Shown: in pieces, positions 1-64,000 of the stretch
How the letters are laid out: each line of letters starts with the position of its first letter
Position numbering within the stretch: the stretch's first letter is position 1
Translations under genes and position numbers: made by a program
Notes under the pieces: generated by a model
The model's database searches: none
What the model saw: the letters and a program-made list of their open reading frames with translations, nothing else
Told to the model about the DNA's origin: nothing
Assembly (NCBI RefSeq): GCF_018417635.1
Contig: NZ_CP071007.1
Location: 1,054,501 to 1,118,500, forward strand
Direction of reading: 5' to 3'
DNA from: Pseudomonas sp. SORT22
Lineage (GTDB): Bacteria; Pseudomonadota; Gammaproteobacteria; Pseudomonadales; Pseudomonadaceae
Length of the DNA stretch: 64,000 bases

Positions 1-1
1 G

Positions 2-1204
2 GCCGCTGATATCGAGGTGCCCACCGCGCGCTTTGCCGGCAAGCGCATCTACCGCTGCGGCACCGGCGTTGCCCTCAAGCAGGCCCAGGCCACACTGAAA
101 AAAGCCCTGGCCGAAGCCCGCGAAGAAGCTGCCGCGCAAGGTGCAAACGCAGCGCCTGCGCGCAGCGAAAAAACCGGGGTGTACAAGCACCTGCTCACCG
201 GCGTGTCGTTCATGCTGCCGATGGTGGTGGCCGGCGGTTTGCTGATCGCGCTGTCGTTTGTGTTCGGTATCGAGGCTTACAAAGAGCCCGGCACCCTGCC
301 TGCGGCATTGATGCAAATTGGCGGTGACGCGGCGTTCAAACTGATGGTGCCGCTGCTGGCCGGTTACATCGCTTATTCGATAGCCGACCGTCCGGGGCTG
401 GCGCCGGGGATGATTGGCGGCTTGCTCGCCAGTACCTTGGGCGCGGGGTTTATCGGCGGGATCGTCGCAGGCTTTCTCGCCGGTTACAGCGCCAAGGCCA
501 TCAGCCGCTGGGCGCGCCTGCCCAGCAGCCTTGAGGCGCTCAAGCCGATCCTGATCATCCCGCTGCTGGCCAGCCTGTTCACCGGCCTGGTGATGATTTA
601 CGTGGTCGGCAAGCCGGTGGCCGGCATGCTCGAAGGCCTGACCCATTTTCTCGACAGCATGGGCACCACCAACGCGATTCTGCTCGGCGTGTTGCTCGGC
701 GGGATGATGTGCGTCGACCTCGGTGGGCCGATCAACAAGGCGGCCTATGCATTCTCGGTCGGGCTGCTGGCGTCGCAGAGTTATGCACCGATGGCCGCGA
801 CCATGGCCGCCGGCATGGTGCCGCCGATTGGCCTGGGCATCGCCAGCTTCATTGCCCGGCGCAAGTTCGCCCAGAGCGAGCGCGAAGCTGGCAAGGCGGC
901 GCTGGTGCTGGGCCTGTGTTTTATTTCCGAGGGGGCGATTCCGTTTGCCGCCAAAGACCCGCTGCGGGTGATCCCGGCCAGCGTCGTCGGCGGTGCGCTG
1001 ACCGGCGCCTTGTCGATGTACTTCGGCTGCAAGCTGATGGCGCCCCATGGCGGCCTGTTCGTCATGCTGATCCCCAATGCGATCAACCATGCCGTGTTGT
1101 ACTTGCTGGCGATCGTCGCCGGCAGCCTGCTGACGGCAGTGGTGTATGCCGTGCTCAAGCGTGGTGAAGGGGTGGAGCTGACAGTGCAGCCGGCCAAGGC
1201 CTGA
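2..1204 (+). CDS. fruA: PTS fructose transporter subunit IIBC, C-terminal part (cut by window edge)
   Basis: This is the inner-membrane fructose permease of the phosphotransferase system, which imports fructose and phosphorylates it to fructose 1-phosphate. The frame is open to the left edge, so the start is missing. About 400 residues are visible. The first 15 or so (DIEVPTARFAGKRIY) match the end of an EIIB fructose domain. A charged, alanine-rich linker follows, then from about residue 60 an EIIC domain with roughly nine hydrophobic segments and glycine-rich stretches such as LLGGMMCVDLGGPINKAAY. In Pseudomonas the gene normally follows fruB and fruK, which would lie off the left edge. The stop is back to back with the stop of the convergent next gene. 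The family is clear; the missing N-terminus is the only gap. Confidence 0.93.
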   Translation, partial: AADIEVPTARFAGKRIYRCGTGVALKQAQATLKKALAEAREEAAAQGANAAPARSEKTGVYKHLLTGVSFMLPMVVAGGLLIALSFVFGIEAYKEPGTLPAALMQIGGDAAFKLMVPLLAGYIAYSIADRPGLAPGMIGGLLASTLGAGFIGGIVAGFLAGYSAKAISRWARLPSSLEALKPILIIPLLASLFTGLVMIYVVGKPVAGMLEGLTHFLDSMGTTNAILLGVLLGGMMCVDLGGPINKAAYAFSVGLLASQSYAPMAATMAAGMVPPIGLGIASFIARRKFAQSEREAGKAALVLGLCFISEGAIPFAAKDPLRVIPASVVGGALTGALSMYFGCKLMAPHGGLFVMLIPNAINHAVLYLLAIVAGSLLTAVVYAVLKRGEGVELTVQPAKA

Positions 1205-1435
1205 TCAGTTGCGCGGGCGCGGGTACTTCTTGCGCAGGGGGACCAGCAGGTCGCTCAGGCCGTTGTGATCGACCTCGTGCATCAGTGCCAGCAGGCTACC
1301 CAGCTCGCCCTTGGGAAAGCCCTGGCGGGCGAACCAGTTGAGGTAGTGACCAGGCAGGTCGGCGATCAGCCGGCCCTGGTATTTGCCGTAGGGCATTTCG
1401 CGGGTGACCAGCAGGACGAGGGCTTCCGGGTTCAT
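1205..1435 (-). CDS. DUF3820 family small protein
   Basis: A 76-residue cytoplasmic protein of the DUF3820 family, sometimes labelled putative quorum-sensing-regulated virulence factor in Pseudomonas. The conserved core is visible: MPYGKYQGRLIADLPGHYL, then NWFARQGFPKGELGSLLAL. No catalytic role is established that I know of. The reading frame can be extended 14 residues upstream, but I chose the internal ATG because homologues begin at MNPEAL. No strong ribosome binding site precedes either start. It is convergent with fruA: TGATCA at 1202-1207 holds both stop codons. Confidence 0.8.
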   Translation of the reverse strand: MNPEALVLLVTREMPYGKYQGRLIADLPGHYLNWFARQGFPKGELGSLLALMHEVDHNGLSDLLVPLRKKYPRPRN

Positions 1436-1636
1436 GGCAAGGCTGTTCTTTGAAGAGGTGGGCCAACATACATGCAATCTGCATGAAGGCCAAAGGACAG
1501 TTCATGCAGAACGCGTGCAAGTGATAAGTTCATTTAATTTCAAGTTATTGAAAGTTAACGATATTTTTTATGTTCGCCGGCTGGCACGAACCCTGCTCCG
1601 ATCTATTGCACTTCCCTCATGCAAAGGAGCAACGTC

Positions 1637-2113
1637 ATGACTACCCCCAACAAAGAAGTGGTCTCGGTTCTCAACGAACTGATCGAGTTCAGCAAGGATG
1701 GCGAAAAGGGTTTCAAAACCTCTGCCGAGGATGTGAAAAATCCGCAGCTCAAAAGCTACTTCATCCAGCGTGCCGGTGAGTGCGGTAGCGCCGCCGCCGA
1801 ACTGCAACAGCAAGTGCGCAGCCTGGGCGGCGACCCGGAAACCTCCACCAGCGTCAGCGGTGACCTGCACCGTGGTTGGGTCAACCTGAAGTCGATGCTC
1901 ACCGGCAAGGATGAAGAAGCGGTGCTCAACGAAGTCGAGCGCGGCGAGGACCACGCCCTGAAAGCCTACAAGGACGCCCTGGAAAAACTGGCTCGCCTCA
2001 ACACCCTGCCAAGCAGCGAGGTGTACGCCCTGGTTGAACGCCAGTACCACGGTGTGCAGCGCAACCATGACCAGGTCAAGGCCCTGCGCAACCAGGCTCG
2101 CGCCAGCTCTTAA
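1637..2113 (+). CDS. PA2169-type four-helix-bundle protein (DUF2383)
   Basis: A 158-residue soluble protein that matches the PA2169/DUF2383 family of ferritin-like four-helix bundles. Helical blocks are evident: EVVSVLNELIEFSKDGEKGF near the start, FIQRAGECGSAAAELQQQV in the middle, and a C-terminal ALVERQYHGVQRNHDQVKAL. Family members are often stress-induced, but the reaction is unknown. The start at 1637 is set by an AAAGGAG ribosome site at 1622-1628. An in-frame ATG at 1619 lies upstream of that site and is rejected. The last four bases overlap the stop of the convergent diguanylate cyclase gene. Confidence 0.85.
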   Translation: MTTPNKEVVSVLNELIEFSKDGEKGFKTSAEDVKNPQLKSYFIQRAGECGSAAAELQQQVRSLGGDPETSTSVSGDLHRGWVNLKSMLTGKDEEAVLNEVERGEDHALKAYKDALEKLARLNTLPSSEVYALVERQYHGVQRNHDQVKALRNQARASS

Positions 2114-3609
2114 CGCGCAGCCTCGACCCGGTTGCGGCCGTTGCCCTTGGCACGGTAAAGCGCCTCGTCGGCATCGCCCAGCAAGGTCGCGAGATCTTGC
2201 TGGGCGCCTGGCGTGTGGCAACCGATGCCGATACTGACGGTCACCGGCGCTGTGTCAGCGCCAAACGGCGGCAACGCCTCGACGGCTGCGCGAATGCGTT
2301 CGGCCAGCAGCAGTGCCCCCGGCAGTTCAGTCTCCGGCAACACCACCAGAAATTCCTCACCCCCATAGCGTGCGGCCAGGTCGGCCGGGCGGCGAATGCT
2401 GCTGGCAATCGCTGCGGCCACCTGGCGCAAGGCGGCATCGCCACCCGGGTGGCCATGGCGATCGTTGAAGGCCTTGAAGTGATCGACATCGACCATCAGC
2501 ACCGCCAGCGGCCGGGCATTGCGCAGGCTGCGCGCCCATTCCTGGCGCAGCACCTGGTCGAGGCGCCGGCGGTTGGCAAGGCCGGTCAGGCTGTCGGTGG
2601 CGGCCAGCGCCGCCAGGCCTTGTTCGGCGCTCTGCCGGCGGCGCAATTCGCGACCCAATAGCAGGGTCAGCCAGAGAATGCCGATGCACAGCACGCCGGT
2701 GGCGACGCTGACCAGCACGGCGGTGCGCCGCCACGACTCGAAGACTTCGTCGGCGGAGTGGGCGACGATGACGATCAGCGGCAAGTCGCCAACCCGGGCG
2801 AAGGTAAACAGCCGTTCTTTGCCGGTGCGGGTGGAAACCCCGGCAAAGGTGCCGCTGACATCGGCGCGCATGCGCTGGAAGTTCGGCCGGTCGCTGTAGT
2901 TCTGGCCGATTTTTGGTTCATCCGGGCTGCCCGGCTGGCGTACCAGCAGGGCGCCGTCGGTGTTCATCAGGTTGATGCTGCTGTCGGTGCCGATGTCCAG
3001 GCGCTGGAACAGCGTGCTGAAGTACGACAGGCGCAAGGCCCCGGCAGCCACCCCGAGAAACTCACCGTGGGGCCCGGAGATGCGCCGGCTGAAGCTGATG
3101 CACCAGTCCAGGTCGCCCAGCCGTGCCTTGAACGGCTGGCCGATGACCAGGCCCAGGTCGGGGTTGTCGCGATGCTGCTGGAAGTCCTTGCTGTCGGCGA
3201 AATTGGCCTGGCGCGGGATGCTGCTGGTGGAGTCTGCAACCACGTCGCCCTTGGCATCGAGCCAGAGGATATCGCCACGTACCGGTGCGGTAACGGCCTG
3301 GTTGAAGAGAATCTGCTGGCGCAGCTCGACCGGCACGGCGAGCAGTTCCGGGCGCTGCACGGCCCAGATCAGGCCTTGCAGGGAAAGGTCATAGAGTTCG
3401 ACATTGCGCACGATGTCGCTTTCGATCAGCTGCACTATGTTGCTGGCCGAGCGTGCGGCAGCCTGTTCGACGCTGCTGCGTTCGCGCATCAACAGGAAGG
3501 TGACGATGGCGACGATGGCGAGCACCGCGAGGCAACTGCCCAGGTTGAGGATCAGCTCCGGATGAGACTTGTACAGGGCGGATCGCTGGGATCGGGTGGG
3601 CAACGTCAT
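2110..3609 (-). CDS. Membrane diguanylate cyclase with periplasmic sensor domain
   Basis: A 499-residue protein predicted to make cyclic di-GMP from two GTP. Segments in order: a short cytoplasmic start, one membrane helix at about residues 20-42, a periplasmic region of about 240 residues resembling a dCache/PDC sensor, a second membrane helix near 295-318, and a C-terminal GGDEF domain. The active site reads RYGGEEF and is intact. An RPAD sequence five residues before it fits the RxxD inhibitory product-binding site, so feedback inhibition is likely. The ligand is not predictable. I chose ATG 3609 (MTLPTRSQ) over an in-frame start at 3693, because the membrane helix then lies near the N-terminus as is usual. 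Confidence 0.9.
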   Translation of the reverse strand: MTLPTRSQRSALYKSHPELILNLGSCLAVLAIVAIVTFLLMRERSSVEQAAARSASNIVQLIESDIVRNVELYDLSLQGLIWAVQRPELLAVPVELRQQILFNQAVTAPVRGDILWLDAKGDVVADSTSSIPRQANFADSKDFQQHRDNPDLGLVIGQPFKARLGDLDWCISFSRRISGPHGEFLGVAAGALRLSYFSTLFQRLDIGTDSSINLMNTDGALLVRQPGSPDEPKIGQNYSDRPNFQRMRADVSGTFAGVSTRTGKERLFTFARVGDLPLIVIVAHSADEVFESWRRTAVLVSVATGVLCIGILWLTLLLGRELRRRQSAEQGLAALAATDSLTGLANRRRLDQVLRQEWARSLRNARPLAVLMVDVDHFKAFNDRHGHPGGDAALRQVAAAIASSIRRPADLAARYGGEEFLVVLPETELPGALLLAERIRAAVEALPPFGADTAPVTVSIGIGCHTPGAQQDLATLLGDADEALYRAKGNGRNRVEAAR

Positions 3610-3723
3610 GGTCACTGATGCCGAAGACCGTCTGGAAAGTGCGGTATTACTGCGCGGCGGCCGTATTCTAGGGGCGCGCGGATTGTCGGACAAGGATTTA
3701 ATGGTGACATTCTGACGAATGCG

Positions 3724-3808
3724 GGAGCGGCGGTGCGGCGACCCGACTTGCCCCGCGATTGCAACGGGTCAGACCCATCGCATCGCGAGTCAAGCTCGCG
3801 CCTACAGG
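3724..3808. repeat. REP pair, inverted (degenerate REPIN)
   Basis: A REP of the form GGAGCGGCGGTGCGGCGACC followed by CGACTTGCCCCGCGATT (3724-3760) faces a diverged opposite copy, CATCGCGAGTCAAGCTCGCG (3781 onward). It sits between the convergently read ends of the porin gene and the upstream region of the diguanylate cyclase. Similar arms recur elsewhere in the window. Confidence 0.75.
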
Positions 3809-3813
3809 TTCGA

Positions 3814-5145
3814 TCAGAAAATGTTCAGCGGGTAGTCAACGATCACTCGGTACTCGTCGACATCGTTGTCGATGTGCGAGTAGCCCTGGGTGCCACGGTG
3901 CGAGGCCCAGCGCAGCAGTACCGAGAGGTCCTTGAGCTGGCCTTGCTGGAACACGTACTGCAGGTCGACGTCACGTTCCCAGTGCTGGGCATTCTCGCCG
4001 TCGGCGTTGTACCAGTGGCCGTAGCCGACGCTGTTGGGGTCGACCTTGCTCATGTCCAGCTCACCGCGCGAGTAGGACACAATCGAGGTCAGGCCGGGGA
4101 TGCCGGCACCGGCGAAGTCGTAGGCGTACTTGAGCTTCCACGAGCGCTCGTTGGGGCCGTTGAAGTCCGAGTAAATCTGCGAGTTGTCGAGAAAGACGCT
4201 GTCGCCCTGGTTGATGTAGTCGAACGGGGTGTTGCCGTTGACCCGCTGGTACACCGCGGTGAGGCTGTTGTAGCCGACGTTGACGGTGAAATGCAGGCTG
4301 TAGGTGTTGTTGTCGATGTGCCCGAGCAGCGCCTGGCCGGTGTCCTGGGTGTGGTAGAAGTGCAGGCCGGGGTTGAGGCTGACCAGCTCGTTGAGCTGCC
4401 AGGTGTAGTCCAGATCGAAGTAGTACTGGTTCCAGATGTCCTTGAGCTCGGCGGCATACAGGCTCGAGGTCAGGTTCGGTACGCCGCTCCAGGCCACCCC
4501 GGCCCAGTTCAGGTGGCGGCTGTCGCGCTCGTCCTGCAACTTGCCGTAGAAGGTGTCGATGCGCCGGTGGCCGCTCTGGTTGTAGGGCTTGGTGAAGCTG
4601 GCCTGGCCGGCTTCGAGCATCACCCCGTCAAAGCTGTTGTTGGTGACGCTGACGCCACGGAAGGTCTGCGGCAGCATGCGCGACTCGCCGCCGGCGATCA
4701 CCGGGTTGGTGAGGAACAGGTCGCCGGCCTTGAGCTCGGTGTCGAAGGCTTTCATCTTCAGCGCAGCGCCGGCAGTGGAGAACGAATCGTGGGCCTTGCC
4801 CGGTTCGCCATCGCCCTTGGTGTTGATCGGCAAAATACTCGAGCCGGAGGTACCGCCACCGCCGTCGAGTTTCAGCCCGAGCATGGCGTGGGCATCGAGG
4901 CCGAAACCGACCGTGCCCGGGGTGTAGCCCGATTCGAATTTGCCGAGAAAACCCTGGCCCCATTCGCGGTTGTCACGCACGCCTGGCAACAGCTGGTTGC
5001 GGTTCAGGTAGTAGTTGCGAGCGTGCACATTGAGGCTCGACCCTTCGATGAAGCCTTCGGCTTTTTCCTCGTCGGCCTGGGCGCTGCAGGGCATCGTTGC
5101 AGCCAATGCAACGAACAGTGGGGTGAAGCGTAAAGCAGTGTTCAC
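3814..5145 (-). CDS. OprD family outer-membrane porin
   Basis: A 443-residue outer-membrane channel of the OprD family, which takes up small carboxylates, amino acids or related solutes. A signal peptide of about 24 residues ends at CSAQA before DEEKAEGF. The mature start, [19 protein letters not shown], is the OprD hallmark. The rest shows alternating beta-strand patterning, and the chain ends in the aromatic residue F (YPLNIF) typical for barrel insertion. Length fits the family. Substrate cannot be told from the sequence; no metabolic genes lie beside it. The gene has about 205 bases to the next upstream gene and carries its own upstream region. Confidence 0.92.
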
Positions 5146-5251
5146 CGGTGTGGACTCCTTGGGGTGAATGTACGGCAGTTTTTATTGTGTGAAAGACGGT
5201 CTTGTTATGAACAAACGAGCCAGCGCGCTGGCATTTTTCGACACACGAAAA

Positions 5252-5276
5252 AAAGCCGCTGATCGGCAGCGGCTTT
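5252..5276 (-). terminator. Rho-independent terminator
   Basis: AAAGCCGCTG (5252-5261) pairs perfectly with CAGCGGCTTT (5267-5276) around a five-base loop. On the minus strand the stem is followed by a run of T, so it ends the small exported-protein gene at 5351-5566. Confidence 0.85.
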
Positions 5277-5350
5277 GAAAGACAACCGCACAGGCGCTCA
5301 AGTCACCTGTACGGCCATCGAGGGAGTCGAAGGAGTGGAGCGTGGCGCTA

Positions 5351-5566
5351 TCAGCTATCGGAAGCGTCACTCGCTTGAGCCTTGGAAGCGGTCTGTTCCA
5401 GGCCTTTGGCCTGCTCGGCCTTGTGTGCGGCGATGGCCTCCTGAACGACGGCGGCGCGCTCGGCATTACGGGCAACAAAGGCCGGGGATTCTTCAGCCAT
5501 GGCCAGTGGCGACAGCAACAGGGACGACAGGACGAATACGCTGGCAACACCCATACTGTTGGACAT
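5351..5566 (-). CDS. Small exported protein of unknown function
   Basis: A 71-residue protein. Residues 1-24 form a clear signal peptide ending LLLSPLAMA before EESPAF. The mature part of about 47 residues is alanine- and glutamate-rich and looks helical, with no cysteines. The ATG at 5566 has an AAGG ribosome site nine bases upstream, and a terminator follows the gene, so it is probably a one-gene transcript. Small periplasmic proteins of this build, such as the PtrA N-terminal-domain family, occur beside copper or heavy-metal sensor genes in Pseudomonas, and a CusS-like kinase lies about 175 bases upstream. That link is inference only. Confidence 0.65.
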   Translation of the reverse strand: MSNSMGVASVFVLSSLLLSPLAMAEESPAFVARNAERAAVVQEAIAAHKAEQAKGLEQTASKAQASDASDS

Positions 5567-5680
5567 TTGCAACAACCTTCTTGCTTGGCAAGTGTGGATT
5601 AGGTTTGACTAAATTAGTCGGAAATGGGTGATAGAAACAGTTACTTTTAGGATAAGCACTGTTGCGTCAAAGGTAATAGT

Positions 5681-5706
5681 CATCGCGGGTCAAGCCCGCT
5701 CCCACA
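5681..5706. repeat. REP element, single
   Basis: CATCGCGGGTCAAGCCCGCT followed by CCCACA, a canonical putida-type REP arm. It lies between the small exported-protein gene and the end of the histidine kinase gene. Confidence 0.8.
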
Positions 5707-5741
5707 ATGGATCTGTGTACACCGGACCCGCGATGAGGCCC

Positions 5742-7124
5742 TCAGGCCGGCAACAGGATCCCGAAGGTATTGGCCCCCGCCTGGCTGCGCACGAACACGC
5801 TGCCGCCATGCATCAGCGCAATCGCCTTGACGATCGCGAGCCCCAGCCCGTGGTTGCCGGCGCCGCTGTTGCTGCGCGCCGCATCCACCCGGTAGAAGCG
5901 TTCGAACAGCATCGCCAGGTGTTCCTCGCCAATCGCCGGCCCCGGGTTGCTCACGGCGATGCTTACCTGGCCGTGCTGCTCCTCGATTCGCACCTGGATC
6001 ACCTGCTCGGGCAAGGTGTGCTGCACCGCGTTGTTCAGCAGGTTGATCAGCGCCCGGCGCAACTGGGCCTTTTCGATGCGCGCCTGGGCATCGCCGCTGA
6101 CCTGCACGCTGATGCGCGCGTCCTCGAGGATGTAGTCCAGGTAGTCGAGGGTGGTCGCCACTTCTTCGGCCAGCGAGGTGCTGGTCAGCGCCGTGGCCTT
6201 GCTGCCCTGGTCGGCGCTGGCGAGGAAGAGCATGTCGTTGATGATGCTGCGCAGGCGCTCGAGTTCTTCAAGGTTCGATTGCAGCACCTCGAAGTAGTGC
6301 TCGGCGCTGCGCCCACGGGTCAGGGCGACCTGAGTCTGGCCGATCAGGTTGGTCAGCGGCGAGCGCAGTTCATGGGCGACGTCGGCGTTGAAGGCTTCCA
6401 GGCGGCTGTAGGCCTGGTCGACGCGCTCCAGGGTCGAGTTGAAGGCGCTGGCGAACTGCGCCAGCTCCGGGGCGAGGTCGGCCAGTTGCAGGCGCCCGCT
6501 CAGGCGCGGTGGCGCCAGCTTTTGAGCTTCGGCCGAGAGTGCCAGCAACGGCCGCAAACCATAGCGCGCCACCCAGTAACCGAGCAACGAGGCCAGCACC
6601 ACGCCCAGTACCGACAGGCTGATGATCGCCACCAGCAAGGTGTGCTGGGTTTGCCAGAAAGTCTCGGTGTCGATGCCGATCAAAAAGCGCAGGGCCGGGC
6701 GCTTGCCCATGGCCGGCAGTTCGCTGACCAGTACCTTGTAAGGGTAGGGGCTGGCGGCCAGGTGCAGGTCGCGCATGCCCAGCCGGCCCTGGGCAAAGGT
6801 GCGGATGCTGGCGTCTGGCTGACCGTATTCGAACGGGCTACCGTCGCTGACCACCCAGAAGCGGATGCGCCGGTCTTCTTCGCTGAGCAAATTGAGTTTG
6901 TTGGTGATCTTCTGCCAGTGCTCGCGGGTGTCGTAGCGGGTCAGCGACGACTCCAGCACGCTGAAGCGCGCTTCAAGCTCGGCGGTGGGCAGCAGGTCGA
7001 GGCTGCGGTCGACCTGCTTGTACAGCGCGGTACCGATCACCAGGAACACACCCAGTGCCACCAGGGTGAACAGCGCGCTCAGGCGCAGGGCGATGGAGTT
7101 AGTCGGCACGGTTTTCCAGAACAT
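5742..7124 (-). CDS. Heavy-metal-type sensor histidine kinase (CusS/CopS-like)
   Basis: A 460-residue inner-membrane sensor kinase. A first membrane helix lies at about residues 12-34, then a periplasmic sensor loop of about 120 residues, a second helix near 155-180, a HAMP segment, and HisKA plus HATPase domains. The phosphorylated histidine box reads AHELRSPLTNL, the N box LINLLNNAVQHT and the G box GLGLAIVKA. It is the last gene of the MFP-RND-regulator operon and overlaps the end of its response regulator by 26 bases if ATG 7124 is used. A GTG at 7109 is an alternative. The family is named for copper/silver sensing, but here the partner pump looks like a drug-type RND, so the signal is open. 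Confidence 0.9.
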   Translation of the reverse strand: MFWKTVPTNSIALRLSALFTLVALGVFLVIGTALYKQVDRSLDLLPTAELEARFSVLESSLTRYDTREHWQKITNKLNLLSEEDRRIRFWVVSDGSPFEYGQPDASIRTFAQGRLGMRDLHLAASPYPYKVLVSELPAMGKRPALRFLIGIDTETFWQTQHTLLVAIISLSVLGVVLASLLGYWVARYGLRPLLALSAEAQKLAPPRLSGRLQLADLAPELAQFASAFNSTLERVDQAYSRLEAFNADVAHELRSPLTNLIGQTQVALTRGRSAEHYFEVLQSNLEELERLRSIINDMLFLASADQGSKATALTSTSLAEEVATTLDYLDYILEDARISVQVSGDAQARIEKAQLRRALINLLNNAVQHTLPEQVIQVRIEEQHGQVSIAVSNPGPAIGEEHLAMLFERFYRVDAARSNSGAGNHGLGLAIVKAIALMHGGSVFVRSQAGANTFGILLPA

Positions 7125-7773
7125 AGCCCATGCCTCGGATGGTGTGCAGCAGTTTGGTTTCGAAAGGCCCGTCGAGCTTGGCGCGCAGGCGCTTGATCGC
7201 CACTTCGACAACATTGGCGTCGCTGTCGAAATTGATATCCCAGACCAGCTCGGCAATCGCCGTCTTCGACAAAATCTCGCCATGCCGGCGGGCCAGCACG
7301 CTGAGCAGCGAGAACTCCTTGGCGGTCAGCTCCAGGCGCTGCCCGGCGCGGCTGGCCTTGCGGCTGATCAGGTCGACCCAGAGGTCGGCGACCTGGATCT
7401 GCACCGGCTCATGGCCGCCGCCACGGCGGGTCAGGGCTTGCAGGCGGGCGACCAGTTCGAGGAACGAGAACGGCTTGCCAAGGTAGTCGTCGGCGCCTTC
7501 GCGCAGGCCGTGGATGCGGTCTTCGACCCGCTCGCGGGCGGTGAGCATGATCACCGGCGTCTGCTTGCGCGCACGCAGGGCGCGCAGCACACCGTAGCCG
7601 TCCAGGCCCGGGAGCATCACATCGAGGACGATCACCGCATAGTCGCCTTCCAGGGCCATGTGCAGGCCATCGATACCGTCGCGCGCCAGGTCCACGGTAA
7701 AGCCTTGCTCGCTGAGGCCGCGGTGCAGGTAGTCGGCGGTCTTTTGTTCGTCTTCGATAATCAGCACACGCAT
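7099..7773 (-). CDS. OmpR-family response regulator (CusR/CopR-like)
   Basis: A 224-residue two-component regulator. The receiver domain spans about residues 1-118, with Asp51 in VIVLDVMLPGLDGYG as the likely phosphorylation site and the conserved lysine in GKPFSFLEL. The C-terminal winged helix ends IKRLRAKLDGPFETKLLHTI. It begins nine bases after the RND pump stop and overlaps the kinase gene, so pump and sensor system are one transcript and the regulator probably controls the operon. Closest family type is the heavy-metal response regulator group. Confidence 0.92.
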   Translation of the reverse strand: MRVLIIEDEQKTADYLHRGLSEQGFTVDLARDGIDGLHMALEGDYAVIVLDVMLPGLDGYGVLRALRARKQTPVIMLTARERVEDRIHGLREGADDYLGKPFSFLELVARLQALTRRGGGHEPVQIQVADLWVDLISRKASRAGQRLELTAKEFSLLSVLARRHGEILSKTAIAELVWDINFDSDANVVEVAIKRLRAKLDGPFETKLLHTIRGMGYVLENRAD

Positions 7774-7782
7774 GGTCGGCTC

Positions 7783-10700
7783 TCAACTGGCATCGGTTTG
7801 CGCCATGGTCACGGCCGTCTGGCGCCGGTGGAACAGGCGTTCCAGGGCCAAGTATATGACCGGTGTGGTGAACAGTGTCAGCGCCTGGCTGACCAGCAGC
7901 CCGCCGACCACAGCAATGCCCAGTGGCTGGCGCAGCTCGGCGCCGGCGCCCATGCCGAACATCAGCGGCACGGCGCCAAGCAGGGCGGCGAGGGTGGTCA
8001 TCATGATCGGCCGAAAACGTGTCAGGCAGGCCTTGTGGATCGCCTCTTCGGCGCTCAGGCCCTGGTGGCGCTGGGCGTCGAGGGCAAAATCGATGAGCAG
8101 GATGCCGTTCTTCTTGACGATGCCAATCAGCAGCACGATGCCGATCAAGCCCATGATCGAAAAATCCTCGCCCGACAGCCACAACAGCGCCAGGGCGCCG
8201 AGCCCGGCCGAGGGCAGGGTGGAGATGATGGTCAGCGGATGGACGAAGCTCTCGTAGAGCACGCCGAGGATGATGTACACCGCCACCAGCGCCGCGAGGA
8301 TCAGCCACGGCTGGCTCGACAGCGAACTCTGGAAGGCCTGGGCCGCACCCTGGAAGGTGCCGATGATCGAATCGGGCATGCCCAGTTCGCGCTGGGTGCG
8401 TTCAAGAATCTGCACCGCGTCGCCCAAGGCGACGCCGGGGGCCAGGTTGAACGACAGGTTGGCAGCCGGGAACAGGCCGTCATGGGCAATCGACAACGGC
8501 CCGGTGCTCGGCGCCGCGACCTTGGCCAGCACCGACAACGGCACCATCTCGCCGCTCAAGGGCGAGCGCAGGTAGAAGTAGTTGAGGCTCTCGGCCTTGC
8601 CGCGCTGGCGGGCGTCGAGTTCGAGGATCACCTTGTACTGGTTGGTCTCGGTCTGGAACTCGCTGATCTGCCGCTGGCCGAAGGCATCGTAGAGCGCCTG
8701 GTCGACGTCGGTGGTGGTCAGGCCGAAACGCGCCGCGGCCTTGCGGTCGATGTCGATGCGGGTAACGCTGGCGCCCAGTTGCAGGTCGTTGGACAGGTCG
8801 CGAAAGGCCGGGTTGGCCTTCAGCCGCTCGGTCAGGCGCTGGGTCCAGAGGTTCAGGGCCGGGCCGTCGTTGCTCTTGAGCACGTACTGGTACTGGCTGC
8901 GGCTCGGTCCGGAGCTGAGGTTGATGTCCTGGCCGGCGCGCAGGTACAGGACCACGCCCGGCACCTTGGCCAGTTTCGGCCGCAGGCGGTCGATGAATTC
9001 GCTGGCCGAAACGTCGCGATCGCCGCGGTCCTTGAGGGCGATCCAGAAGCGGCCGTTGGCGATGGTCTGGTTGCTGCCGGTCACTCCGACAGCATGGGAG
9101 AAGGCTCGCACGGCCGGGTCGGCCTCGACGATCCTGGCCAGCGCCTTATGTTTTTCGAGCATGTCCGGGTAGGAGACATCGGCCGCCGCCTCGCTGGTGC
9201 CGAGCACGAAGCCGGTGTCCTGCACCGGGAAGAAGCCTTTGGGGATGGCAATGTAGCCGACCACTGCCAGGGCGAAGGTCAGGCCGAATAAACCCAGCAT
9301 GAGTCGCTGGTGGGCCAGGGCCTTGACCAGCCCGCGCTCGTACCAGCCGAGCAGGCGGCTCGGGGTGTCCTGCGCGTTGTGCTGCGGGCGGCGCATGAAC
9401 AGGGCGCAAAGGGTCGGCGCCAGGGTCAGCGACACTACCACGGAAATCAGGATGGTCGAGGTGGCGGTGAGGGCGAATTCCTTGAACAGCCGCCCGACCA
9501 CGCCGCCCATGAACAGCAGCGGAATGAACGCGGCAATCAGCGAAAAACTGATCGACACCACGGTAAAGCCGATTTCGCCCGAGCCCTTGATCGCCGCCTC
9601 GCGCATGCCGTCACCGGCTTCCAGGTGACGGTGGATGTTCTCCACTACCACGATCGCGTCATCGACCACAAAGCCCACGGAGATGACGATGGCCACCAGG
9701 GTCAGGTTGTTCAGGCTGAAACCGAACAGGTACATCAGGGCGAAGCTGGCCACCAGCGACACACCGAGCACGCTCGACACGATCAGAGTCGCCGACCATT
9801 GGCGCAGGAACAGCGCCATCACCCCGATCACCAGCAGCACGGCGATCATCAGGGTGATCTCCACCTCGTGCAGCGAGGCGCGGATGGTCTGGGTGCGGTC
9901 GTTGAGCACCGACACCTGCACGGATGCCGGCAGCATCTGCTCAAGCCCCGGCAAGGCCGCCATGATGCCGTCGACGGTATCGACGATGTTCGCCCCGGGC
10001 TGGCGGAACACCACCAGGTTCAGGCCCTGCTGCTCGCCGGACCAGGCTTTGACGTAAGCGTTTTCGGCGCCATTGATCACCTTGGCAACATCCTGCAGGT
10101 GCACCGGTGCGCCGTCGCGGTACGAGACGATCAGCTGGGCGTATTCCTCGGGGTGGAACAACTGGTCGTTGGTGGCGATGGTCGACACGCTGTTCTGCCC
10201 GTACAGCGCGCCCTTGGCCAGGTTCAGGCTGGTCTGCTGGATGGCCTGGCGCAGGTCGGCCAGGGTCAGGCCCAGGGCGGCAAGTTTTTCTGGCTGGGCC
10301 TGCACGCGGATGGCCGGGCGCAACTGCCCGGTGATGTTGATCAGGCCGACCCCGTCGATCTGGCTCAACTGGCGGGCCAGCAGGGTTTCGGCGTAATCAC
10401 TGAGCTCGTTGGCTGGCATCTGCGCCGAGCTTACGGTAAGAATCAGCACCGGGCTGTCGGCCGGGTTGACCTTGCGCCAGGTCGGCGGGCTGGGCATGTC
10501 CTGGGGCAGGCGCGCGGTGGCGGTGTTGATTGCCGCCTGGACTTCCTGGGCGGCGGTGTCGATGCTCTTGTCGAGGGTGAACTGCAAGATCAGGTTGGTC
10601 GAGCCCAGGGCGCTGCTGGAGGTCATCTGGGTCATGCCGGGGATGGCGCTGAACTGCACCTCCAGCGGCGTGGCCACCGACGAGGCCATGGTTTCCGGGC

Positions 10701-10875
10701 TGGCGCCGGGCAGTTGCGCGGTAACCTGGATGGTCGGGAAATCGGCTTCGGGCAATGGCGCCACCGGCAGGCGCGGAAAGGCGATGACCCCGAGCAGCAC
10801 CAGGGCGAAGGTCAGCAGCAGGGTGGCGATCGGGCGGTCGATGCACCAGGCGCTGATCGAGCCGCGCGGGTTCAT
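7783..10875 (-). CDS. RND efflux pump, inner-membrane transporter (MdtC/MuxC-like)
   Basis: A 1030-residue proton-driven RND transporter. It starts MNPRGSISAWCIDRPIATLL, which fits the MdtB/MdtC/MuxB/MuxC branch of drug exporters rather than CusA-type metal pumps. The fourth membrane helix holds the paired aspartates of the proton relay in GFVVDDAIVVVENIHRH. Two large periplasmic loops and twelve membrane helices are expected from length and hydropathy. It overlaps the upstream membrane fusion protein gene by ATGA and is followed after nine bases by the response regulator. No outer-membrane channel gene is in the operon. MuxBC systems have two RND subunits, but only one is present here. Confidence 0.93.
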   Translation of the reverse strand: MNPRGSISAWCIDRPIATLLLTFALVLLGVIAFPRLPVAPLPEADFPTIQVTAQLPGASPETMASSVATPLEVQFSAIPGMTQMTSSSALGSTNLILQFTLDKSIDTAAQEVQAAINTATARLPQDMPSPPTWRKVNPADSPVLILTVSSAQMPANELSDYAETLLARQLSQIDGVGLINITGQLRPAIRVQAQPEKLAALGLTLADLRQAIQQTSLNLAKGALYGQNSVSTIATNDQLFHPEEYAQLIVSYRDGAPVHLQDVAKVINGAENAYVKAWSGEQQGLNLVVFRQPGANIVDTVDGIMAALPGLEQMLPASVQVSVLNDRTQTIRASLHEVEITLMIAVLLVIGVMALFLRQWSATLIVSSVLGVSLVASFALMYLFGFSLNNLTLVAIVISVGFVVDDAIVVVENIHRHLEAGDGMREAAIKGSGEIGFTVVSISFSLIAAFIPLLFMGGVVGRLFKEFALTATSTILISVVVSLTLAPTLCALFMRRPQHNAQDTPSRLLGWYERGLVKALAHQRLMLGLFGLTFALAVVGYIAIPKGFFPVQDTGFVLGTSEAAADVSYPDMLEKHKALARIVEADPAVRAFSHAVGVTGSNQTIANGRFWIALKDRGDRDVSASEFIDRLRPKLAKVPGVVLYLRAGQDINLSSGPSRSQYQYVLKSNDGPALNLWTQRLTERLKANPAFRDLSNDLQLGASVTRIDIDRKAAARFGLTTTDVDQALYDAFGQRQISEFQTETNQYKVILELDARQRGKAESLNYFYLRSPLSGEMVPLSVLAKVAAPSTGPLSIAHDGLFPAANLSFNLAPGVALGDAVQILERTQRELGMPDSIIGTFQGAAQAFQSSLSSQPWLILAALVAVYIILGVLYESFVHPLTIISTLPSAGLGALALLWLSGEDFSIMGLIGIVLLIGIVKKNGILLIDFALDAQRHQGLSAEEAIHKACLTRFRPIMMTTLAALLGAVPLMFGMGAGAELRQPLGIAVVGGLLVSQALTLFTTPVIYLALERLFHRRQTAVTMAQTDAS

Positions 10876-12038
10876 GGCTGCACCTTGGCGCTGGTCACGT
10901 CTTCTGGCGGCGGCGCCTCAGGGGCGATTTCGACATGGGCGCCGGGCTTGAGCCGCGACTGGCCGTCGGACACCAACCGGTCGCCAGCTGCGACCCCGGC
11001 AATGATGTTCAGCACACTGTCCTGGTACAGCACCTTGACCGGCACGCTGTCGACCTTGTCGCCATTGAGGCGGTACACGTAATGGCCGTCGATGCCGCGC
11101 TGCACCACTTGCGGTGGCACCACCAGGGCTTTTTGATCCAGCGCGGTCTGCAGCTTGAGGGTCACCAGTTGCCCGGGCCACAGCCGCGCATCCGGGTTGG
11201 CGAACTCGGCCTTGATCCGGATGGTGCCGGTGTTGGCCGCCACCTGGTTGTCGATCAGGCTAAGCCTGCCCTCGCCCAGCAGCGTGCCGCCGCTGTCGCC
11301 GTCGCCTTCCAGGTAGGCTTGCACCACCGCCGGGGTTGGCGCGGTGAGCAGGCCCTGCAGGGTTGGCAGCAATTGCTGCGGCAGCGAGAACTCGACACCG
11401 ATCGGGTCGATCTGGGTCACGCTGAACAGCCCCTGGGTGTCGGCCACGCGCAGGAAGTTGCCCTCGTCGACATTGCGAATACCGACCCGGCCGGTCACCG
11501 GCGAGCGAATCTGCGTGTACGAAAGTTGCACTTGAGCGGCGGCAATCGCGGCCTGGTTGCCGAGTACCGTGGCCTTGAGCTGGTTGAACAGTGCCTGCTG
11601 CTGGTCGAGGGTCTGTTTTGAGACGCTGTTGTCGGTGCTCAGCAGCCTATAGCGCTTGAGGTCGACTTCGGCCACCTGCAACTGCGCCTGGCTCTGGCCC
11701 AGTTGGGCCTTGGCCTGCTCGAGGCTGGCGCGGATCGAACGGTCGTCGATGGTGGCCAGCAGGTCGCCTTGCTTGACCGCCTGGCCTTCCTTGACCAGCA
11801 ACTGCGTCAGCAGCCCTTCGACCTGCGGGCGAATCACCACGCTATGCAGCGACAGCACCGAACCGATGCCGCTGACAAAGCGCGGCACGTCCTGCTGCTT
11901 GACGCTGACCACGCGCACGGGGATGGCGCTACTGGTGGTGGATTGTTCCTTGCCGGGGCGGTTGACCAGCCACAGGGCGATGCCTGCCAGGGCGATGAGC
12001 AGGGCGCAGATAACGACGGAACGAGGCTTGATTGACAT
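10872..12038 (-). CDS. RND efflux membrane fusion protein
   Basis: A 388-residue periplasmic adaptor that links the RND pump to an outer-membrane channel. An N-terminal membrane anchor (VVICALLIALAGIALWLV) is followed by a barrel-sandwich lipoyl half (VEGLLTQLLVKEGQAVKQGD), a helical hairpin rich in Q and A, the second lipoyl half (YTQIRSPVTGRVGIRNVDEG), and a C-terminal beta domain ending EIAPEAPPPEDV. I used ATG 12038 because an extension to 12092 adds residues with no membrane character. First gene of a four-gene operon; its stop overlaps the pump start. Confidence 0.93.
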   Translation of the reverse strand: MSIKPRSVVICALLIALAGIALWLVNRPGKEQSTTSSAIPVRVVSVKQQDVPRFVSGIGSVLSLHSVVIRPQVEGLLTQLLVKEGQAVKQGDLLATIDDRSIRASLEQAKAQLGQSQAQLQVAEVDLKRYRLLSTDNSVSKQTLDQQQALFNQLKATVLGNQAAIAAAQVQLSYTQIRSPVTGRVGIRNVDEGNFLRVADTQGLFSVTQIDPIGVEFSLPQQLLPTLQGLLTAPTPAVVQAYLEGDGDSGGTLLGEGRLSLIDNQVAANTGTIRIKAEFANPDARLWPGQLVTLKLQTALDQKALVVPPQVVQRGIDGHYVYRLNGDKVDSVPVKVLYQDSVLNIIAGVAAGDRLVSDGQSRLKPGAHVEIAPEAPPPEDVTSAKVQP

Positions 12039-12153
12039 GCTTGCAGGGCACCGCGGGCGCAGGGATCGGTATGTAGCGTTATAGCCGCTCAATCAGGTCA
12101 GCAGCGTGACCGCTAACTGACAGCGCTGACAGGTTTGGCGTACACCGCTCCTT

Positions 12154-12184
12154 TGTGGGAGCGGGCTTGACCCGCGATGAGGCC
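12154..12184. repeat. REP element, single
   Basis: TTGTGGGAGCGGGCTTGACC followed by CGCGATGAGGCC. It is in the 291-base divergent region between the membrane fusion protein gene and the chemoreceptor gene. I see no gene in the rest of that region. Confidence 0.8.
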
Positions 12185-12329
12185 CGACCTGCCAACACAG
12201 CAGATTCTGTGTATTTCAGCTCGGTAATGGCCAAGTGCCAATATCCTGAGCTGGATCAAGATTGCGCAAAAATTTGCCACTAGAGTCGTACGCCCTGCCG
12301 ATTCTCCCCGACAAAAACGAGTGCCTCCG

Positions 12330-13913
12330 ATGAAGAGCAATTTGCCTGTGACCGGTCGCAATGTGGATTATCCCGGTGACGCCAATATCCTTTCCACCAC
12401 TGACCTGACCAGCCAGATCACCTACGCCAATGACGATTTCATCAAGATCAGTGGCTTTACCCGCGAAGAGTTGATCGGCAACCCCCACCATATCGTCCGC
12501 CACCCGGACATGCCGCCCCAGGCTTTCGCGCAGATGTGGCAAACGCTGAAGAGCGGCCGCTCATGGATGGGCCTGGTGAAAAACCGTTGCAAGAACGGCG
12601 ACCATTACTGGGTCAGCGCCTTTGTTACGCCCATCTCCAGCAACGGTCAGGCCATGGAGTACCAGTCGGTGCGGACCAAGCCCAGTGCCGAGCAGGTCGA
12701 GGCCGCTGAGCGTTGTTACGCCCACCTGCGCAGTGGCCGCAACCGCTGGTGGCAGCGTCTGCCGGTGCTGGGGTTGGGCTGGCAGTTGTGGGGCGGGGTG
12801 ACCCTGGCGCTGGCGGCGGTGTTTGCCATCAGTCGCCTGCTGCTGCCGGTGCTGCCATGGCAAGGTGCGCTGGAGCTGATTGTGGCCAGCGGCCTGGCGG
12901 CGTTGATGATCTTCATTGCCCTGCGCCCGCTGGAGCGCCTGCGCGTGCAGGCCCAGGCGATTGCCGACAACCCCTTGAGCCAGCAGCTGTACACCGGCCG
13001 GCGCGACGGCATCGGCCAGATCGACTTCGCCCTGCGCATGCTCAAGGGCCAGTTGGGCGCGGTGGTCGGGCGTATCGGCGATACCTCGCGGCGCCTGGCC
13101 GGGCATACCGGCAGCCTTGCCCAGTCGCTGCAAAGCAGCCACAGCAACAGCCTGGAGCAACAAAGCGAAGCCGACCAGGTGGCCACCGCGATCAACCAGA
13201 TGGCCGCCAGCGTTGCCCAGGTTGCCAGCAGCGCCCAGCAGGCTTCACAGGCCGCCGACCAGGCCGAAGGGGAAACCCAGGCCGGGCATCAACTGGTCGA
13301 TCTCAACCGCAGCGCCATCCAGAACCTGGCGAACTCGCTGAATTCGGCCACCGAAGTTATCCACAACCTGGAAAGCCACAGCAGCGAGATCACCGGGGTG
13401 CTCGAGGTGATTCGCGGCATCGCCGAGCAGACCAACCTGCTGGCCCTCAACGCTGCCATCGAAGCAGCGCGAGCCGGTGACCAGGGCCGTGGTTTTGCCG
13501 TGGTTGCCGACGAAGTACGCGGCCTGGCCCAGCGCACCGCGCAGTCGACCCACGAGATCCAGCGGATGATCAGCGCCCTGCAAAATGGTGCGCGCGAAGC
13601 GGTGCAGGTCATGCAGCAGAGCAGCGAACATGCCGGGCACAGTGTCGAACAGGCCCAGCGCGCCGCCAGCGCCCTGGACGGCATCAGCCTGCGGGTCAAC
13701 CAGATCAGTGAAATGAGCCTGCAGATTGCCGCGGCAGTCGAGCAGCAAAGCCAGGTCAGCGAGAGCATCAACCGCAACATCATCAGCATTCGCCAGGCCA
13801 GCGAAGCCACGGTGCAGGTCGGCCAGCAGAGCCACCTGAGCGCCACCGACGTGGCCGGGCTGGCGCAAGACCTGCGCCGGCTGGCCGATGAGTTCTGGCG
13901 GCGCTGCCAGTAG
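12330..13913 (+). CDS. PAS-containing chemoreceptor, Aer-like
   Basis: A 527-residue methyl-accepting chemotaxis protein. The N-terminal 120 residues form a PAS domain ([20 protein letters not shown], then [18 protein letters not shown]) of the kind that binds FAD in the aerotaxis receptor Aer. Two adjacent hydrophobic stretches near 150-200 form a membrane hairpin with almost no periplasmic loop, as in Aer. The cytoplasmic signalling tip reads [20 protein letters not shown] followed by [17 protein letters not shown]. It probably senses redox or energy state from inside the cell. CheV lies about 1.1 kb away. The start at ATG 12330 is preferred over GTG 12321. Confidence 0.92.
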
Positions 13914-13919
13914 GGTGAT

Positions 13920-14669
13920 TCAAAAACCGATGAAGCTGTAGTACAAGCCCGGTTCGCTGCACACCTGCGCGCCGCAGGCTTCAAGCTCGGCGCTCAGTTG
14001 CGGATCGACCACATGCAGCGTCCACGGCGCCAGCGGCTGCTCCAGCGCCGGTTGTTGCAGGGCCTGGGCAAGCGCGGCAGTGTCGGGCAGGTATGCGGTA
14101 AAGCCATTGCCCTTGAGCGCGCTGACATCGATGCCCAGCGCCTGGCAGATGGCAACCTTGGCACGGATATCATCGCGATCGGCCTGGCGTGAACGCTCGA
14201 TCAGCTCCGCCAGGCGCTTATCGACCAATTGATTGCCGTGGATCAGCGCCGGGCCGCTTTGCCAGGCTTCGCCCGGGCAGTCCTTGGCTTCGGGGCGCAG
14301 CGGGATGTGCGGGTTGATTTCCATCGGGTAGATGCGGCACACCAGCGGGCGGATCTCGTAGATGCCGCAGCGGTTGTCGTCATCCAGGTTGCGGCAGCGG
14401 CCGGGATTGAAGGCGGCGAAGGTGATGGTCACCCAGGCTTCGCTGCTGCCGCAGGGCACCGGCCAGGAGCGGCGCATGGCGTGCTCGCGCTGCTCGGCCG
14501 GCAGGCCCAGGCCGTTGGCGAGGAAGGCTTCGACCAGGACGATGACCTGGCCGCCAGAGCCAGCCCAGTGGCGGGCTTCGCTCAAGGTCAGGGGCACATG
14601 ATGCCCGGTGCAGCATTTGCCACAGCCGGTGCAGTCGAAACGGATATCGGAGGCAGGTGCGCTGTTCAC
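13920..14669 (-). CDS. YkgJ family cysteine-cluster protein
   Basis: A 249-residue soluble protein with the cysteine pattern of the YkgJ/DUF Fe-S or zinc cluster family: FDCTGCGKCCTGHHVPL near the N-terminus, then CRNLDDDNRCGIYEIRPLVC and RIYP. The cysteines probably bind a metal or an iron-sulfur cluster; the reaction is unknown. I chose GTG 14669 (VNSAPASD), which overlaps the preceding gene's stop as GTGA, over GTG 14687. This suggests translational coupling to the small exported-protein gene. Confidence 0.82.
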   Translation of the reverse strand: MNSAPASDIRFDCTGCGKCCTGHHVPLTLSEARHWAGSGGQVIVLVEAFLANGLGLPAEQREHAMRRSWPVPCGSSEAWVTITFAAFNPGRCRNLDDDNRCGIYEIRPLVCRIYPMEINPHIPLRPEAKDCPGEAWQSGPALIHGNQLVDKRLAELIERSRQADRDDIRAKVAICQALGIDVSALKGNGFTAYLPDTAALAQALQQPALEQPLAPWTLHVVDPQLSAELEACGAQVCSEPGLYYSFIGF

Positions 14670-14977
14670 GGTTGGCCGGGTGCCCACTCGGTGACGTAAG
14701 CCGCCTTGCGTTTTTTATCGAACAGGCACAGCTCGGTGCCTTTGCGGTTGTTCATGTGTTTTTGCGGGTAGCGGCCTTCGAGCAGCAAGGCGCTGTAACC
14801 GACGCGGTCGTCGAACTCGGCGGCCTTGCCCAGGGCCTTGACCTGTTTGAGCTGGCTGGCGGCGAAGCAGCTTTTCAGGACCTGCTGTTCATGCTCGCTC
14901 CAGGCCTGGCTGCTGGAAGCCTGGGCGCCGGCACTGAACACAGCGCAGCCGAGCAGGGTGAAGAGGAGGGCTTTCAT
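14666..14977 (-). CDS. Small exported hypothetical protein
   Basis: A 103-residue protein with a signal peptide (MKALLFTLLGCAVFSAGAQA) and a mature domain of about 83 residues containing two cysteines (KSCFAAS and ELCLFDKK), which could form a disulfide. I do not recognise a named family. ATG 14977 is preferred over an upstream start at 15004, since the signal peptide begins there. Its stop overlaps the GTG start of the YkgJ-type gene, so the two are co-transcribed. Confidence 0.72.
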   Translation of the reverse strand: MKALLFTLLGCAVFSAGAQASSSQAWSEHEQQVLKSCFAASQLKQVKALGKAAEFDDRVGYSALLLEGRYPQKHMNNRKGTELCLFDKKRKAAYVTEWAPGQP

Positions 14978-15056
14978 GGCGGGTACTCGCAAAGGTGTGC
15001 GCACAATTGTGCCTGAGCCTCAGGCACATTCAAGCGCAGCGCTTCGCGGGTATGTG

Positions 15057-15956
15057 TCAGCGTTCTTCGAAGGCCACGGTGCGCGCGGCGACGATCAGGC
15101 AGTCGGTCAGCTCCGGCGAGGAGAACTTGGTCAGCACCGCGTTGGCCCCGGCATCCTTGGCTTTATCGCTGTTCATGGCGCTGTCCAGCGAGGTGTGCAG
15201 CAACACATAGAGGTGCTGGAAGTCAGGGGTTTCGCGCAGGGTGCGGGTGAAGGCGTAGCCGTCCATCTCCGACATCTCGATGTCCGATACCACTACGTTG
15301 ATCTCGCGCTCGGTGCCTTGCAGTTCCAGCAGGGTGTTGATTGCATCCTTGGCGCTGCGCGCGGTGTGGCATTCGATGCCGAGGTTGCGCAGGGTGTGCA
15401 CCGACTGCTGCAGGGCCACCTGGCTGTCATCGACCACCAGAATGTTGGTGGCGGCCAGTACCGCAGCATCTTCGGCATTGAGCTCGGAGCTGGCCACCTC
15501 ATGGGGCGGCGGGGCGATGCCGTGGATGACCTTCTCGATATCCAGTACCTGCACCAGGGTGTTGTCGACCCGGGTCACGCCGGTGATGAACGACTTGCTC
15601 CCCGAGCCGTAGGGCGGCGGCTTGATGTCGGTGCTCAGGCAATGGACGATCTTGCTCACCGCCTGCACGTGCAGGCCCTGTTTGGAGCGGCTGATGTCGG
15701 TGACGATCAGGCAGCCGCCGTCCGGGTCTGCCAGCGGCCGTTCGCCGATGGCCCGGGACAGGTCGATGACCGACAGCGAGTTGCCGCGCAGGGTGGCCAC
15801 GCCTTTGACGTGGGGGTGCGACTCCGGCAGCTTGGTCAGCGGCGGGCAGGGGATGATTTCACTGACCTTGAGCAGGTTGATCGCCATCAGCTTGCCGCTG
15901 CGCAGGGTAAACAGCAGCAGCGACAGCGAGTCCGCGCGGGCATTTTGCGACGCCAT
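15057..15956 (-). CDS. Chemotaxis coupling protein CheV
   Basis: A 299-residue fusion of a CheW-like coupling domain (about residues 1-150) and a receiver domain (about 175-299). The receiver carries NILVVDDSQVALQQS and the phospho-acceptor stretch VVVSDIEMSEMDGYAFTRTL, with the conserved lysine in VLTKFSSPEL. CheV links chemoreceptors to the kinase CheA and is thought to adapt signalling through phosphorylation. An AAGG ribosome site five bases before ATG 15956 decides the start against a GTG six bases upstream. Nearest partner in the window is the Aer-like receptor. Confidence 0.9.
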   Translation of the reverse strand: MASQNARADSLSLLLFTLRSGKLMAINLLKVSEIIPCPPLTKLPESHPHVKGVATLRGNSLSVIDLSRAIGERPLADPDGGCLIVTDISRSKQGLHVQAVSKIVHCLSTDIKPPPYGSGSKSFITGVTRVDNTLVQVLDIEKVIHGIAPPPHEVASSELNAEDAAVLAATNILVVDDSQVALQQSVHTLRNLGIECHTARSAKDAINTLLELQGTEREINVVVSDIEMSEMDGYAFTRTLRETPDFQHLYVLLHTSLDSAMNSDKAKDAGANAVLTKFSSPELTDCLIVAARTVAFEER

Positions 15957-16036
15957 AGGCACCTTCAGGGCAGAGTAATAGGGGGAGATGCCAGGTTATC
16001 GACCCGGCAGCCCGTGGCTTTAATCACTCGGTGAAA

Positions 16037-17590
16037 TCAGCGTAGACCCAAGCGCCGCGCCAGGCGACTGAGATTGGCCCGGTCCAGGCCCAGCTCGCGG
16101 GCGGTGCTGGCCCAGTTGTGCTGGTGGCGCTCCAGGCAGGCCTGGATCAGCTGGCGCTGGTAGTCATCCAGGGCCTGGCGCAGGTCGCCAACGGGCAGCG
16201 GCGCTTCGACCAGCGGCTGTGTTTCGGCTTGTGTCGGCAGCGCCTCGAGCGGGCGCAGGTCCAGGTCGGCGGCCTCCAGGGTGAGGATTTTCGGCCGCTG
16301 TGCATGTTGACCCAGGGCCTTGAGCGCCGAGCGGCCGATCAGGTGTTCCAGCTCGCGCACGTTGCCCGGCCAGCTGTAGGCAAGCAACGCGGCCTGGGCT
16401 TCGGCGCTCAGGCGCAGGCTACCGAGGCCCATGCGCGAGCGGTTCTGTTCCAGAAAGTAGCCGCTGAGCAGCAGCACATCGCGCCCGCGCTCACGCAGCG
16501 ACGGTACCAGCAGCGGATACACGCTCAGGCGGTGGTAGAAGTCGGCGCGGTAACGCCCGGCGCGCACTTCTTCGGCCAGGTCGCGGTTGGTGGCGGCGAT
16601 CAGGCGCACATCGACGCGGTGCTCCTGGTCCGAGCCCAGGCGTTGCAACTGGCCGCTTTGCAGCACGCGCAACAGCTTGGCCTGCACGCTCAGCGACAAC
16701 TCGCCGACTTCATCGAGAAACAACGTGCCGCCATTGGCCAGCTCGAACTTGCCACGGCGCTCGCCGACCGCGCCGGTAAAGGCGCCACGCACATGGCCGA
16801 ACAGCTCGCTCTCGACCAGGGTGTCGGGCAGCGCCGCACAGTTGAGGCTGATCATCGGCCGCTCGGCGCGGCTCGAGGCCTGGTGGATGGCCTGGGCCAC
16901 CAACTCCTTGCCGACCCCGGTTTCGCCGGTGATCAACACCGTCAGGTCGCTGCTGCCGACCAGGCGGATTTCTTCCAGCAGGCGTTTGTGCGCCTTGCTC
17001 TGGCCGATCAGTTCTTTGTGCTGTTGGCCGCTGGCCTGGCGATACACCTCGGCGCGCTGGTGTTCGTCTTCGGCGCGCAAGGCCAGTTGTTCGATGCGCT
17101 CGGCAACATTGACCGTAGCCGCGGCCAGGCTTGCAAAGGCCTGCAGGGCATCGAGCTCGACCTGCTGGAACTGCTCCGGGTCGAGCGCATCGAGGGTGAT
17201 CAGGCCCCAGGGCTGTTCGTCGACAAACAGCGGGCAGCCCATGCAGTCGTGGACCTCAAGCTGGTGATGCAGGCCTTCGACCAGGCCGTCATAAGGGTCG
17301 GGCAAGTCGCTGTCGCTGGCGAAGCGGGTGGGCTCTTCGCGGCTGAGGATGGCGGCAAAGCGTGGATGTTCATCGACCTTGAAGCGCCGCCCGAGAGTAT
17401 CGGTGCTCAAGCCGTCCACCGCCAGGGGCACCAGCCATTCGCCGTCCAGGCGCAACAGCGCCGCGGCATCGCACGGCAGCAGGCTGCGCATGGCTTGGAG
17501 CAGGCGCCGGTAGCGCTCGCGTTCGGGCAATTCGCGGGACAGGTCGCTGACCAGCGGCAGCAAGGCGGTGAGCAGGGATTTTGCGGTCAT
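16037..17590 (-). CDS. norR: Nitric-oxide-responsive sigma-54 activator NorR
   Basis: A 517-residue bacterial enhancer-binding protein. An N-terminal GAF domain (about residues 20-165) would hold the NO-sensing iron. The AAA+ domain has Walker A GETGVGKE at 222-229, the sigma-54 contact loop GAFTGA at 269-274, and Walker B GTLFLDEVGE. The C-terminus is a Fis-type helix-turn-helix (NWASTARELGLDRANLSRL). A clear AGGAG ribosome site precedes ATG 17590. It is divergent from hmp, and the shared region has two GT-N7-AC sites and a sigma-54 promoter facing hmp. This makes activation of hmp by NorR on NO exposure very likely. Confidence 0.94.
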   Translation of the reverse strand: MTAKSLLTALLPLVSDLSRELPERERYRRLLQAMRSLLPCDAAALLRLDGEWLVPLAVDGLSTDTLGRRFKVDEHPRFAAILSREEPTRFASDSDLPDPYDGLVEGLHHQLEVHDCMGCPLFVDEQPWGLITLDALDPEQFQQVELDALQAFASLAAATVNVAERIEQLALRAEDEHQRAEVYRQASGQQHKELIGQSKAHKRLLEEIRLVGSSDLTVLITGETGVGKELVAQAIHQASSRAERPMISLNCAALPDTLVESELFGHVRGAFTGAVGERRGKFELANGGTLFLDEVGELSLSVQAKLLRVLQSGQLQRLGSDQEHRVDVRLIAATNRDLAEEVRAGRYRADFYHRLSVYPLLVPSLRERGRDVLLLSGYFLEQNRSRMGLGSLRLSAEAQAALLAYSWPGNVRELEHLIGRSALKALGQHAQRPKILTLEAADLDLRPLEALPTQAETQPLVEAPLPVGDLRQALDDYQRQLIQACLERHQHNWASTARELGLDRANLSRLARRLGLR

Positions 17591-17604
17591 AAAGACTCCT
17601 GTGG

Positions 17605-17615
17605 GTCAAAATGAC
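17605..17615. promoter_or_regulatory. NorR-box-like site 1
   Basis: GTCAAAATGAC, fitting the GT-N7-AC pattern of NorR enhancer sites, with an AT-rich centre. It is 15 bases upstream of the norR start and about 67 bases from the hmp -24 element. Confidence 0.65.
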
Positions 17616-17630
17616 TATATCGCAGATGTT

Positions 17631-17641
17631 GTCGTTATGAC
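17631..17641. promoter_or_regulatory. NorR-box-like site 2
   Basis: GTCGTTATGAC, again GT-N7-AC. Its centre is 26 bases from site 1, so the two lie on similar faces of the helix upstream of the sigma-54 promoter of hmp. Confidence 0.65.
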
Positions 17642-17681
17642 TCTTTAATTTATAAGTTGTTGATTTATATAGATTAAATAG

Positions 17682-17697
17682 TTGGCACGAAAGCTGT
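17682..17697 (+). promoter_or_regulatory. Sigma-54 (-24/-12) promoter of hmp
   Basis: TTGGCACGAAAGCTGT. The -24 part matches TTGGCACG exactly; the -12 part reads CTGT where TTGC is the consensus, at the proper spacing. The hmp start codon is 47 bases downstream. The fit with a NorR-type activator beside it supports the call. Confidence 0.75.
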
Positions 17698-17743
17698 AAT
17701 AACTCAGGCATTCATCAAGAAGCCACAGGCTCAGGAGTCATCC

Positions 17744-18925
17744 ATGCTCAATGCCCAGGATCGTGCAATCGTCAAAGCCACCGTACCCCTGCTGGAAAGC
17801 GGCGGTGAAGCGCTGACCACCCATTTTTACAAGCTGATGCTCAGCGCGTACCCCGAAGTGCGCCCGCTGTTCAACCAGGCCCACCAGGCCAGCGGCGACC
17901 AGCCACGGGCCTTGGCCAATGGCGTGCTGATGTACGCCCGGCACATCGATCAGCTCGAACAACTGGGTGGCCTGGTCGGGCAGATCATCAACAAGCATGT
18001 GGCTTTGCAGATCCTGCCGGAACATTACCCGATTGTCGGTAGCTGCCTGCTGCGCGCCATCGAAGAAGTCCTCGGCAAAGACATCGCCACCCCTGAAGTG
18101 ATCGCCGCCTGGGGCGCGGCCTATCAGCAACTGGCCGATATCCTCATCGGCGCCGAAGGCGAGGTCTATGCACAAAAAGCTGCGGCCCCTGGTGGCTGGC
18201 GTGGCGCGCGCGCATTCAAGCTGGTCGAGCGGGTCGAGGAGAGCAGCGAAATCGTCTCGTTCTACTTCGCCCCGGTTGATGGCGGCGCGATCCTGCAGGC
18301 CGAGCCTGGCCAGTACATCGGGTTGCAACTGCTGATCGACGGCGTCGAACAGCGCCGCAACTATTCGCTGTCGGCCCTGAGCAATGCCGGCCAGTACCGC
18401 ATCAGCGTCAAGCGCGAAGCCGGCGGCAAAGTCTCCAACTACCTGCACCAGCAACTGGCGGTAGGCGACAGCATCAACCTGTTCCCGCCATCGGGCGAGT
18501 TCACCTTGAGTGCCAGCGACAAGCCGCTGGTGCTGATCAGCGGCGGCGTCGGCATCACCCCGACCTTGCCGATGCTCGAAGCGGCGCTGGACAGCGGCCG
18601 TTTGGTGCACTTCATTCACTGCGCGCGCAACGGCGCGGTGCACGCCTTTCGCGACTGGGTCGACGAACTGGCGGCGCGCCACCCGCAGGTCAAGCGCTTC
18701 TACTGCTATGCCGAGGACGATGGCGTCAGCCAGCCGGCGGACGCCGTGGGTTTGCTCAGCGCCGATCAGCTTGGCCAGTGGTTGCCGCAAGAGCGTGATG
18801 TGGACGCCTACTTCCTCGGCCCGAAAGCCTTCATGGCCAGCGTCAAGCGCCACCTCAAGGGCCTGGGCGTGCCCGAGCAGCAGAGCCGCTACGAATTTTT
18901 CGGCCCGGCCTCGGCGCTTGAGTAA
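17744..18925 (+). CDS. hmp: Flavohemoprotein, nitric oxide dioxygenase
   Basis: A 393-residue NO dioxygenase that turns NO and oxygen into nitrate using NADPH or NADH. The globin domain (about 1-140) has proximal His85 (NKHVALQI), Tyr29 in the B helix (THFYK) and Gln53. The FAD domain holds RRNYSLSAL, and the NAD-binding domain LISGGVGITPTLPML. All key residues for NO detoxification are present. An AGGAG site precedes ATG 17744. It is divergent from norR with a sigma-54 promoter, so expression should rise with NO rather than with oxygen alone. Confidence 0.95.
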   Translation: MLNAQDRAIVKATVPLLESGGEALTTHFYKLMLSAYPEVRPLFNQAHQASGDQPRALANGVLMYARHIDQLEQLGGLVGQIINKHVALQILPEHYPIVGSCLLRAIEEVLGKDIATPEVIAAWGAAYQQLADILIGAEGEVYAQKAAAPGGWRGARAFKLVERVEESSEIVSFYFAPVDGGAILQAEPGQYIGLQLLIDGVEQRRNYSLSALSNAGQYRISVKREAGGKVSNYLHQQLAVGDSINLFPPSGEFTLSASDKPLVLISGGVGITPTLPMLEAALDSGRLVHFIHCARNGAVHAFRDWVDELAARHPQVKRFYCYAEDDGVSQPADAVGLLSADQLGQWLPQERDVDAYFLGPKAFMASVKRHLKGLGVPEQQSRYEFFGPASALE

Positions 18926-18959
18926 ACACGTTTCGGTAACCGCGAACTGAAAGGATAGG

Positions 18960-18983
18960 GGCACGGCCAGCGATGGCTGTGCC
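18960..18983 (+). terminator. Hairpin after hmp, possible weak terminator
   Basis: GGCACGGCCA and TGGCTGTGCC form a 10-pair stem with one G-U pair around GCGA. Only TT follows, so termination is uncertain. Confidence 0.4.
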
Positions 18984-19096
18984 TTGCGGCAATCGGTCGC
19001 CTTCTCAAGCAGGGGGCCTGGCCTTTTTACTGCATGCAGACAAAGCGTCATGCGCCTGGCGCATCATCCTTCCAGCCGTATCAAGGAAACCGTATC

Positions 19097-19564
19097 GTGA
19101 GCATCAATTGGGCTGACAAACTGCGCAAGAGCCTGCATGGCTCGGCCGACTCGCTGGGCAACCTGTGCGTCGAGGCGTTCCACTACCTGGCCCTGTTCGG
19201 CATCGGTGGCATCACCGCCTACGCGGCCGTGGTCACCTTCATCGAGATGCTCGGCAAGGGCGTCAGCGTCGACGACATCCTGCTGCTGTTCATCTACCTC
19301 GAGCTCGGCGCCATGGTCGGGATCTACTTCAAGACCAACCACATGCCGATCCGCTTCCTGCTGTATGTAGCGATCACCGCGCTGACCCGCCTGCTGATTG
19401 GCGACGTGTCGCACCACAAGGCGCCGGACGCCGGTTTGCTGTACGTGTGCGGCGGCATCCTGCTGCTGGCGTTCTCGATCCTGGTGGTGCGCTACGCCTC
19501 GTACCGCTACCCGTCGACCAAAGCCATCGATGCTAGTGGCAAGGAGATCGAGGAAGCGAAGTAA
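19097..19564 (+). CDS. PsiE family phosphate-starvation-inducible membrane protein
   Basis: A 155-residue inner-membrane protein of the PsiE family with four hydrophobic helices: ALFGIGGITAYAAVVTFIEM, ILLLFIYLELGAMVGIYF, IRFLLYVAITALTRLLI and LLYVCGGILLLAFSILVV. The conserved HHKAPDAGLLY loop is present. Function is unknown beyond phosphate-linked expression of the E. coli member. GTG 19097 is chosen because AAGGAA sits nine bases before it; the upstream extension to 19034 is not membrane-like or conserved in character. Its 3' end overlaps the convergent DUF3509 gene by 32 bases. Confidence 0.85.
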   Translation: MSINWADKLRKSLHGSADSLGNLCVEAFHYLALFGIGGITAYAAVVTFIEMLGKGVSVDDILLLFIYLELGAMVGIYFKTNHMPIRFLLYVAITALTRLLIGDVSHHKAPDAGLLYVCGGILLLAFSILVVRYASYRYPSTKAIDASGKEIEEAK

Positions 19565-19838
19565 CCTGGCCGGCTTTTGCACCGTTGCGGGTCATGGCGG
19601 CGAGGATTTCCACGGCGCTGTGGCCCTGTTCGATGGCGATACCGAACTGGACGCTCTCGATCAATCGCTGCAGGCGCTGCGGGTCGTTGCGCTGGGCCGG
19701 GCTGATCAGCCGCTTGGCGACGATGCCGGTGTCGTTGGAGAGGGTCAGCATGATGCTGCCGTCGAGCCGCTCGATACTCAGGTTGACCCGGTACTCGGGG
19801 GCAAAAGCGGCGTTGATCTGTGCGAAAGGGTTGATCAT
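19533..19838 (-). CDS. DUF3509 family protein
   Basis: A 101-residue protein of the Pseudomonas-restricted DUF3509 family. The conserved body is visible: NPFAQINAAFAPEYRVNLS, then RLDGSIMLTLSNDTG and VAKRLISPAQRNDPQRLQ, then FGIAIEQGHSAVE. Function is unknown. The C-terminal ten residues are encoded inside the 3' end of the convergent psiE-like gene, a 32-base overlap. The ATG at 19838 gives the family's normal start. Confidence 0.82.
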   Translation of the reverse strand: MINPFAQINAAFAPEYRVNLSIERLDGSIMLTLSNDTGIVAKRLISPAQRNDPQRLQRLIESVQFGIAIEQGHSAVEILAAMTRNGAKAGQVTSLPRSPCH

Positions 19839-20290
19839 GGTGCTTCACCTGGCAAAGACATGCAGTGATTGACCGAGTGGGGGAGGGTTGGTTCAGGTGA
19901 TTTTTCTCACGATCTTTTGCGATATCTGACAGCTAAATCCTCATCAGTGGCGCCGGAGCCCAGGGGCAACTGCAGGATCAGGCCATTGCCCTGGTCGGCA
20001 GTGCCTTGAGCAACGGTGATGAAATCATCGACACCCCACAAAACACCGTGCGGCGGCGCGAGAGCGGCGCCGCCCAGGCCAGCCGCCAGCGCCACGACTA
20101 ATCCCGGTTCAGCCATGTCCAGTGCGTCCGGCACGCGGGAGCCGGGCTTCTACGTGGTGCCACGCAGTATGTCGGGTCAGCTCAGCCTGATTGTTTATCG
20201 GCTTCGGTCTGATCAAGCTTTCAAAAACCTGAGCATAAAAAAAAGCGAGCCCCAGGGGCTCGCCTTTTTACCGTCTGCGTTGCTGCTTGT
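19839..20290. other. 452-base stretch with no convincing gene
   Basis: On the plus strand a coding-like frame runs 19937-20101 (ending SRQRHD, containing LVGSALSNGDEIIDTPQNTV) with high GC in third positions. It has no start codon after the upstream stop at 19934-19936, so it may be a gene remnant or use an unseen start. A 75-codon frame on the minus strand (19907-20134) covers the same bases and is probably its shadow. The right end holds a strong bidirectional hairpin at 20245-20263. A small RNA ending there on the plus strand is possible. Confidence 0.35.
20245..20263. terminator. Bidirectional rho-independent terminator
   Basis: GCGAGCCCC-A-GGGGCTCGC is a perfect nine-pair stem. Eight A bases precede it and CTTTTT follows. 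On the minus strand it ends the HPF-like gene with a run of U; on the plus strand it could end an unseen transcript. Confidence 0.88.
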
Positions 20291-20695
20291 TCAGTTGATG
20301 CGAGCTTGCTCGTTCTCCAGGAACTCTTCCTGCAACAGCCCGTCATTCTGGGCGCCGTCGATGCTTTGCTGGGCCACCGCGCGTTTGCTGCGCAGTTTGC
20401 CGTAGAAGTGCTCCAGGGCGTGGTTCAGTTTGATTGCGGCGCCTTCGACAGCCTGGTCGAGGGATGCGGACTTGTGGCTTACGGAAATCGGTTGATGGCC
20501 TTTTGGGCGTGCCTCCATCTGGCAGCGTTTGTCGTGCGGACCTGGCTTGTCGCCGTTCTCGTCGCGCAGGTGGACCTCGATGCGGGTGAGGTCTTCGTCA
20601 TATCGTTCGAGCGTGCTTTCTACCGTGCTGCGGACCCACTCTTCCAGCCGGATGTTGCCTTGAACATGGTTGTCGCTATTGACCTGGATTTGCAT
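20291..20695 (-). CDS. HPF/RaiA family ribosome-associated protein
   Basis: A 134-residue protein of the ribosome hibernation/stalling fold: MQIQVNSDNHVQGNIRLEEW, then LTRIEVHLRDENGDK and HDKRCQMEARPKGHQPISVS. Members bind the 30S decoding region under stress or slow growth. It differs from the canonical hpf beside rpoN, which is not in this window, so it is a paralogue. The C-terminal 30 residues are acidic and lack the long dimerisation tail. A perfect terminator lies 27 bases after the stop, which suggests a single-gene unit. Confidence 0.85.
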   Translation of the reverse strand: MQIQVNSDNHVQGNIRLEEWVRSTVESTLERYDEDLTRIEVHLRDENGDKPGPHDKRCQMEARPKGHQPISVSHKSASLDQAVEGAAIKLNHALEHFYGKLRSKRAVAQQSIDGAQNDGLLQEEFLENEQARIN

Positions 20696-20838
20696 AGTTC
20701 AATCCCTTATTCAGCTAGCTCGCAAGAGAATCGATGGGGCCTTGGCGGCCTGTGACAACCATCGCCTCTTGACTACAAGGTCAGGCACTTGGCCAAACAA
20801 TTCAAGCCCTTTTGAAATAAAAATATCTTGTAGCAAAT

Positions 20839-20858
20839 AGCCCGGCACAGGCCGGGCT
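20839..20858. terminator. Hairpin after fecA, probable terminator
   Basis: AGCCCGGC-ACAG-GCCGGGCT is a perfect eight-pair stem about 15 bases beyond the fecA stop. The T run is stronger on the plus side (TTTT) than on the fecA side (ATTTG), so use in the minus direction is likely but not certain. Confidence 0.65.
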
Positions 20859-20873
20859 TTTGCATGCGCTGGA

Positions 20874-23213
20874 TCAGAACGCGACGGAGGTCTGCAGGTA
20901 TACCGTACGGGGTTCACCCACGTACTTGCCCTTGTTGTTGTCGTCGAACGAGCGGGTGTAGTACTGGTGATTGAAGATGTTTTTCACCCCCACGGCGACG
21001 TTGAGGTTCGACAGTTGCGGGCCGAAATCGTAGGCCGCGCGGCTACTGAACAGCATGTAGCCGGGGATGCGCCCGGTGCTGCCGTCAGCGCTTTCGGCCG
21101 CGGTATTGGCGTTGTCGGCGAACTGGTCGCTCTGGTAGCTGCTGTCGAGGTTGAGCCGCCACTGGCCTTCGGTATAACCGATGCCCAAGGTGCCTTTGTG
21201 GCGCGAGGAGAAGGGCACACGATTGCCCTTGTTCGGCCCGTCTTCGCGGATTTTAGCGTCGACGAAGGCGTAGGTGGCATACACGTCGAAACCTGCCAGC
21301 GCCGGGTTGAGGCCTTCGAGGGCGTACTTGACGCTGGTCTCGATGCCCTGGTGTCGGGTTTCGCCGCGGGCGATCACCGAATCGTTGGTCTGGTTGCTTT
21401 CGTACTGGTTGTCGAAGTTGATCAGGAAGGCGCCGATCTCGGCCTGCAGGTTGCCGTTGTCGTAGCGGGTTCCCAGTTCCCAGGTGCGGGCTTTTTCCGG
21501 TTTCACTTCGCCACTGCTGACCCGGTTGGGCATCTGGCTGTATTGCACGCTGCCGAACGAGCCTTCAGTGTTGGCGTACAGGTTCCAGCTGTCAGTCAGG
21601 TGGTACATGACATTGAGCGCCGGCAGCGCGGTGTTGTAGTCGCCCTGGTAGCGCTGGCCGTTGAGTTTGTTCGACTGCTCGGAATCGATCATTTCGTAGC
21701 GGATGCCCGGGGTGATGGTCCACTGGCCGATGTCGATGCGGTCATCGAGGAACAGCGCGTGGGCTTCGGTGCTGCCACGGGTGTCGCGGTCATTGCGGCT
21801 GGCGCTGGTCGGCAACTGGTTAGCGGCGACCGGCTCGCGGTAGCGCAGCTCGTGGCCGGCTTCGTTGACGTAACGGTAACCGACGCCAACTTCATGCCAG
21901 CTCTCGCCGAGGGCAAAGCCCTGGGAGAAGCGTGTTTCGATGCCGCGTACCCAGTACTCGCGCGGCGACAGCGAGACGAAGCTGCCCTGGTCCAGATAGC
22001 CGCTGCGCAGGGTCTTGGTGAAGAAGCTGTTGACGCTGAACTGGCGGGCGTCTTCCTTGTAGTCATAGCCGAAGTTGAACATCGTTCGCCGGCCCCAGAA
22101 CTTGTCCTGCAGGCGGGTCGACTGGTACGGGTCGGCATCGTAGTCGGCAACGCTCAGGCCGCCGGGCATCTGCGCTTCGCCTTCGTAGTACTGGGCCATG
22201 GCGTGCAGGCTGTTGGCTTCGTCGAGCTGGTATTTGCCCTTGAGGATCAGGTCGTCGATCTGCGTGTCGCTGTGCTCGCGCCAGTCACCGCCACGGCTGC
22301 CGGAGTACAGCAGGGCGCCGCCCAGGCCGTTGGCGTTGGTGCCGCCGGCGAGCAGGTTGGCGCTGGTCTTGAAGCCGTCGTGGCTGGACGACGGGCTGGT
22401 CTGGGTCTGGAAACCGGCTTTCACCGTCGGCTCGTCGGGGATCGCCCGGGTCACGAAGTTGACGATGCCGCCGACGTTCTGCGGGCCGTAGCGCACCGCG
22501 CCGCCGCCGCGCACGACGTCCACCGCGTCCATGTTGCCCATGCTGATCGGAGCGAACGACAGCTGTGGCTGGCCATAGGGTGCGAACGGCACCGGAATGC
22601 CGTCCATCAGCACCGTCGAGCGCGAGGCCAGGCGCGGGTTGAGCCCGCGAATGCCGAAGTTCAGCGCCATGTCGTGGCTGCCGGTGCCGTTGTTTTCCGG
22701 GGCGTTGACCCCGGGGATGCGGTTGAGCACTTCGCGCGCGGTGGTAGCGCCGCTGCGCTCGAATTCTTCGCGGCGGATTACATCGCGGGCACCGGCATGT
22801 TCGAAGACGTTGTCTTGCTGCGCCGCGCCCAGCCAGTCGCCGACCACGGTGGAGGCGCCGAGCTCGACCGGCGCGCTGGGGGCCGCGAGCGGTTGCAGGC
22901 TGAAGGCGTTGTCACCTTCGGCGCGGGCGTGCAGGCCGGTGCCTTGCAGCAATGTATCGAGACCCTGCTGCGGGCTGTACTGGCCCTGCAGGCCGGGGCT
23001 ATGCACACCGCGAGTGAGCTGCGAGCCAAACGAGATCAGCACGCCGCTTTCACGGCCGAACTGGTTCAGGGCGTTTTCCAGCGTGCTCGGGGCGATCTGG
23101 TAAGTGCGCGCCGGGGCCTCGGCTGCCTGGACGGCAACGGCGCTGAAACTCAGGCTGGCACCCAGCAGCAGGGTGCGCAGGGCCTGGGCAAGTGGACTCG
23201 GTCGAAGGGGCAT
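20874..23213 (-). CDS. fecA: Ferric-citrate-type TonB-dependent receptor with signalling domain
   Basis: A 779-residue outer-membrane receptor. A signal peptide ends near VQAAEAPA. An STN signalling domain follows (YQIAPSTLENALNQFGRESG), which passes ligand binding to the anti-sigma factor. The plug domain contains RDVIRREEFERSGATTAREV and GIRGLNPRLASRSTVLMDG, the FecA-type signature, then a barrel ending YLQTSVAF. It stands last in a sigma/anti-sigma/receptor set on the same strand, with about 92 bases between fecR and the receptor. ATG 23213 begins the signal peptide and replaces the GTG at 23264. Ferric citrate is the expected ligand by similarity. Confidence 0.88.
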   Translation of the reverse strand: MPLRPSPLAQALRTLLLGASLSFSAVAVQAAEAPARTYQIAPSTLENALNQFGRESGVLISFGSQLTRGVHSPGLQGQYSPQQGLDTLLQGTGLHARAEGDNAFSLQPLAAPSAPVELGASTVVGDWLGAAQQDNVFEHAGARDVIRREEFERSGATTAREVLNRIPGVNAPENNGTGSHDMALNFGIRGLNPRLASRSTVLMDGIPVPFAPYGQPQLSFAPISMGNMDAVDVVRGGGAVRYGPQNVGGIVNFVTRAIPDEPTVKAGFQTQTSPSSSHDGFKTSANLLAGGTNANGLGGALLYSGSRGGDWREHSDTQIDDLILKGKYQLDEANSLHAMAQYYEGEAQMPGGLSVADYDADPYQSTRLQDKFWGRRTMFNFGYDYKEDARQFSVNSFFTKTLRSGYLDQGSFVSLSPREYWVRGIETRFSQGFALGESWHEVGVGYRYVNEAGHELRYREPVAANQLPTSASRNDRDTRGSTEAHALFLDDRIDIGQWTITPGIRYEMIDSEQSNKLNGQRYQGDYNTALPALNVMYHLTDSWNLYANTEGSFGSVQYSQMPNRVSSGEVKPEKARTWELGTRYDNGNLQAEIGAFLINFDNQYESNQTNDSVIARGETRHQGIETSVKYALEGLNPALAGFDVYATYAFVDAKIREDGPNKGNRVPFSSRHKGTLGIGYTEGQWRLNLDSSYQSDQFADNANTAAESADGSTGRIPGYMLFSSRAAYDFGPQLSNLNVAVGVKNIFNHQYYTRSFDDNNKGKYVGEPRTVYLQTSVAF

Positions 23214-23305
23214 GCAGAAGGTCCTTGAGAAGGTCGAAGCAAAGGGTTCTGCCTTCCCTGTCACGCGAGATGTGAAAACGGCTCAGGTCAGTGGAAAAAA
23301 AACGT

Positions 23306-24238
23306 TCAGGCCCGCGCTTCGACCGTCACCCAGTAGCGGGTAAAGCGCCGCACGCGCACCGGCAGTGCCACCTCGAGCAGGTCGAGAATGCGTTCGCTGT
23401 CGGCCAGCGGATAACTGCCGGAGATCAGCAAACTGGCCACCTCGGGTGCACAGTTGAGCTGGCCGCGGCGGTAGCGGCCGAGCTCGTCGAGAAACGCGCC
23501 AAGGGGCATGTGCGCAGCCACCAGCATGCCGTCGACCCAGGCCCCGAGGTTGCTGTCCAGGGCCTGGCTGGCCTGCCAATGCGGGCCGTTGAAGCGCGCT
23601 TGCTGGCCCGCCCCCAGGCGATTGCCGGCCAGGCTGACGCTGCCTTCGAACACCGCCAACTGGCTGTAGCCGGCGAACTGGCGCAGGTTGTAGCGGCCGT
23701 TGCCCAGGTTCAGCAGGCCGTGTTCGCTGCGCAGTTGCAGCGGTCGGCTATCGCCGGCCACGGTCAGTTGCAGTTCACCTTCGAGCAGGTGCACCAGGCG
23801 CTGGCTGGCATCGAAACGCACGTCGGCGGCGCTGCGGGTGTTGAGCTGCAGCAGGCTGCCGTCGTCCAGAGCCAGGCGCCGGCGTTCGCCGACCGGGCTG
23901 CGGTAATCGGCGAGCAATGTCGGCAACGGGTTGTGCTGCTGCAAGGCCAGGCCGCTGGCGCTGCCGACCCCGAGGATCAGCAGGGTTTTCAGCGCCCGGC
24001 GGCGGCTGGCCGAACGTGGCGCCTGCAACGCGGCGTGGGCCAGGGGCGAGGATAAGCCGCGCAAACGCTGGTTGACCCGCTGGATGTGCTCCCAGGCGCG
24101 CTGGTGGTTGTCGTCGGCCTGCAACCATTGCTGCAGGGCCTGTTGCTGACGCGCATCGAGGGCGCCGCCCTGCAGCTCGATCAGCCAGTGCACGGCCTGT
24201 TCGGCCACCTGCGGGGAAAACTCCTGATGGCCGTTCAC
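23306..24238 (-). CDS. fecR: FecR-type anti-sigma factor / sigma regulator
   Basis: A 310-residue single-pass membrane regulator. The cytoplasmic N-terminal anti-sigma part has the family's HWLIELQGGALDARQQQALQ and WLQADDNHQRAWEHIQRV. A membrane segment around LLILGVGSASGLAL is followed by the periplasmic FecR domain (DYRSPVGERRRLALDDGS) and a C-terminal STN-contact region ending YWVTVEARA. It would receive the signal from the FecA STN domain and release or activate the ECF sigma. I chose GTG 24238, which overlaps the sigma gene stop as GTGA; the longer frame upstream reads through the sigma gene in the wrong phase. Confidence 0.88.
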   Translation of the reverse strand: MNGHQEFSPQVAEQAVHWLIELQGGALDARQQQALQQWLQADDNHQRAWEHIQRVNQRLRGLSSPLAHAALQAPRSASRRRALKTLLILGVGSASGLALQQHNPLPTLLADYRSPVGERRRLALDDGSLLQLNTRSAADVRFDASQRLVHLLEGELQLTVAGDSRPLQLRSEHGLLNLGNGRYNLRQFAGYSQLAVFEGSVSLAGNRLGAGQQARFNGPHWQASQALDSNLGAWVDGMLVAAHMPLGAFLDELGRYRRGQLNCAPEVASLLISGSYPLADSERILDLLEVALPVRVRRFTRYWVTVEARA

Positions 24239-24729
24239 AGGGCGAAGTAACAGCGCATGGCCGCCTTGTTCAGGTAGCGCTTGACCGTGGCCAGGGAGAT
24301 GCCCAGTTGCGCGCCGATCTCGGCGTAACTCAGGTCGTCGACCTGGGCCATCAGGAACGCGCGCTTGACCACCAGTGGCAGGCCGTCGAGCAGGCGGTCG
24401 AGCTCCAGCAGGGTTTCGAAAATGATTGCCCGGTGTTCTTCCGACGGTGCCAGTGCCTCGGGCAACTGCGCCAGCGCCTGGAGGTAGGCGCGCTCCAGGT
24501 CCTGGCGGCGGTAATGGTTGCACAGCACGCGTTTGGCGACGGTGGTGAGGAACGCCCGCGGCTCGTTGAGCAGCGGCGTTTCGCGGCCCTGGAGCAGGCG
24601 CATGAAGGTGTCCTGGGCCAGGTCGGCGGCGCTGTCGGGGCAGCCCAGACGCCGGCGCAACCAGCCAGTGAGCCAGTTGTGATGGTCGAGGTAGAGGCCT
24701 TCGAGCGAGGAAGGGGGAGCGCTGGGCAC
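24235..24729 (-). CDS. fecI: FecI-type ECF sigma factor
   Basis: A 164-residue iron-starvation sigma factor. Region 2 is seen in YLDHHNWLTGWLRRRLG and DLAQDTFMRLLQGRE, region 4 in LPLVVKRAFLMAQVDDLSYA and IGAQLGISLATVKRYLNKA. It should direct transcription of fecA. GTG 24729 has GGAG eight bases upstream and lies downstream of a Fur-box-like sequence; the frame can be extended to 24876 but that would place the Fur-like site inside the gene. Its stop overlaps fecR. Confidence 0.86.
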   Translation of the reverse strand: MPSAPPSSLEGLYLDHHNWLTGWLRRRLGCPDSAADLAQDTFMRLLQGRETPLLNEPRAFLTTVAKRVLCNHYRRQDLERAYLQALAQLPEALAPSEEHRAIIFETLLELDRLLDGLPLVVKRAFLMAQVDDLSYAEIGAQLGISLATVKRYLNKAAMRCYFAL

Positions 24730-24758
24730 CGTGAACACTCCGGCGCCGGGATGCGCAA

Positions 24759-24777
24759 CAGAATAAGAATTGTTCGC
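24759..24777. promoter_or_regulatory. Fur-box-like site upstream of fecI
   Basis: CAGAATAAGAATTGTTCGC, 11 of 19 bases by eye against the Fur consensus, 30 bases before the chosen fecI start. A modest match; position and gene type support it. Confidence 0.5.
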
Positions 24778-24880
24778 ATTGTAGTGAAAGGTGCCACTAC
24801 TCGGCAATCGGTGCCTGACTGACGGGCGTAGCAGAGGATCGGGGAAATGTAAAAAACGTAAATACGCTTTACTCACATTT

Positions 24881-24899
24881 GAGAATGAATAGCATTCGC
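24881..24899. promoter_or_regulatory. Fur-box-like site upstream of TonB receptor
   Basis: GAGAATGAATAGCATTCGC, 13 of 19 by eye against the Fur consensus, with the perfect inverted repeat GAATG/CATTC at its core. It lies 50 bases before the receptor start. Confidence 0.7.
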
Positions 24900-24948
24900 T
24901 CCCTAGATGAATTTACGCAACCTTTACATTTCTCAGGGAGAGGTCCTC

Positions 24949-26916
24949 GTGTCCCCGACTTTCAGTAAATCCTGCCTCGCGCTTACCCTCTGCTCGCTCT
25001 ACACCGCGCAAGCCACAGCTCAGAACCAGCCGCTGGAGCTGGACAACATGGTGGTGACTGCGTCGGGTTTCTCCCAGCAGATCAAGGATGCGCCGGCATC
25101 GATTTCGGTGATTACCCGCGAGCAGATCGAGAACAAGTCCTACCGTGACGTCACCGATGCCCTGCGCGATGTGCCGGGCGTGGTGGTCACCGGTGGCGCC
25201 AGCTCCAGCGACATCAGCATTCGCGGCATGGCCTCCAAGTACACCCTGATGTTGGTCGACGGCAAACGCCAGGACTCGCGTGCCACCCGCCCGAACAGTG
25301 ACGGCGCCGGTATCGAACAGGGCTGGATGCCGCCGCTGGAAGCCATCGAGCGCATCGAAGTGGTGCGCGGGCCGATGTCTTCGCTGTATGGCTCCGACGC
25401 CATGGGTGGGGTGATCAACATCATCACCCGCAAGGTCACCCCGCAGTGGTACGGCGGCGTGCGCACCGAAGCAACCTTCCAGGACCGCTCCGACTCGGGC
25501 AACTACAACAGCACCAACGCCTTCATCTCCGGGCCCCTGGTCGACAACCTGGTCGGCCTGCAGCTGTACGGCCAGCGCTCGCGCCGCGACGAAGACCATA
25601 TCGTCAACGGCTTCAACGAGCAGAGCACCGACAGCGCTACGGCCAAGCTGTCGTTCACCCCGGATGAACACAACGACATCACCCTCGAAGCGGGCAAGTC
25701 CGAGCAGGAGCGCAACTCCCACGTCGGCCGTTCGGCCAGTCGTTCCGCCAGCCGTAACGACTACGACCGTACCAACTTTTCCATCACCCATTCCGGGCGC
25801 TGGGACAGCCTTACCAGCGAAAGCTACCTGCAGCGCGAAAAGATCGAGAACCCGGGCCGGCGCATGGAGCTGGAAAACACTGTGCTTAATTCGCAGGTGT
25901 CGTTCTTCAGCGATTCGCACATCACCACCTTCGGTGGCCAGTACAAGTACGAAGACCTCAGCGACGAAGGCAACCAACTGGCCTCGGCGGCCAGCGTCAA
26001 CCAGCTGACCCGCTGGTCGTGGGCCCTGTTTGCCGAAGACGAATGGCGCCTGACCGAAGCCTTCGCCCTGACCGGTGGCCTGCGCATGGACCGCGACGAA
26101 AACTACGGCACGCACTGGTCGCCACGCCTGTACGGGGTCTACCACCCGACCGAGCAGTGGACCATCAAGGGGGGTGTATCCAGCGGCTACCGCTCGCCGG
26201 ACATCCGCGCCGCCGTCGATGACTGGGGCCAGATCACCGGTGGCGGTGGCGACCCGGCGATCATCGTCGGCAACTCCAGCCTCAAGCCGGAGAAGAGCCT
26301 GAGCCAGGAAATCGGCTTTATCTGGGACAACCTCGAAGGATTCTCCACCGGCCTGACCCTGTTCAACACCGACTTCAAGGACAAGATCACCGAGACCCGC
26401 CGCTGCACCGACAGCACCGGCAATGCCTCGGGCCAGTGCCAGATCGGCGGTACCTCGTACAAGTTCATCAGTGACCGGGTCAACGTTGACGAGGCGCAGA
26501 TGCGCGGCATCGAAGCGACCCTGGACTGGGACATCACCCAGACCGTGTCGCTGGCCACCAACTACACCTTCACCGCCTCCGAGCAGAAGAGCGGCCCGCA
26601 GAAAGGCAAGGCCCTGAACCAGATGCCGCGGCACATGTTCAACGCCACCCTCGACTGGCAGGCCACCGACCAGCTGGGCACCTGGGCGCGCCTGAACTAC
26701 CGCGGCAAGACCTCGGACTACCTGGGCCGCACCACCATGTCCGACGGCACGCCGTCGTACACCTTCGTCGACTTCGGCGGCACCTACCGGGTGACCAAGA
26801 ACGTCAAGCTGCTGGCCGGTATGTACAACGTCTTCAACAAGGAAGTGGACTACGACAACTACCAGACCGTGCTGGACGGCCGCCGCTACACCATGGGCGT
26901 CGACCTGTCGTTCTGA
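24949..26916 (+). CDS. TonB-dependent siderophore receptor (CirA/FepA-like)
   Basis: A 655-residue outer-membrane receptor without an STN domain. A signal peptide ends at AQATAQ, followed by the TonB-box-like LELDNMVVTASG. The plug domain reads DAPASISVITREQIENKSY and DVTDALRDVPGVVVTGG, and the barrel ends TMGVDLSF. It resembles CirA/FepA-type catecholate siderophore receptors; ligand is inferred only. I chose GTG 24949 because GGGAGAGG sits five bases before it. An ATG at 24907 has no ribosome site. Divergent from fecI, with Fur-box-like sites on both sides. Confidence 0.88.
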   Translation: MSPTFSKSCLALTLCSLYTAQATAQNQPLELDNMVVTASGFSQQIKDAPASISVITREQIENKSYRDVTDALRDVPGVVVTGGASSSDISIRGMASKYTLMLVDGKRQDSRATRPNSDGAGIEQGWMPPLEAIERIEVVRGPMSSLYGSDAMGGVINIITRKVTPQWYGGVRTEATFQDRSDSGNYNSTNAFISGPLVDNLVGLQLYGQRSRRDEDHIVNGFNEQSTDSATAKLSFTPDEHNDITLEAGKSEQERNSHVGRSASRSASRNDYDRTNFSITHSGRWDSLTSESYLQREKIENPGRRMELENTVLNSQVSFFSDSHITTFGGQYKYEDLSDEGNQLASAASVNQLTRWSWALFAEDEWRLTEAFALTGGLRMDRDENYGTHWSPRLYGVYHPTEQWTIKGGVSSGYRSPDIRAAVDDWGQITGGGGDPAIIVGNSSLKPEKSLSQEIGFIWDNLEGFSTGLTLFNTDFKDKITETRRCTDSTGNASGQCQIGGTSYKFISDRVNVDEAQMRGIEATLDWDITQTVSLATNYTFTASEQKSGPQKGKALNQMPRHMFNATLDWQATDQLGTWARLNYRGKTSDYLGRTTMSDGTPSYTFVDFGGTYRVTKNVKLLAGMYNVFNKEVDYDNYQTVLDGRRYTMGVDLSF

Positions 26917-26941
26917 TCGACCGGCCTGCGGTTTTGCTTAT

Positions 26942-26960
26942 GAGAATATAAATCATTATT
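26942..26960. promoter_or_regulatory. Fur-box-like site upstream of DUF3649-PepSY operon
   Basis: GAGAATATAAATCATTATT, 14 of 19 by eye against the Fur consensus, the best match in the window. It lies 31 bases before the first gene of the operon. Confidence 0.75.
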
Positions 26961-26990
26961 ATTGTGCGCTTCTCGTAATGGACCGATGCC

Positions 26991-27296
26991 ATGAAAAGCA
27001 AAGCCGCCGGGCTGCCCATCAGCTATCGCCTGGCCGTGACTTCCCGCAGCCTGGCTGCCGTGTTCGGTGGCTACCTGCTGGCGGCCATGGCCAGCGTCTG
27101 TATCACCCTGCTGTTGCCGGTTCCGCGTGCCGAGGCGGTGATCAGCGGCATGATGCTGTCGTTCCTGTTCTACCTGGTGGCTTTTCTCTGGTGCTTCGCC
27201 TGTCGTAGTGCCTGGCAGGCCTGGCTGGGAGTACTGGTGCCGAGCCTGGTGCTGGCGATGATCAGCGGCCTGGCCTACTGGATGAAAAACCCATGA
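26991..27296 (+). CDS. DUF3649 family small membrane protein
   Basis: A 101-residue inner-membrane protein with three hydrophobic segments (GGYLLAAMASVCITLLLPV, MMLSFLFYLVAFLWCFAC and LGVLVPSLVLAMISGLAYW). The DUF3649, PepSY and DUF3325 trio recurs in Pseudomonas iron-uptake loci. Function is unknown; a role in reducing or moving iron at the inner membrane is inferred from the company it keeps. It follows a strong Fur-box-like site and overlaps the PepSY gene by ATGA. Confidence 0.82.
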   Translation: MKSKAAGLPISYRLAVTSRSLAAVFGGYLLAAMASVCITLLLPVPRAEAVISGMMLSFLFYLVAFLWCFACRSAWQAWLGVLVPSLVLAMISGLAYWMKNP

Positions 27297-28867
27297 AAGA
27301 GGGCTTTCGCCAGGCCATGGCCTGGCTGCATACCTGGACCGGGCTGATCTTCGGCTGGTTGCTGTTTGCGATTTTCCTGACCGGGACCATGTCCTACTTC
27401 AAGGAAGAAATCAGCCACTGGACCCAGCCGGAAGTACCCAGCCGGGCGCTGGATCCGGCGGCCAGCCTGGACCTGGCCCAACGCTACCTGCAAGAGCATG
27501 CACCGACTGCGGGCAGCTGGTTCATCGAGTTGCCCAACGCTCGCGAACCGGCGCTGAGCGTGAGCTGGCCCAAGGCTGGAGGCGGGCGCCGCGACTTCAC
27601 TTCCAAAACCCTCGACCCTGCCACCGGCGCCGAATTGCAGGCGCGCGAGACCCGTGGCGGCAATTTTTTCTACCGTTTCCATTTCCAGCTGGAAATGCCT
27701 CACCCCTGGGGCCGCTGGCTGTCGACCTTTGCCGCGTTCATCATGCTCCTGGGCCTGGTGACCGGGATCATTACCCACAAGAAGATCTTCAAGGAGTTCT
27801 TCACCTTCCGCCCGGGCAAGGGCCAGCGTTCCTGGCTCGACGGGCATAACGCCATCGGCGTATTGGTGCTGCCGTTTCACCTGATGATCAGCTACAGCAG
27901 CCTGGTGATCTTCATGGCCATGGTCATGCCGGCCAGCATCATCGCCAGCTATGGCGACAATACCCGTGGCTTTTTCAACGACCTGTTCGGCGGCCAGAGC
28001 CAGGTCCAGGCCGCCGGCACCGCGGCGCCGTTGCTGCCCTTGCCGCAGCTGTACGCCAAGGTCCAGGAGCAGGCGCCCGGGGCCAATCTTGCCTGGGTCG
28101 AGGTACAGAACCCCGGTGACCAGAACGCCCGGGTCCGGTTCGCCCGCCATGCTGGTGACCGCATTGCTCACCAGCGCGGCGGTGGCTGGCTGTTTGACGG
28201 GGTTAACGGCACGCTTGAGGGCGGCAGCCAGATCGAGGCCACGCCGGTGCTGATTTCCGGCGGCATGTACGGCCTGCACATGGGCATTTTCGCCGGGCCG
28301 TGGCTGCGCTGGCTGTACTTCTTCTTTGGCCTGGCCGGCACCGCAGTGATCGGCACCGGCCTGGTCATGTGGCTGGGCAAGCGCCAGCTCAAGCATGCCA
28401 AGAGCGGCACCCAGCCGTTCGAGCTGCGCCTGGTCGAGGTGCTCAACATCGCCAGCATGAGCGGCTTGCTGCTGGGTGTGGCGGCGTTCTTCTGGGCCAA
28501 CCGCTTGTTGCCGATCGGCCTTGAAGGCCGTGCCGACTGGGAGACCAACTGCTTCTTCCTGCTCTGGGCCTTGTCACTGGTGCACGCCATGCTGCGCCGC
28601 GGCCGCCGAGCCTGGGCCGAGCAACTGGGCCTCGGCGCGCTGATGTGGGCGGGCTTGCCGCTGCTCAACGGCCTGACCACCGGCCAGGGCCTGAACCACT
28701 CGCTCGCCGTCGGCGACTGGGCCATGGCTGGTTTCGACCTGACCGCCTTGGCCAGCGGCCTGTTCCTGGCCTGGGCTGCCAGCAAGATGTGGCGGGCGCC
28801 GCTAGTCGCGCCCAAGCGCAAGCCCAAGGCCGCGCCTGGCACGTTGATTGAAAGCGAGGTGAACTGA
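27293..28867 (+). CDS. PepSY-domain inner-membrane protein, putative ferrisiderophore reductase
   Basis: A 524-residue membrane protein of the PepSY-TM group. It starts with an amphipathic helix and first membrane segment (WTGLIFGWLLFAIFLTGTMS), then a periplasmic PepSY region with FYRFHFQLEMPHPWGRWLS, and further helices with histidines suited to haem (GIITHKKIF, LVLPFHLMISYSSL, YGLHMGIFAGPWLRWLYF). Related proteins such as FoxB and PiuB act in siderophore iron release. Function here is inferred from family and from its place between DUF3649, DUF3325 and an ECF sigma gene. Confidence 0.83.
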   Translation: MKEGFRQAMAWLHTWTGLIFGWLLFAIFLTGTMSYFKEEISHWTQPEVPSRALDPAASLDLAQRYLQEHAPTAGSWFIELPNAREPALSVSWPKAGGGRRDFTSKTLDPATGAELQARETRGGNFFYRFHFQLEMPHPWGRWLSTFAAFIMLLGLVTGIITHKKIFKEFFTFRPGKGQRSWLDGHNAIGVLVLPFHLMISYSSLVIFMAMVMPASIIASYGDNTRGFFNDLFGGQSQVQAAGTAAPLLPLPQLYAKVQEQAPGANLAWVEVQNPGDQNARVRFARHAGDRIAHQRGGGWLFDGVNGTLEGGSQIEATPVLISGGMYGLHMGIFAGPWLRWLYFFFGLAGTAVIGTGLVMWLGKRQLKHAKSGTQPFELRLVEVLNIASMSGLLLGVAAFFWANRLLPIGLEGRADWETNCFFLLWALSLVHAMLRRGRRAWAEQLGLGALMWAGLPLLNGLTTGQGLNHSLAVGDWAMAGFDLTALASGLFLAWAASKMWRAPLVAPKRKPKAAPGTLIESEVN

Positions 28868-29193
28868 TGCTGGCTATTGCCCTGTTTGGTTTTGCCGGCT
28901 TCGCCGCCCTGTGCCTGGCCATGGACAAGCACTACAAGGACCTGCTCGGACAGCCACCGAGCAATGCGCGGCGTGCGGCGCTGCGGGTGGCGGGCTGGGC
29001 GCTGCTGGCCCTGGCGCTGTTGTTGGCGGTGCGCCACAGCGGCTGGGCCATGGGCCTGGTCGAGCTGTTCGCGGTGCTGATGGCCGGCGTCACCCTCTGG
29101 GTGTTCCTCCTGCCTTACCAGCCGCGCCTGCTGCTGGGCCTGGCGGCGGCCAGCGTGGTGCTGGCGCCATTGACTGCCCTGGCGTCGCTGTAG
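28867..29193 (+). CDS. DUF3325 family small membrane protein
   Basis: A 108-residue protein with hydrophobic helices LAIALFGFAGFAALCLAM, AGWALLALALLLAV, LVELFAVLMAGVTLWVFLL and LLLGLAAASVVLAPLTAL. The sequence between helices one and two (DKHYKDLLGQPPSNARRAAL) fits the DUF3325 family found in iron-uptake operons. Its start shares one base with the PepSY stop (TGATG), so it is translationally coupled. Role unknown. Confidence 0.8.
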   Translation: MLAIALFGFAGFAALCLAMDKHYKDLLGQPPSNARRAALRVAGWALLALALLLAVRHSGWAMGLVELFAVLMAGVTLWVFLLPYQPRLLLGLAAASVVLAPLTALASL

Positions 29194-29194
29194 C

Positions 29195-29779
29195 TTGGTC
29201 AACGAGCCGCTCGATCTACCCGCCGAAGGTGGCAACGACACCGACGGGGCCAGCGGGCGCGCGCGATTTGTGCAGGTGTTTCTCGCCCAACGGGCGCAGA
29301 TGGAAGCCCTGGTCAGCCGCCGCATCGGCTGCCGGGCCACCGCCTCGGACCTGATCCAGGAGTTGTTCCTGCGCTTCTGGCGCCGGCCGCAGGTCAAGGT
29401 CGAGGCGCTCGATACCTACCTGCTGCGCTGCGCCGGCAATATCGCCATCGATCACCTGCGCAGCGAAGGTGCCCGCGAGCGGGTCAACGACAGCCTGCAA
29501 CTGGAGGTGGCCGACGAGCATGTCAGCGCACCGCAAGTGGCGCTGGAGGTAAACAGCGACCTGCAGCGCATCGAGGCGGCGTTGCGCCAACTGCCCGAGC
29601 GTACCCGGCAGATCTTCTTGCTCAACCGCATTCACGGGCGCAAGTACGCCGAGATCGCCAAGGCCATGGGCCTGTCCCAGAGTGCGGTGGAAAAACATAT
29701 GATGCGCGCCCTGGAGGCGTGCAAGGCGAGTATCGAGCTGCCGCCGGCCAGCACCCGCAAGCCAGGGAAAGCACCATGA
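29195..29779 (+). CDS. ECF sigma factor, iron-starvation (FecI/FiuI/FoxI-like)
   Basis: A 194-residue ECF sigma factor. Region 2 reads VQVFLAQRAQMEALVSRRIG and ASDLIQELFLRFWRRP, region 4 LPERTRQIFLLNRIHGRKYA and MGLSQSAVEKHMMRAL. The only usable start after the upstream stop is TTG 29195, one base after the DUF3325 stop, with no clear ribosome site; a GTG at 29270 would shorten the protein by 25 residues. Coupling to the preceding gene is probable. It should drive the TonB receptor gene downstream with the adjacent FecR-type protein. Confidence 0.85.
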   Translation: MVNEPLDLPAEGGNDTDGASGRARFVQVFLAQRAQMEALVSRRIGCRATASDLIQELFLRFWRRPQVKVEALDTYLLRCAGNIAIDHLRSEGARERVNDSLQLEVADEHVSAPQVALEVNSDLQRIEAALRQLPERTRQIFLLNRIHGRKYAEIAKAMGLSQSAVEKHMMRALEACKASIELPPASTRKPGKAP

Positions 29780-30750
29780 CTGACATCACCGCCGCGCAGC
29801 ACCAGGCCGCACTGGGATGGCTGAGCCGGATCAACGAGCAACCGCAACTGGCCGAGCGCGCCGAGTTCAAGCGCTGGTTGCTCGCCCATCCGGCCCATGG
29901 CCGCGCCTATGCCCAGGCCCAGGCGTTGTGGCGCCTGAGCGAAGCGCCGGCGAGCCTGTTGGCAGCCGAGGACGACCCGGCCTTGCAAGGCTATTTGCGC
30001 GCCATGCAGCAACCGCCAGCGGGGCGCACCTGGCGCCGTGTCGCCACCTTGGCTGCCGCTGCCTGCCTGGTACTGGCGCTGGGCACCGCTGCCGGCTGGC
30101 ATCCGGCCTACTGGCTGGATGACCTGCAGGCGGATTACGTCACGGCGCCGGGGCAAGTCGAGGAAGTGGTGCTGGCCGACAACTCGCACATGACCCTGGA
30201 TGCTGGCAGCGCCGTGTCGGTAGATTTCAGCGAGGGTCAGCGCCAGGTGACGATCCGCCGTGGCGCGGCGTTCTTTCATGTCACCCACACCGGCGCGCCG
30301 TTCGTGGTCGAGGCGGCAAAGGGCGAGACGCGGGTACTCGGCACCCGCTTCGAGGTGCGCAAGCACAATGGCGGCGCGCGGGTCACCGTGCTCGATGGCC
30401 GGGTGGCGGTGACCGCCGAGCCCGGGCGCTTGCAGCAACAGCTGAGCGGCGGCCAGCAGGTGGCCTACCGCCACGGCACCGCCAGCGCCGTCGAAGCGGT
30501 GGACAGCGAATCGCGCCTGGCCTGGCGCCAAGGCTGGCTCAATTACTACCAGGTACCGCTGAGCACGGTGATCGACGACCTGGCCCGCTACTATCCAGGG
30601 CGCATCATCGTGCTCGACAGCGAACTGGGCAAACGCAAGGTCAGCGGCAGCTTCCCGGCCAGCCAGCCGCTGGCGGCGCTGGATTCGCTCGGCGCGGTGC
30701 TGGGCTTCAAGCGCAATACCCTGCTGGAGCGGGTGACGCTGATCCGCTGA
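29776..30750 (+). CDS. FecR-type anti-sigma factor
   Basis: A 324-residue membrane regulator. The cytoplasmic part contains WLSRINEQPQLAERAEFKRW and HPAHGRAYAQAQALWRL; a membrane helix (VATLAAAACLVLALGTAAGW) follows; the periplasmic FecR domain has YVTAPGQVEEVVLADNSHMT and GTRFEVRKHNGGARVTVLDG, and a C-terminal STN-like contact region. The ATG overlaps the sigma gene by four bases, which fixes the start. Its stop codon lies inside a 16-base palindrome at 30747-30762. Confidence 0.88.
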   Translation: MTDITAAQHQAALGWLSRINEQPQLAERAEFKRWLLAHPAHGRAYAQAQALWRLSEAPASLLAAEDDPALQGYLRAMQQPPAGRTWRRVATLAAAACLVLALGTAAGWHPAYWLDDLQADYVTAPGQVEEVVLADNSHMTLDAGSAVSVDFSEGQRQVTIRRGAAFFHVTHTGAPFVVEAAKGETRVLGTRFEVRKHNGGARVTVLDGRVAVTAEPGRLQQQLSGGQQVAYRHGTASAVEAVDSESRLAWRQGWLNYYQVPLSTVIDDLARYYPGRIIVLDSELGKRKVSGSFPASQPLAALDSLGAVLGFKRNTLLERVTLIR

Positions 30751-30762
30751 AAATATTTTCAG
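30747..30762. promoter_or_regulatory. 16-base perfect palindrome before receptor gene
   Basis: CTGAAAATATTTTCAG, perfectly self-complementary, covering the stop codon of the FecR-type gene. It lies 93 bases before the receptor start. A possible operator or upstream promoter element; no matching protein is known to me. Confidence 0.4.
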
Positions 30763-30773
30763 AAAACTGATGA

Positions 30774-30797
30774 GGTAAGTTCGCGCGGCAACCGTGT
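30774..30797 (+). promoter_or_regulatory. Possible ECF-sigma promoter of receptor gene
   Basis: GGTAAG (30774-30779) and CGTGT (30793-30797) are 13 bases apart in the 105-base gap before the receptor gene. Iron-starvation sigma promoters often pair a GTAA-like -35 with a CGT-type -10, so this is a candidate only. Confidence 0.3.
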
Positions 30798-30854
30798 AGT
30801 GAGTGAAAGTGCGATTCATTCGCATAAACGTCACTCCTTCACAGGTTACCGGTC

Positions 30855-33257
30855 ATGAAGTTCACCCCCTCGGCAGCGCGCAGCTTTTCAATCTGGCTCA
30901 GTGTCTCGGCCCTGGCCACAGCGGGCGCATTCCCCCTGGGCGCGGTGGCCGCGCAGCAGGTCTATGTGTTTGCCCAGCCGAGCAAGCCGCTGGTGCAGGC
31001 ACTCAATGACTTCAGCCGGCTGACCGGGCAAAGCGTGATCTATACCACCGACCTGCCGGCGCTCAACGCCCCGGCCCTGCACGGCAGCCTCAGCGCCGAG
31101 CAGGCCCTGCAGCAACTGCTGGGCAACTCGGGTTTTGCCGCACGCCGGGTCGATGCCCGCACCCTGACCCTCGAACCACTCGATGCCGGCGCTGCGCTCA
31201 AGCTCGACGTGACCACGGTGAACTCGCAAGCCGATGCCGACTACAGCTACCAGCCGCCAGCCAGCAGCTCGGTGATGCGCAGCCAGGCTTTGATCATGCA
31301 GACGCCCCAGGCGATCAACGTGGTGCCGGCCCAGGTGCTCAAGGACCAGGCCCCGCGCAACCTCGACGATGCCCTGGCCAACGTCAGCGGCGTGACCCAG
31401 GGCAACAACTTCGGCGGCACCCAGGACACGGTGATGAAGCGTGGCTTTGGCGACAACCGTGACGGCTCGATCATGCGTGACGGCATGCCGATCGTGCAGG
31501 GCCGCAGCCTCAATGCCAGCACTGAGCGGGTCGAAGTGCTCAAGGGCCCGGCTTCGTTGCTGTATGGCATCCAGGACCCGGGCGGGGTGATCAACGTGGT
31601 CAGCAAGCGCCCGCGACTGCAGCAATACAACGCCCTGAACCTGCGCGGCTCGACCTATGGCAGCGGCAAGAACGGCAGCGGTGGCGGCCTGGACAGCACG
31701 GGTGCCCTGGGCCAGAGCAACTTCGCCTACCGCCTGGTGCTCGACCATGAAGACGAAGACTACTGGCGCAACTTTGGTACCCACCGTGAATCGCTGGTGG
31801 CGCCGTCGCTGGCCTGGTTCGGCGAAGACACCCAGGTGCTGCTGGCCTACGAGCACCGCGAGTTTCTCTACCCGTTCGACCGCGGCACGGCCATCGACCC
31901 GCGCACCAACCACCCGCTGGACATCCCCAGCACCCGGCGCCTGGACGAGCCGTTCAACGACATGCAAGGGCGCTCGGACCTTTACCGCCTGGAGGTCGAT
32001 CATCAGCTCTCGGACGACTGGAAAGCCCACTTCGGTTTCAGCTACAACCGCGAAACCTACGACGCCAGCCAGGTGCGGGTGACCGCCGTCAACGCCGCCC
32101 GCGGCACCCTGAGCCGAAGCATGGACGGCACCCGCGGCGCGCTCAGCAGCGACCGTTTCGCCACCGCAAGCCTGGAGGGCAAGGTGCAACTGGCGGGTAT
32201 GCAGCATGACCTGCTGTTCGGCCTCGACAATGAGTACCGCAAAGTCTACCGCGCCGACCTGATCCGCCAGGGCAGCCTCAGCACTTTCAGTTACCTCGAC
32301 CCGGTGTATGGCCGCGAAGTCGAGGGCACCAGCGTGCGCGATAGCGACAGCGCACAGACCGACAAGCTGCGCAGCGACTCGTTGTTCTTCCAGGATTCTA
32401 TCCACCTCGATGAACACTGGATTCTGGTCGCCGGTGCGCGCTACCAGATGTACGACCAGCTCGCCGGGCGCGGGCGGCCGTTCAAGGCCAATACCAACAC
32501 CAACGGTCAGGCCTGGGTGCCGCGGGTGGGGCTGGTGTACAAGGTTGACGAGCAGCTGTCGTTGTATGGCAGCTACAGCGAATCGTTCAAGCCCAACTCC
32601 AGCATCGCCCCGCTGACCGGCGGCCTGGTGCTGGATTCGGGGATCGAACCGGAGGAGGGTAAATCCTGGGAACTGGGCGCCAAGCTCGACATGCCGGGGG
32701 CGCTGACCGGCACCCTGGCGCTGTTCGACATCCGCAAGCGCAACGTGCTGGTGGCCAACTTCGATTCCGCTACCGGCGACACGCTCTACAGCAACGCCGG
32801 CGAGGTGCGCTCGCGCGGCATTGAGCTGGACCTGACCGGGCAGTTGAACGAGCGCTGGAGCCTGATCGGCAACTATGCCTTCACCGACGCCGAGGTCACC
32901 CAGGACCCGACGCTTGAAGGCAATCGCCTGCAGAACGTGGCGCGCCACAGCGGCTCGCTGTCGGCGGTGTATGACGCCGGCAGCCTGTTCGGTGGCGACC
33001 GCCTGCGCCTGGGCGCCGGGGCGCGCTATGTCGGCGAGCGGGCCGGCAACGCCGAGAACGATTTCGAGCTGCCGGACTACACCGTCGCCGATGCCTTCGC
33101 CAGTTACGAAACCCGCCTGGACGAACACAAGGTGCGCTTGCAATTGAACGTCAAGAACGTGTTCGACCGCACCTATTACAGCTCGGCGGTGAACCGCAAC
33201 TTTGTCTCGGTGGGCGATGCGCGCCAGGTCAGCCTGTCCAGCACCCTCGAATTTTAA
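30855..33257 (+). CDS. TonB-dependent siderophore receptor with STN signalling domain
   Basis: An 800-residue outer-membrane receptor. A signal peptide ends near GAVAAQQ. The STN domain spans about residues 38-110 (FAQPSKPLVQALNDFSRLTG to AARRVDARTLTLEPL). The plug has QTPQAINVVPAQVLKDQAPR, GTQDTVMKRGFGDNR and GIQDPGGVINVVSKRP, typical of FhuA/FiuA/FoxA-type hydroxamate receptors; the chain ends VSLSSTLEF. With the adjacent sigma and FecR-type genes it makes a cell-surface signalling set. Ligand (ferrichrome or ferrioxamine class) is inferred. Its stop overlaps that of the convergent AraC gene by three bases. Confidence 0.88.
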   Translation: MKFTPSAARSFSIWLSVSALATAGAFPLGAVAAQQVYVFAQPSKPLVQALNDFSRLTGQSVIYTTDLPALNAPALHGSLSAEQALQQLLGNSGFAARRVDARTLTLEPLDAGAALKLDVTTVNSQADADYSYQPPASSSVMRSQALIMQTPQAINVVPAQVLKDQAPRNLDDALANVSGVTQGNNFGGTQDTVMKRGFGDNRDGSIMRDGMPIVQGRSLNASTERVEVLKGPASLLYGIQDPGGVINVVSKRPRLQQYNALNLRGSTYGSGKNGSGGGLDSTGALGQSNFAYRLVLDHEDEDYWRNFGTHRESLVAPSLAWFGEDTQVLLAYEHREFLYPFDRGTAIDPRTNHPLDIPSTRRLDEPFNDMQGRSDLYRLEVDHQLSDDWKAHFGFSYNRETYDASQVRVTAVNAARGTLSRSMDGTRGALSSDRFATASLEGKVQLAGMQHDLLFGLDNEYRKVYRADLIRQGSLSTFSYLDPVYGREVEGTSVRDSDSAQTDKLRSDSLFFQDSIHLDEHWILVAGARYQMYDQLAGRGRPFKANTNTNGQAWVPRVGLVYKVDEQLSLYGSYSESFKPNSSIAPLTGGLVLDSGIEPEEGKSWELGAKLDMPGALTGTLALFDIRKRNVLVANFDSATGDTLYSNAGEVRSRGIELDLTGQLNERWSLIGNYAFTDAEVTQDPTLEGNRLQNVARHSGSLSAVYDAGSLFGGDRLRLGAGARYVGERAGNAENDFELPDYTVADAFASYETRLDEHKVRLQLNVKNVFDRTYYSSAVNRNFVSVGDARQVSLSSTLEF

Positions 33258-34129
33258 CTGTTGAAGGCCGTCCGGTAGGCGCCGGGCGTTGCTCCCAGGG
33301 CCTGGCGGAAGCGGTTGCTGAAATGGCTGGCGCTGGCAAAGCCGCACAGCAGCGCCACTTCGCCCAGCGGCAGTTGGCCATGGCGGAGCAATTGCCGCGC
33401 TTTGGCCAGGCGTCGGGCCAGCAGGTACTGGTGCGGCGGCAGGCCGAAGCTTTGACGAAACATTCGCGCGAAGTGGTACTCGGAAAGGTTGCACAGCGTC
33501 GCCAGCTCACCAAGGCTCAGCGGCTGATCCAGGTGGCCTTCGACATATTCACTCAGTTGCCGGCGCTGGTGCGCGGCCAGCCCGCCCTTCAGGCGCAGGC
33601 CCTGGCGCAGGCCGACCTGGCTGAGCAGGGCGTGGTCGAGAATCTCGTGAGCCAGGCTGCTGGTCAGCAGGCGTTCGGCGGGCTCGTCCCAGTCCAGGGC
33701 AATCAACTGACGAAAGCGCCGGGCCTGCTCGGGATCGTCGAGAAAGGTCGCTTCCTGCAATTGCAGCTCGCGCGGTTCGCGGTCCAGCAGGCTGACGCAG
33801 CCGAGGGCGAACTGCTCCTGGCTGATGTACAGGTGCGCCAGGCGGATCGAGCCGTTGACCACCCAGTGCGAGGCGGAACCGGCGGGCATGATGCACAGTT
33901 TGTCGGGCGAGCCGGTGTGGCCGGGGCGGTCGCGGCGAAAGGTGCCGGTGCCGTCGGCGATGTAGCACGACAGGGTGTGATGGCTGGGCGCTTCGTAGTC
34001 GCGGGCGTCGTGGCGGTTGTTCCACAGGGCTGCCGCCAGGCCGTCCCCCAGGTGCGCGCTGTGTTCCAGGCGGGCATGGGGTGAGTCGTGCATGGCTTTG
34101 AAAACTTGCAGCTGGTCCAACGGCGTCAT
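33254..34129 (-). CDS. AraC family transcriptional regulator
   Basis: A 291-residue regulator. The N-terminal half (about 1-180) is a cupin-like sensing domain, and the C-terminal 100 residues hold two helix-turn-helix motifs (SLGELATLCNLSEYHFARMF and LGEVALLCGFASASHFSNRF). ATG 34129 follows AGAGG nine bases upstream; the extension to 34201 is unlikely. It is convergent with the siderophore receptor and divergent from the EamA gene, which is its probable target. Confidence 0.88.
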   Translation of the reverse strand: MTPLDQLQVFKAMHDSPHARLEHSAHLGDGLAAALWNNRHDARDYEAPSHHTLSCYIADGTGTFRRDRPGHTGSPDKLCIMPAGSASHWVVNGSIRLAHLYISQEQFALGCVSLLDREPRELQLQEATFLDDPEQARRFRQLIALDWDEPAERLLTSSLAHEILDHALLSQVGLRQGLRLKGGLAAHQRRQLSEYVEGHLDQPLSLGELATLCNLSEYHFARMFRQSFGLPPHQYLLARRLAKARQLLRHGQLPLGEVALLCGFASASHFSNRFRQALGATPGAYRTAFNS

Positions 34130-34266
34130 GGTCGCTACCTCTGTTGGCCATCCTACTCCGCCACGTCCGGGCTGACAGCTGCTGCCTGCGCAAAAGCGCA
34201 AGAATGTGCAAGTGCCACTGGCGGGGGCGGCTGCACACTGGTGGCCTGGAATTGAGGAGTGCCGCC

Positions 34267-35169
34267 ATGAACCTGTCGTTATACCTGCTCACTGTGCTGA
34301 TCTGGGGCACCACCTGGATTGCCCTGAAGCTGCAACTGGGGGTGGTCGCCATCCCGGTGTCGATCGTCTACCGCTTTGCCCTGGCGGCGCTGGTGCTGTT
34401 TGTCATTCTGCTGCTCAGCCGCCGCCTGCAACCGATGAACCGTCGCGGTCACATGATCTGCCTGGCTCAGGGCTTGTGCCTGTTCTGCGTCAACTTCATG
34501 TGCTTTCTGACCGCCAGCCAGTGGATTCCCAGCGGCCTGATCGCCGTGGTGTTCTCTACCGCGACCTTGTGGAACGCGCTGAATGCGCGGGTGTTCTTCG
34601 GCCAGAAGGTGGCCGCCAATGTGCTGGCCGGTGGCGCCCTCGGCCTGGCCGGGCTGGGCCTGTTGTTCTGGCCCGAGCTGTCCGGGCATGCCGCCAGCCG
34701 TGAAACCATCATCGGCCTGGGCCTGGCGCTGCTGGGAACCCTGTGCTTTTCGGCCGGCAACATGCTCTCCAGCCTGCAACAGAAGGCCGGTTTGCGCCCG
34801 CTGACCACCAATGCCTGGGGCATGCTCTATGGCGCCAGCATGCTTGGCCTGTATTGCCTGGTCAGCGGTATTGCGTTCGCCATGGAATGGAACACGCGCT
34901 ACATCGGTTCGCTGATGTACCTGGTGATTCCGGGCTCGGTGATCGGCTTTACCGCCTACCTGACTCTGGTCGGGCGCATGGGCCCGGAGCGGGCCGCTTA
35001 CTGCACGGTGTTGTTCCCGCTGGTGGCGCTGAACGTCTCGGCGTTCTATGAGGGTTATCAATGGACGGCACCGGCGCTGGCAGGCCTGGTGCTGGTGATG
35101 CTGGGCAATGTGCTGGTGTTTCGCAAACCCCGGCCCAAGGTGGTCGAGCCGGTGGTGGCCTTGCGGTAG
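34267..35169 (+). CDS. EamA/DMT family transporter
   Basis: A 300-residue inner-membrane exporter of the drug/metabolite superfamily. About ten membrane helices are arranged as two EamA repeats, the first starting YLLTVLIWGTTWIALKLQLG and the second near ETIIGLGLALLGTLCFSAGN. Substrate unknown, often amino acids or metabolites. GAGGAG precedes ATG 34267, ruling out the start at 34144. Divergent from the AraC gene. Confidence 0.88.
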   Translation: MNLSLYLLTVLIWGTTWIALKLQLGVVAIPVSIVYRFALAALVLFVILLLSRRLQPMNRRGHMICLAQGLCLFCVNFMCFLTASQWIPSGLIAVVFSTATLWNALNARVFFGQKVAANVLAGGALGLAGLGLLFWPELSGHAASRETIIGLGLALLGTLCFSAGNMLSSLQQKAGLRPLTTNAWGMLYGASMLGLYCLVSGIAFAMEWNTRYIGSLMYLVIPGSVIGFTAYLTLVGRMGPERAAYCTVLFPLVALNVSAFYEGYQWTAPALAGLVLVMLGNVLVFRKPRPKVVEPVVALR

Positions 35170-35184
35170 CTATCGCACCGAACC

Positions 35185-35217
35185 TGTGGGAGCGGGCTTG
35201 CCCCGCGATGAGGCCGG
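35185..35217. repeat. REP element, single
   Basis: TGTGGGAGCGGGCTTGCCCC followed by GCGATGAGGCCGG, between the ends of the EamA and DUF2165 genes. Confidence 0.8.
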
Positions 35218-35270
35218 TACAGCCAGCCCACAGGAGCCGGCTCAAGCAGGAGCATTGTTGGCAACCGGCC

Positions 35271-35780
35271 TCAATCATCTATTTTGAGGCTGATGAAAAT
35301 CAGCGTGGCGAACAGAAAGTCGACGATCCGCCCCGCAGTGGCCAGGGCGTTCCACTGCGTGGATTGCCACATGGCAAACCATTCACCGCCTACCACCTGG
35401 AAGAACAGGTACCAGATCAGCAGCCCCAGCAGGCAACCGGCAACGGCGAAGCGCTTGGCCTTGTGAAAGTGTCGGGCGTCGGCACATCGGTGTTTGAACA
35501 TCTGCCAGGCACCGACTACGAAGCACAAGGTACAGAGGACCTGGGCGGCAATGATCAACCAGTAGAACAGGTGGTGCAGAGGCGGCGAGGTGATTGAGCG
35601 GTAGAGCAGGGCATTGCCCGGGAAGGTCGTGTCCATGCTCAAGGTGTGTTGGACGAAGACAAAGTTGCTGGCGTAGTCGGTGAGGTTGCCGAATACCACT
35701 AGCGCACCGAAGATCCCGATGAACGCTGTGAGCAGTATTTTGCCGAGGCGGATCAATCCGTGAGTCGAGAAGGTTTCCAT
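35271..35780 (-). CDS. DUF2165 family membrane protein
   Basis: A 169-residue inner-membrane protein with four helices (LGKILLTAFIGIFGALVVF, LFYWLIIAAQVLCTLCFVVG, FAVAGCLLGLLIWYLFFQV and IVDFLFATLIFISL). The conserved NLTDYASNFVFVQHTLSMDT loop and EWFAMWQSTQWN identify the DUF2165 family. Function unknown. It is convergent with the EamA gene, with a REP in between, and divergent from the unknown gene at 35951. Confidence 0.82.
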   Translation of the reverse strand: METFSTHGLIRLGKILLTAFIGIFGALVVFGNLTDYASNFVFVQHTLSMDTTFPGNALLYRSITSPPLHHLFYWLIIAAQVLCTLCFVVGAWQMFKHRCADARHFHKAKRFAVAGCLLGLLIWYLFFQVVGGEWFAMWQSTQWNALATAGRIVDFLFATLIFISLKIDD

Positions 35781-35869
35781 GCTGTTGGTGACCTTAGGCT
35801 AAACACGCTTATGGAGTCTGAAATTTCAGGTTCGTTACAGCGATGTAGCCGTTGCAGCTGATTAGCGGT

Positions 35870-35889
35870 ACCTGGCAAAAATGCCAGGT
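35870..35889. promoter_or_regulatory. 20-base palindrome, copy 1
   Basis: ACCTGGCA-AAAA-TGCCAGGT, perfect eight-base arms, 62 bases before the start of the unknown gene at 35951. A nearly identical copy lies at 50330-50349, 64 bases before another small gene. Probably an operator; a terminator role is less likely because no T run follows. Confidence 0.5.
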
Positions 35890-35950
35890 TTCAAGGGCGT
35901 GCCAAAGGCGTAGCTTGCACAACATATCCGCCGCGTTCGAGGCAACGGTC

Positions 35951-36331
35951 ATGGAAGTGATGATGGGTAAGTCCAATAAACCGTTGGTCGCGCCGCCCAC
36001 GCTCAAAGATGCGAGCTGGACGGTCAGCCTTTCCCAGGTGGACGAGGCGGGGCTGACGCTCAGTGGTTACGCCTTGCCAGGCTTGCAGGGCTCTCAAGGG
36101 GCAACCTTGCTGCTTGGCTGGATTGGCTTTCCACCGGGAGGGGCGCCGGAAACCTACGGTGACTCGCTTGCGATCGAGCGTTGGGAAGATTACCGAGGGC
36201 ACGACTTCGTACTGCCCAGGCGCTATTTGCAAAGCGCGCTGGGCGGTACTGGTGTGCTGTTTTTCGATCTCTCGGTGCTCAGCCTGCCGTCGCAGATTTC
36301 ACCACTGGTAACGGTAAGGGTGGTTGATTAG
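35951..36331 (+). CDS. Hypothetical protein, unknown beta-rich domain
   Basis: A 126-residue protein I do not recognise. No signal peptide or membrane helix is evident. The body alternates hydrophobic and small residues (WTVSLSQVDEAGLTLSGYA, TLLLGWIGFPPGG, LPSQISPLVTVRVV), which suggests a beta-sandwich fold. Codon use is somewhat less GC-biased than its neighbours. Starts at 35951, 35960 and 35963 are all possible; 35951 has GAGG eight bases upstream. The last four bases overlap the stop of the convergent dehydrogenase gene. A 20-base palindrome lies 62 bases upstream. Confidence 0.6.
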   Translation: MEVMMGKSNKPLVAPPTLKDASWTVSLSQVDEAGLTLSGYALPGLQGSQGATLLLGWIGFPPGGAPETYGDSLAIERWEDYRGHDFVLPRRYLQSALGGTGVLFFDLSVLSLPSQISPLVTVRVVD

Positions 36332-37305
36332 GCCGACTTCCACACCTGCGGATTGACCAGATCCCGTGGCCGTTCACCGAGCAAGGCGCTGCGCAGGTTA
36401 TCAATCGCCCGATTGGCCATGGCCTCGCGGGTTTCAGCGGTAGCCGAACCTACATGCGGCAAGGTCAGGGCGTTTTTCAGCTGGAACAGCGGTGATTCGG
36501 CCAGCGGCTCCTTCTCGTAGACATCCAGCCCGGCGCCGCGAATAGTGCCGGCCTGCAAGGCTTCGACCAGCGCCGCTTCATCGACCACCGGCCCACGGGA
36601 GACGTTGATCAGAAACGCGCTGGGTTTCATTAACTGCAGCTCGCGACTGCTGATCAGGTGTTTGGTCTGCGCGCCCAGTGGCACCACCAGGCAGACGAAA
36701 TCAGCTTCAGCCAGCAGTTCATCAAGGCTGCGGTACTGCGCGCCGAGTTCCTGCTCCAGCGCTGGCTTGCGGCTGTTGCCGCTGTAGATCACCGGCATGT
36801 TGAAACCGAAGCGCCCGCGCCGGGCGATGGCCGCGCCGATATTGCCCAGGCCGACGATGCCCAGGGTCTTGCCGTGCACGTCGCTGCCAAACTGCGCCGG
36901 GCCGACGGTGGCTTGCCATTGCCCGGCCTTGGTCCAGGCATCCAGCTCGGCGACCCGCCGCGCCGCACCCATGAGCAGGGCAAAACCGAGGTCGGCAGTA
37001 CTTTCGGTAAGCACGTCGGGGGTGTTGGTCAGGGCGATGCCGCGCTGGTTGAAGTAGGCCAGGTCATAGTTGTCATAGCCCACCGAGACGCTGGCGACCA
37101 CTTCCAGCTTGCTGGCGTTTTCCAGCTGCGCCTGGCCGAGTTTGCGGCCGACGCCGATCAGGCCATGCGCTTGGGGCAGGGCTTGGTTGAACTGGGCGCT
37201 GATGTCGCCGAGCTTGGGGTTCGGCACGATCACGTTGAAGTCTTGCTGCAGGCGTTCGACCATCGCCGGGGTGATGCGGCTGAAGGCAAGGACGGTCTTT
37301 TTCAT
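36328..37305 (-). CDS. 2-hydroxyacid dehydrogenase (2-ketoaldonate/glyoxylate reductase)
   Basis: A 325-residue D-isomer-specific 2-hydroxyacid dehydrogenase that reduces 2-ketoacids with NAD(P)H. The Rossmann motif is GIVGLGNIGAAIARR. The catalytic set is visible: Arg in INVSRGPVVDE, Glu in DVYEKEPLAE and His in LPHVGSATAETR. Closest type is the glyoxylate/hydroxypyruvate/2-ketogluconate reductase group (GhrB or TkrA in Pseudomonas). Followed in the same direction by nothing on this strand until the porin end; the LysR gene upstream is 73 bases away and co-oriented. Confidence 0.88.
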   Translation of the reverse strand: MKKTVLAFSRITPAMVERLQQDFNVIVPNPKLGDISAQFNQALPQAHGLIGVGRKLGQAQLENASKLEVVASVSVGYDNYDLAYFNQRGIALTNTPDVLTESTADLGFALLMGAARRVAELDAWTKAGQWQATVGPAQFGSDVHGKTLGIVGLGNIGAAIARRGRFGFNMPVIYSGNSRKPALEQELGAQYRSLDELLAEADFVCLVVPLGAQTKHLISSRELQLMKPSAFLINVSRGPVVDEAALVEALQAGTIRGAGLDVYEKEPLAESPLFQLKNALTLPHVGSATAETREAMANRAIDNLRSALLGERPRDLVNPQVWKSA

Positions 37306-37378
37306 CGGCGAAATCTCTGCGGGCGGTGGAGAATGGGTAGCACGCTATCATTCTCCACCACCGCTGTGCAGCAAGATT

Positions 37379-38326
37379 TCAGGTGGCGATGCGCAGTTCG
37401 TGGGTTTTCAGGTCCGCTTCATGGGCGGCGAGAATTTCCGGCAGCGAGTTGCGCAGGTACTCGACCCAGGTCTTGATCTTGGCATCCAGGTACTGGCGCG
37501 ACGGGTAGATCGCGTACAGGTTCAGCTCCTGCAGGCGGTACTCGGGCATTACCCGCACCAGCGAGCCATCGCGCAGGCCCTCTATGGCCGAGTAGATCGG
37601 CAGCACGCCAACGCCCATGCCGCTGCGGATCGCGGTTTTCATCGCATCGGCGGAGTTCACCTGGAACGGCGCCTGGGTAATGTTCACCACTTCCTGGCCT
37701 TCGGGGCCGTCGAACAGCCATTTTTCCAGCGGGATCACCGGGCTGACCATGCGCAGGCAGGCGTGGTTGAGCAGGTCACTGGGCTTGTGGGCGATGCCGT
37801 GGCGCTTCACGTATTCGGGCGATGCGCAGACGATGCTGTAGGTAATGCCCAGGCGCTGGGAGACGAAGCCCGAGTCCGGCAGCTCGCTGGCCAGCACGAT
37901 CGACACGTCGTAGCCCTCGTCGAGCAGGTCCGGCACGCGGTTGGCCATGGTCAGGTCGAAGGTTACGTCCGGGTGGGTTTCGCGGTAGCGGGCGATGGCA
38001 TCGATGACGAAATGCTGGCCGACCCCGGTCATTGAATGCACCTTGAGCTGCCCGGCCGGGCGCGCATGGGCGTCGCTGGCTTCGGCTTCGGCTTCTTCGA
38101 CGTAGGTAAGAATCTGTTCGCAGCGCATCAGGTAGCGCTTGCCGGCTTCGGTCAGGGCAATGCGCCGGGTGGTGCGGTTGAGCAGGCGGGTTTGCAGATG
38201 GGCTTCAAGATTGGAGACCGCCCGCGATACGTTGGCGGTGGTCGTATCCAGTTGCACGGCCGCGGCAGTGAAGCTGCCGACTTGCGCGACGCAACTAAAA
38301 GCACGCATGTTTTGCAGGGTGTCCAT
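37379..38326 (-). CDS. LysR family regulator (of fusaric-acid-type efflux)
   Basis: A 315-residue LysR regulator. The winged helix reads MRAFSCVAQVGSFTAAAVQL and LLNRTTRRIALTEAGKRYL; a substrate-binding domain follows from about residue 90. It is divergent from the efflux operon at 38513, which is the usual arrangement for a regulator of such pumps, and stands immediately upstream of the dehydrogenase on the same strand. Likely co-inducer is an aromatic acid, by analogy only. Confidence 0.9.
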   Translation of the reverse strand: MDTLQNMRAFSCVAQVGSFTAAAVQLDTTTANVSRAVSNLEAHLQTRLLNRTTRRIALTEAGKRYLMRCEQILTYVEEAEAEASDAHARPAGQLKVHSMTGVGQHFVIDAIARYRETHPDVTFDLTMANRVPDLLDEGYDVSIVLASELPDSGFVSQRLGITYSIVCASPEYVKRHGIAHKPSDLLNHACLRMVSPVIPLEKWLFDGPEGQEVVNITQAPFQVNSADAMKTAIRSGMGVGVLPIYSAIEGLRDGSLVRVMPEYRLQELNLYAIYPSRQYLDAKIKTWVEYLRNSLPEILAAHEADLKTHELRIAT

Positions 38327-38512
38327 GGGTCGCTCTCAAAGTAGACGACAAATTGTGACATGAAGTAACCGGGGCGGTCTTCAGACTAAAGCCGGATTAT
38401 CGCTGTTTTCGTAACAAAGATTCGCAGTAATGCACGCTTATCGCCAGTGCGGCGGCCCCCTAGAATTGCCTCTCCAAGCGTCATCCACCTTCTACGTCGG
38501 GAATTCGCAGCT

Positions 38513-40039
38513 GTGCCGCGTCGCATTATCAGAGCGCTCAATGCGCTCAGTGCCTGTGCCTTTAGCTTGACCTTGAGCGGCTGTATCGGAACCTGGGGCA
38601 TTGCCCCGCAAAGCAAGACGCTGCAAGCCAATACCCTGACCACCGACGCGGCCATCCGTGAAGCCGCCCTCGACGCCCACTGGCCCGAGCAGCAATGGTG
38701 GCGGGCCTACGGCGACCCGCAACTCGATCGCTGGATCGCCCTGGCCGTACACGACAGCCCCAGCATGGCCATGGCCGCCGCCCGTGTGCGCGAAGCCAGG
38801 GCCATGGCCGGGGTGGTCGAGTCGGCGCAGAAACTGCAGGTCAACGGCCAGTCGACGCTCAAGCGCCACAACTGGCCGGAAGACCAGTTCTATGGCCCCG
38901 GCGCACTGTCGGGTTCCAACACCTGGGACAACAATGCGGCATTGGGCTTCAGTTACGCCCTCGACCTCTGGGGCCGCGAACGCAATGCCAGCGAGCAGGC
39001 CGTGGACATGGCCCACATGAGCGTGGCCCAGGCCCGTCAGGCCCAGCTCGAGCTGCAGAACAACATCGTCAAGGTCTATATCCAGCTGTCGCTGCACTTT
39101 GCCCAGCGCGATATCGTCAAGGCCGAGCTTGAGCAGCAGGAGCAGATCCTGGCCCTGGCCGAACGGCGCCTGGCCGGCGGTATCGGCACCCATTTCGAAG
39201 TCAGCCAGGCGCAGACGCCGCTGCCAGAAACCCACCGCCAGCTCGATGCCCTGAATGAAGAGATCGCCCTGGCGCGTAATCAACTGGCGGCGTTGGCCGG
39301 CAAAGGGCCGGGACAGGGCGCGCAGTTACAGCGCCCGCAACTGGCCCTGGGTACCGCGTTGAAGCTGCCCTCGGCGTTGCCCGCCGAACTGGTTGGCCAG
39401 CGCCCGGACGTGGTCGCCAGCCGCTGGCAGGTGGCGGCCCAGGCCCGTGGTATCGATGTCGCCCATGCAGGCTTCTTCCCCAATGTCGATCTGGTCGGTG
39501 GTCTCGGCTTCATGGCCACCGGTGGCGGCGCGCTGGAGTTTCTGACCGGGCGCAAATTCAACTACAACGTCGGCCCGGCGATCAGCCTGCCGGTGTTCGA
39601 CGGCGGCCGCCTGCGCTCGCAACTGGGGGTTGCCTCGGCCGGTTACGACATCGCCGTGGCGCGCTACAACCAGACCGTGGTCGAGGCGCTCAAGGGCATT
39701 TCCGACCAGCTGATTCGTCGTGAGTCGATGAACGAGCAGCAGCACTTTGCCGCCGAGTCGGTGGCTTCGGCGCAAAAAACCTACGACATCGCCATGATCG
39801 CTTTTCAGCGCGGCCTGACCGATTACCTCAATGTGCTCAACGCGCAAACCCAGTTGTTCCGCCAGCAGCAGATCCAGCAGCAGGTCCAGGCTGCGCGCCT
39901 GAGTGCCCATGCCGAGCTGGTTACGGCCCTGGGCGGCGGCCTGGGCGCGGGTAGCGATGTGCCCGGCGAAGACCGTCAGCAGGCGCCGAAGACCCCGGCG
40001 ACCCTGGCGATTTTCGATAAGCCGGTTCACGCCCAATGA
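38513..40039 (+). CDS. Outer-membrane efflux lipoprotein (NodT family), fusaric-acid-type system
   Basis: A 508-residue outer-membrane channel of the TolC/NodT type. The signal has a lipobox LSGC with Cys24. The repeated helical hairpins (DSPSMAMAAARVREARAMAG and QRPDVVASRWQVAAQARGID) and FFPNVDLVGGLGF match the family. GTG 38513 is preferred to GTG 38447, since the lipoprotein signal begins there and the divergent promoter needs the space. It overlaps the FUSC gene by four bases. Confidence 0.88.
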   Translation: MPRRIIRALNALSACAFSLTLSGCIGTWGIAPQSKTLQANTLTTDAAIREAALDAHWPEQQWWRAYGDPQLDRWIALAVHDSPSMAMAAARVREARAMAGVVESAQKLQVNGQSTLKRHNWPEDQFYGPGALSGSNTWDNNAALGFSYALDLWGRERNASEQAVDMAHMSVAQARQAQLELQNNIVKVYIQLSLHFAQRDIVKAELEQQEQILALAERRLAGGIGTHFEVSQAQTPLPETHRQLDALNEEIALARNQLAALAGKGPGQGAQLQRPQLALGTALKLPSALPAELVGQRPDVVASRWQVAAQARGIDVAHAGFFPNVDLVGGLGFMATGGGALEFLTGRKFNYNVGPAISLPVFDGGRLRSQLGVASAGYDIAVARYNQTVVEALKGISDQLIRRESMNEQQHFAAESVASAQKTYDIAMIAFQRGLTDYLNVLNAQTQLFRQQQIQQQVQAARLSAHAELVTALGGGLGAGSDVPGEDRQQAPKTPATLAIFDKPVHAQ

Positions 40040-42222
40040 GCGCGCTGACCCTGCCGTTTCGCTGGCTGGCCACCCTGGAGTGGCGTCGCGGGTTCTTTGA
40101 ATGGCTGCGCACCGACGGGGTGACCTGGGTGTACATCTTCAAGGTCCTCAGCGCCGCCTTCCTGACCCTGTGGCTGGCCATGCGCCTGGAGTTGCCGCAA
40201 CCGCGCACGGCGATGATCACCGTGTTCATCGTCATGCAGCCGCAGAGCGGCCATGTGTTCGCCAAGAGCTTCTACCGGCTGCTCGGCACCCTGGCCGGCT
40301 CTTCGATGATGGTCGCGCTGATCGCCTTGTTTCCGCAAAACACCGAGCTGTTCCTGCCGAGCCTGGCGATCTGGGTCGGCCTGTGTTCGGCCGGTGCCAT
40401 GCGCTACCGCACCTTCCGCGCCTATGGTTTCGTGCTCGCCGGTTATACCGCGGCGATGGTCGGCTTGCCGGCCCTGCAGCACCCCGACGGCGCGTTCATG
40501 GCCGCCGTGTGGCGGGTGCTGGAGATCTCCCTGGGGATTCTGGTCTCGACCCTGGTCAGCGCCGCGATTCTGCCGCAGTCGGCCAGTGCTTCGATGCGCA
40601 ACGCCCTGTACCAGCGCTTCGGCGTGTTCGCCGGTTTCGTTGCCGAGGGCCTGCGCGGCGACAGCCAGCGCGACCGCTTCGAAAGCAGCAACGTGCGTTT
40701 TATCGCCGAGGCCGTGGGCCTGGAGAGCCTGCGCAGCGTTACCGCCTTCGAAGACCCGCACATGCGCCGGCGTAACGGTCGCCTGGGGCGGATGAACAGC
40801 GAATTCATGGCCATCACCACGCGCTTCAACGCCTTGCACCAGTTGCTTGAGCGCTTGCGTTTGCGTGGGCCGCTGCAGATCGTCACCGCCATCGAACCCG
40901 GGCTCACCGCCCTGGCCGAGCTGCTCGACGGTTATGCCGGGCGCGGCCTCACCGAGCGCGATGCGGCGCGCCTGGCCGAGCAACTGGCGGCCTACAAGGA
41001 AGGCTTGCCGGAGCGCGTGCGCACGCTGCGCGCGGCCTATGTCGAAAGCGGCCCGAGCGACGCCGACCTGCTGGATTTTCACACCGCCTATGAGCTGCTG
41101 TACCGCTTCGTCGACGACATGCACAGCTACGCCCAGACCCACGCCTCGCTGACCGAACACAACCATGCCCGCGAGCAGTGGGATGAGCCCTATGTCGCGC
41201 AGACCAACTGGATGGCTTCGCTGGCCGCCGGTGTGCGCGCTTCGTTCATTTTGCTGGTGCTGGGCAGTTTCTGGATTCTTACCGCCTGGCCGAGCGGGGC
41301 GATGATGACATTGATCGCCGCCGCCACCGTCGGCCTCTCGGCGGCGACGCCGAACCCCAAGCGCATGTCGTTCCAGATGGCCTGCGGCACTTTGTTCGGC
41401 GCCTTTGTCGGCTTCTTCGAAACCTTCTTCGTGTTCCCCTGGATCGACGGTTTCCCGTTGCTGTGCCTGGTGCTGGCGCCGGTGTTCGTGTTCGGTGCGT
41501 TCCTCGCCTCGCGCCCGGCCTATGCCGGTTATGGCCTGGGCCTGCTGATCTTTTTTGCCACCGGTTCCGTGCCCGACAACCTGACCATCTACAACCCCTA
41601 CAACTTCATCAACGACTACATCGCCATGGTCATCGGCATGCTGGTCTGCGCCGCTGCCGGGGCGATCATCCTGCCGCCCAACAGCCGCTGGTTGTGGAGC
41701 CGCCTGGAGCAGGACCTGCGCGCCCAGGTGCTGTATGCAATTACCGGGCGCCTGCGCGGCCTGGGTTCGAGCTTCGAAAGCCGCACCCGCGACCTGCTGC
41801 ACCAGGCCTATGGCCTGGCGGTCGGCCAGCCGTTGGTGCAGAGCAAGCTGCTGCGCTGGATGTTCGTGGTGCTTGAGGTTGGCCACGCGATCATCGAGCT
41901 GCGCAAGGAACAGGCAATCTTGCCAGTGCACCCGTGCTATGCCGAATCGCAGCCCTGGCGCCAGGCCATCCGGGTCATGGGCCGGGCGTTGGCGCGGCTG
42001 TTCATGCAACCGAGCGCCAGCAACCACGAGCGCGCCCTGGTGGCGGTGGATCACGCCATCAGCCGCGTACAGGCCACCGACGAGCCGTTCGCCCGCCACT
42101 TCGACACCTCGGCCCTGCGCCGGGTGCAGAGCTACCTGCACTTCATCCGTACTTCGTTGCTCGACCCTCAGTCGCCGCTGGCCGAACTGGCCCCGGCCAA
42201 AGGACTGCCCCATGCCTCGTGA
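40036..42222 (+). CDS. FUSC family inner-membrane transporter
   Basis: A 728-residue protein of the fusaric acid resistance family (AaeB-like). Two clusters of hydrophobic helices occur, at about residues 25-190 (FLTLWLAMRLELPQPRTAMI) and 395-560 (FILLVLGSFWILTAWPSGAM), separated by a cytoplasmic region, and a final soluble domain. It would export aromatic acids through the HlyD adaptor and the NodT channel encoded beside it. ATGA overlap with the channel gene and an 11-base overlap with DUF1656 point to one operon. Confidence 0.9.
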   Translation: MSALTLPFRWLATLEWRRGFFEWLRTDGVTWVYIFKVLSAAFLTLWLAMRLELPQPRTAMITVFIVMQPQSGHVFAKSFYRLLGTLAGSSMMVALIALFPQNTELFLPSLAIWVGLCSAGAMRYRTFRAYGFVLAGYTAAMVGLPALQHPDGAFMAAVWRVLEISLGILVSTLVSAAILPQSASASMRNALYQRFGVFAGFVAEGLRGDSQRDRFESSNVRFIAEAVGLESLRSVTAFEDPHMRRRNGRLGRMNSEFMAITTRFNALHQLLERLRLRGPLQIVTAIEPGLTALAELLDGYAGRGLTERDAARLAEQLAAYKEGLPERVRTLRAAYVESGPSDADLLDFHTAYELLYRFVDDMHSYAQTHASLTEHNHAREQWDEPYVAQTNWMASLAAGVRASFILLVLGSFWILTAWPSGAMMTLIAAATVGLSAATPNPKRMSFQMACGTLFGAFVGFFETFFVFPWIDGFPLLCLVLAPVFVFGAFLASRPAYAGYGLGLLIFFATGSVPDNLTIYNPYNFINDYIAMVIGMLVCAAAGAIILPPNSRWLWSRLEQDLRAQVLYAITGRLRGLGSSFESRTRDLLHQAYGLAVGQPLVQSKLLRWMFVVLEVGHAIIELRKEQAILPVHPCYAESQPWRQAIRVMGRALARLFMQPSASNHERALVAVDHAISRVQATDEPFARHFDTSALRRVQSYLHFIRTSLLDPQSPLAELAPAKGLPHAS

Positions 42223-42412
42223 AATCGCCTTCCATGGCGTCTACATGCCGACCATGACCTTGATGTTCCTGTTCGCCGCCGGGCTTGCCTGGGGGCTGGA
42301 CCGGTTCATCGCCAGCCATGACGGCTACCGCTTTTTCTGGCACCCGGCGCTGCTGCGCCTGTGCCTGTTTATCTGCCTGTTCGGATCCATGGCCCTGACT
42401 CTCTACCGTTGA
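42212..42412 (+). CDS. DUF1656 family small membrane protein (AaeX-like)
   Basis: A 66-residue protein with two membrane helices (YMPTMTLMFLFAAGLAWGL and LLRLCLFICLFGSMALTLY). DUF1656 proteins, including AaeX, always accompany FUSC pumps and HlyD adaptors; function is unclear. ATG 42212 gives MPREIAFHG, the family start, and overlaps the FUSC end by 11 bases. Confidence 0.87.
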   Translation: MPREIAFHGVYMPTMTLMFLFAAGLAWGLDRFIASHDGYRFFWHPALLRLCLFICLFGSMALTLYR

Positions 42413-42423
42413 GACCCCTGTTG

Positions 42424-43290
42424 ATGAAAAAGTTTTTCAGCCTGATCGCCACCTTGCTCGTGCTGGCCGCTGCCGTGGTGATCGGTCGCCAGCTCTGGGT
42501 GCATTACATGAACACGCCCTGGACCCGCGACGGGCGGGTGCGTGCCGATATCATCAACGTCGCCGCTGACGTGCCGGGCTATGTGGTCGACGTGCCGGTG
42601 CGCGACAACCAGTTGGTGAAGAAGGGCGACGTGCTGCTGCAGATCGACCCCGAGCATTACCAGGTGGCGGTCCGCCAGGCCCAGGCGCTGGTCGCCTCGC
42701 GCAAGGCCACCTGGGAGATGCGCAAGGTCAACGCCCATCGCCGCGCCGACATGGACAACCTGGTGATCTCGCGGGAGAACCGTGACGATGCCAGCAACAT
42801 CGCCAACTCGGCGCTGGCCGATTACCAGCAGGCCCAGGCCCAGCTGGCGGCGGCCGAGCTGGACCTCAAGCGAACCCGGATCCTCGCCACGGTCGATGGC
42901 TATGTCACCAACCTCAACGTTCATCGCGGCGATTACGCGCGCACCGGCGAGGCGAAGATGGCGGTGGTCGACAAGGACTCGTTCTGGGTTTATGGCTTTT
43001 TCGAAGAAACCAAGCTGCCGCACGTGCGCGTGGGTGACCAGGCCGAGCTGCAGATGATGAGCGGCGAGCGGCTCAAGGGCCATGTCGAGAGCATCTCGCG
43101 CGGTATCTATGACCGCGACAACCCTGAAAGCCGAGAATTGATCGCCGACGTCAACCCGACCTTCAACTGGGTGCGCCTGGCCCAGAGGGTGCCGGTGCGG
43201 ATTCACATCGATGAAGTGCCGGAAGGCTTTTTACTGGCGGCGGGGACCACCTGCACGGTGGTGGTCAAGCCGGCTCGGAAAGAAGGCTAA
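42424..43290 (+). CDS. HlyD family membrane fusion protein of FUSC system
   Basis: A 288-residue adaptor (AaeA-like). N-terminal membrane anchor FFSLIATLLVLAAAVVI, then a lipoyl half (VAADVPGYVVDVPVRDNQLV), a short helical hairpin (DYQQAQAQLAAAELDLKRTR) and the second half (ILATVDGYVTNLNVHRGDYA). It joins the FUSC pump to the outer-membrane channel. Start ATG 42424 lies 11 bases after the DUF1656 stop. Confidence 0.9.
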   Translation: MKKFFSLIATLLVLAAAVVIGRQLWVHYMNTPWTRDGRVRADIINVAADVPGYVVDVPVRDNQLVKKGDVLLQIDPEHYQVAVRQAQALVASRKATWEMRKVNAHRRADMDNLVISRENRDDASNIANSALADYQQAQAQLAAAELDLKRTRILATVDGYVTNLNVHRGDYARTGEAKMAVVDKDSFWVYGFFEETKLPHVRVGDQAELQMMSGERLKGHVESISRGIYDRDNPESRELIADVNPTFNWVRLAQRVPVRIHIDEVPEGFLLAAGTTCTVVVKPARKEG

Positions 43291-43297
43291 AAGCGCC

Positions 43298-43750
43298 TCA
43301 AGCCTGACGCGAATCCACCAGCACCGGGCAACTGACCTGATCAATCACCTTATTGCTGATCGACGGGTCGAGCAATCGCCCGAGGCGGTTCAAGTGCCGG
43401 TGGCCGATGATGATCAGCTCGCACTCAAGCGCGCGGGCAGCAGTCACGATGGCCGCCACCGGCTCGCCCGGCACCAGCCTGCCTTCGCTCTCGAAGCCCA
43501 GCGCCCGCAGGTTCTCCAGGGCCTGGCGCACGGCCTGGACGGCATGGCGCTGCTCATCGGTGGCCGCCGGGTATTCCTGCTGCTCGTACAGGCTGATCGC
43601 CCCCGGGCCGTCGCTCAGGGCGAAGGCGCTGTCGATGGCCAGCACCACCTGCAGGCGATGGCAGTTGGGCAAACAGTACTGTTGCGCGAGCTCGACCAGG
43701 CCCTGGGAGGCGGGCGATCCATCGATGGCAATCAATACGGGGCTGAGCAT
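43298..43750 (-). CDS. Universal stress protein family protein
   Basis: A 150-residue UspA-fold protein: MLSPVLIAIDGSPASQGLVE at the start and IIIGHRHLNRLGRLLDPSIS near the end. The usual ATP-binding motif G-2X-G-9X-G-S/T is degraded here (GHRH instead of GxxG, and PS in place of GS), so it may not bind ATP. Convergent with the FUSC operon, seven bases apart. The longer frame to 44842 is a shadow of the LysR gene. ATG 43750 is clear. Confidence 0.83.
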   Translation of the reverse strand: MLSPVLIAIDGSPASQGLVELAQQYCLPNCHRLQVVLAIDSAFALSDGPGAISLYEQQEYPAATDEQRHAVQAVRQALENLRALGFESEGRLVPGEPVAAIVTAARALECELIIIGHRHLNRLGRLLDPSISNKVIDQVSCPVLVDSRQA

Positions 43751-43912
43751 GGGCGGCTTCTCTGGGCGGCAGTCGAGCCGGCTATTGTTGAGGATCGGCG
43801 GCCTGCGGATAAATAGCCTGGCATGCACTGTGTAGTTGCGTGACGCGCAACCCGGTGGCCGCTGCCGAGCTGTTAAGATCGGCCCTTGTTTACCCGTCAT
43901 GGATGCCTGGCA

Positions 43913-44818
43913 ATGCAGATCCCGGATATGAACCTGTTGGTCGCTCTCGATGCCCTGCTTGATGAGGGCAGTGTGGTCGGCGCAGCGCGGCGCATGAACC
44001 TCAGCCCGGCGGCCATGAGCCGGACCCTGGGGCGAATCCGCGAGGCCATCGGCGACCCGATCCTGGTCCGCGCCGGCCGTGGCCTGGTGCCGACGCCGCG
44101 GGCGCTGGCCCTGCACGAGCAGGTGCGGGCCCTGGTCGAGCAGGCCGGGCTGGTGTTTCGCAGCCGCGAAGAAGTCGACCTGGCAACCCTCGACCGGGCC
44201 TTCAACATCCGCACCAACGACCTGTTCATCGCCCTGTATGGCGCGCAACTGCTGCAGATGATGCACGAGCAGGCGCCGCACACCGTGCTGCGTTTTGTCC
44301 CGGAAGGCGGTGGTGACGATGATGCGGTGCTGCGCGACGGCGGCACTGACCTGATCGTCAGCTCGACCATCGACCTGGGCCCCGAGATCAAGATGCAGAG
44401 CCTGTTCAACACCATCTACGTCGGCCTGGCGCGCCAGGATCACCCGATCTTCGAGGCCGAAATCACCCCCCAGCGCTTTGCCGCCTACCCGCAGATCAGC
44501 GTCTCGCGCCGCGGCCGCGCCAACGGCCCGATCGATGTCGAGCTGGCCAACTACAAGGTGCAGCGGCGGGTGGCGCTGATCACCCCGAGCTTTCATTCGG
44601 CGATGTTCTCCTTGCCTGACTCCGACCTGTTGCTGCCGATGCCGGCCAATATCCTCAGCAGCGTGACCAAGCTCGGCCTGCCGCTGCGCTCGTTCCACAT
44701 CCCGTTGCCACTGGAACGGGTGACGGTGATGCAGGCCTGGCACCCGCGTTTTGACAACGACCCGGCCCACCGCTGGCTGCGCCAGACCCTCAAGGCGTGC
44801 TGCAGCGAGCAACGCTGA
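43913..44818 (+). CDS. LysR family regulator (of EmrAB-type efflux)
   Basis: A 301-residue LysR regulator. The DNA-binding part reads LVALDALLDEGSVVGAARRM and LSPAAMSRTLGRIREAIGDP; the effector domain runs from about residue 90. It lies directly upstream of, and in the same direction as, an MFS-HlyD-outer-membrane factor set, so it is the probable regulator. ATG 43913 (MQIPDMNLL) is chosen over 43886 as the usual LysR start. Confidence 0.88.
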   Translation: MQIPDMNLLVALDALLDEGSVVGAARRMNLSPAAMSRTLGRIREAIGDPILVRAGRGLVPTPRALALHEQVRALVEQAGLVFRSREEVDLATLDRAFNIRTNDLFIALYGAQLLQMMHEQAPHTVLRFVPEGGGDDDAVLRDGGTDLIVSSTIDLGPEIKMQSLFNTIYVGLARQDHPIFEAEITPQRFAAYPQISVSRRGRANGPIDVELANYKVQRRVALITPSFHSAMFSLPDSDLLLPMPANILSSVTKLGLPLRSFHIPLPLERVTVMQAWHPRFDNDPAHRWLRQTLKACCSEQR

Positions 44819-44929
44819 ACCAGTCGATTGCGTTTGCTGCACTAGTAAACTGCCAATATGTCAGTTTTCGTAAGCATTGCCCCTTCATAGACTTGCGCCG
44901 GTTCTTTTGTTTGTCCGGAGATGTCTGTG

Positions 44930-46471
44930 ATGAGTTCGCTGACCGCGACTCCTTTACCTGTGCTGCCCCGACCGGTTGCCGCTACGGCAGCGCCGGCAGC
45001 TTTTGGCACGCGCATTCTGGTCGGCCTGCTCGGGGTACTGCTGGCGGTGCTCTGCGCCGGCCTCAACGAGATGGTCACCAAAGCCTCGCTGGCCGATATC
45101 CGTGGTGGCATGTTCATCGGCGCCGATGAGGGCGCCTGGCTGATCGCGGTGTATTCGGCGGCGTCGGTCTCGGCCATGGCCTTTTCGCCGTGGCTGGCGG
45201 CGACCTTTTCCCTGCGCCGTTTTACCCTGTGCGCCATTGCCGTGTTTGCCCTGCTCGGGCTGGTGCAGCCGTATGCGCCCAACCTGTCCAGCCTGATGCT
45301 GCTGCGCACCTTGCAGGGCCTGGCATCGGGGGCGTTGCCGCCGATGCTGATGAGCGTCGCCCTGCGTTTCCTGCCGCCGGGGATCAAGGTCTACGGCCTG
45401 GCCGGCTATGCCTTGACCGCGACCTTCGGGCCCAACCTGGGCACGCCGCTGGCCGGGTTGTGGACTGAATTTGTCGGCTGGCAGTGGGCGTTCTGGCAGA
45501 TCATTCTGCCGTCATTGCTGGCAATGGCCTGTGTTGCCTGGGGCCTGCCCCAGGACCCGCTGCGCCTGGAGCGCTTCAGGCAGTTCGACTGGCGCGGGCT
45601 GCTGCTCGGCCTGCCGGCCATCTGCACGCTGGTGATCGGCCTGACCCTGGGGGATCGCATGGGCTGGTTCGACTCGCCGCTGATCTGCTGGCTGCTCGGC
45701 GGCGGCCTGGTGCTGCTGGTGCTGTTCCTGTGCAACGAGTGGTCCGAGCCGCTGCCATTCTTCAAGCTGCAGATGCTCAAGGTGCGCAACCTGACCCACG
45801 CCTTGGTGACCCTGTTCGGCGTGCTGATCGTGCTGACGGCAGTGATCATCATCCCCTCCAGCTACCTGGCGCAGATCCAGGGTTACCGCCCGGCGCAGAC
45901 CGGCCCGCTGATGCTGCTGGTGGCCTTGCCGCAGTTGCTGGCGCTGCCGCTGGTGGCGGCGCTGTGCAACATTCGCGCAGTGGATTGCCGCTGGGTGCTG
46001 GCGGCGGGGCTGGGCATGTTGTCGCTGTCGTGCGCGCTGGGCACCCAGCTCACCAGCGTGTGGATTCGCGACAACTTCTACCTGCTGCAACTGCTGCACA
46101 TCTTCGGCCAGCCGATGTCGGTGATCCCCTTGCTGATGCTGGCCACCGGCGGCATGACCCCACAGGACGGGCCGTTTGCCTCGGCCTGGTTCAACACGGT
46201 CAAGGGCCTGGCTTCGGTGGTTGCGGCCGGCTTGATCGAGGCGCTGACCACCGTGCGCCGGCATTTTCACTCCAATGCGCTGGTCGACAGCCTGGGCAAT
46301 TCGCCGCTGGCCGACAGCAGCGCCCCGGGCCTGGCCAGGCGCATCCATGAACAAGCCCTGGTGCTGACCTCGGCCGATCTTTACCTGTGCATGGCACTGC
46401 TGGCTGCGGCGCTGATTGTACTGATTCCTTTTGTGCCTACCCGGATCTACCCACCGCGCGCGGTGGCCTAG
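44930..46471 (+). CDS. MFS drug exporter, DHA2 family (EmrB-like)
   Basis: A 513-residue major facilitator with about 14 membrane helices, as in EmrB. Helix one contains RILVGLLGVLLAVLCAGLNE, and the region DEGAWLIAVYSAASVSAMAF is typical of the family. A GGAG ribosome site nine bases upstream supports ATG 44930 over 44921, which abuts that site. The next genes are an EmrA-type adaptor and a NodT-type channel, so this is a complete tripartite pump. Substrates unknown. Confidence 0.9.
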   Translation: MSSLTATPLPVLPRPVAATAAPAAFGTRILVGLLGVLLAVLCAGLNEMVTKASLADIRGGMFIGADEGAWLIAVYSAASVSAMAFSPWLAATFSLRRFTLCAIAVFALLGLVQPYAPNLSSLMLLRTLQGLASGALPPMLMSVALRFLPPGIKVYGLAGYALTATFGPNLGTPLAGLWTEFVGWQWAFWQIILPSLLAMACVAWGLPQDPLRLERFRQFDWRGLLLGLPAICTLVIGLTLGDRMGWFDSPLICWLLGGGLVLLVLFLCNEWSEPLPFFKLQMLKVRNLTHALVTLFGVLIVLTAVIIIPSSYLAQIQGYRPAQTGPLMLLVALPQLLALPLVAALCNIRAVDCRWVLAAGLGMLSLSCALGTQLTSVWIRDNFYLLQLLHIFGQPMSVIPLLMLATGGMTPQDGPFASAWFNTVKGLASVVAAGLIEALTTVRRHFHSNALVDSLGNSPLADSSAPGLARRIHEQALVLTSADLYLCMALLAAALIVLIPFVPTRIYPPRAVA

Positions 46472-46494
46472 GTTTGCGGATTTGAGAGAAAGAC

Positions 46495-47565
46495 ATGACC
46501 ACGACAACAACTCACCGAAAAACCGCCTTGATCGTCGCCGCCCTGGTGGTGGCAGGGATTGCCGGCGTGTTCGGCCCGATGCTGCTGGGCCACGACAGTG
46601 CGCAGAGCACCAACGACGCCTACGTGTCTGCCGACTACACGGTGATCGCACCGAAGGTGGCCGGCTTTATCAAGCAGGTGCTGGTGGAGGACAACCAGCA
46701 GGTCAAGGCCGGCCAGTTGCTGGCGCAGATCGACGACCGCGACTACCAGGCGGCGCTGGCGGCGGCGCAGGCGCAACTGCTGGTGTCCAGCGCGCAAAGC
46801 CACAACGCCCGGGCGACCCTCGAGCGCCAGGCCTCGCTGATCGACCAGGCCCAGGCCGCGGTCAGTGCCGACCAGGCTGAGCTGGCCTTCGCCAATCACG
46901 AACTGACCCGCCACAGCCGCCTGGCCGAGCAGGGCGCCGGTACCGTGCAGAACGCCCAGCAGGCGCGCAGCCGGGTTGATCAGGCGCGGGCGCGGCTGGC
47001 CAACTCGCAGGCGGCGCTGGCGGCGGCGCGCAAGCAGGTGGATATCCTCAGCGCCCAGGTCGACAGCGCCGAAGGGGGCTTCAAACATGCCCAGGCAAGC
47101 CTTGAGCGGGCGCAACTGGACCTGTCGTACACGCGCATCGTCGCACCCATCGACGGCATGGTCGGCGAGCGCGCGCTGCGCGTTGGCGCCTACGTCAACC
47201 CGGGGGCGCGGTTGCTGTCGGTGGTGCCGCTGGAGCACGCCTATGTGCTCGGCAACTTCCAGGAAACCCAACTGACCCACGTGCAACCCGGGCAGCCGGT
47301 GCAGATCCGCGTGGACACCTTCGCCGATGAATACCTGCACGGGCGGGTCGAGAGCATCGCCCCGGCTACCGGTGTCACCTTCGCGGCGGTCAAGCCGGAC
47401 AACGCCACCGGCAACTTCACCAAGGTGGTGCAGCGCATTCCGGTGAAAATTGTCTTCGACGCCAACCAGCCATTGCTGGATCGCCTGCGGGTCGGCATGT
47501 CGGTGGTGGCCACGATCGATACCGGCGCGAGCCTGAGTACCGGTAAAGAGGTCAGCGCCCGATGA
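46495..47565 (+). CDS. HlyD family adaptor (EmrA-like)
   Basis: A 356-residue membrane fusion protein: anchor LIVAALVVAGIAGVFGPMLL, first lipoyl half (TVIAPKVAGFIKQVLVEDNQ), a long helical hairpin, second half (YTRIVAPIDGMVGERALRVG), and a C-terminal domain ending STGKEVSAR. It bridges the DHA2 pump and the channel encoded next, which it overlaps by ATGA. A 23-base gap separates it from the pump gene. Confidence 0.92.
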   Translation: MTTTTTHRKTALIVAALVVAGIAGVFGPMLLGHDSAQSTNDAYVSADYTVIAPKVAGFIKQVLVEDNQQVKAGQLLAQIDDRDYQAALAAAQAQLLVSSAQSHNARATLERQASLIDQAQAAVSADQAELAFANHELTRHSRLAEQGAGTVQNAQQARSRVDQARARLANSQAALAAARKQVDILSAQVDSAEGGFKHAQASLERAQLDLSYTRIVAPIDGMVGERALRVGAYVNPGARLLSVVPLEHAYVLGNFQETQLTHVQPGQPVQIRVDTFADEYLHGRVESIAPATGVTFAAVKPDNATGNFTKVVQRIPVKIVFDANQPLLDRLRVGMSVVATIDTGASLSTGKEVSAR

Positions 47566-49016
47566 AACCTGCATTCGCCCTTTGCCCGCTGCTGCTGAGC
47601 CTGCTGGCCGGCTGCAGCCTGGGCCCGGATTTCAGCGCGCCTGACAGCCATGCCCCGGCCGCATGGCCGGCGCTGCAGGAAACCCCCGCCGCCAGTCAGG
47701 CCCAGGCCACACCGCTGGAGCAGCGCTGGTGGGAAAGCTTTCACGACCCCAAGCTCAGTGCCCTGATCGAGCGCGCCAGCCAGCGCAACCTCGACCTGCA
47801 GATCGCCAGCGCGCGCTTGCTGCAAAGCCGCGCGCTGCGCATAAGCATCGCTTCCGAGCAAACCCCGTCGGTTGATCTGGGCGGCGGATACAGCCGGGCG
47901 CGCAACAGTGCCGAAGGCCTCAACGACCCGTCCGGCAACGGCGGCAAGTCGGCCTTCAACCTCTGGCAGGGCGACTTTACCGCCAGTTGGGAGCTTGACC
48001 TCTGGGGCCGCGTACGCCGCCAGGTCGAAGCCGCCGACGCGGTGGTCGAAGTCGCCGAGAACGACCGCCGTGGCGTGCTGTTGTCGCTGCTGGCCGAGAC
48101 CGCCGGCAACTACATCCAGCTGCGAGCGGTGCAGAGCACCCTGGCCGTCACCCGGGAGAACCTTGAGGTTTCGCGGCACAGCCTGCGCCTGTCGCAAATG
48201 CGCCTGCGCGACGGGGTAGCCACCGCCCTCGATGTGGCCCAGGCCAGTGCTCAGGTCGCCTCGGTCGAGGCCCGCCTGCCGACCCTGGAAGAGCGCCAGG
48301 CACAATTGATCAACGCCCTCGGCCTGTTGCTGGCCGAGCCGCCACGCAGCCTGCAGGCCGAATTGCTGGAGCCAGGCGCGATGCCGACGCCGCAGCAACG
48401 CTTTGCCATCGGCGTGCCGTCGGAGCTGGCCGAGCGGCGCCCGGACATTCTTCAGGCCGAGGCCCAGCTGCATGCCGCCACCGCCAGTATTGGGGTGGCC
48501 AAGGCGGATTTTTATCCGAGCATCCGCTTGTCGGGCAATGTCGGTTTGCAGTCACTGCAGTTGTCGGATTTCGGCAGCTGGGATGCGCGTCGATTCGCCA
48601 TCGGCCCGCAACTGAACTTGCCGATTTTCGAAGGCGGGCGCCTGCGCGGCGTGCTCAAGTTGCGCGAAGCCCAGCAGCAGGAAGCGGCCCTGCGCTACCA
48701 GCAGGTGGTACTGCGCGCCTGGAACGAAATCGACGATGTGCTGCGCCTGTACAACGCCAGCCAGTTGCGTCGCGACCTGCTCGAAGAGGCCGTGCGCCAG
48801 AACCGCATCGCCCTGCAGACCGCGCAGCAGCAGTATGTCGAGGGCGCCGTGGACTTTCTCAATGTACTCAGCGTGCAGGGCGCCTTGCTGGCCAGCCAGG
48901 AGCAGTGGGTCGAAAGTTCGGCGGCGGTGTCCCAGGCCCTGGTTGGCTTGTACAAGTCGCTGGGCGGTGGATGGCAGCCGTTCAGCGAGCCGTTGCAGAC
49001 CGCCGCCCAGGGGTGA
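47562..49016 (+). CDS. Outer-membrane efflux lipoprotein (NodT family), EmrAB system
   Basis: A 484-residue TolC-like channel. Signal with lipobox LAGC (Cys18) followed by SLGPDF, the NodT-type start. Two helical repeats have ERASQRNLDLQIASARLLQS and ERRPDILQAEAQLHAATASI, then FYPSIRLSGNVGLQSLQ and a conserved LPIFEGGRLRG. Third gene of the pump operon, with ATGA overlap to the adaptor. Confidence 0.92.
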   Translation: MKPAFALCPLLLSLLAGCSLGPDFSAPDSHAPAAWPALQETPAASQAQATPLEQRWWESFHDPKLSALIERASQRNLDLQIASARLLQSRALRISIASEQTPSVDLGGGYSRARNSAEGLNDPSGNGGKSAFNLWQGDFTASWELDLWGRVRRQVEAADAVVEVAENDRRGVLLSLLAETAGNYIQLRAVQSTLAVTRENLEVSRHSLRLSQMRLRDGVATALDVAQASAQVASVEARLPTLEERQAQLINALGLLLAEPPRSLQAELLEPGAMPTPQQRFAIGVPSELAERRPDILQAEAQLHAATASIGVAKADFYPSIRLSGNVGLQSLQLSDFGSWDARRFAIGPQLNLPIFEGGRLRGVLKLREAQQQEAALRYQQVVLRAWNEIDDVLRLYNASQLRRDLLEEAVRQNRIALQTAQQQYVEGAVDFLNVLSVQGALLASQEQWVESSAAVSQALVGLYKSLGGGWQPFSEPLQTAAQG

Positions 49017-49057
49017 TCGTTGCGCGGTCATGCACCCGGCGTGCTGCGCTCGATCGC

Positions 49058-49882
49058 CTAGAGCGCGCGGTCCAGGCCGAAGCGTTTTTTCAGCACGCGC
49101 TGCAGCAAGCCCCGCGGCAGCCAGTTTTGCAGCAGCGGCAAGGCGCGGCTGCCATTGCCCAGGCGTACCAGCGCCGCCGGCTCTGGCTGGCGCACGGCCT
49201 TGAGGACATCGCGGGCGAAGTCGGCCGCCGGGGTCGGTTTGTCCTGGGAGGCGCGTGAGCGGGCACGGATGCCTTCGCGCAGCGGCCACCACGGCGATTG
49301 TTCACCGATCAGTTGTTCGGCTTCGTGCCCGGCGTTGCTGGCGAATTGCGAGGCAATTGCGCCAGGCTGTACTTCCATGACCCGTATGCCAAAGGGCGCC
49401 ACTTCCAGGCGCAAGGCTTCGCTCAGGGCGTGCACGGCCGCCTTGGAGGCGCAGTAGGCGCCGGCGAACGGCGTGACCAGTACCCCGGAAACACTGCCGA
49501 TATTCACCACCAGGCCTTTGTTGCGGCGTAGCGCCGGGAACAATGCGCGGGTGACCCCGACCACGGCGAACACATTGGTTTCGAATTGCCGGCGCATCGC
49601 CTCGGCGCCGCCATCGAGCAGCGGCCCCATGGCGCCGTAGCCGGCGTTGTTGATCAGTACATCGAGGCCCTGGCCGTGCTGTTCCAGTTCACCGGCCAGT
49701 TGCGTCAGCGCCTGCTGGTCATTGACGTCCAGTTGGCGGGCATTGAAGCCGCTGGCGGCCAGGCGGTCTACGTCCTCGGCCTTGCGCGCCGTGGCCCAGA
49801 CCTCGAAGCCGGCATTCTTGAAGGTCTCGGCCAAAGCCAGACCGATACCGCTGGAGCATCCGGTGATCAACACGCTGGGCAT
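49058..49882 (-). CDS. SDR family oxidoreductase
   Basis: A 274-residue short-chain dehydrogenase. The cofactor motif TGCSSGIG is near residue 7, NNAGYG follows, and the catalytic set is Ser in GSVSG plus YCASKAA (Tyr and Lys). It most likely uses NADP by the arginine pattern in the second strand (TARKAEDV). Substrate unknown. The gene is convergent with the efflux operon and co-oriented with the thioredoxin-fold gene. Confidence 0.9.
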   Translation of the reverse strand: MPSVLITGCSSGIGLALAETFKNAGFEVWATARKAEDVDRLAASGFNARQLDVNDQQALTQLAGELEQHGQGLDVLINNAGYGAMGPLLDGGAEAMRRQFETNVFAVVGVTRALFPALRRNKGLVVNIGSVSGVLVTPFAGAYCASKAAVHALSEALRLEVAPFGIRVMEVQPGAIASQFASNAGHEAEQLIGEQSPWWPLREGIRARSRASQDKPTPAADFARDVLKAVRQPEPAALVRLGNGSRALPLLQNWLPRGLLQRVLKKRFGLDRAL

Positions 49883-49915
49883 GAGCTGCTGTCCTTGAGC
49901 AGTGGGGGTACTGGA

Positions 49916-50266
49916 TCATAGTTCAGCAATCAGCGTTTTCAATGCATTTTCCAACCGATCGGTGCAAATGCCGGTCCAGAGCTGGCGTTGGCTTGCCCTG
50001 TCATACAGCAGTTGAGTGGGCACGTGGGTGACCTGGGTGTCGAGGGACAACGTTTGAAAGGCAGCGAATGTCAGCTGGTAGAAGTCAACCCGGTCCCGAT
50101 AGCCGTTATCGGCCAGGGTTGTCACGTTGCGCTTGGCATCGGCACATGCCGGGCAGGTGTCCGAATACACCAGGATCACCACGGGCCTGGCCAGCGGTTG
50201 ATGATGATTGATCCGTTCGAACAGTTGCTTGAACTGGTCCTGAACCGCTGGCGATGTATCGACCAT
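49916..50266 (-). CDS. Thioredoxin-fold protein with CPAC motif
   Basis: A 116-residue cytoplasmic protein. The active-site-like motif CPAC is at residues 38-41 in VVILVYSDTCPACADAKRN, and the cis-proline loop reads THVPTQLLYD. Both fit a thioredoxin fold. No signal peptide is present. It is not a standard TrxA (no WCGPC) and I do not recognise a named family. A 20-base palindrome almost identical to the one at 35870-35889 lies 64 bases upstream, so it may share a regulator with the unknown gene at 35951. Spacing to the SDR gene is 33 bases, so the two could be one transcript. Confidence 0.7.
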   Translation of the reverse strand: MVDTSPAVQDQFKQLFERINHHQPLARPVVILVYSDTCPACADAKRNVTTLADNGYRDRVDFYQLTFAAFQTLSLDTQVTHVPTQLLYDRASQRQLWTGICTDRLENALKTLIAEL

Positions 50267-50329
50267 GACCTTACTCCGCTAGGCAGTGAAGTACGCGGAG
50301 TCATTCAACAGGATTTTGCCGCTTGGGTA

Positions 50330-50349
50330 ACCTGGCAAAAATACCAGGT
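50330..50349. promoter_or_regulatory. 20-base palindrome, copy 2
   Basis: ACCTGGCA-AAAA-TACCAGGT, one base different from the copy at 35870-35889. It lies 64 bases before the thioredoxin-fold gene start and just beyond the stop of the gene at 50352. Read along the gene the loop is T-rich here but A-rich in copy 1, so orientation is not kept, as expected of a DNA-level operator. Confidence 0.5.
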
Positions 50350-50351
50350 GC

Positions 50352-50816
50352 TCAGTCGGCGAAGCTGCCTTGCAGGTGCTCGGCGCGGTAGTCGACGCTC
50401 TGTGGCCGGTAGCCGGAACGCAGTGGCGGCAACGGCAGGCACTCCTGCCAGCTGGCGCCGGGCTGCAGCTCGCCGGGGCCGCGGTAGCGCGGGGCGGCGT
50501 AGGTGTTCTCAGCGAGGTTGACAGTATCGCCCGGGGCATAGGCCGCGACCCGCCAGCGCAGCTCCACCAGTGGCACCGGGTTGCCGTTGTTGATGTGCAC
50601 CTGCAGCGGGCGATCGGCCGGGCATTGCTCCGGGGCGTAGGTCAGGCGCAGCTCCAGGTGGGCCAGTTGCCTGGCTTCGCGGTTGTCCAGCCAGACCACC
50701 CACAACGCCACCAGGCCCAGGCCGAACAGTGCCGCCAGCGAAATCGGCAGGGCTTTGGCCGGGTAGCGCAGCAGCAGGACCAGCCAGGTGAGGATGAGCA
50801 GGGCGCCGATGAACAT
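50352..50816 (-). CDS. Membrane protein of unknown function
   Basis: A 154-residue protein with two N-terminal membrane helices (LLILTWLVLLLRY and ISLAALFGLGLVALWVVWL) and a C-terminal domain of about 100 residues with two cysteines (EQCPADRPLQ and QECLPLPP) that probably lies in the periplasm. Some databases label such proteins multidrug transporter, which the sequence does not support. Located just downstream of the alginate operon end, but separated from algA by a REP pair and about 120 bases. Confidence 0.7.
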   Translation of the reverse strand: MFIGALLILTWLVLLLRYPAKALPISLAALFGLGLVALWVVWLDNREARQLAHLELRLTYAPEQCPADRPLQVHINNGNPVPLVELRWRVAAYAPGDTVNLAENTYAAPRYRGPGELQPGASWQECLPLPPLRSGYRPQSVDYRAEHLQGSFAD

Positions 50817-50861
50817 GGAGCGAACCTTGTGGGTGGGGGGGCTTTCATCCTAACCAAAAAG

Positions 50862-50935
50862 CATCGCGGGGCAAGCCCGCTCCCACAATGTGTAGGAGCG
50901 GCGGTGCGACGCCTCGACTTGCCCCGCGATTGGGG
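50862..50935. repeat. REP pair, inverted
   Basis: CATCGCGGGGCAAGCCCGCT (50862 onward) faces GGAGCGGCGGTGCGACGCCT then CGACTTGCCCCGCGATT. It sits directly after the algA stop and could end or stabilise the 3' end of the alginate transcript. Confidence 0.8.
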
Positions 50936-50937
50936 TT

Positions 50938-52389
50938 TTACTGCGCGATGGTCTTGATCGAGATCCCGCGCTCGATCGGCGTCGAGCGTCCGTAGATATC
51001 TTCAAAGCGCTCGATATCGTCCTCGCCCAGGTAGCTGCCCGACTGCACTTCGATGATCTCCAGGGGGATCTTGCCCGGGTTACGCAGGCGGTGCACCGAA
51101 GCGATCGGGATGTAGGTGGACTGGTTTTCGGTGAGCAGGAACACGTTCTCGTCGCAGGTCACCTCGGCAGTGCCGGACACCACGATCCAGTGCTCGGCGC
51201 GGTGGTGGTGCATCTGCAGCGACAGGCTGGCACCGGGCTTGACGGTGATGTGCTTGACCTGGAAACGCCCGCCCATGTCCACCGAGTCGTACGAGCCCCA
51301 CGGTCGGTACACCTCGCAGTGGTTCTGGGTTTCGCTGCGGCCTTGTTCGTTGAGGGTGTTGACCAGTTGCTTGACGCCCTGGACCTTGTCCTTGTGGGCA
51401 ATCATCATGGCGTCCTTGGTCTCGACCACGACGATGTTCTCAAGGCCGATCACCGATACCAGCTTGCCGTTGCCGTGGATCATGCAGTTGTGGCTGTCCT
51501 GGACCACCACGTCGCCCTTGGTGACGTTGCCGTTGTGGTCTTTTTCATGCACATCCCACAGCGACGACCAGCAGCCGACATCGCTCCAGCCCGCCGACAG
51601 CGGCACCACGCAGGCGCGCTGGGTCTTTTCCATCACCGCGTAGTCGATGGAGTTGTCCGGGCAGCAGGCGAAGGTGGCTTCGTCGATGCTCAGGTTATCG
51701 CCGTCTTCCTCGCTGCGCTCCAGGGTCAGCAGACAGGTGTCGTAGATATCGGCGTCGTGCTTTTTCAGCTCTTCGAGGAAGCGGCTGGCGCGGAACAGGA
51801 ACATGCCGCTGTTCCAGAAGTAGCCACCGGCCCGGACGAACTCGGCGGCGCGTTTTTCATCCGGCTTCTCGACGAACTGCGCCACCCGGCTGACGCCTTC
51901 GGGCAGCAGCACGTCCTGGCTCGACTTGATGTAGCCGTAGCCGGTTTCCGGCTTGGTCGCCGGCACCCCGAACAGCACCATCTCGCCGCGCTCGGCGGCC
52001 ACGGTGGCCAGGGCCAGGGCCCGTTGCAGGGCTTTCTGGTCGTCGATCACATGATCGGCCGGGAGCACCAGCATCAGCTCGTCACGGCCTTCGTTGACCA
52101 GCTTCATCGCGGTCAGTGCCACTGCCGGCGCGGTGTTGCGCCCGAAGGGTTCCATGAGGATGCCCTGGGTTTGAAGTTTGAGGCTTTGCAGCTGCTCGCT
52201 GACGATGAACTTGTGGTCTTTGTTGCAGACCACGATGGGCGCGTCCATGCCGTCGAACACCAGGCGCGAGAGGGTTTGCTGGAACAGGGTGTGTTCACCG
52301 GTCAGGGCCAGGAACTGCTTGGGAAACTGCTTGCGCGACAGCGGCCACAGACGCGAACCGCTACCACCGGACAGAATGACTGGAATCAT
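50938..52389 (-). CDS. algA: Mannose-1-phosphate guanylyltransferase / mannose-6-phosphate isomerase AlgA
   Basis: A 483-residue bifunctional enzyme that makes GDP-mannose, the precursor of alginate, in the cytoplasm. The N-terminal nucleotidyltransferase has GGSGSRLWPLSRKQFPK (residues about 8-24) and PFGRNTAPAVA; the C-terminal cupin isomerase domain has GRFQVKHITVKPGASLSLQ and HHHRAEHWIVV. Last gene of the alginate operon, 33 bases after algF. A REP pair follows the stop. Confidence 0.96.
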   Translation of the reverse strand: MIPVILSGGSGSRLWPLSRKQFPKQFLALTGEHTLFQQTLSRLVFDGMDAPIVVCNKDHKFIVSEQLQSLKLQTQGILMEPFGRNTAPAVALTAMKLVNEGRDELMLVLPADHVIDDQKALQRALALATVAAERGEMVLFGVPATKPETGYGYIKSSQDVLLPEGVSRVAQFVEKPDEKRAAEFVRAGGYFWNSGMFLFRASRFLEELKKHDADIYDTCLLTLERSEEDGDNLSIDEATFACCPDNSIDYAVMEKTQRACVVPLSAGWSDVGCWSSLWDVHEKDHNGNVTKGDVVVQDSHNCMIHGNGKLVSVIGLENIVVVETKDAMMIAHKDKVQGVKQLVNTLNEQGRSETQNHCEVYRPWGSYDSVDMGGRFQVKHITVKPGASLSLQMHHHRAEHWIVVSGTAEVTCDENVFLLTENQSTYIPIASVHRLRNPGKIPLEIIEVQSGSYLGEDDIERFEDIYGRSTPIERGISIKTIAQ

Positions 52390-52422
52390 GGGTGTTCTCC
52401 AAAAATAGAAATAGGCAGGTGG

Positions 52423-53079
52423 TTAACGGGTGGATACCGGGCGCTTGACCCAGACCGGCGACAGGCTGCTGCCGGAACCGGTCACGTACAGCACCGCTGC
52501 TTCGCCGCGCTCCAGAGCCACAGGCTTCAGATCGCTGACTTTTTTATCGCCTTCATACAGCGCCAGGCTGACCTTGACTGGGTTGATCTCGCGCTCGCCA
52601 CGGGCCTTGGCGGCCACCGGCTTGACCACTTCGGTCTTGCCGTCGGCGGTCTTCAGGGTCAGGGCCTGGCTACTGAGGTTCTGTACCCGCACCAGGGATT
52701 TCTGCTTGTTCTTGAACGGTGGCTCCTCGACCAGTTGCGGCTGGCCCGAGGCGTTGTTGACCAGGGTGTAGTAGTGATCGGCGGCGAGCTTGACCGGCAG
52801 GCTCTGGCTGCCGACCTTGGCGCTGTAATCGCCCTGGGGCATGAAGCTGAAGTCACTGCTGCCCTGGGCTGCCACTTCGCTGATCTGGGTGTTGCCAACG
52901 CTGGCGCTCACTGGCTGGGCGCCGGCGTTGTAGATGCGCACGAAGGTCGAGCCTTTCGGCGCGGTCGGGCCATACAGCGCGGCGTCGGCGCCGGCCAGGG
53001 CTTGCAGCGAGAGCAGGCTGAGGCCGGCGGCCAGGGCGCAGGCTTTGGCGATGCGCAGCTTTTGGGTATGCAAGGTCAT
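52423..53079 (-). CDS. algF: Alginate O-acetylation protein AlgF
   Basis: A 218-residue periplasmic protein needed for O-acetylation of alginate. A signal peptide ends near LQALAGADAALYGP. The mature part has beta-rich domains (FVRIYNAGAQPVSASVGNTQ and SLVRVQNLSSQALTLKTADG). It acts with AlgI, AlgJ and AlgX. ATG 53079 has GAGGAA upstream; the longer frame to 53139 overlaps algJ and is rejected. Spacing to algJ is 13 bases. Confidence 0.93.
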   Translation of the reverse strand: MTLHTQKLRIAKACALAAGLSLLSLQALAGADAALYGPTAPKGSTFVRIYNAGAQPVSASVGNTQISEVAAQGSSDFSFMPQGDYSAKVGSQSLPVKLAADHYYTLVNNASGQPQLVEEPPFKNKQKSLVRVQNLSSQALTLKTADGKTEVVKPVAAKARGEREINPVKVSLALYEGDKKVSDLKPVALERGEAAVLYVTGSGSSLSPVWVKRPVSTR

Positions 53080-53092
53080 GTGCGTTTCCTCT

Positions 53093-54250
53093 TCAGTTTT
53101 CCGTCCGATGGGACGACAGGGCCAGGTCTTGATTGGCATTGCGGGTTTTTTTCAGCTGCGCGATCCACTGCGGATCGAATGCGCTGAGGTCGTTTTTCAT
53201 TGGCAGATAACGTTCCGGGAACTCCCAGATCAGCACTTGCGGCGCGCTGTTCTTGAAGGCGTCGGTTTGCAGGTACTTGAGCATCGGCAGCATTGGGCCA
53301 TGGCCGTCTTCGGCGTAATTGACCACGTCGCTGCGCAGCGCTTGCTGCAGGGCTCCGAGGAAGTTCCAGTTGGGGTTGGCGCTGTAGCTGGTGCCGATCA
53401 GCGCCACCGGGATTTCACTGTCGGCGAACAATGCATCGCCGCTTTCACCTTCAGCCTCGGCCGGGCGGGTGCTGCGTTTTTGCAGGCTGTCCGGCGGCGG
53501 CAGCAGGTTGCTGAACAGCGGGTCGAGCGGCAGGAAGTTGGTCAAATCGCCCTTGTATGGCGCGCTCTGGCGTTGTTCGGTGACGAACTGCTGGGGCTCG
53601 CCGTTGAGCAGGGTCTGGCGCGCCACGGCGGCGGCCAGGTGCTGGGCAACCACTTCGGCGCCCATCGGCGTCCAGTGGGTGTCGGTGCGCAGGAACACCT
53701 GGCCACGGGCTTTGGCCTCTTGCAGCGGCGCCAGCAGGTCGGGGGCGAACACGCCGGCCTGGCGGGCCTGGGCGTGGAACTCGTTGTACAGGTCGGTGTG
53801 CAGGCTGGCCGGGGTCTGTTCGCCGACATACTCCGGATACAGCCGCGCCTTGGCCGGCACAATCGCCAGCACCAGTTGCACGCCGTGTTGCTGCAGGGTG
53901 TCGCGCACACCGCGGATCAGCGCCAGGTTCTCTTGTTCGTACTGGTCGCTGTTGGCCACCGGCTTGAACTCCTCGTCACTGAACAGCCAGTGCTCGCGGC
54001 CCAGCACCACGCCCGGGCGGCCTTCGTTGAACAGTTTGAAGTCCAGCGCCGCCCACAGGTTGGTGCCGATGCGCTTGAGCGGGAACTGCTCGTCGTAGTG
54101 GGTTTCGGCGGCCTTGGCCAGTTTGCCGTCGAGGGCGCTCATCTGCGCAGTGCGCTGGAAGCTGCCCAGGCCGCCCAGCGACCACAGGCCCAGGCCCAGC
54201 AACAGGGCGAGGAACAGCAGGGCGTAGAGTTTGCGTAAATGTCGGGTCAT
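53093..54250 (-). CDS. algJ: Alginate O-acetyltransferase AlgJ
   Basis: A 385-residue SGNH-type acetyltransferase anchored by an N-terminal helix (LYALLFLALLLGLGLWSLG). The catalytic pieces are visible: Asp-x-His in RTDTHWTPMGAE and Ser in LIGTSYSANPNW. It passes acetyl groups supplied by AlgI, with AlgF, toward alginate in the periplasm. 11 bases after algI and 13 before algF. Confidence 0.95.
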   Translation of the reverse strand: MTRHLRKLYALLFLALLLGLGLWSLGGLGSFQRTAQMSALDGKLAKAAETHYDEQFPLKRIGTNLWAALDFKLFNEGRPGVVLGREHWLFSDEEFKPVANSDQYEQENLALIRGVRDTLQQHGVQLVLAIVPAKARLYPEYVGEQTPASLHTDLYNEFHAQARQAGVFAPDLLAPLQEAKARGQVFLRTDTHWTPMGAEVVAQHLAAAVARQTLLNGEPQQFVTEQRQSAPYKGDLTNFLPLDPLFSNLLPPPDSLQKRSTRPAEAEGESGDALFADSEIPVALIGTSYSANPNWNFLGALQQALRSDVVNYAEDGHGPMLPMLKYLQTDAFKNSAPQVLIWEFPERYLPMKNDLSAFDPQWIAQLKKTRNANQDLALSSHRTEN

Positions 54251-54261
54251 GGTCGGCTCGC

Positions 54262-55719
54262 TCAGAACTGGAAGTAGAGGAACGGCGAGTAGCTTTGCGC
54301 CGAGAGCTTGAGGATCGAGGCCACGAACAGCAGCAGCACCAACGCGCGGGTGGCGTACAGGCCCCAGTCCAGGCTCAGGCTGCCGTCGGCATGCACGGCC
54401 ACCGGGCTGGCCTTGGGCGCGGGCCTGGCGTTGCGATAGAAGTCGCGCAGGCCGAAGTACGCCAGAGTCACGTAGGCCAGCACCAGGGTTGCCACTTGCA
54501 GGCCGGTGAGGCTGGCGCGGTTGAGCTCCGACAGTTGCCAGTCACCGAAGCTGAACATGGCGCCGTACATGCGTGCGGCGACGTGCAGGTTTTCGGCGCG
54601 GAAGATCACCCAGCCCATCACCACCAGCAGGAAGGTGAAGGCCCAGCGCACCAGGTTGAATCGCTGCGGCGCGGCGTTGATGCCCAGGGCCCGCTCGATC
54701 GCCAGCCACATGCCATGCCAGGCACCCCAGACGATGTAGGTGAAGTTGGCGCCGTGCCACAGGCCGCCCAGCAACATGGTCAGGAACAGGTTGCGGTAGG
54801 TGGCGAAGGTGCCGCCGCGGTTGCCGCCCAGGGTGATGTACAGGTAGTCGCGCAGCCAGGTCGACAGGCTGATATGCCAGCGCCGCCAGAACTCGGTGAT
54901 CGACTGGCTGATGTACGGCTGCTTGAAGTTCTCCATGAAGCGAAAGCCCATCATCAGGCCCAGGCCGATGGCCATGTCGCTGTAGCCGGAGAAGTCGAAG
55001 TACAGCTGCGCGGTGTAGGCCAGGGCGCCGAGCCAGGCGTCGCCGGTGCTCGGGTTCTGCAGGGCGAAGCAATGGTCGGCGACCACCGCCAGGGTGTCGG
55101 CGATGAACACCTTCTTGATGAAGCCCTGCATGAAGCGCGTGCAGCCTTCGGAGAACTTGTCGAGGGTGTGGGTGCGGTGGTTGAACTGGTCGGCCAGGTC
55201 CTTGAAGCGCAGCACAGGGCCGGCGATCAGGTGCGGGAATATCGCCACGAAGGCGGCGAAGTCGATCAGGTTGCGGGTCGCCGGGGTGTCGCCGCGGTAC
55301 ACGTCGATGATGTAGCTGATCGACTCGAAGATGTAGAACGAGATACCGATCGGCAGCAGCACATGGGTGAGGATGAACGGCTCAAGGCCGAACGAGGTCA
55401 TGATCGCGTTGATGCTGTCGACGCCGAAGTTGGCGTACTTGAAGTAGCCGAGGATGCCCAGGTCGACCGCAACCCCCAGCAGCAGCCAGCGCTGGGCCGG
55501 CTTGCTGCGCACGCCGGCGGCGCCGACTTTCAGGCCGATCCAGTAGTTCCACAGGGTGACCCCGGCAAACAGCGCCAGGAAGTCCACCCGCCACCAGGCA
55601 TAGAACACGTAGCTGGCCAGCAGCAACAGGGCGTTGCGATAGCGTTGCCCGCTCAGGTAGTACAAGCCGAGAAAGATCGGCAGGAACAGGAACAGAAACA
55701 CGTTGGATGAAAACACCAT
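54262..55719 (-). CDS. algI: Alginate O-acetylation membrane protein AlgI (MBOAT)
   Basis: A 485-residue membrane-bound O-acyltransferase that brings acetyl groups across the inner membrane. Multiple helices occur, with the MBOAT core ITEFWRRWHISLSTWLRDYL and the catalytic histidine in LLGGLWHGANFTYIVWG. It starts MVFSSNVFLFLFLPIFLGLY. It is preceded by an unusually long gap (139 bases) containing a REP, while other gaps in this operon are 33 bases or less. Confidence 0.96.
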   Translation of the reverse strand: MVFSSNVFLFLFLPIFLGLYYLSGQRYRNALLLLASYVFYAWWRVDFLALFAGVTLWNYWIGLKVGAAGVRSKPAQRWLLLGVAVDLGILGYFKYANFGVDSINAIMTSFGLEPFILTHVLLPIGISFYIFESISYIIDVYRGDTPATRNLIDFAAFVAIFPHLIAGPVLRFKDLADQFNHRTHTLDKFSEGCTRFMQGFIKKVFIADTLAVVADHCFALQNPSTGDAWLGALAYTAQLYFDFSGYSDMAIGLGLMMGFRFMENFKQPYISQSITEFWRRWHISLSTWLRDYLYITLGGNRGGTFATYRNLFLTMLLGGLWHGANFTYIVWGAWHGMWLAIERALGINAAPQRFNLVRWAFTFLLVVMGWVIFRAENLHVAARMYGAMFSFGDWQLSELNRASLTGLQVATLVLAYVTLAYFGLRDFYRNARPAPKASPVAVHADGSLSLDWGLYATRALVLLLFVASILKLSAQSYSPFLYFQF

Positions 55720-55755
55720 CCCGATCTCTCCTTGTCGTTAGCAACCGGGGCAGCA

Positions 55756-55790
55756 GCCCCCCAAACCCCCCATGTCGGAACGCGGGGGGC
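55756..55790. other. Overlapping G/C hairpins in algL-algI gap
   Basis: GCCCCCC (55756-55762) and CCCCCC (55766-55771) can both pair with the GGGGGGC run at 55784-55790, so only one stem forms at a time. It lies in the 139-base gap after algL and before algI. Confidence 0.45.
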
Positions 55791-55821
55791 AGTGTTTAAA
55801 GCATTGCGGGTTCGCCGCGCT

Positions 55822-55850
55822 CCTGTGGGAGCGGGCTTGACCCGCGATAG
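55822..55850. repeat. REP element within alginate operon
   Basis: CTGTGGGAGCGGGCTTGACC followed by CGCGATAGG, in the algL-algI gap, nine bases beyond the algL stop. REP hairpins in transcripts can block RNA decay, so it could change the ratio of upstream to downstream alginate mRNA. Confidence 0.8.
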
Positions 55851-55858
55851 GTCCTAGC

Positions 55859-56968
55859 TCATTTTTTCTGTTCGGCCTGCGGGTCATAGACCCGGGTCAG
55901 GTCGCCGCCCAGGCGGAAGCTCTTGAACGGCTGCATGTCGTGCTTGCGCCCGAGCACGTCGCTGTTGCAGCTGTAGAGGCTGCACCAGGGCTCGAGCCAG
56001 GCGTATTTGCTGTCGATCTTGAGGTCGTCCATGTCCTGCTTCTCGCCGTTCTTTGCCTTGAACGGGCTCGGGTCTTTCGAGCCCGACAGCACCCGCTCAC
56101 CCAGGCGCTTGAGCGCGCCGTTGTTTTCCGGGCGCACATCGACACCATTGGCCTGGGCGAAGCTGGCGATCATCGCCAGCGGCGGCAGGGCGTAGTTGTG
56201 GTAGGCCAGGGCGCGCTGCTTGCGCTTGAGCTCGTTGGGCAAGAAGCCCTGGGCGTCGACCTGGTTGGCGGCCACGCGGTATTCCTTGATCGACCAGTCG
56301 AACAGGTCGCGGCGGTCGGTGGCGACGGCGGTAGCCATCACCGACCAGGCCGCCCAGTACGAGTGGTTGTTGATCTTCTCCAGCGGCAGGTCGCTCCAGT
56401 CCTTGATCACCTGGTCGGCCAGGCGCCCGAACCATTTCTCGATCAGTTCGGCCTGTTGTTGGTGCGCCGCCAGCGGCTGGGAGTTGGAGAACTTCAGGCG
56501 CAGCCAGGCCGAGCTGAGGCTGCCCAGCGCCCATTTGCGCATCGACTTGCCGGTGTGGTTGTAGTCGGTGGACATCAGCGCATTGGCGCTGGCCCAACTG
56601 CTCAGCCACTCCAGGGTGCAATCGAGCTGCTGCGGGCGGCCATCGCGCATGTACTGCATGACCTGTTTGCTGACCCCGCGCTCGAGGGTGGTGATGCTCG
56701 CGGTGGAGTCGCGGAAGGCCTTTTCCGAGGCTTTGTTCAGGGTTGCGCGGGCCTTGTCCGAGCCTTCGTACTTGCTGCGAAACTGCAGCTTGTCGGTGTA
56801 GGGCGTGGGGATGGCTGCGCATTTGAAGTCACTGTCGCCGGTCTTGAGTTTTTCGATCCCGGCGTAATAGCCCTGGGGAGGGACCAGCCCGGCAGCGTGC
56901 GCGGCCGGGCCGAACAGGGCCAGCGCCAGTGCGAGCGCTGCTACAGGGGATGTGCTGAAATTTTTCAT
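55859..56968 (-). CDS. algL: Poly(beta-D-mannuronate) lyase AlgL
   Basis: A 369-residue periplasmic alginate lyase that clears stray polymer from the periplasm. A signal peptide ends at [10 protein letters not shown]. The catalytic region has [20 protein letters not shown], with the Asn-His pair of the PL5 family, and a later Tyr in [15 protein letters not shown] 56968 fits the signal peptide; the longer frame to 57103 lies in algX. It begins seven bases after the algX stop. Confidence 0.95.
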
Positions 56969-56975
56969 AGGCGCC

Positions 56976-58385
56976 TCACTTTCGTTTGCACAGCGTGGCT
57001 TCGACTTTCTGGCTGCCGCTTTGCGGCCCCTGGACTTCGACGGCGAGCAGGGTCTGGGCGGCCCAGTCCTCATCCTCGCGCAGCTCGAAGGCAAAGCGGC
57101 CATCGGTGTCGGCGGTTTCCGGCTTTTCGATCTTCAGGTCTTCGTGGCGGCCGTTCATGTACCAGAGGGTGGCTTGCAGGGTCTTGACTGACTTGTCTTC
57201 GAACTGGATATCCAATTGGTGGCGGCCATTGGTCAGGTCCTTGATCACGCCGTTACGGCCGTTGACCATCAGCTCGTTCTTGCCCGGCTTGAGCGCGGTG
57301 CTGGCGCTCATCTGCGCAGGCTTGCCTTCGCAGCCGTTGTCGACCAGGGCGAGCATCTGTCGCCAGATGGTTTCCTGGTCGAGGCGGTACAGCGGCGAGA
57401 ATTCCCAGATGAGGATCTTCGGCGGGTTGTTCTGGAAGTCTTCGCTACCCAGGTACTGGATCATCGAGCCTTCCAGGCCGCCGCCGGGGAAGGCGACGTT
57501 GAGCACGTCGGCGCCGATGTACTGCTCAAGGAAGCCCGAGAAGTTGTAGTTCTTGCCGCTGTGGCTGGTGCCGACCAGGGTGATCTGCGGGTTGCCGGAG
57601 TCGCCGAACAGGTCGTCGCTGCCGCTCTCGCCCTTGGGCTCGGTGACGAACTGGTCCATGTACTGCACCGCATAGCTGGTGCCGCACAGCTGCCCGGCGA
57701 CGTTGTGCAGGGTGCCGGTCTTGCCCATGCGCCCGGACTTGTGGCTCTCGAACTCACGCTTGGGTACGTCGGCGAAGGCCGGCATCTTGTGCACGCTGTC
57801 GGCGACGATTTTTGCCGCGCGCTCGGCGCCGTACGGGGTCCAGTGCTGGTCGCCACGGAAGTAGAAGTCCTTGCCCTGGTCAGCCGCAGCCAGTTGTTCG
57901 TTGGTCAGCGGCGACAGGTCGGGCACGGTGTAGCCCATCTGGCTGAAGCGCCCGAGCATGGCCTGGTAGTTGTGCAGCGCCTTGGCGTAATTGAACGCGG
58001 CCTTTTCGGCCGGCTTGAGCATGTTGCGGTTCACCAGGCCGCGGGTCGGCTGGTAGACGATCACCAGTTCCACGCCCTTGGCCTTGAACGCATCGTGCAA
58101 CTGCTGCAGGCGCCGGTAGCCGGCCGGGGTGGTGTCGAATTCGGTGCGCAGGTCTTCGCGGGTGCGGAACAGCCAGTCGCCCTGGGCTTGCACCAGGGTG
58201 GTGAAGTTCTGCTGGTAGCGGGTGGTGTAGCGGCTGGCGTCGTGGGCCTGCGGGCACAGTTGGCAGCACGGCTCGGCGGTGAAGTCCGGTGCCTGGACCT
58301 GTTCGGCCGAGGCGCCGGCGCTGATGGCCAGCAGGGCAGTGGCGAGGCCGCAAAGGCTCAGCAGCTTGGTCAGTTGTGGTTGCAT
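56976..58385 (-). CDS. algX: Alginate acetyltransferase / biosynthesis protein AlgX
   Basis: A 469-residue periplasmic protein that binds alginate and adds acetyl groups. The signal peptide ends near GASAEQV. An SGNH-like domain follows, with Asp-x-His in [14 protein letters not shown] and Ser in [14 protein letters not shown], and a C-terminal carbohydrate-binding domain ([17 protein letters not shown]). It is also part of the trans-envelope alginate complex with AlgK. 13 bases after algG. Confidence 0.95.
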
Positions 58386-58398
58386 AGGATTGGCTTCC

Positions 58399-59964
58399 TC
58401 AGTCCAGCATTTCGGTCTGGCGCTCGACCGGATCGATCAGCACGGCTTTGCCCTGGCGCACCATCAGGTCGAGAATCTCGTCCTGGCGATCGCCCAGTAC
58501 TCCGGAAAAACTGATGCCGCTGGCCTTGCTCGGCGCCAGCATCGACACCCGGTACAGCTCCACGCTCAGCGGCGAATCGATCGACAGCGGGCCGCTGCCG
58601 TTGGCCGCCAGCTCACCGCCGACGACGATTAGCGAGACCTTGGTGTCGAACGGGTCGAGGGCGATGTCGCGGTCGGTCTCGGACAAGTCCTTGATGTGCC
58701 CGTAGACGCCTACCAGGCCGTTGGCCATGGCGACGTTCTCGTACAGGCGGATGTTGACGCTGTTGCGCACGCGAATGCCGTGGCGGCGGTTACTGATCAG
58801 CTTGTTGCCCCAGATCAGGTTGTCACCGCTCTCGTACAGGGTGATGCCGTCCGTGTGGTTGCGGTAGATCTCGTTGTAGGCGATCAGGTTGTTGACGCTG
58901 TTACGGTCGATGACCACGCCCGAGAGCTTGTTGTCGTAGCTCTTGTTGTTGATGATCCAGCTGTCGTTGACCTCGCGTGAAACGATGATGCCGTGCTTCT
59001 TCTTGGTCCCGTACACGGTGTTGCCGGCGATGATCAATCGGTGCGAGCGGTCGTGGGGGTCGATGCCGTAGACGATGTTGTCGCGGTAGGTGCTGTCCTT
59101 GACCACGAAGTCGCTGGTTTCGTAGCAGTAGAAGCCGTACCACATGTCGCTGAACTCGGAGCCGATGATCCAGCCGGTGGGTTCCGGGCGGCCCATCTGC
59201 TTGGCCATGTTCGGTGTGTACTGAGAAATGCTCACGCCGTAGGACTTGCTCTTGGCATAGCCGAAGCTGGCCATCTTGCTGTTGACGATGTAGGTCTCGG
59301 TGCCGCCCCACGACAGCAGGAACGGGCGGAATTCCTTCGGCGAGCGGAAGGTCGCCGGGCCGTTGTCTTTCTCGCGCCAGCCAGTCACCCGGGTGTCGCT
59401 GACGAACAATTTGCCGTCGTTGACGATGAACGCGCCACCCTCCTGGGACAGGCGCAGTTCCTTGACCTTGGCGTCGATCTCGAGCACGCCTTTTTGCCCG
59501 ACCACAATCGGCAGGCGCGCCAGGTACACGCCCGGTGCGGTTTCGCGCAGGTACTGGGCGGGCACCTGCTTGCTCAGCTCGGTGAAGTTCACATGGCCGT
59601 CGTCGATGAAGATCGCCTGGGGAATGCCATGCTGGCGCGCCACCCATTCGGCCATCTTGTTGTCGCCGCCGATGAACTCCTTGAGGCTGTTTTCCTGGAG
59701 CATGCGCCGCACCGAGACCTTGCCCTTGTGCGAGCGGTCGATCTTTTTCTGCACCGCTTGCGCGCTATAGCCGGACAGGTCGGGCAGGGTCGGCGCCGGG
59801 ATCTGCAGCGGCTCGATCGGCGCGCTGCTGACCGTGTAGGTCTTGGCCTGCTGCAGCTCCTTGGCCACCGGCGTCGGCGCCTGGCCGTTGGCCAGGGCGA
59901 TGCTGCTGGCCAGCAGCAGGGTGCCGGCCAATAAGGCGTGGAGCTTGTTCGGTTGAAGGCTCAT
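58399..59964 (-). CDS. algG: Mannuronan C-5 epimerase AlgG
   Basis: A 521-residue periplasmic epimerase that turns mannuronate residues into guluronate in the polymer. Signal peptide with core LLAGTLLLASSIALA. The right-handed beta-helix shows repeats such as YRDNIVYGIDPHDRSHRLII, with the DPHD motif holding catalytic residues, and NNKSYDNKLSGVVIDRNSV. Start ATG 59964; 18 bases after the algE stop. Confidence 0.96.
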   Translation of the reverse strand: MSLQPNKLHALLAGTLLLASSIALANGQAPTPVAKELQQAKTYTVSSAPIEPLQIPAPTLPDLSGYSAQAVQKKIDRSHKGKVSVRRMLQENSLKEFIGGDNKMAEWVARQHGIPQAIFIDDGHVNFTELSKQVPAQYLRETAPGVYLARLPIVVGQKGVLEIDAKVKELRLSQEGGAFIVNDGKLFVSDTRVTGWREKDNGPATFRSPKEFRPFLLSWGGTETYIVNSKMASFGYAKSKSYGVSISQYTPNMAKQMGRPEPTGWIIGSEFSDMWYGFYCYETSDFVVKDSTYRDNIVYGIDPHDRSHRLIIAGNTVYGTKKKHGIIVSREVNDSWIINNKSYDNKLSGVVIDRNSVNNLIAYNEIYRNHTDGITLYESGDNLIWGNKLISNRRHGIRVRNSVNIRLYENVAMANGLVGVYGHIKDLSETDRDIALDPFDTKVSLIVVGGELAANGSGPLSIDSPLSVELYRVSMLAPSKASGISFSGVLGDRQDEILDLMVRQGKAVLIDPVERQTEMLD

Positions 59965-59982
59965 TTGATTGCACCCCAGGCG

Positions 59983-61464
59983 TCAGAAGCGCCAGATCAC
60001 GTCGACGAAAGCGCGGTGCATGTAGGAGTCCGCTTCCTTGCCATAGGCATCACCGGGCTTGAACACGCCGCCACGAAAGCGCACCAGTGCCGACGGCTCG
60101 TCGATCGACTGGCTCAGCGCGGCGGGCAACAGGCCCTGCTTGAAGTACTTGGTGACCACCAGGTCCATCTCCTGGCCGAGGTCTTTCTCGCCCTGGATCA
60201 GCGGCCGGTTGATGCCGTTGTCCTCGACCACGGCGTTGATGCCGCTGCTGCCGATGTTCTGGTCGCCATCGACGCGCCAGAACTTGTGGTAGATCAGGCT
60301 GGCGTCGTAGTCGTCGCGCAGTTGCCAGGAGGTGAACAGGGTCGCCGCCTGGACATTGCCCAGCTCGCCACGGAAGGCCTCGCCGAAGCGGTGTACGCGC
60401 GAGCGGGTGCCGGTGAAGTTGGAGCGGTTGCTCTCAAGGCCGGTTTGCTCGTAGTTGCCTGAACCGTCGCTACCACCGCCGCCGCTGCCGCGGGCATAAG
60501 CGGCGCCGACCTGCCAGTTGGGATCGAGGCGCAGGCGGATACCGAGGTCGGTGGCCCAGGCATTGACGTCGCCGCTCTGCTTGCCGCTGGCCACTTGCTC
60601 GCCGTTGACCGTGGTGGTGTTGAGGCTGTCGCGATCGCCGCTCAGCCAGGTCAGGCTGCCCCAGTAGTTGACGCGGTTCTGGTTGCGCCAGTTATAGGCG
60701 TCGCTGTTGGCTTCCAGTCCCAGCCAGGTGAGGTCGCCGGTGCGGGTCTTGTCCAGGGCGTCGACGGTTTCGCCGGGATTTTTCAGCTTGCCGTCGTCGT
60801 GGGTGTGGTGGGCGCGCAGGCCGACCCAGTGCCCGGGCGTCCACTGCGTGGCAACGTCGCCGTAAATGTGCAGGCGGTCCTTGTCTTCCGGCGCCAGCTC
60901 GGTGAGGTCGGTACGGTACTCGCTGAAGCGCTCGGCCACGCCCAGGTTGGCGCGCAGCAGGGTGGTGTCGAAGGTCCAGTTCAGCGCTTCGATGTTGGTG
61001 TCGCGCCACATGCCGTCGTCGTTGCGCAGGCGTTGGCGGCCAAAGCGCAGTTGCTCGCCGGGGTAGGCGGTCAGGCCGCTGTAGCCGACCCAGAACTCGC
61101 GCATGGCCAGGTAGCTTTTATCGGCTTCGCGGCCATGGGCGCGGCCGCTGTCGGACTCGGCCTCATCGCCGGACTGGCGCAGGGTGTCGGTCTCGATGAT
61201 GTCGCTGGCGGCCACCGCCTGGCCCATGGCAAAGGCGCTCCAGTTGCCGCGCTCGCCGTACACCCAGGGGCGCAGGTCCAGGCCCAGGCCGTTGACGTCG
61301 CCGCCGGAGCGGGTACCCAGGTCGCGGTCGTCTTCGGACTGGCCGGTGATCTTCACGTCCAGGCCGAAGTTCTTTTCAGCGGTCATTGCCGCCAGGGTCG
61401 GGCACGACCAGAGCAGGGCGAAGCCCAGGCCTACGCCTGCTTTCATCCACGGATTGAGTGTCAT
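59983..61464 (-). CDS. algE: Alginate outer-membrane porin AlgE
   Basis: A 493-residue outer-membrane beta-barrel that exports alginate. A signal peptide ends near [12 protein letters not shown]. The mature chain starts [20 protein letters not shown] and shows barrel strands such as WKDLGQEM-type and [20 protein letters not shown], ending in FVDVIWRF with the terminal aromatic residue. Its ATG overlaps the algK stop by four bases (ATGA), so the pair is translationally coupled. Confidence 0.95.
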
Positions 61465-62957
61465 AGGGAGTCCTCGCCTTGTTCGGGTTGCGCTTGGGCC
61501 TGCAGGGCCAGGGCATCGGCACCCGGGCCCATGGCGCCACGGGCCTGGCGCTCTTGCTGCAGCAGGCGATGGGCCTGGGCTTTTTGCGCGGGAGTGAGTT
61601 GCTGGTCGAGCTGGGCGGCCAGCTCGCGCGACTGATCGCTGGGGTTGGCTTGCGCCAGTTGGCTGAACACCCAGGCGTTGACCAGGTCCTGGCGAATGCC
61701 GTGGCCTTCGCTGAACAACTGGGCCAGGGCGTAGTCGGCGCTGAGCTGGCCGCCGCGGGCAGCGCTGAGCAGATGATCGACGGCCTTTTGCGGGTCAACG
61801 CTGCCCAGGTAACCGCGGCGATACAGCTGGCCCAGGTAGTAATGGGCGCTGACTTCGCCGGCGTTGGCGGCGCTGAGCAAATGAGTTTCGGCCTGCTGCG
61901 CATCGGCCGGCACGGTCTTGCCTTCGTAGTACAGGCGGCCTAGCAGCAGTTCGGCGCGCGGTTGTTCGGCGGCGCGGCCCTTGTCGATGTATTCCATCAG
62001 CTTGTCGGTGTCGCCAAGCTCCGGGAAGTCGTAGAGCAACTGCGCCAGGCTGACCCAGGAACCGGGGTTGACCGGCGCCACCTGCTCAAGCAGGGCCTGG
62101 GCGGTTTTCTCGTCAGTCTGGCCGAGGCTGCGGTCGGCCAGGACGCGGGCCACGCTGTCGACCCGGGTGGCCGGGATTGCACCGCGCTGGTAGGCGCTTT
62201 TGACTTGCTCGAGCAGCGCCGCTTGCTGCTCGGGCTGGGCGCGCTTCTGGTAGACGGTGGCCAGTTCCACGTAGCAGATGTCAGTGCTGCTCAGCGCCGC
62301 TTTGCAGATGCGCTCGACCTCGTCCAGGTGCTGGTCGTAGCTGTCCTGGGTGCGGTACAGCAGGATCTGGGCCAGGCCGGCTTCGGGGTAGCCGGCGCTG
62401 CGCCACGTGTCGATCTGCTGCTGGGCGTTGGTGCCGGGGAAGCTCTGCGGGTATTGCAGGTAGAGCATCGCCAGCGGGATCAGGGTGTTGCCCTCGCCAT
62501 TGGCGAAGGCTTTTTTCAATAGGGTTTCGGCTTCCTGGCGCTCGGCTTCGCTGGCGTCCGGCTTGGCCGCCAGCAAACGGCCGAGGCGGGCCTGGGCGCG
62601 CGGCGAGATATCAGCGGCGGCGCGGTAGGTGGCTTCGGCCTCCTTGAGCTTGGCCGGGTCGCGGGTTTCCACCTGGATATCGGCGAGGCCCACCTGGGCT
62701 TCGCTGTAACCGAGGTCGGCGAGCTGGCGGTAGTTCTGTTCGGCCAGGGCGGTGTCGCCGCGCTTGAGCGCTTCATTGGCCAGGCGCTGGTCGGGCAGGC
62801 CGGCACAACCGGCCAGGCTGATGGCCAGGGCCAGGCCGAGAAGGGTGCCACTGTGGGAGCGGGCTTGCCCCGCGATCGAGCACAACGCTTTGGGGAATTG
62901 AGGGGCTTCATCGCGGGGCAAGCCCGCTCCCACAGTTGGGGTGTTGAGCATATTCAT
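61461..62957 (-). CDS. algK: Alginate secretion lipoprotein AlgK, signal peptide interrupted by a REPIN
   Basis: A 498-residue TPR/Sel1-repeat lipoprotein that assembles with AlgE and AlgX at the outer membrane. The mature part begins at Cys51 of lipobox LAGC and continues [20 protein letters not shown], with repeats such as [20 protein letters not shown] and [20 protein letters not shown]. Oddly, residues 8-36 are encoded by an 87-base REP pair (62850-62936), inserted in frame between MNMLNTP and [15 protein letters not shown]. Without it the signal would be 22 residues long to the Cys. GAGGA seven bases before ATG 62957 supports the start; no usable start lies after the repeat. Export could be slowed by the long N-region. 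Ends overlapping algE. Confidence 0.92.
62850..62936. repeat. REPIN inside algK coding sequence
   Basis: Two perfect 27-base inverted arms, 62850-62876 (starting ACTGTGGGAGCGGGCTTGCC) and 62910-62936 (ending GCCCGCTCCCACAGT), around a 33-base spacer. The total of 87 bases is 29 codons, so the algK frame is unbroken. Same arm family as the other REPs in the window. Confidence 0.93.
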
Positions 62958-62969
62958 GGGCAGATCCTC

Positions 62970-64000
62970 TTAGAGCCCACGGGCCACGGCTTTATCGATC
63001 AGCCAGTCCAGCGACGGGCCTCGATTGCTGTCTACCGCCACCGGGCGGCCGGCCAGTTCGCTGGGCAGCGATTCGTCCGGCTTGATCTGCACGCGGATGT
63101 CCGAGGACAGGTCTTCGCTGTTCAGGCTGCTACTGCTGACGATCTGCCCGGTACGGGTCTGCTCTTCGCCAGCGACGGTGAAGTGCACGCGCGAGCCTGG
63201 TTTGACGTCGTCGAACTGGCGGTAGCTGAAGCGCGCTTCGACCGTGGGAATGGTGGTGCGCGGGACCAGCTGGAAGATCACCTGGCCCTTGCTTGCATAC
63301 TGGCCGTCATCCACCAGCTGGCGGGCGACCACGCAATCGCAGGGGCTGGTCAGGGTGCCGCTCATCTGTTTGCCGAACAGCTCCTCGACCTTGGCCGGCT
63401 CCAGTTGCTGGTCATCCAGGTGGCCTTTGAGCATGTCCAGCATGCTGGTGCTGAACGAGGCCAATGGCGCGCCCTTGACTACCTGGCCGCCGCTCTCCAC
63501 CAGTCCCTGCACGGTGCCGTCGCGGGGCATGGTGACGTTGCTGGTCGGTACGCTGACCACCCCGGCCTGGGCATGGCTGACGAAGTACAGGCCGTACACC
63601 GACTTGGCGATAAAGCCGAAGGCGGCAACGCCAACCACGAACACGCCGAGGCTGAAGGTCACCGCCCGCAAGCGGCCGAAGGCGCTCATCCCGCCGCTGG
63701 CGTCTTTCTGTTTGCGCGCCTTGGTGAAGTTGTCACGCTGCAGGGTACTGAGTACGTCGCCGATGGTGATCAGTTCGCCCGACAGGTGCGAGGTGATGAT
63801 GTGGCGCAGGGTGGCGATGTCGCGGGGTTCGAGGTTCTGGAACTGCACGCCGGCGCGGCCGCTGGAGGGGTCGAAGGAGCGCACCTGGAACTCGATGTCC
63901 ATGGCCAGGCCGAGCTTGTCGACGGTGAACTGCAAGCGCCCGCGCAGCACTTCGCCGACTTTCAACGGGTGCTTGGCATGGAAGCTCAGGCCGCCGGCGG
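62970..64000 (-). CDS. alg44: Alginate polymerisation protein Alg44, C-terminal part (cut by window edge)
   Basis: About 343 of roughly 390 residues of the cyclic di-GMP receptor that activates the Alg8 synthase. The window shows the end of the cytoplasmic PilZ domain (AKHPLKVGEVL and SSGRAGVQFQNLEPRDIATL), one membrane helix (VTFSLGVFVVGVAAFGFIA), and a periplasmic membrane-fusion-like domain (VSVPTSNVTMPRDGTVQGLV and SGTLTSPCDCVVARQLVDDG). The c-di-GMP-binding start lies off the right edge. Twelve bases separate it from algK. Diguanylate cyclases such as the one at 2110 could in principle feed it. Confidence 0.95.
   Translation of the reverse strand, partial: AGGLSFHAKHPLKVGEVLRGRLQFTVDKLGLAMDIEFQVRSFDPSSGRAGVQFQNLEPRDIATLRHIITSHLSGELITIGDVLSTLQRDNFTKARKQKDASGGMSAFGRLRAVTFSLGVFVVGVAAFGFIAKSVYGLYFVSHAQAGVVSVPTSNVTMPRDGTVQGLVESGGQVVKGAPLASFSTSMLDMLKGHLDDQQLEPAKVEELFGKQMSGTLTSPCDCVVARQLVDDGQYASKGQVIFQLVPRTTIPTVEARFSYRQFDDVKPGSRVHFTVAGEEQTRTGQIVSSSSLNSEDLSSDIRVQIKPDESLPSELAGRPVAVDSNRGPSLDWLIDKAVARGL

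Follow-up and report, generated by a model that had tools for sequence, protein, structure and literature searches.

The window, by which we mean the whole stretch of 64,000 nucleotides from Pseudomonas sp. SORT22 that was analysed, carries the gene algK near its end. In this gene a REPIN separates the start codon from the core of the lipoprotein signal and keeps the reading frame. The region contains the following features:

62970..63998, (-): alg44, the gene upstream of algK, truncated by the window end
61461..62957, (-): algK, lipoprotein of the alginate export complex, an ORF of 498 codons
62957-62955, (-): start codon ATG of algK, with the ribosome site AGAGGA at 62970-62965
62850..62936, (-): REPIN, 87 bases, corresponding to algK codons 8-36 (29 residues)
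62910..62936, (-): REPIN arm closer to the start codon, 27 bases
62877..62909, (-): REPIN spacer, 33 bases
62850..62876, (-): REPIN arm closer to the signal core, 27 bases
62808..62849, (-): hydrophobic core and lipobox of the signal peptide, algK codons 37-50, assigned from the sequence and by comparison with relatives
62805..62807, (-): algK codon 51, the predicted lipid-anchor Cys, at or next to which the alignments of solved AlgK chains begin

The gene in front of algK is presumably alg44, a name given from its position and from the usual operon order. Its stop codon TAA (62972-62970), the ribosome site AGAGGA and the ATG of algK share a segment of just 18 bases: stop codon and ribosome site overlap by one base, and the ATG sits 7 bases past AGAGGA. 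At the other end of the gene the last 4 bases of algK, ATGA, overlap with algE (61464-59983). The algK ORF matches the Pfam family Sel1 and is homologous to solved AlgK structures (7ula_B, E 1.1e-224; 3e4b_A, E 3.1e-201), whose chains align to the window's AlgK from residues 51 and 52 on, respectively. Residues 48-51 form the lipobox LAGC and a hydrophobic core precedes Cys51, the position that a preliminary description of this DNA had given for the cysteine in the presence of the repeat. Judging from the lipobox, the protein is presumably cleaved ahead of Cys51 and lipidated.

The arms of the REPIN are perfectly complementary over 27 bases, and the match can be extended to 32 bases at 94%. 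The element of 87 bases in frame, with its perfect arms and 33-base spacer, was recovered at codons 8-36 as described before. The REP 18-mer is present in 197 copies (99 + 98) in the 5.80-Mb single-contig genome and in 0 copies in the reversed control, which excludes a chance origin of the window's REPIN. Given the single contig, an assembly slip at this place is unlikely. The genome further contains one Y1_Tnp domain above the cut-off, adjoined by an inverted REP pair whose units are 1 and 2 bases off the algK REP; these are the two features on which the assignment as a RAYT-type gene is based. The pair next to this sole RAYT-type domain found is of a kind ending in ACCCGCGA, and the algK REP ends in CCCCGCGA. 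The ACCCGCGA-ending variant was also noticed at 5683-5705, 12155-12177 and 55825-55847 of the window and at L141:1359-1423. By structure and copy number the element in the window is a REPIN, consisting of an inverted REP pair around a spacer, present in many copies and accompanied by a putative RAYT gene with REPs. Its place is atypical: REPINs are described as extragenic, and this one lies within the algK ORF. On its 3' side there is no in-frame ATG, GTG or TTG more than 10 codons before the Cys, which agrees with the earlier statement that no usable start follows the repeat. As no usable later start exists, translation in the window would have to read through the REPIN. The REP core has no stop codon in any of the six frames, so that a REPIN whose length is a multiple of three would pose little obstacle to translation. 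No target-site duplication, which the preliminary description had suggested looking for, is visible in the sequence at the REPIN edges.

REP cores were counted in 105 distinct algK loci, made up of the window, 27 of 29 loci from relatives and 77 of 80 named contigs. The count omits L001 (the window's own copy), the duplicates L033, L053 and L101, as well as L017 and L028, whose Cys motif was not parsed (the leader of L017 has REPs, that of L028 has none). Allowing up to 3 substitutions, we found REP cores in the leader of 75 loci, with 124 matches altogether; 49 of these leaders have two arms and 26 have one. Outside the leader the same loci gave no match: not in the upstream DNA (145.7 kb), not in mature algK (139.6 kb) and not in the downstream DNA (157.3 kb), 443 kb altogether. 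Mononucleotide shuffles yielded 3 matches in 462 kb. Because these loci lean towards close relatives, an even draw across the genus was made. It comprised 149 genomes, of which 136 have an algK-like gene; 135 of these genes were readable (that of G169 remained unread), and the lipobox rule was satisfied close to the expected Cys in 135 of the 136 genomes. REPs are located in the leader of 65 of the 135 readable genes, with the frame open through to the Cys, and none was found outside the leader in the stretches retrieved around algK. REPINs and single REPs in the algK leader are a recurrent, genus-wide feature present in nearly half of the sampled Pseudomonas species, and a rare one-off insertion is ruled out by the counts in both samples. 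An artefact of assembly or chance can practically be dismissed, since the 65 leaders come from separate genome assemblies and the flanks are free of the REP core.

Two side observations were made in this sample. Each of the genomes G027, G067, G079 and G081 contains, besides algK, a further AlgK-like gene with about 50% identity. In G034 the AlgK matches are split into two overlapping pieces (G034:C1:2057211-2058604), so that this algK is either broken or affected by an assembly slip.

Occupancy of the leader was compared with the REP load of the genome in 135 of the 136 genomes (G169 omitted), counting exact copies of the REP pattern only. Leaders are occupied in 0 of 18 genomes without a copy, in 3 of 27 with 1-19 copies, in 9 of 20 with 20-99, in 17 of 28 with 100-299 and in 36 of 42 with at least 300. 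The median load is 311 for occupied and 11 for unoccupied leaders (p = 6e-14, kinship ignored). Such a dependence would be expected if insertions kept arriving at a place that tolerates them. The preliminary description had called the in-frame REPIN an unusual case; with a REP at this place in most of the REP-rich genomes this was wrong.

Next, we considered frame and placement. Of the 75 REP leaders, 66 have a recognisable start motif and the other 9 were left out; 11 of the 30 REP-free leaders have no start motif either. In all 66 leaders the REP lies within an open frame, in frame with the lipobox and without stops, and would presumably be translated. Counted from the first base of the start codon, the first REP core begins after 21-112 bases; the last one finishes 33-164 bases ahead of the Cys codon. 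The REP-free leader of L030 is out of frame when a looser motif is used, which probably reflects a wrong start. Alternatively, the start codon may be misannotated and translation begin past the repeat, leaving the repeat extragenic, as is proposed for most REPs at 5' ends of P. putida ORFs in PMC3733652. Besides this published view of N-terminal REPs, an in-frame start past the last REP in 44 of the 66 leaders, in 27 of them an ATG, would fit such a reading. However, only 4 have an SD-like stretch there, and 22 leaders, including that of the window, contain no in-frame ATG, GTG or TTG past the last REP. Furthermore, all 66 keep the frame with the upstream start, where one in three would be expected to do so if the frame were unconstrained. 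We regard a misannotated start as very improbable in general, and for the window a downstream start was rejected.

Occupancy of the leader has changed repeatedly within the genus. A tree built by careful search from the mature part of algK, at the DNA level (103 rows, the long-branch rows L027 and L030 omitted), shows at least 18 changes of occupancy, at least 15 of which are forced by supported branches, and 39 changes of configuration. A quick tree with 105 rows gave 17 and 40 changes, respectively. According to orientation and frame, two-arm leaders show six placements, in two opposite orientations. As the orientation is unchanged by point mutation and frame differences could arise by paired indels, the strict floor is two insertions. 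The nearest relative of the window on the tree, P. rubra (L045), has an empty leader (93% DNA identity, branch support 100/96), and the window's REPIN was therefore gained or lost rather recently. Of the recent, exceptional insertion assumed in the preliminary description, the recency stands to this extent and the rarity does not. The leader peptide of G117 is identical to that of P. rubra, in a genome with 349 copies of the REP pattern. By its AlgK protein G007 is about as near to the window as G117 (96% vs 95%), and it holds a different REP pair. P. sp. BGr12 carries a REPIN at nearly the same boundary as the window.

It is also conceivable, albeit quite improbable in our view, that few true insertions occurred: one or a few of ancient date would have been passed on by descent, and species would have swapped leader alleles by recombination. 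The leader class LWERAC...REQARSH and its kin is common to 34 loci, in which the spacer measures 41, 44 or 56 bases and its residues look similar by eye, and sister species differ in leader class; both observations would be in line with such an exchange. Since many leaders share a spacer, part of the 39 configuration changes may indeed be due to recombination. However, old insertions alone do not agree well with six two-arm placements in opposite orientations, with different core families at one place and REPs that look stacked by eye, or with the different spacers of the window and P. sp. BGr12. The apparent stacking concerns the leaders of L065, L085, L089, L095, L098 and L099, in which REPs seem to have entered older REP arms in frame. 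In addition, the empty leader of L003 has the right flank of the filled leader of L031 together with an ACTCCCA stretch that resembles a REP end by eye, possibly the scar of a REPIN loss.

The stem of the window's REPIN begins about 21 bases past the start codon, a distance that places it beyond the footprint of an initiating ribosome. The openness predicted for the ribosome site averages 0.42 over the 66 REP leaders and 0.47 over 18 leaders without REP, a difference that is not significant (p = 0.097). In the window it is 0.50; part of the site is paired in the predicted fold, the partner being the end of alg44 and not the REPIN. A hairpin that blocks initiation was rejected on these grounds, and the throttling of algK put forward in the preliminary description does not find support.

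The hairpin might nevertheless be selected for itself, if a stem at the boundary of alg44 and algK tuned the stability of the alginate mRNA or the translation of the operon halves and the open frame were a side condition. In favour of such a role, the predicted fold of the window RNA is much more stable than the folds of shuffled sequences (z -6.9). In the class of 34 loci a leader's arms match each other better than arms taken across loci (0.56 vs 2.08 mismatches; 0 of 5000 permutations as low), a finding that fits recent insertion and selection on the stem alike. The site just past a stop codon also resembles the tendency of REPs between same-direction genes towards the 3' end of the upstream ORF, reported in PMC3733652. 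Yet 70 of the 135 species have no REP core in the algK leader, the arms are mismatched in 12 of the 34 leaders of the commonest class, ribosome-site openness is not significantly different, and occupancy tracks the REP load as tolerance predicts. Overall we consider selection of the hairpin unlikely.

To what extent other genes carry coding REPs was assessed in the 149 genomes by searching for a lipobox behind a REP end. Such places numbered 53, spread over 40 genomes, as against 9 in the backward control; judged by position, 19 of the 53 belong to algK. With the arms in opposite order, 35 places turned up in 29 genomes and none in the backward control, and one of these, in G007, is algK by position. 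From the first scan we inspected 30 loci, 12 of algK and 18 others. Among the 18 there is one credible lipoprotein with a REPIN (L124/L210); the others have no REP, no lipoprotein-like frame, or are repeat arrays. L206 and L208 are without a REP. The exception is a SecDF-P1-head lipoprotein of genome G075 (L210:1663-2187, (-)) with a REPIN in its leader and the same layout as in algK; its ATG overlaps the stop codon of a DJ-1-family gene. Its homologue in G013 (L232) has a leader free of REPs. Among the loci inspected algK is by far the main site. Given that one other REP-bearing lipoprotein leader was found, disposability alone does not explain the preference for algK. A screen within the window's own genome covered 81 REP clusters, from the window and the stretches around the first 100 of the 197 places. 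Of these clusters, 26 lie in an ORF of at least 60 codons with a coding score above 15 on one side, and three ORFs have a REP near the 3' end. A positive coding score on both sides was found only for algK (4.5 over the 6 codons before the REP) and, trivially, for L157 (0.1, 2 codons), many 5' parts being too short to score, so that further N-terminal coding REPs are possible.

We also noticed that the REPIN contributes charge to the n-region of the signal. In 17 of the 42 two-arm leaders with a located start, including that of the window, every Lys or Arg of the leader is encoded by the REPIN, and none of the 42 is without Lys or Arg in its REPIN part. Among the 18 leaders without REP core 2 have no Lys or Arg. 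The REPIN could tentatively be seen as the working n-region of AlgK: it would supply the positive charge for targeting, and a swap between families would rewrite the export signal with the mature protein untouched, making signal peptides a coding niche for mobile repeats. Such an exaptation is possible on the basis of these residue counts, and we would not call it probable.

REPINs of Pseudomonas were reportedly studied by Bertels and Rainey, and Di Nocera is said to be the first author of a study on intragenic REPs. The window's element shares with the Pseudomonas REPINs of PMC3116915 the two inverted REPs, the GTGGGAG...GGGCTTGC core, the hundreds of copies and the RAYT gene. REPINs are described there as extragenic, with only 14 of the commonest 16-mers (1,067 occurrences) overlapping genes in SBW25, whereas the algK element lies in predicted coding sequence, at a single site that is filled in almost half of the species. 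The intragenic REPs of PMC3733652 are likewise REP dimers within ORFs that encode 20-30 residues. They are reported from many unrelated genes, in contrast to the one site in algK that recurs across the genus, and those at 5' ends of P. putida ORFs are judged mostly non-coding. The window speaks against this judgement, as no later in-frame start exists there and its copy would have to be coding. Rickettsia palindromic elements (PMC10969869, PMC3733652) are a further case of palindromic mobile DNA in frame within working genes, and some are located at N-termini and expressed according to PMC3733652. As described in PMC10969869 they are about 150 bases long and occur in many unrelated genes; the algK REPIN differs by its 87 bases and its one recurrent leader that is predicted to be removed. 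Among the matches listed in the literature searched we found no report of REPs in algK; the supplementary list of intragenic REPs of PMC3733652, outside that search, may include the gene.

Taken together, we think it probable that several REP families, as REPINs or as single REPs, repeatedly occupy the algK leader across Pseudomonas, in frame where testable, likely since the encoded residues leave with the signal peptide before AlgK acts. Much of the leader turnover would result from repeated insertion. As the junction of alg44 and algK in the window offers no spacer for an ordinary extragenic REP, the disposable leader would be the nearest tolerated place. Ribosomes would read through the REP, and the encoded residues, placed before the hydrophobic core and the lipobox, are predicted to leave with the signal peptide when signal peptidase II cuts before Cys51 and the n-region is discarded. 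Insertions that break the frame or are mis-sited would be purged by selection acting on algK as well as on algE, which begins across the stop codon of algK. The preliminary description had considered that export or lipidation of AlgK may be altered; that such leaders are tolerated in so many species speaks against a severe defect.

The cell thus likely gives REPs a harmless seat inside a gene. REPs have been called extragenic since insertions into genes were thought to be lost. The algK leader bends this rule and suggests why it bends, namely because this is coding DNA whose product would be discarded. For annotation it follows that an N-terminal REP is not necessarily the sign of a wrong start codon. 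Empty, filled and differently filled leaders in more than 100 species represent a countable natural experiment on the movement of REPINs, on their rate of turnover and on the amount of n-region that a lipoprotein signal tolerates.
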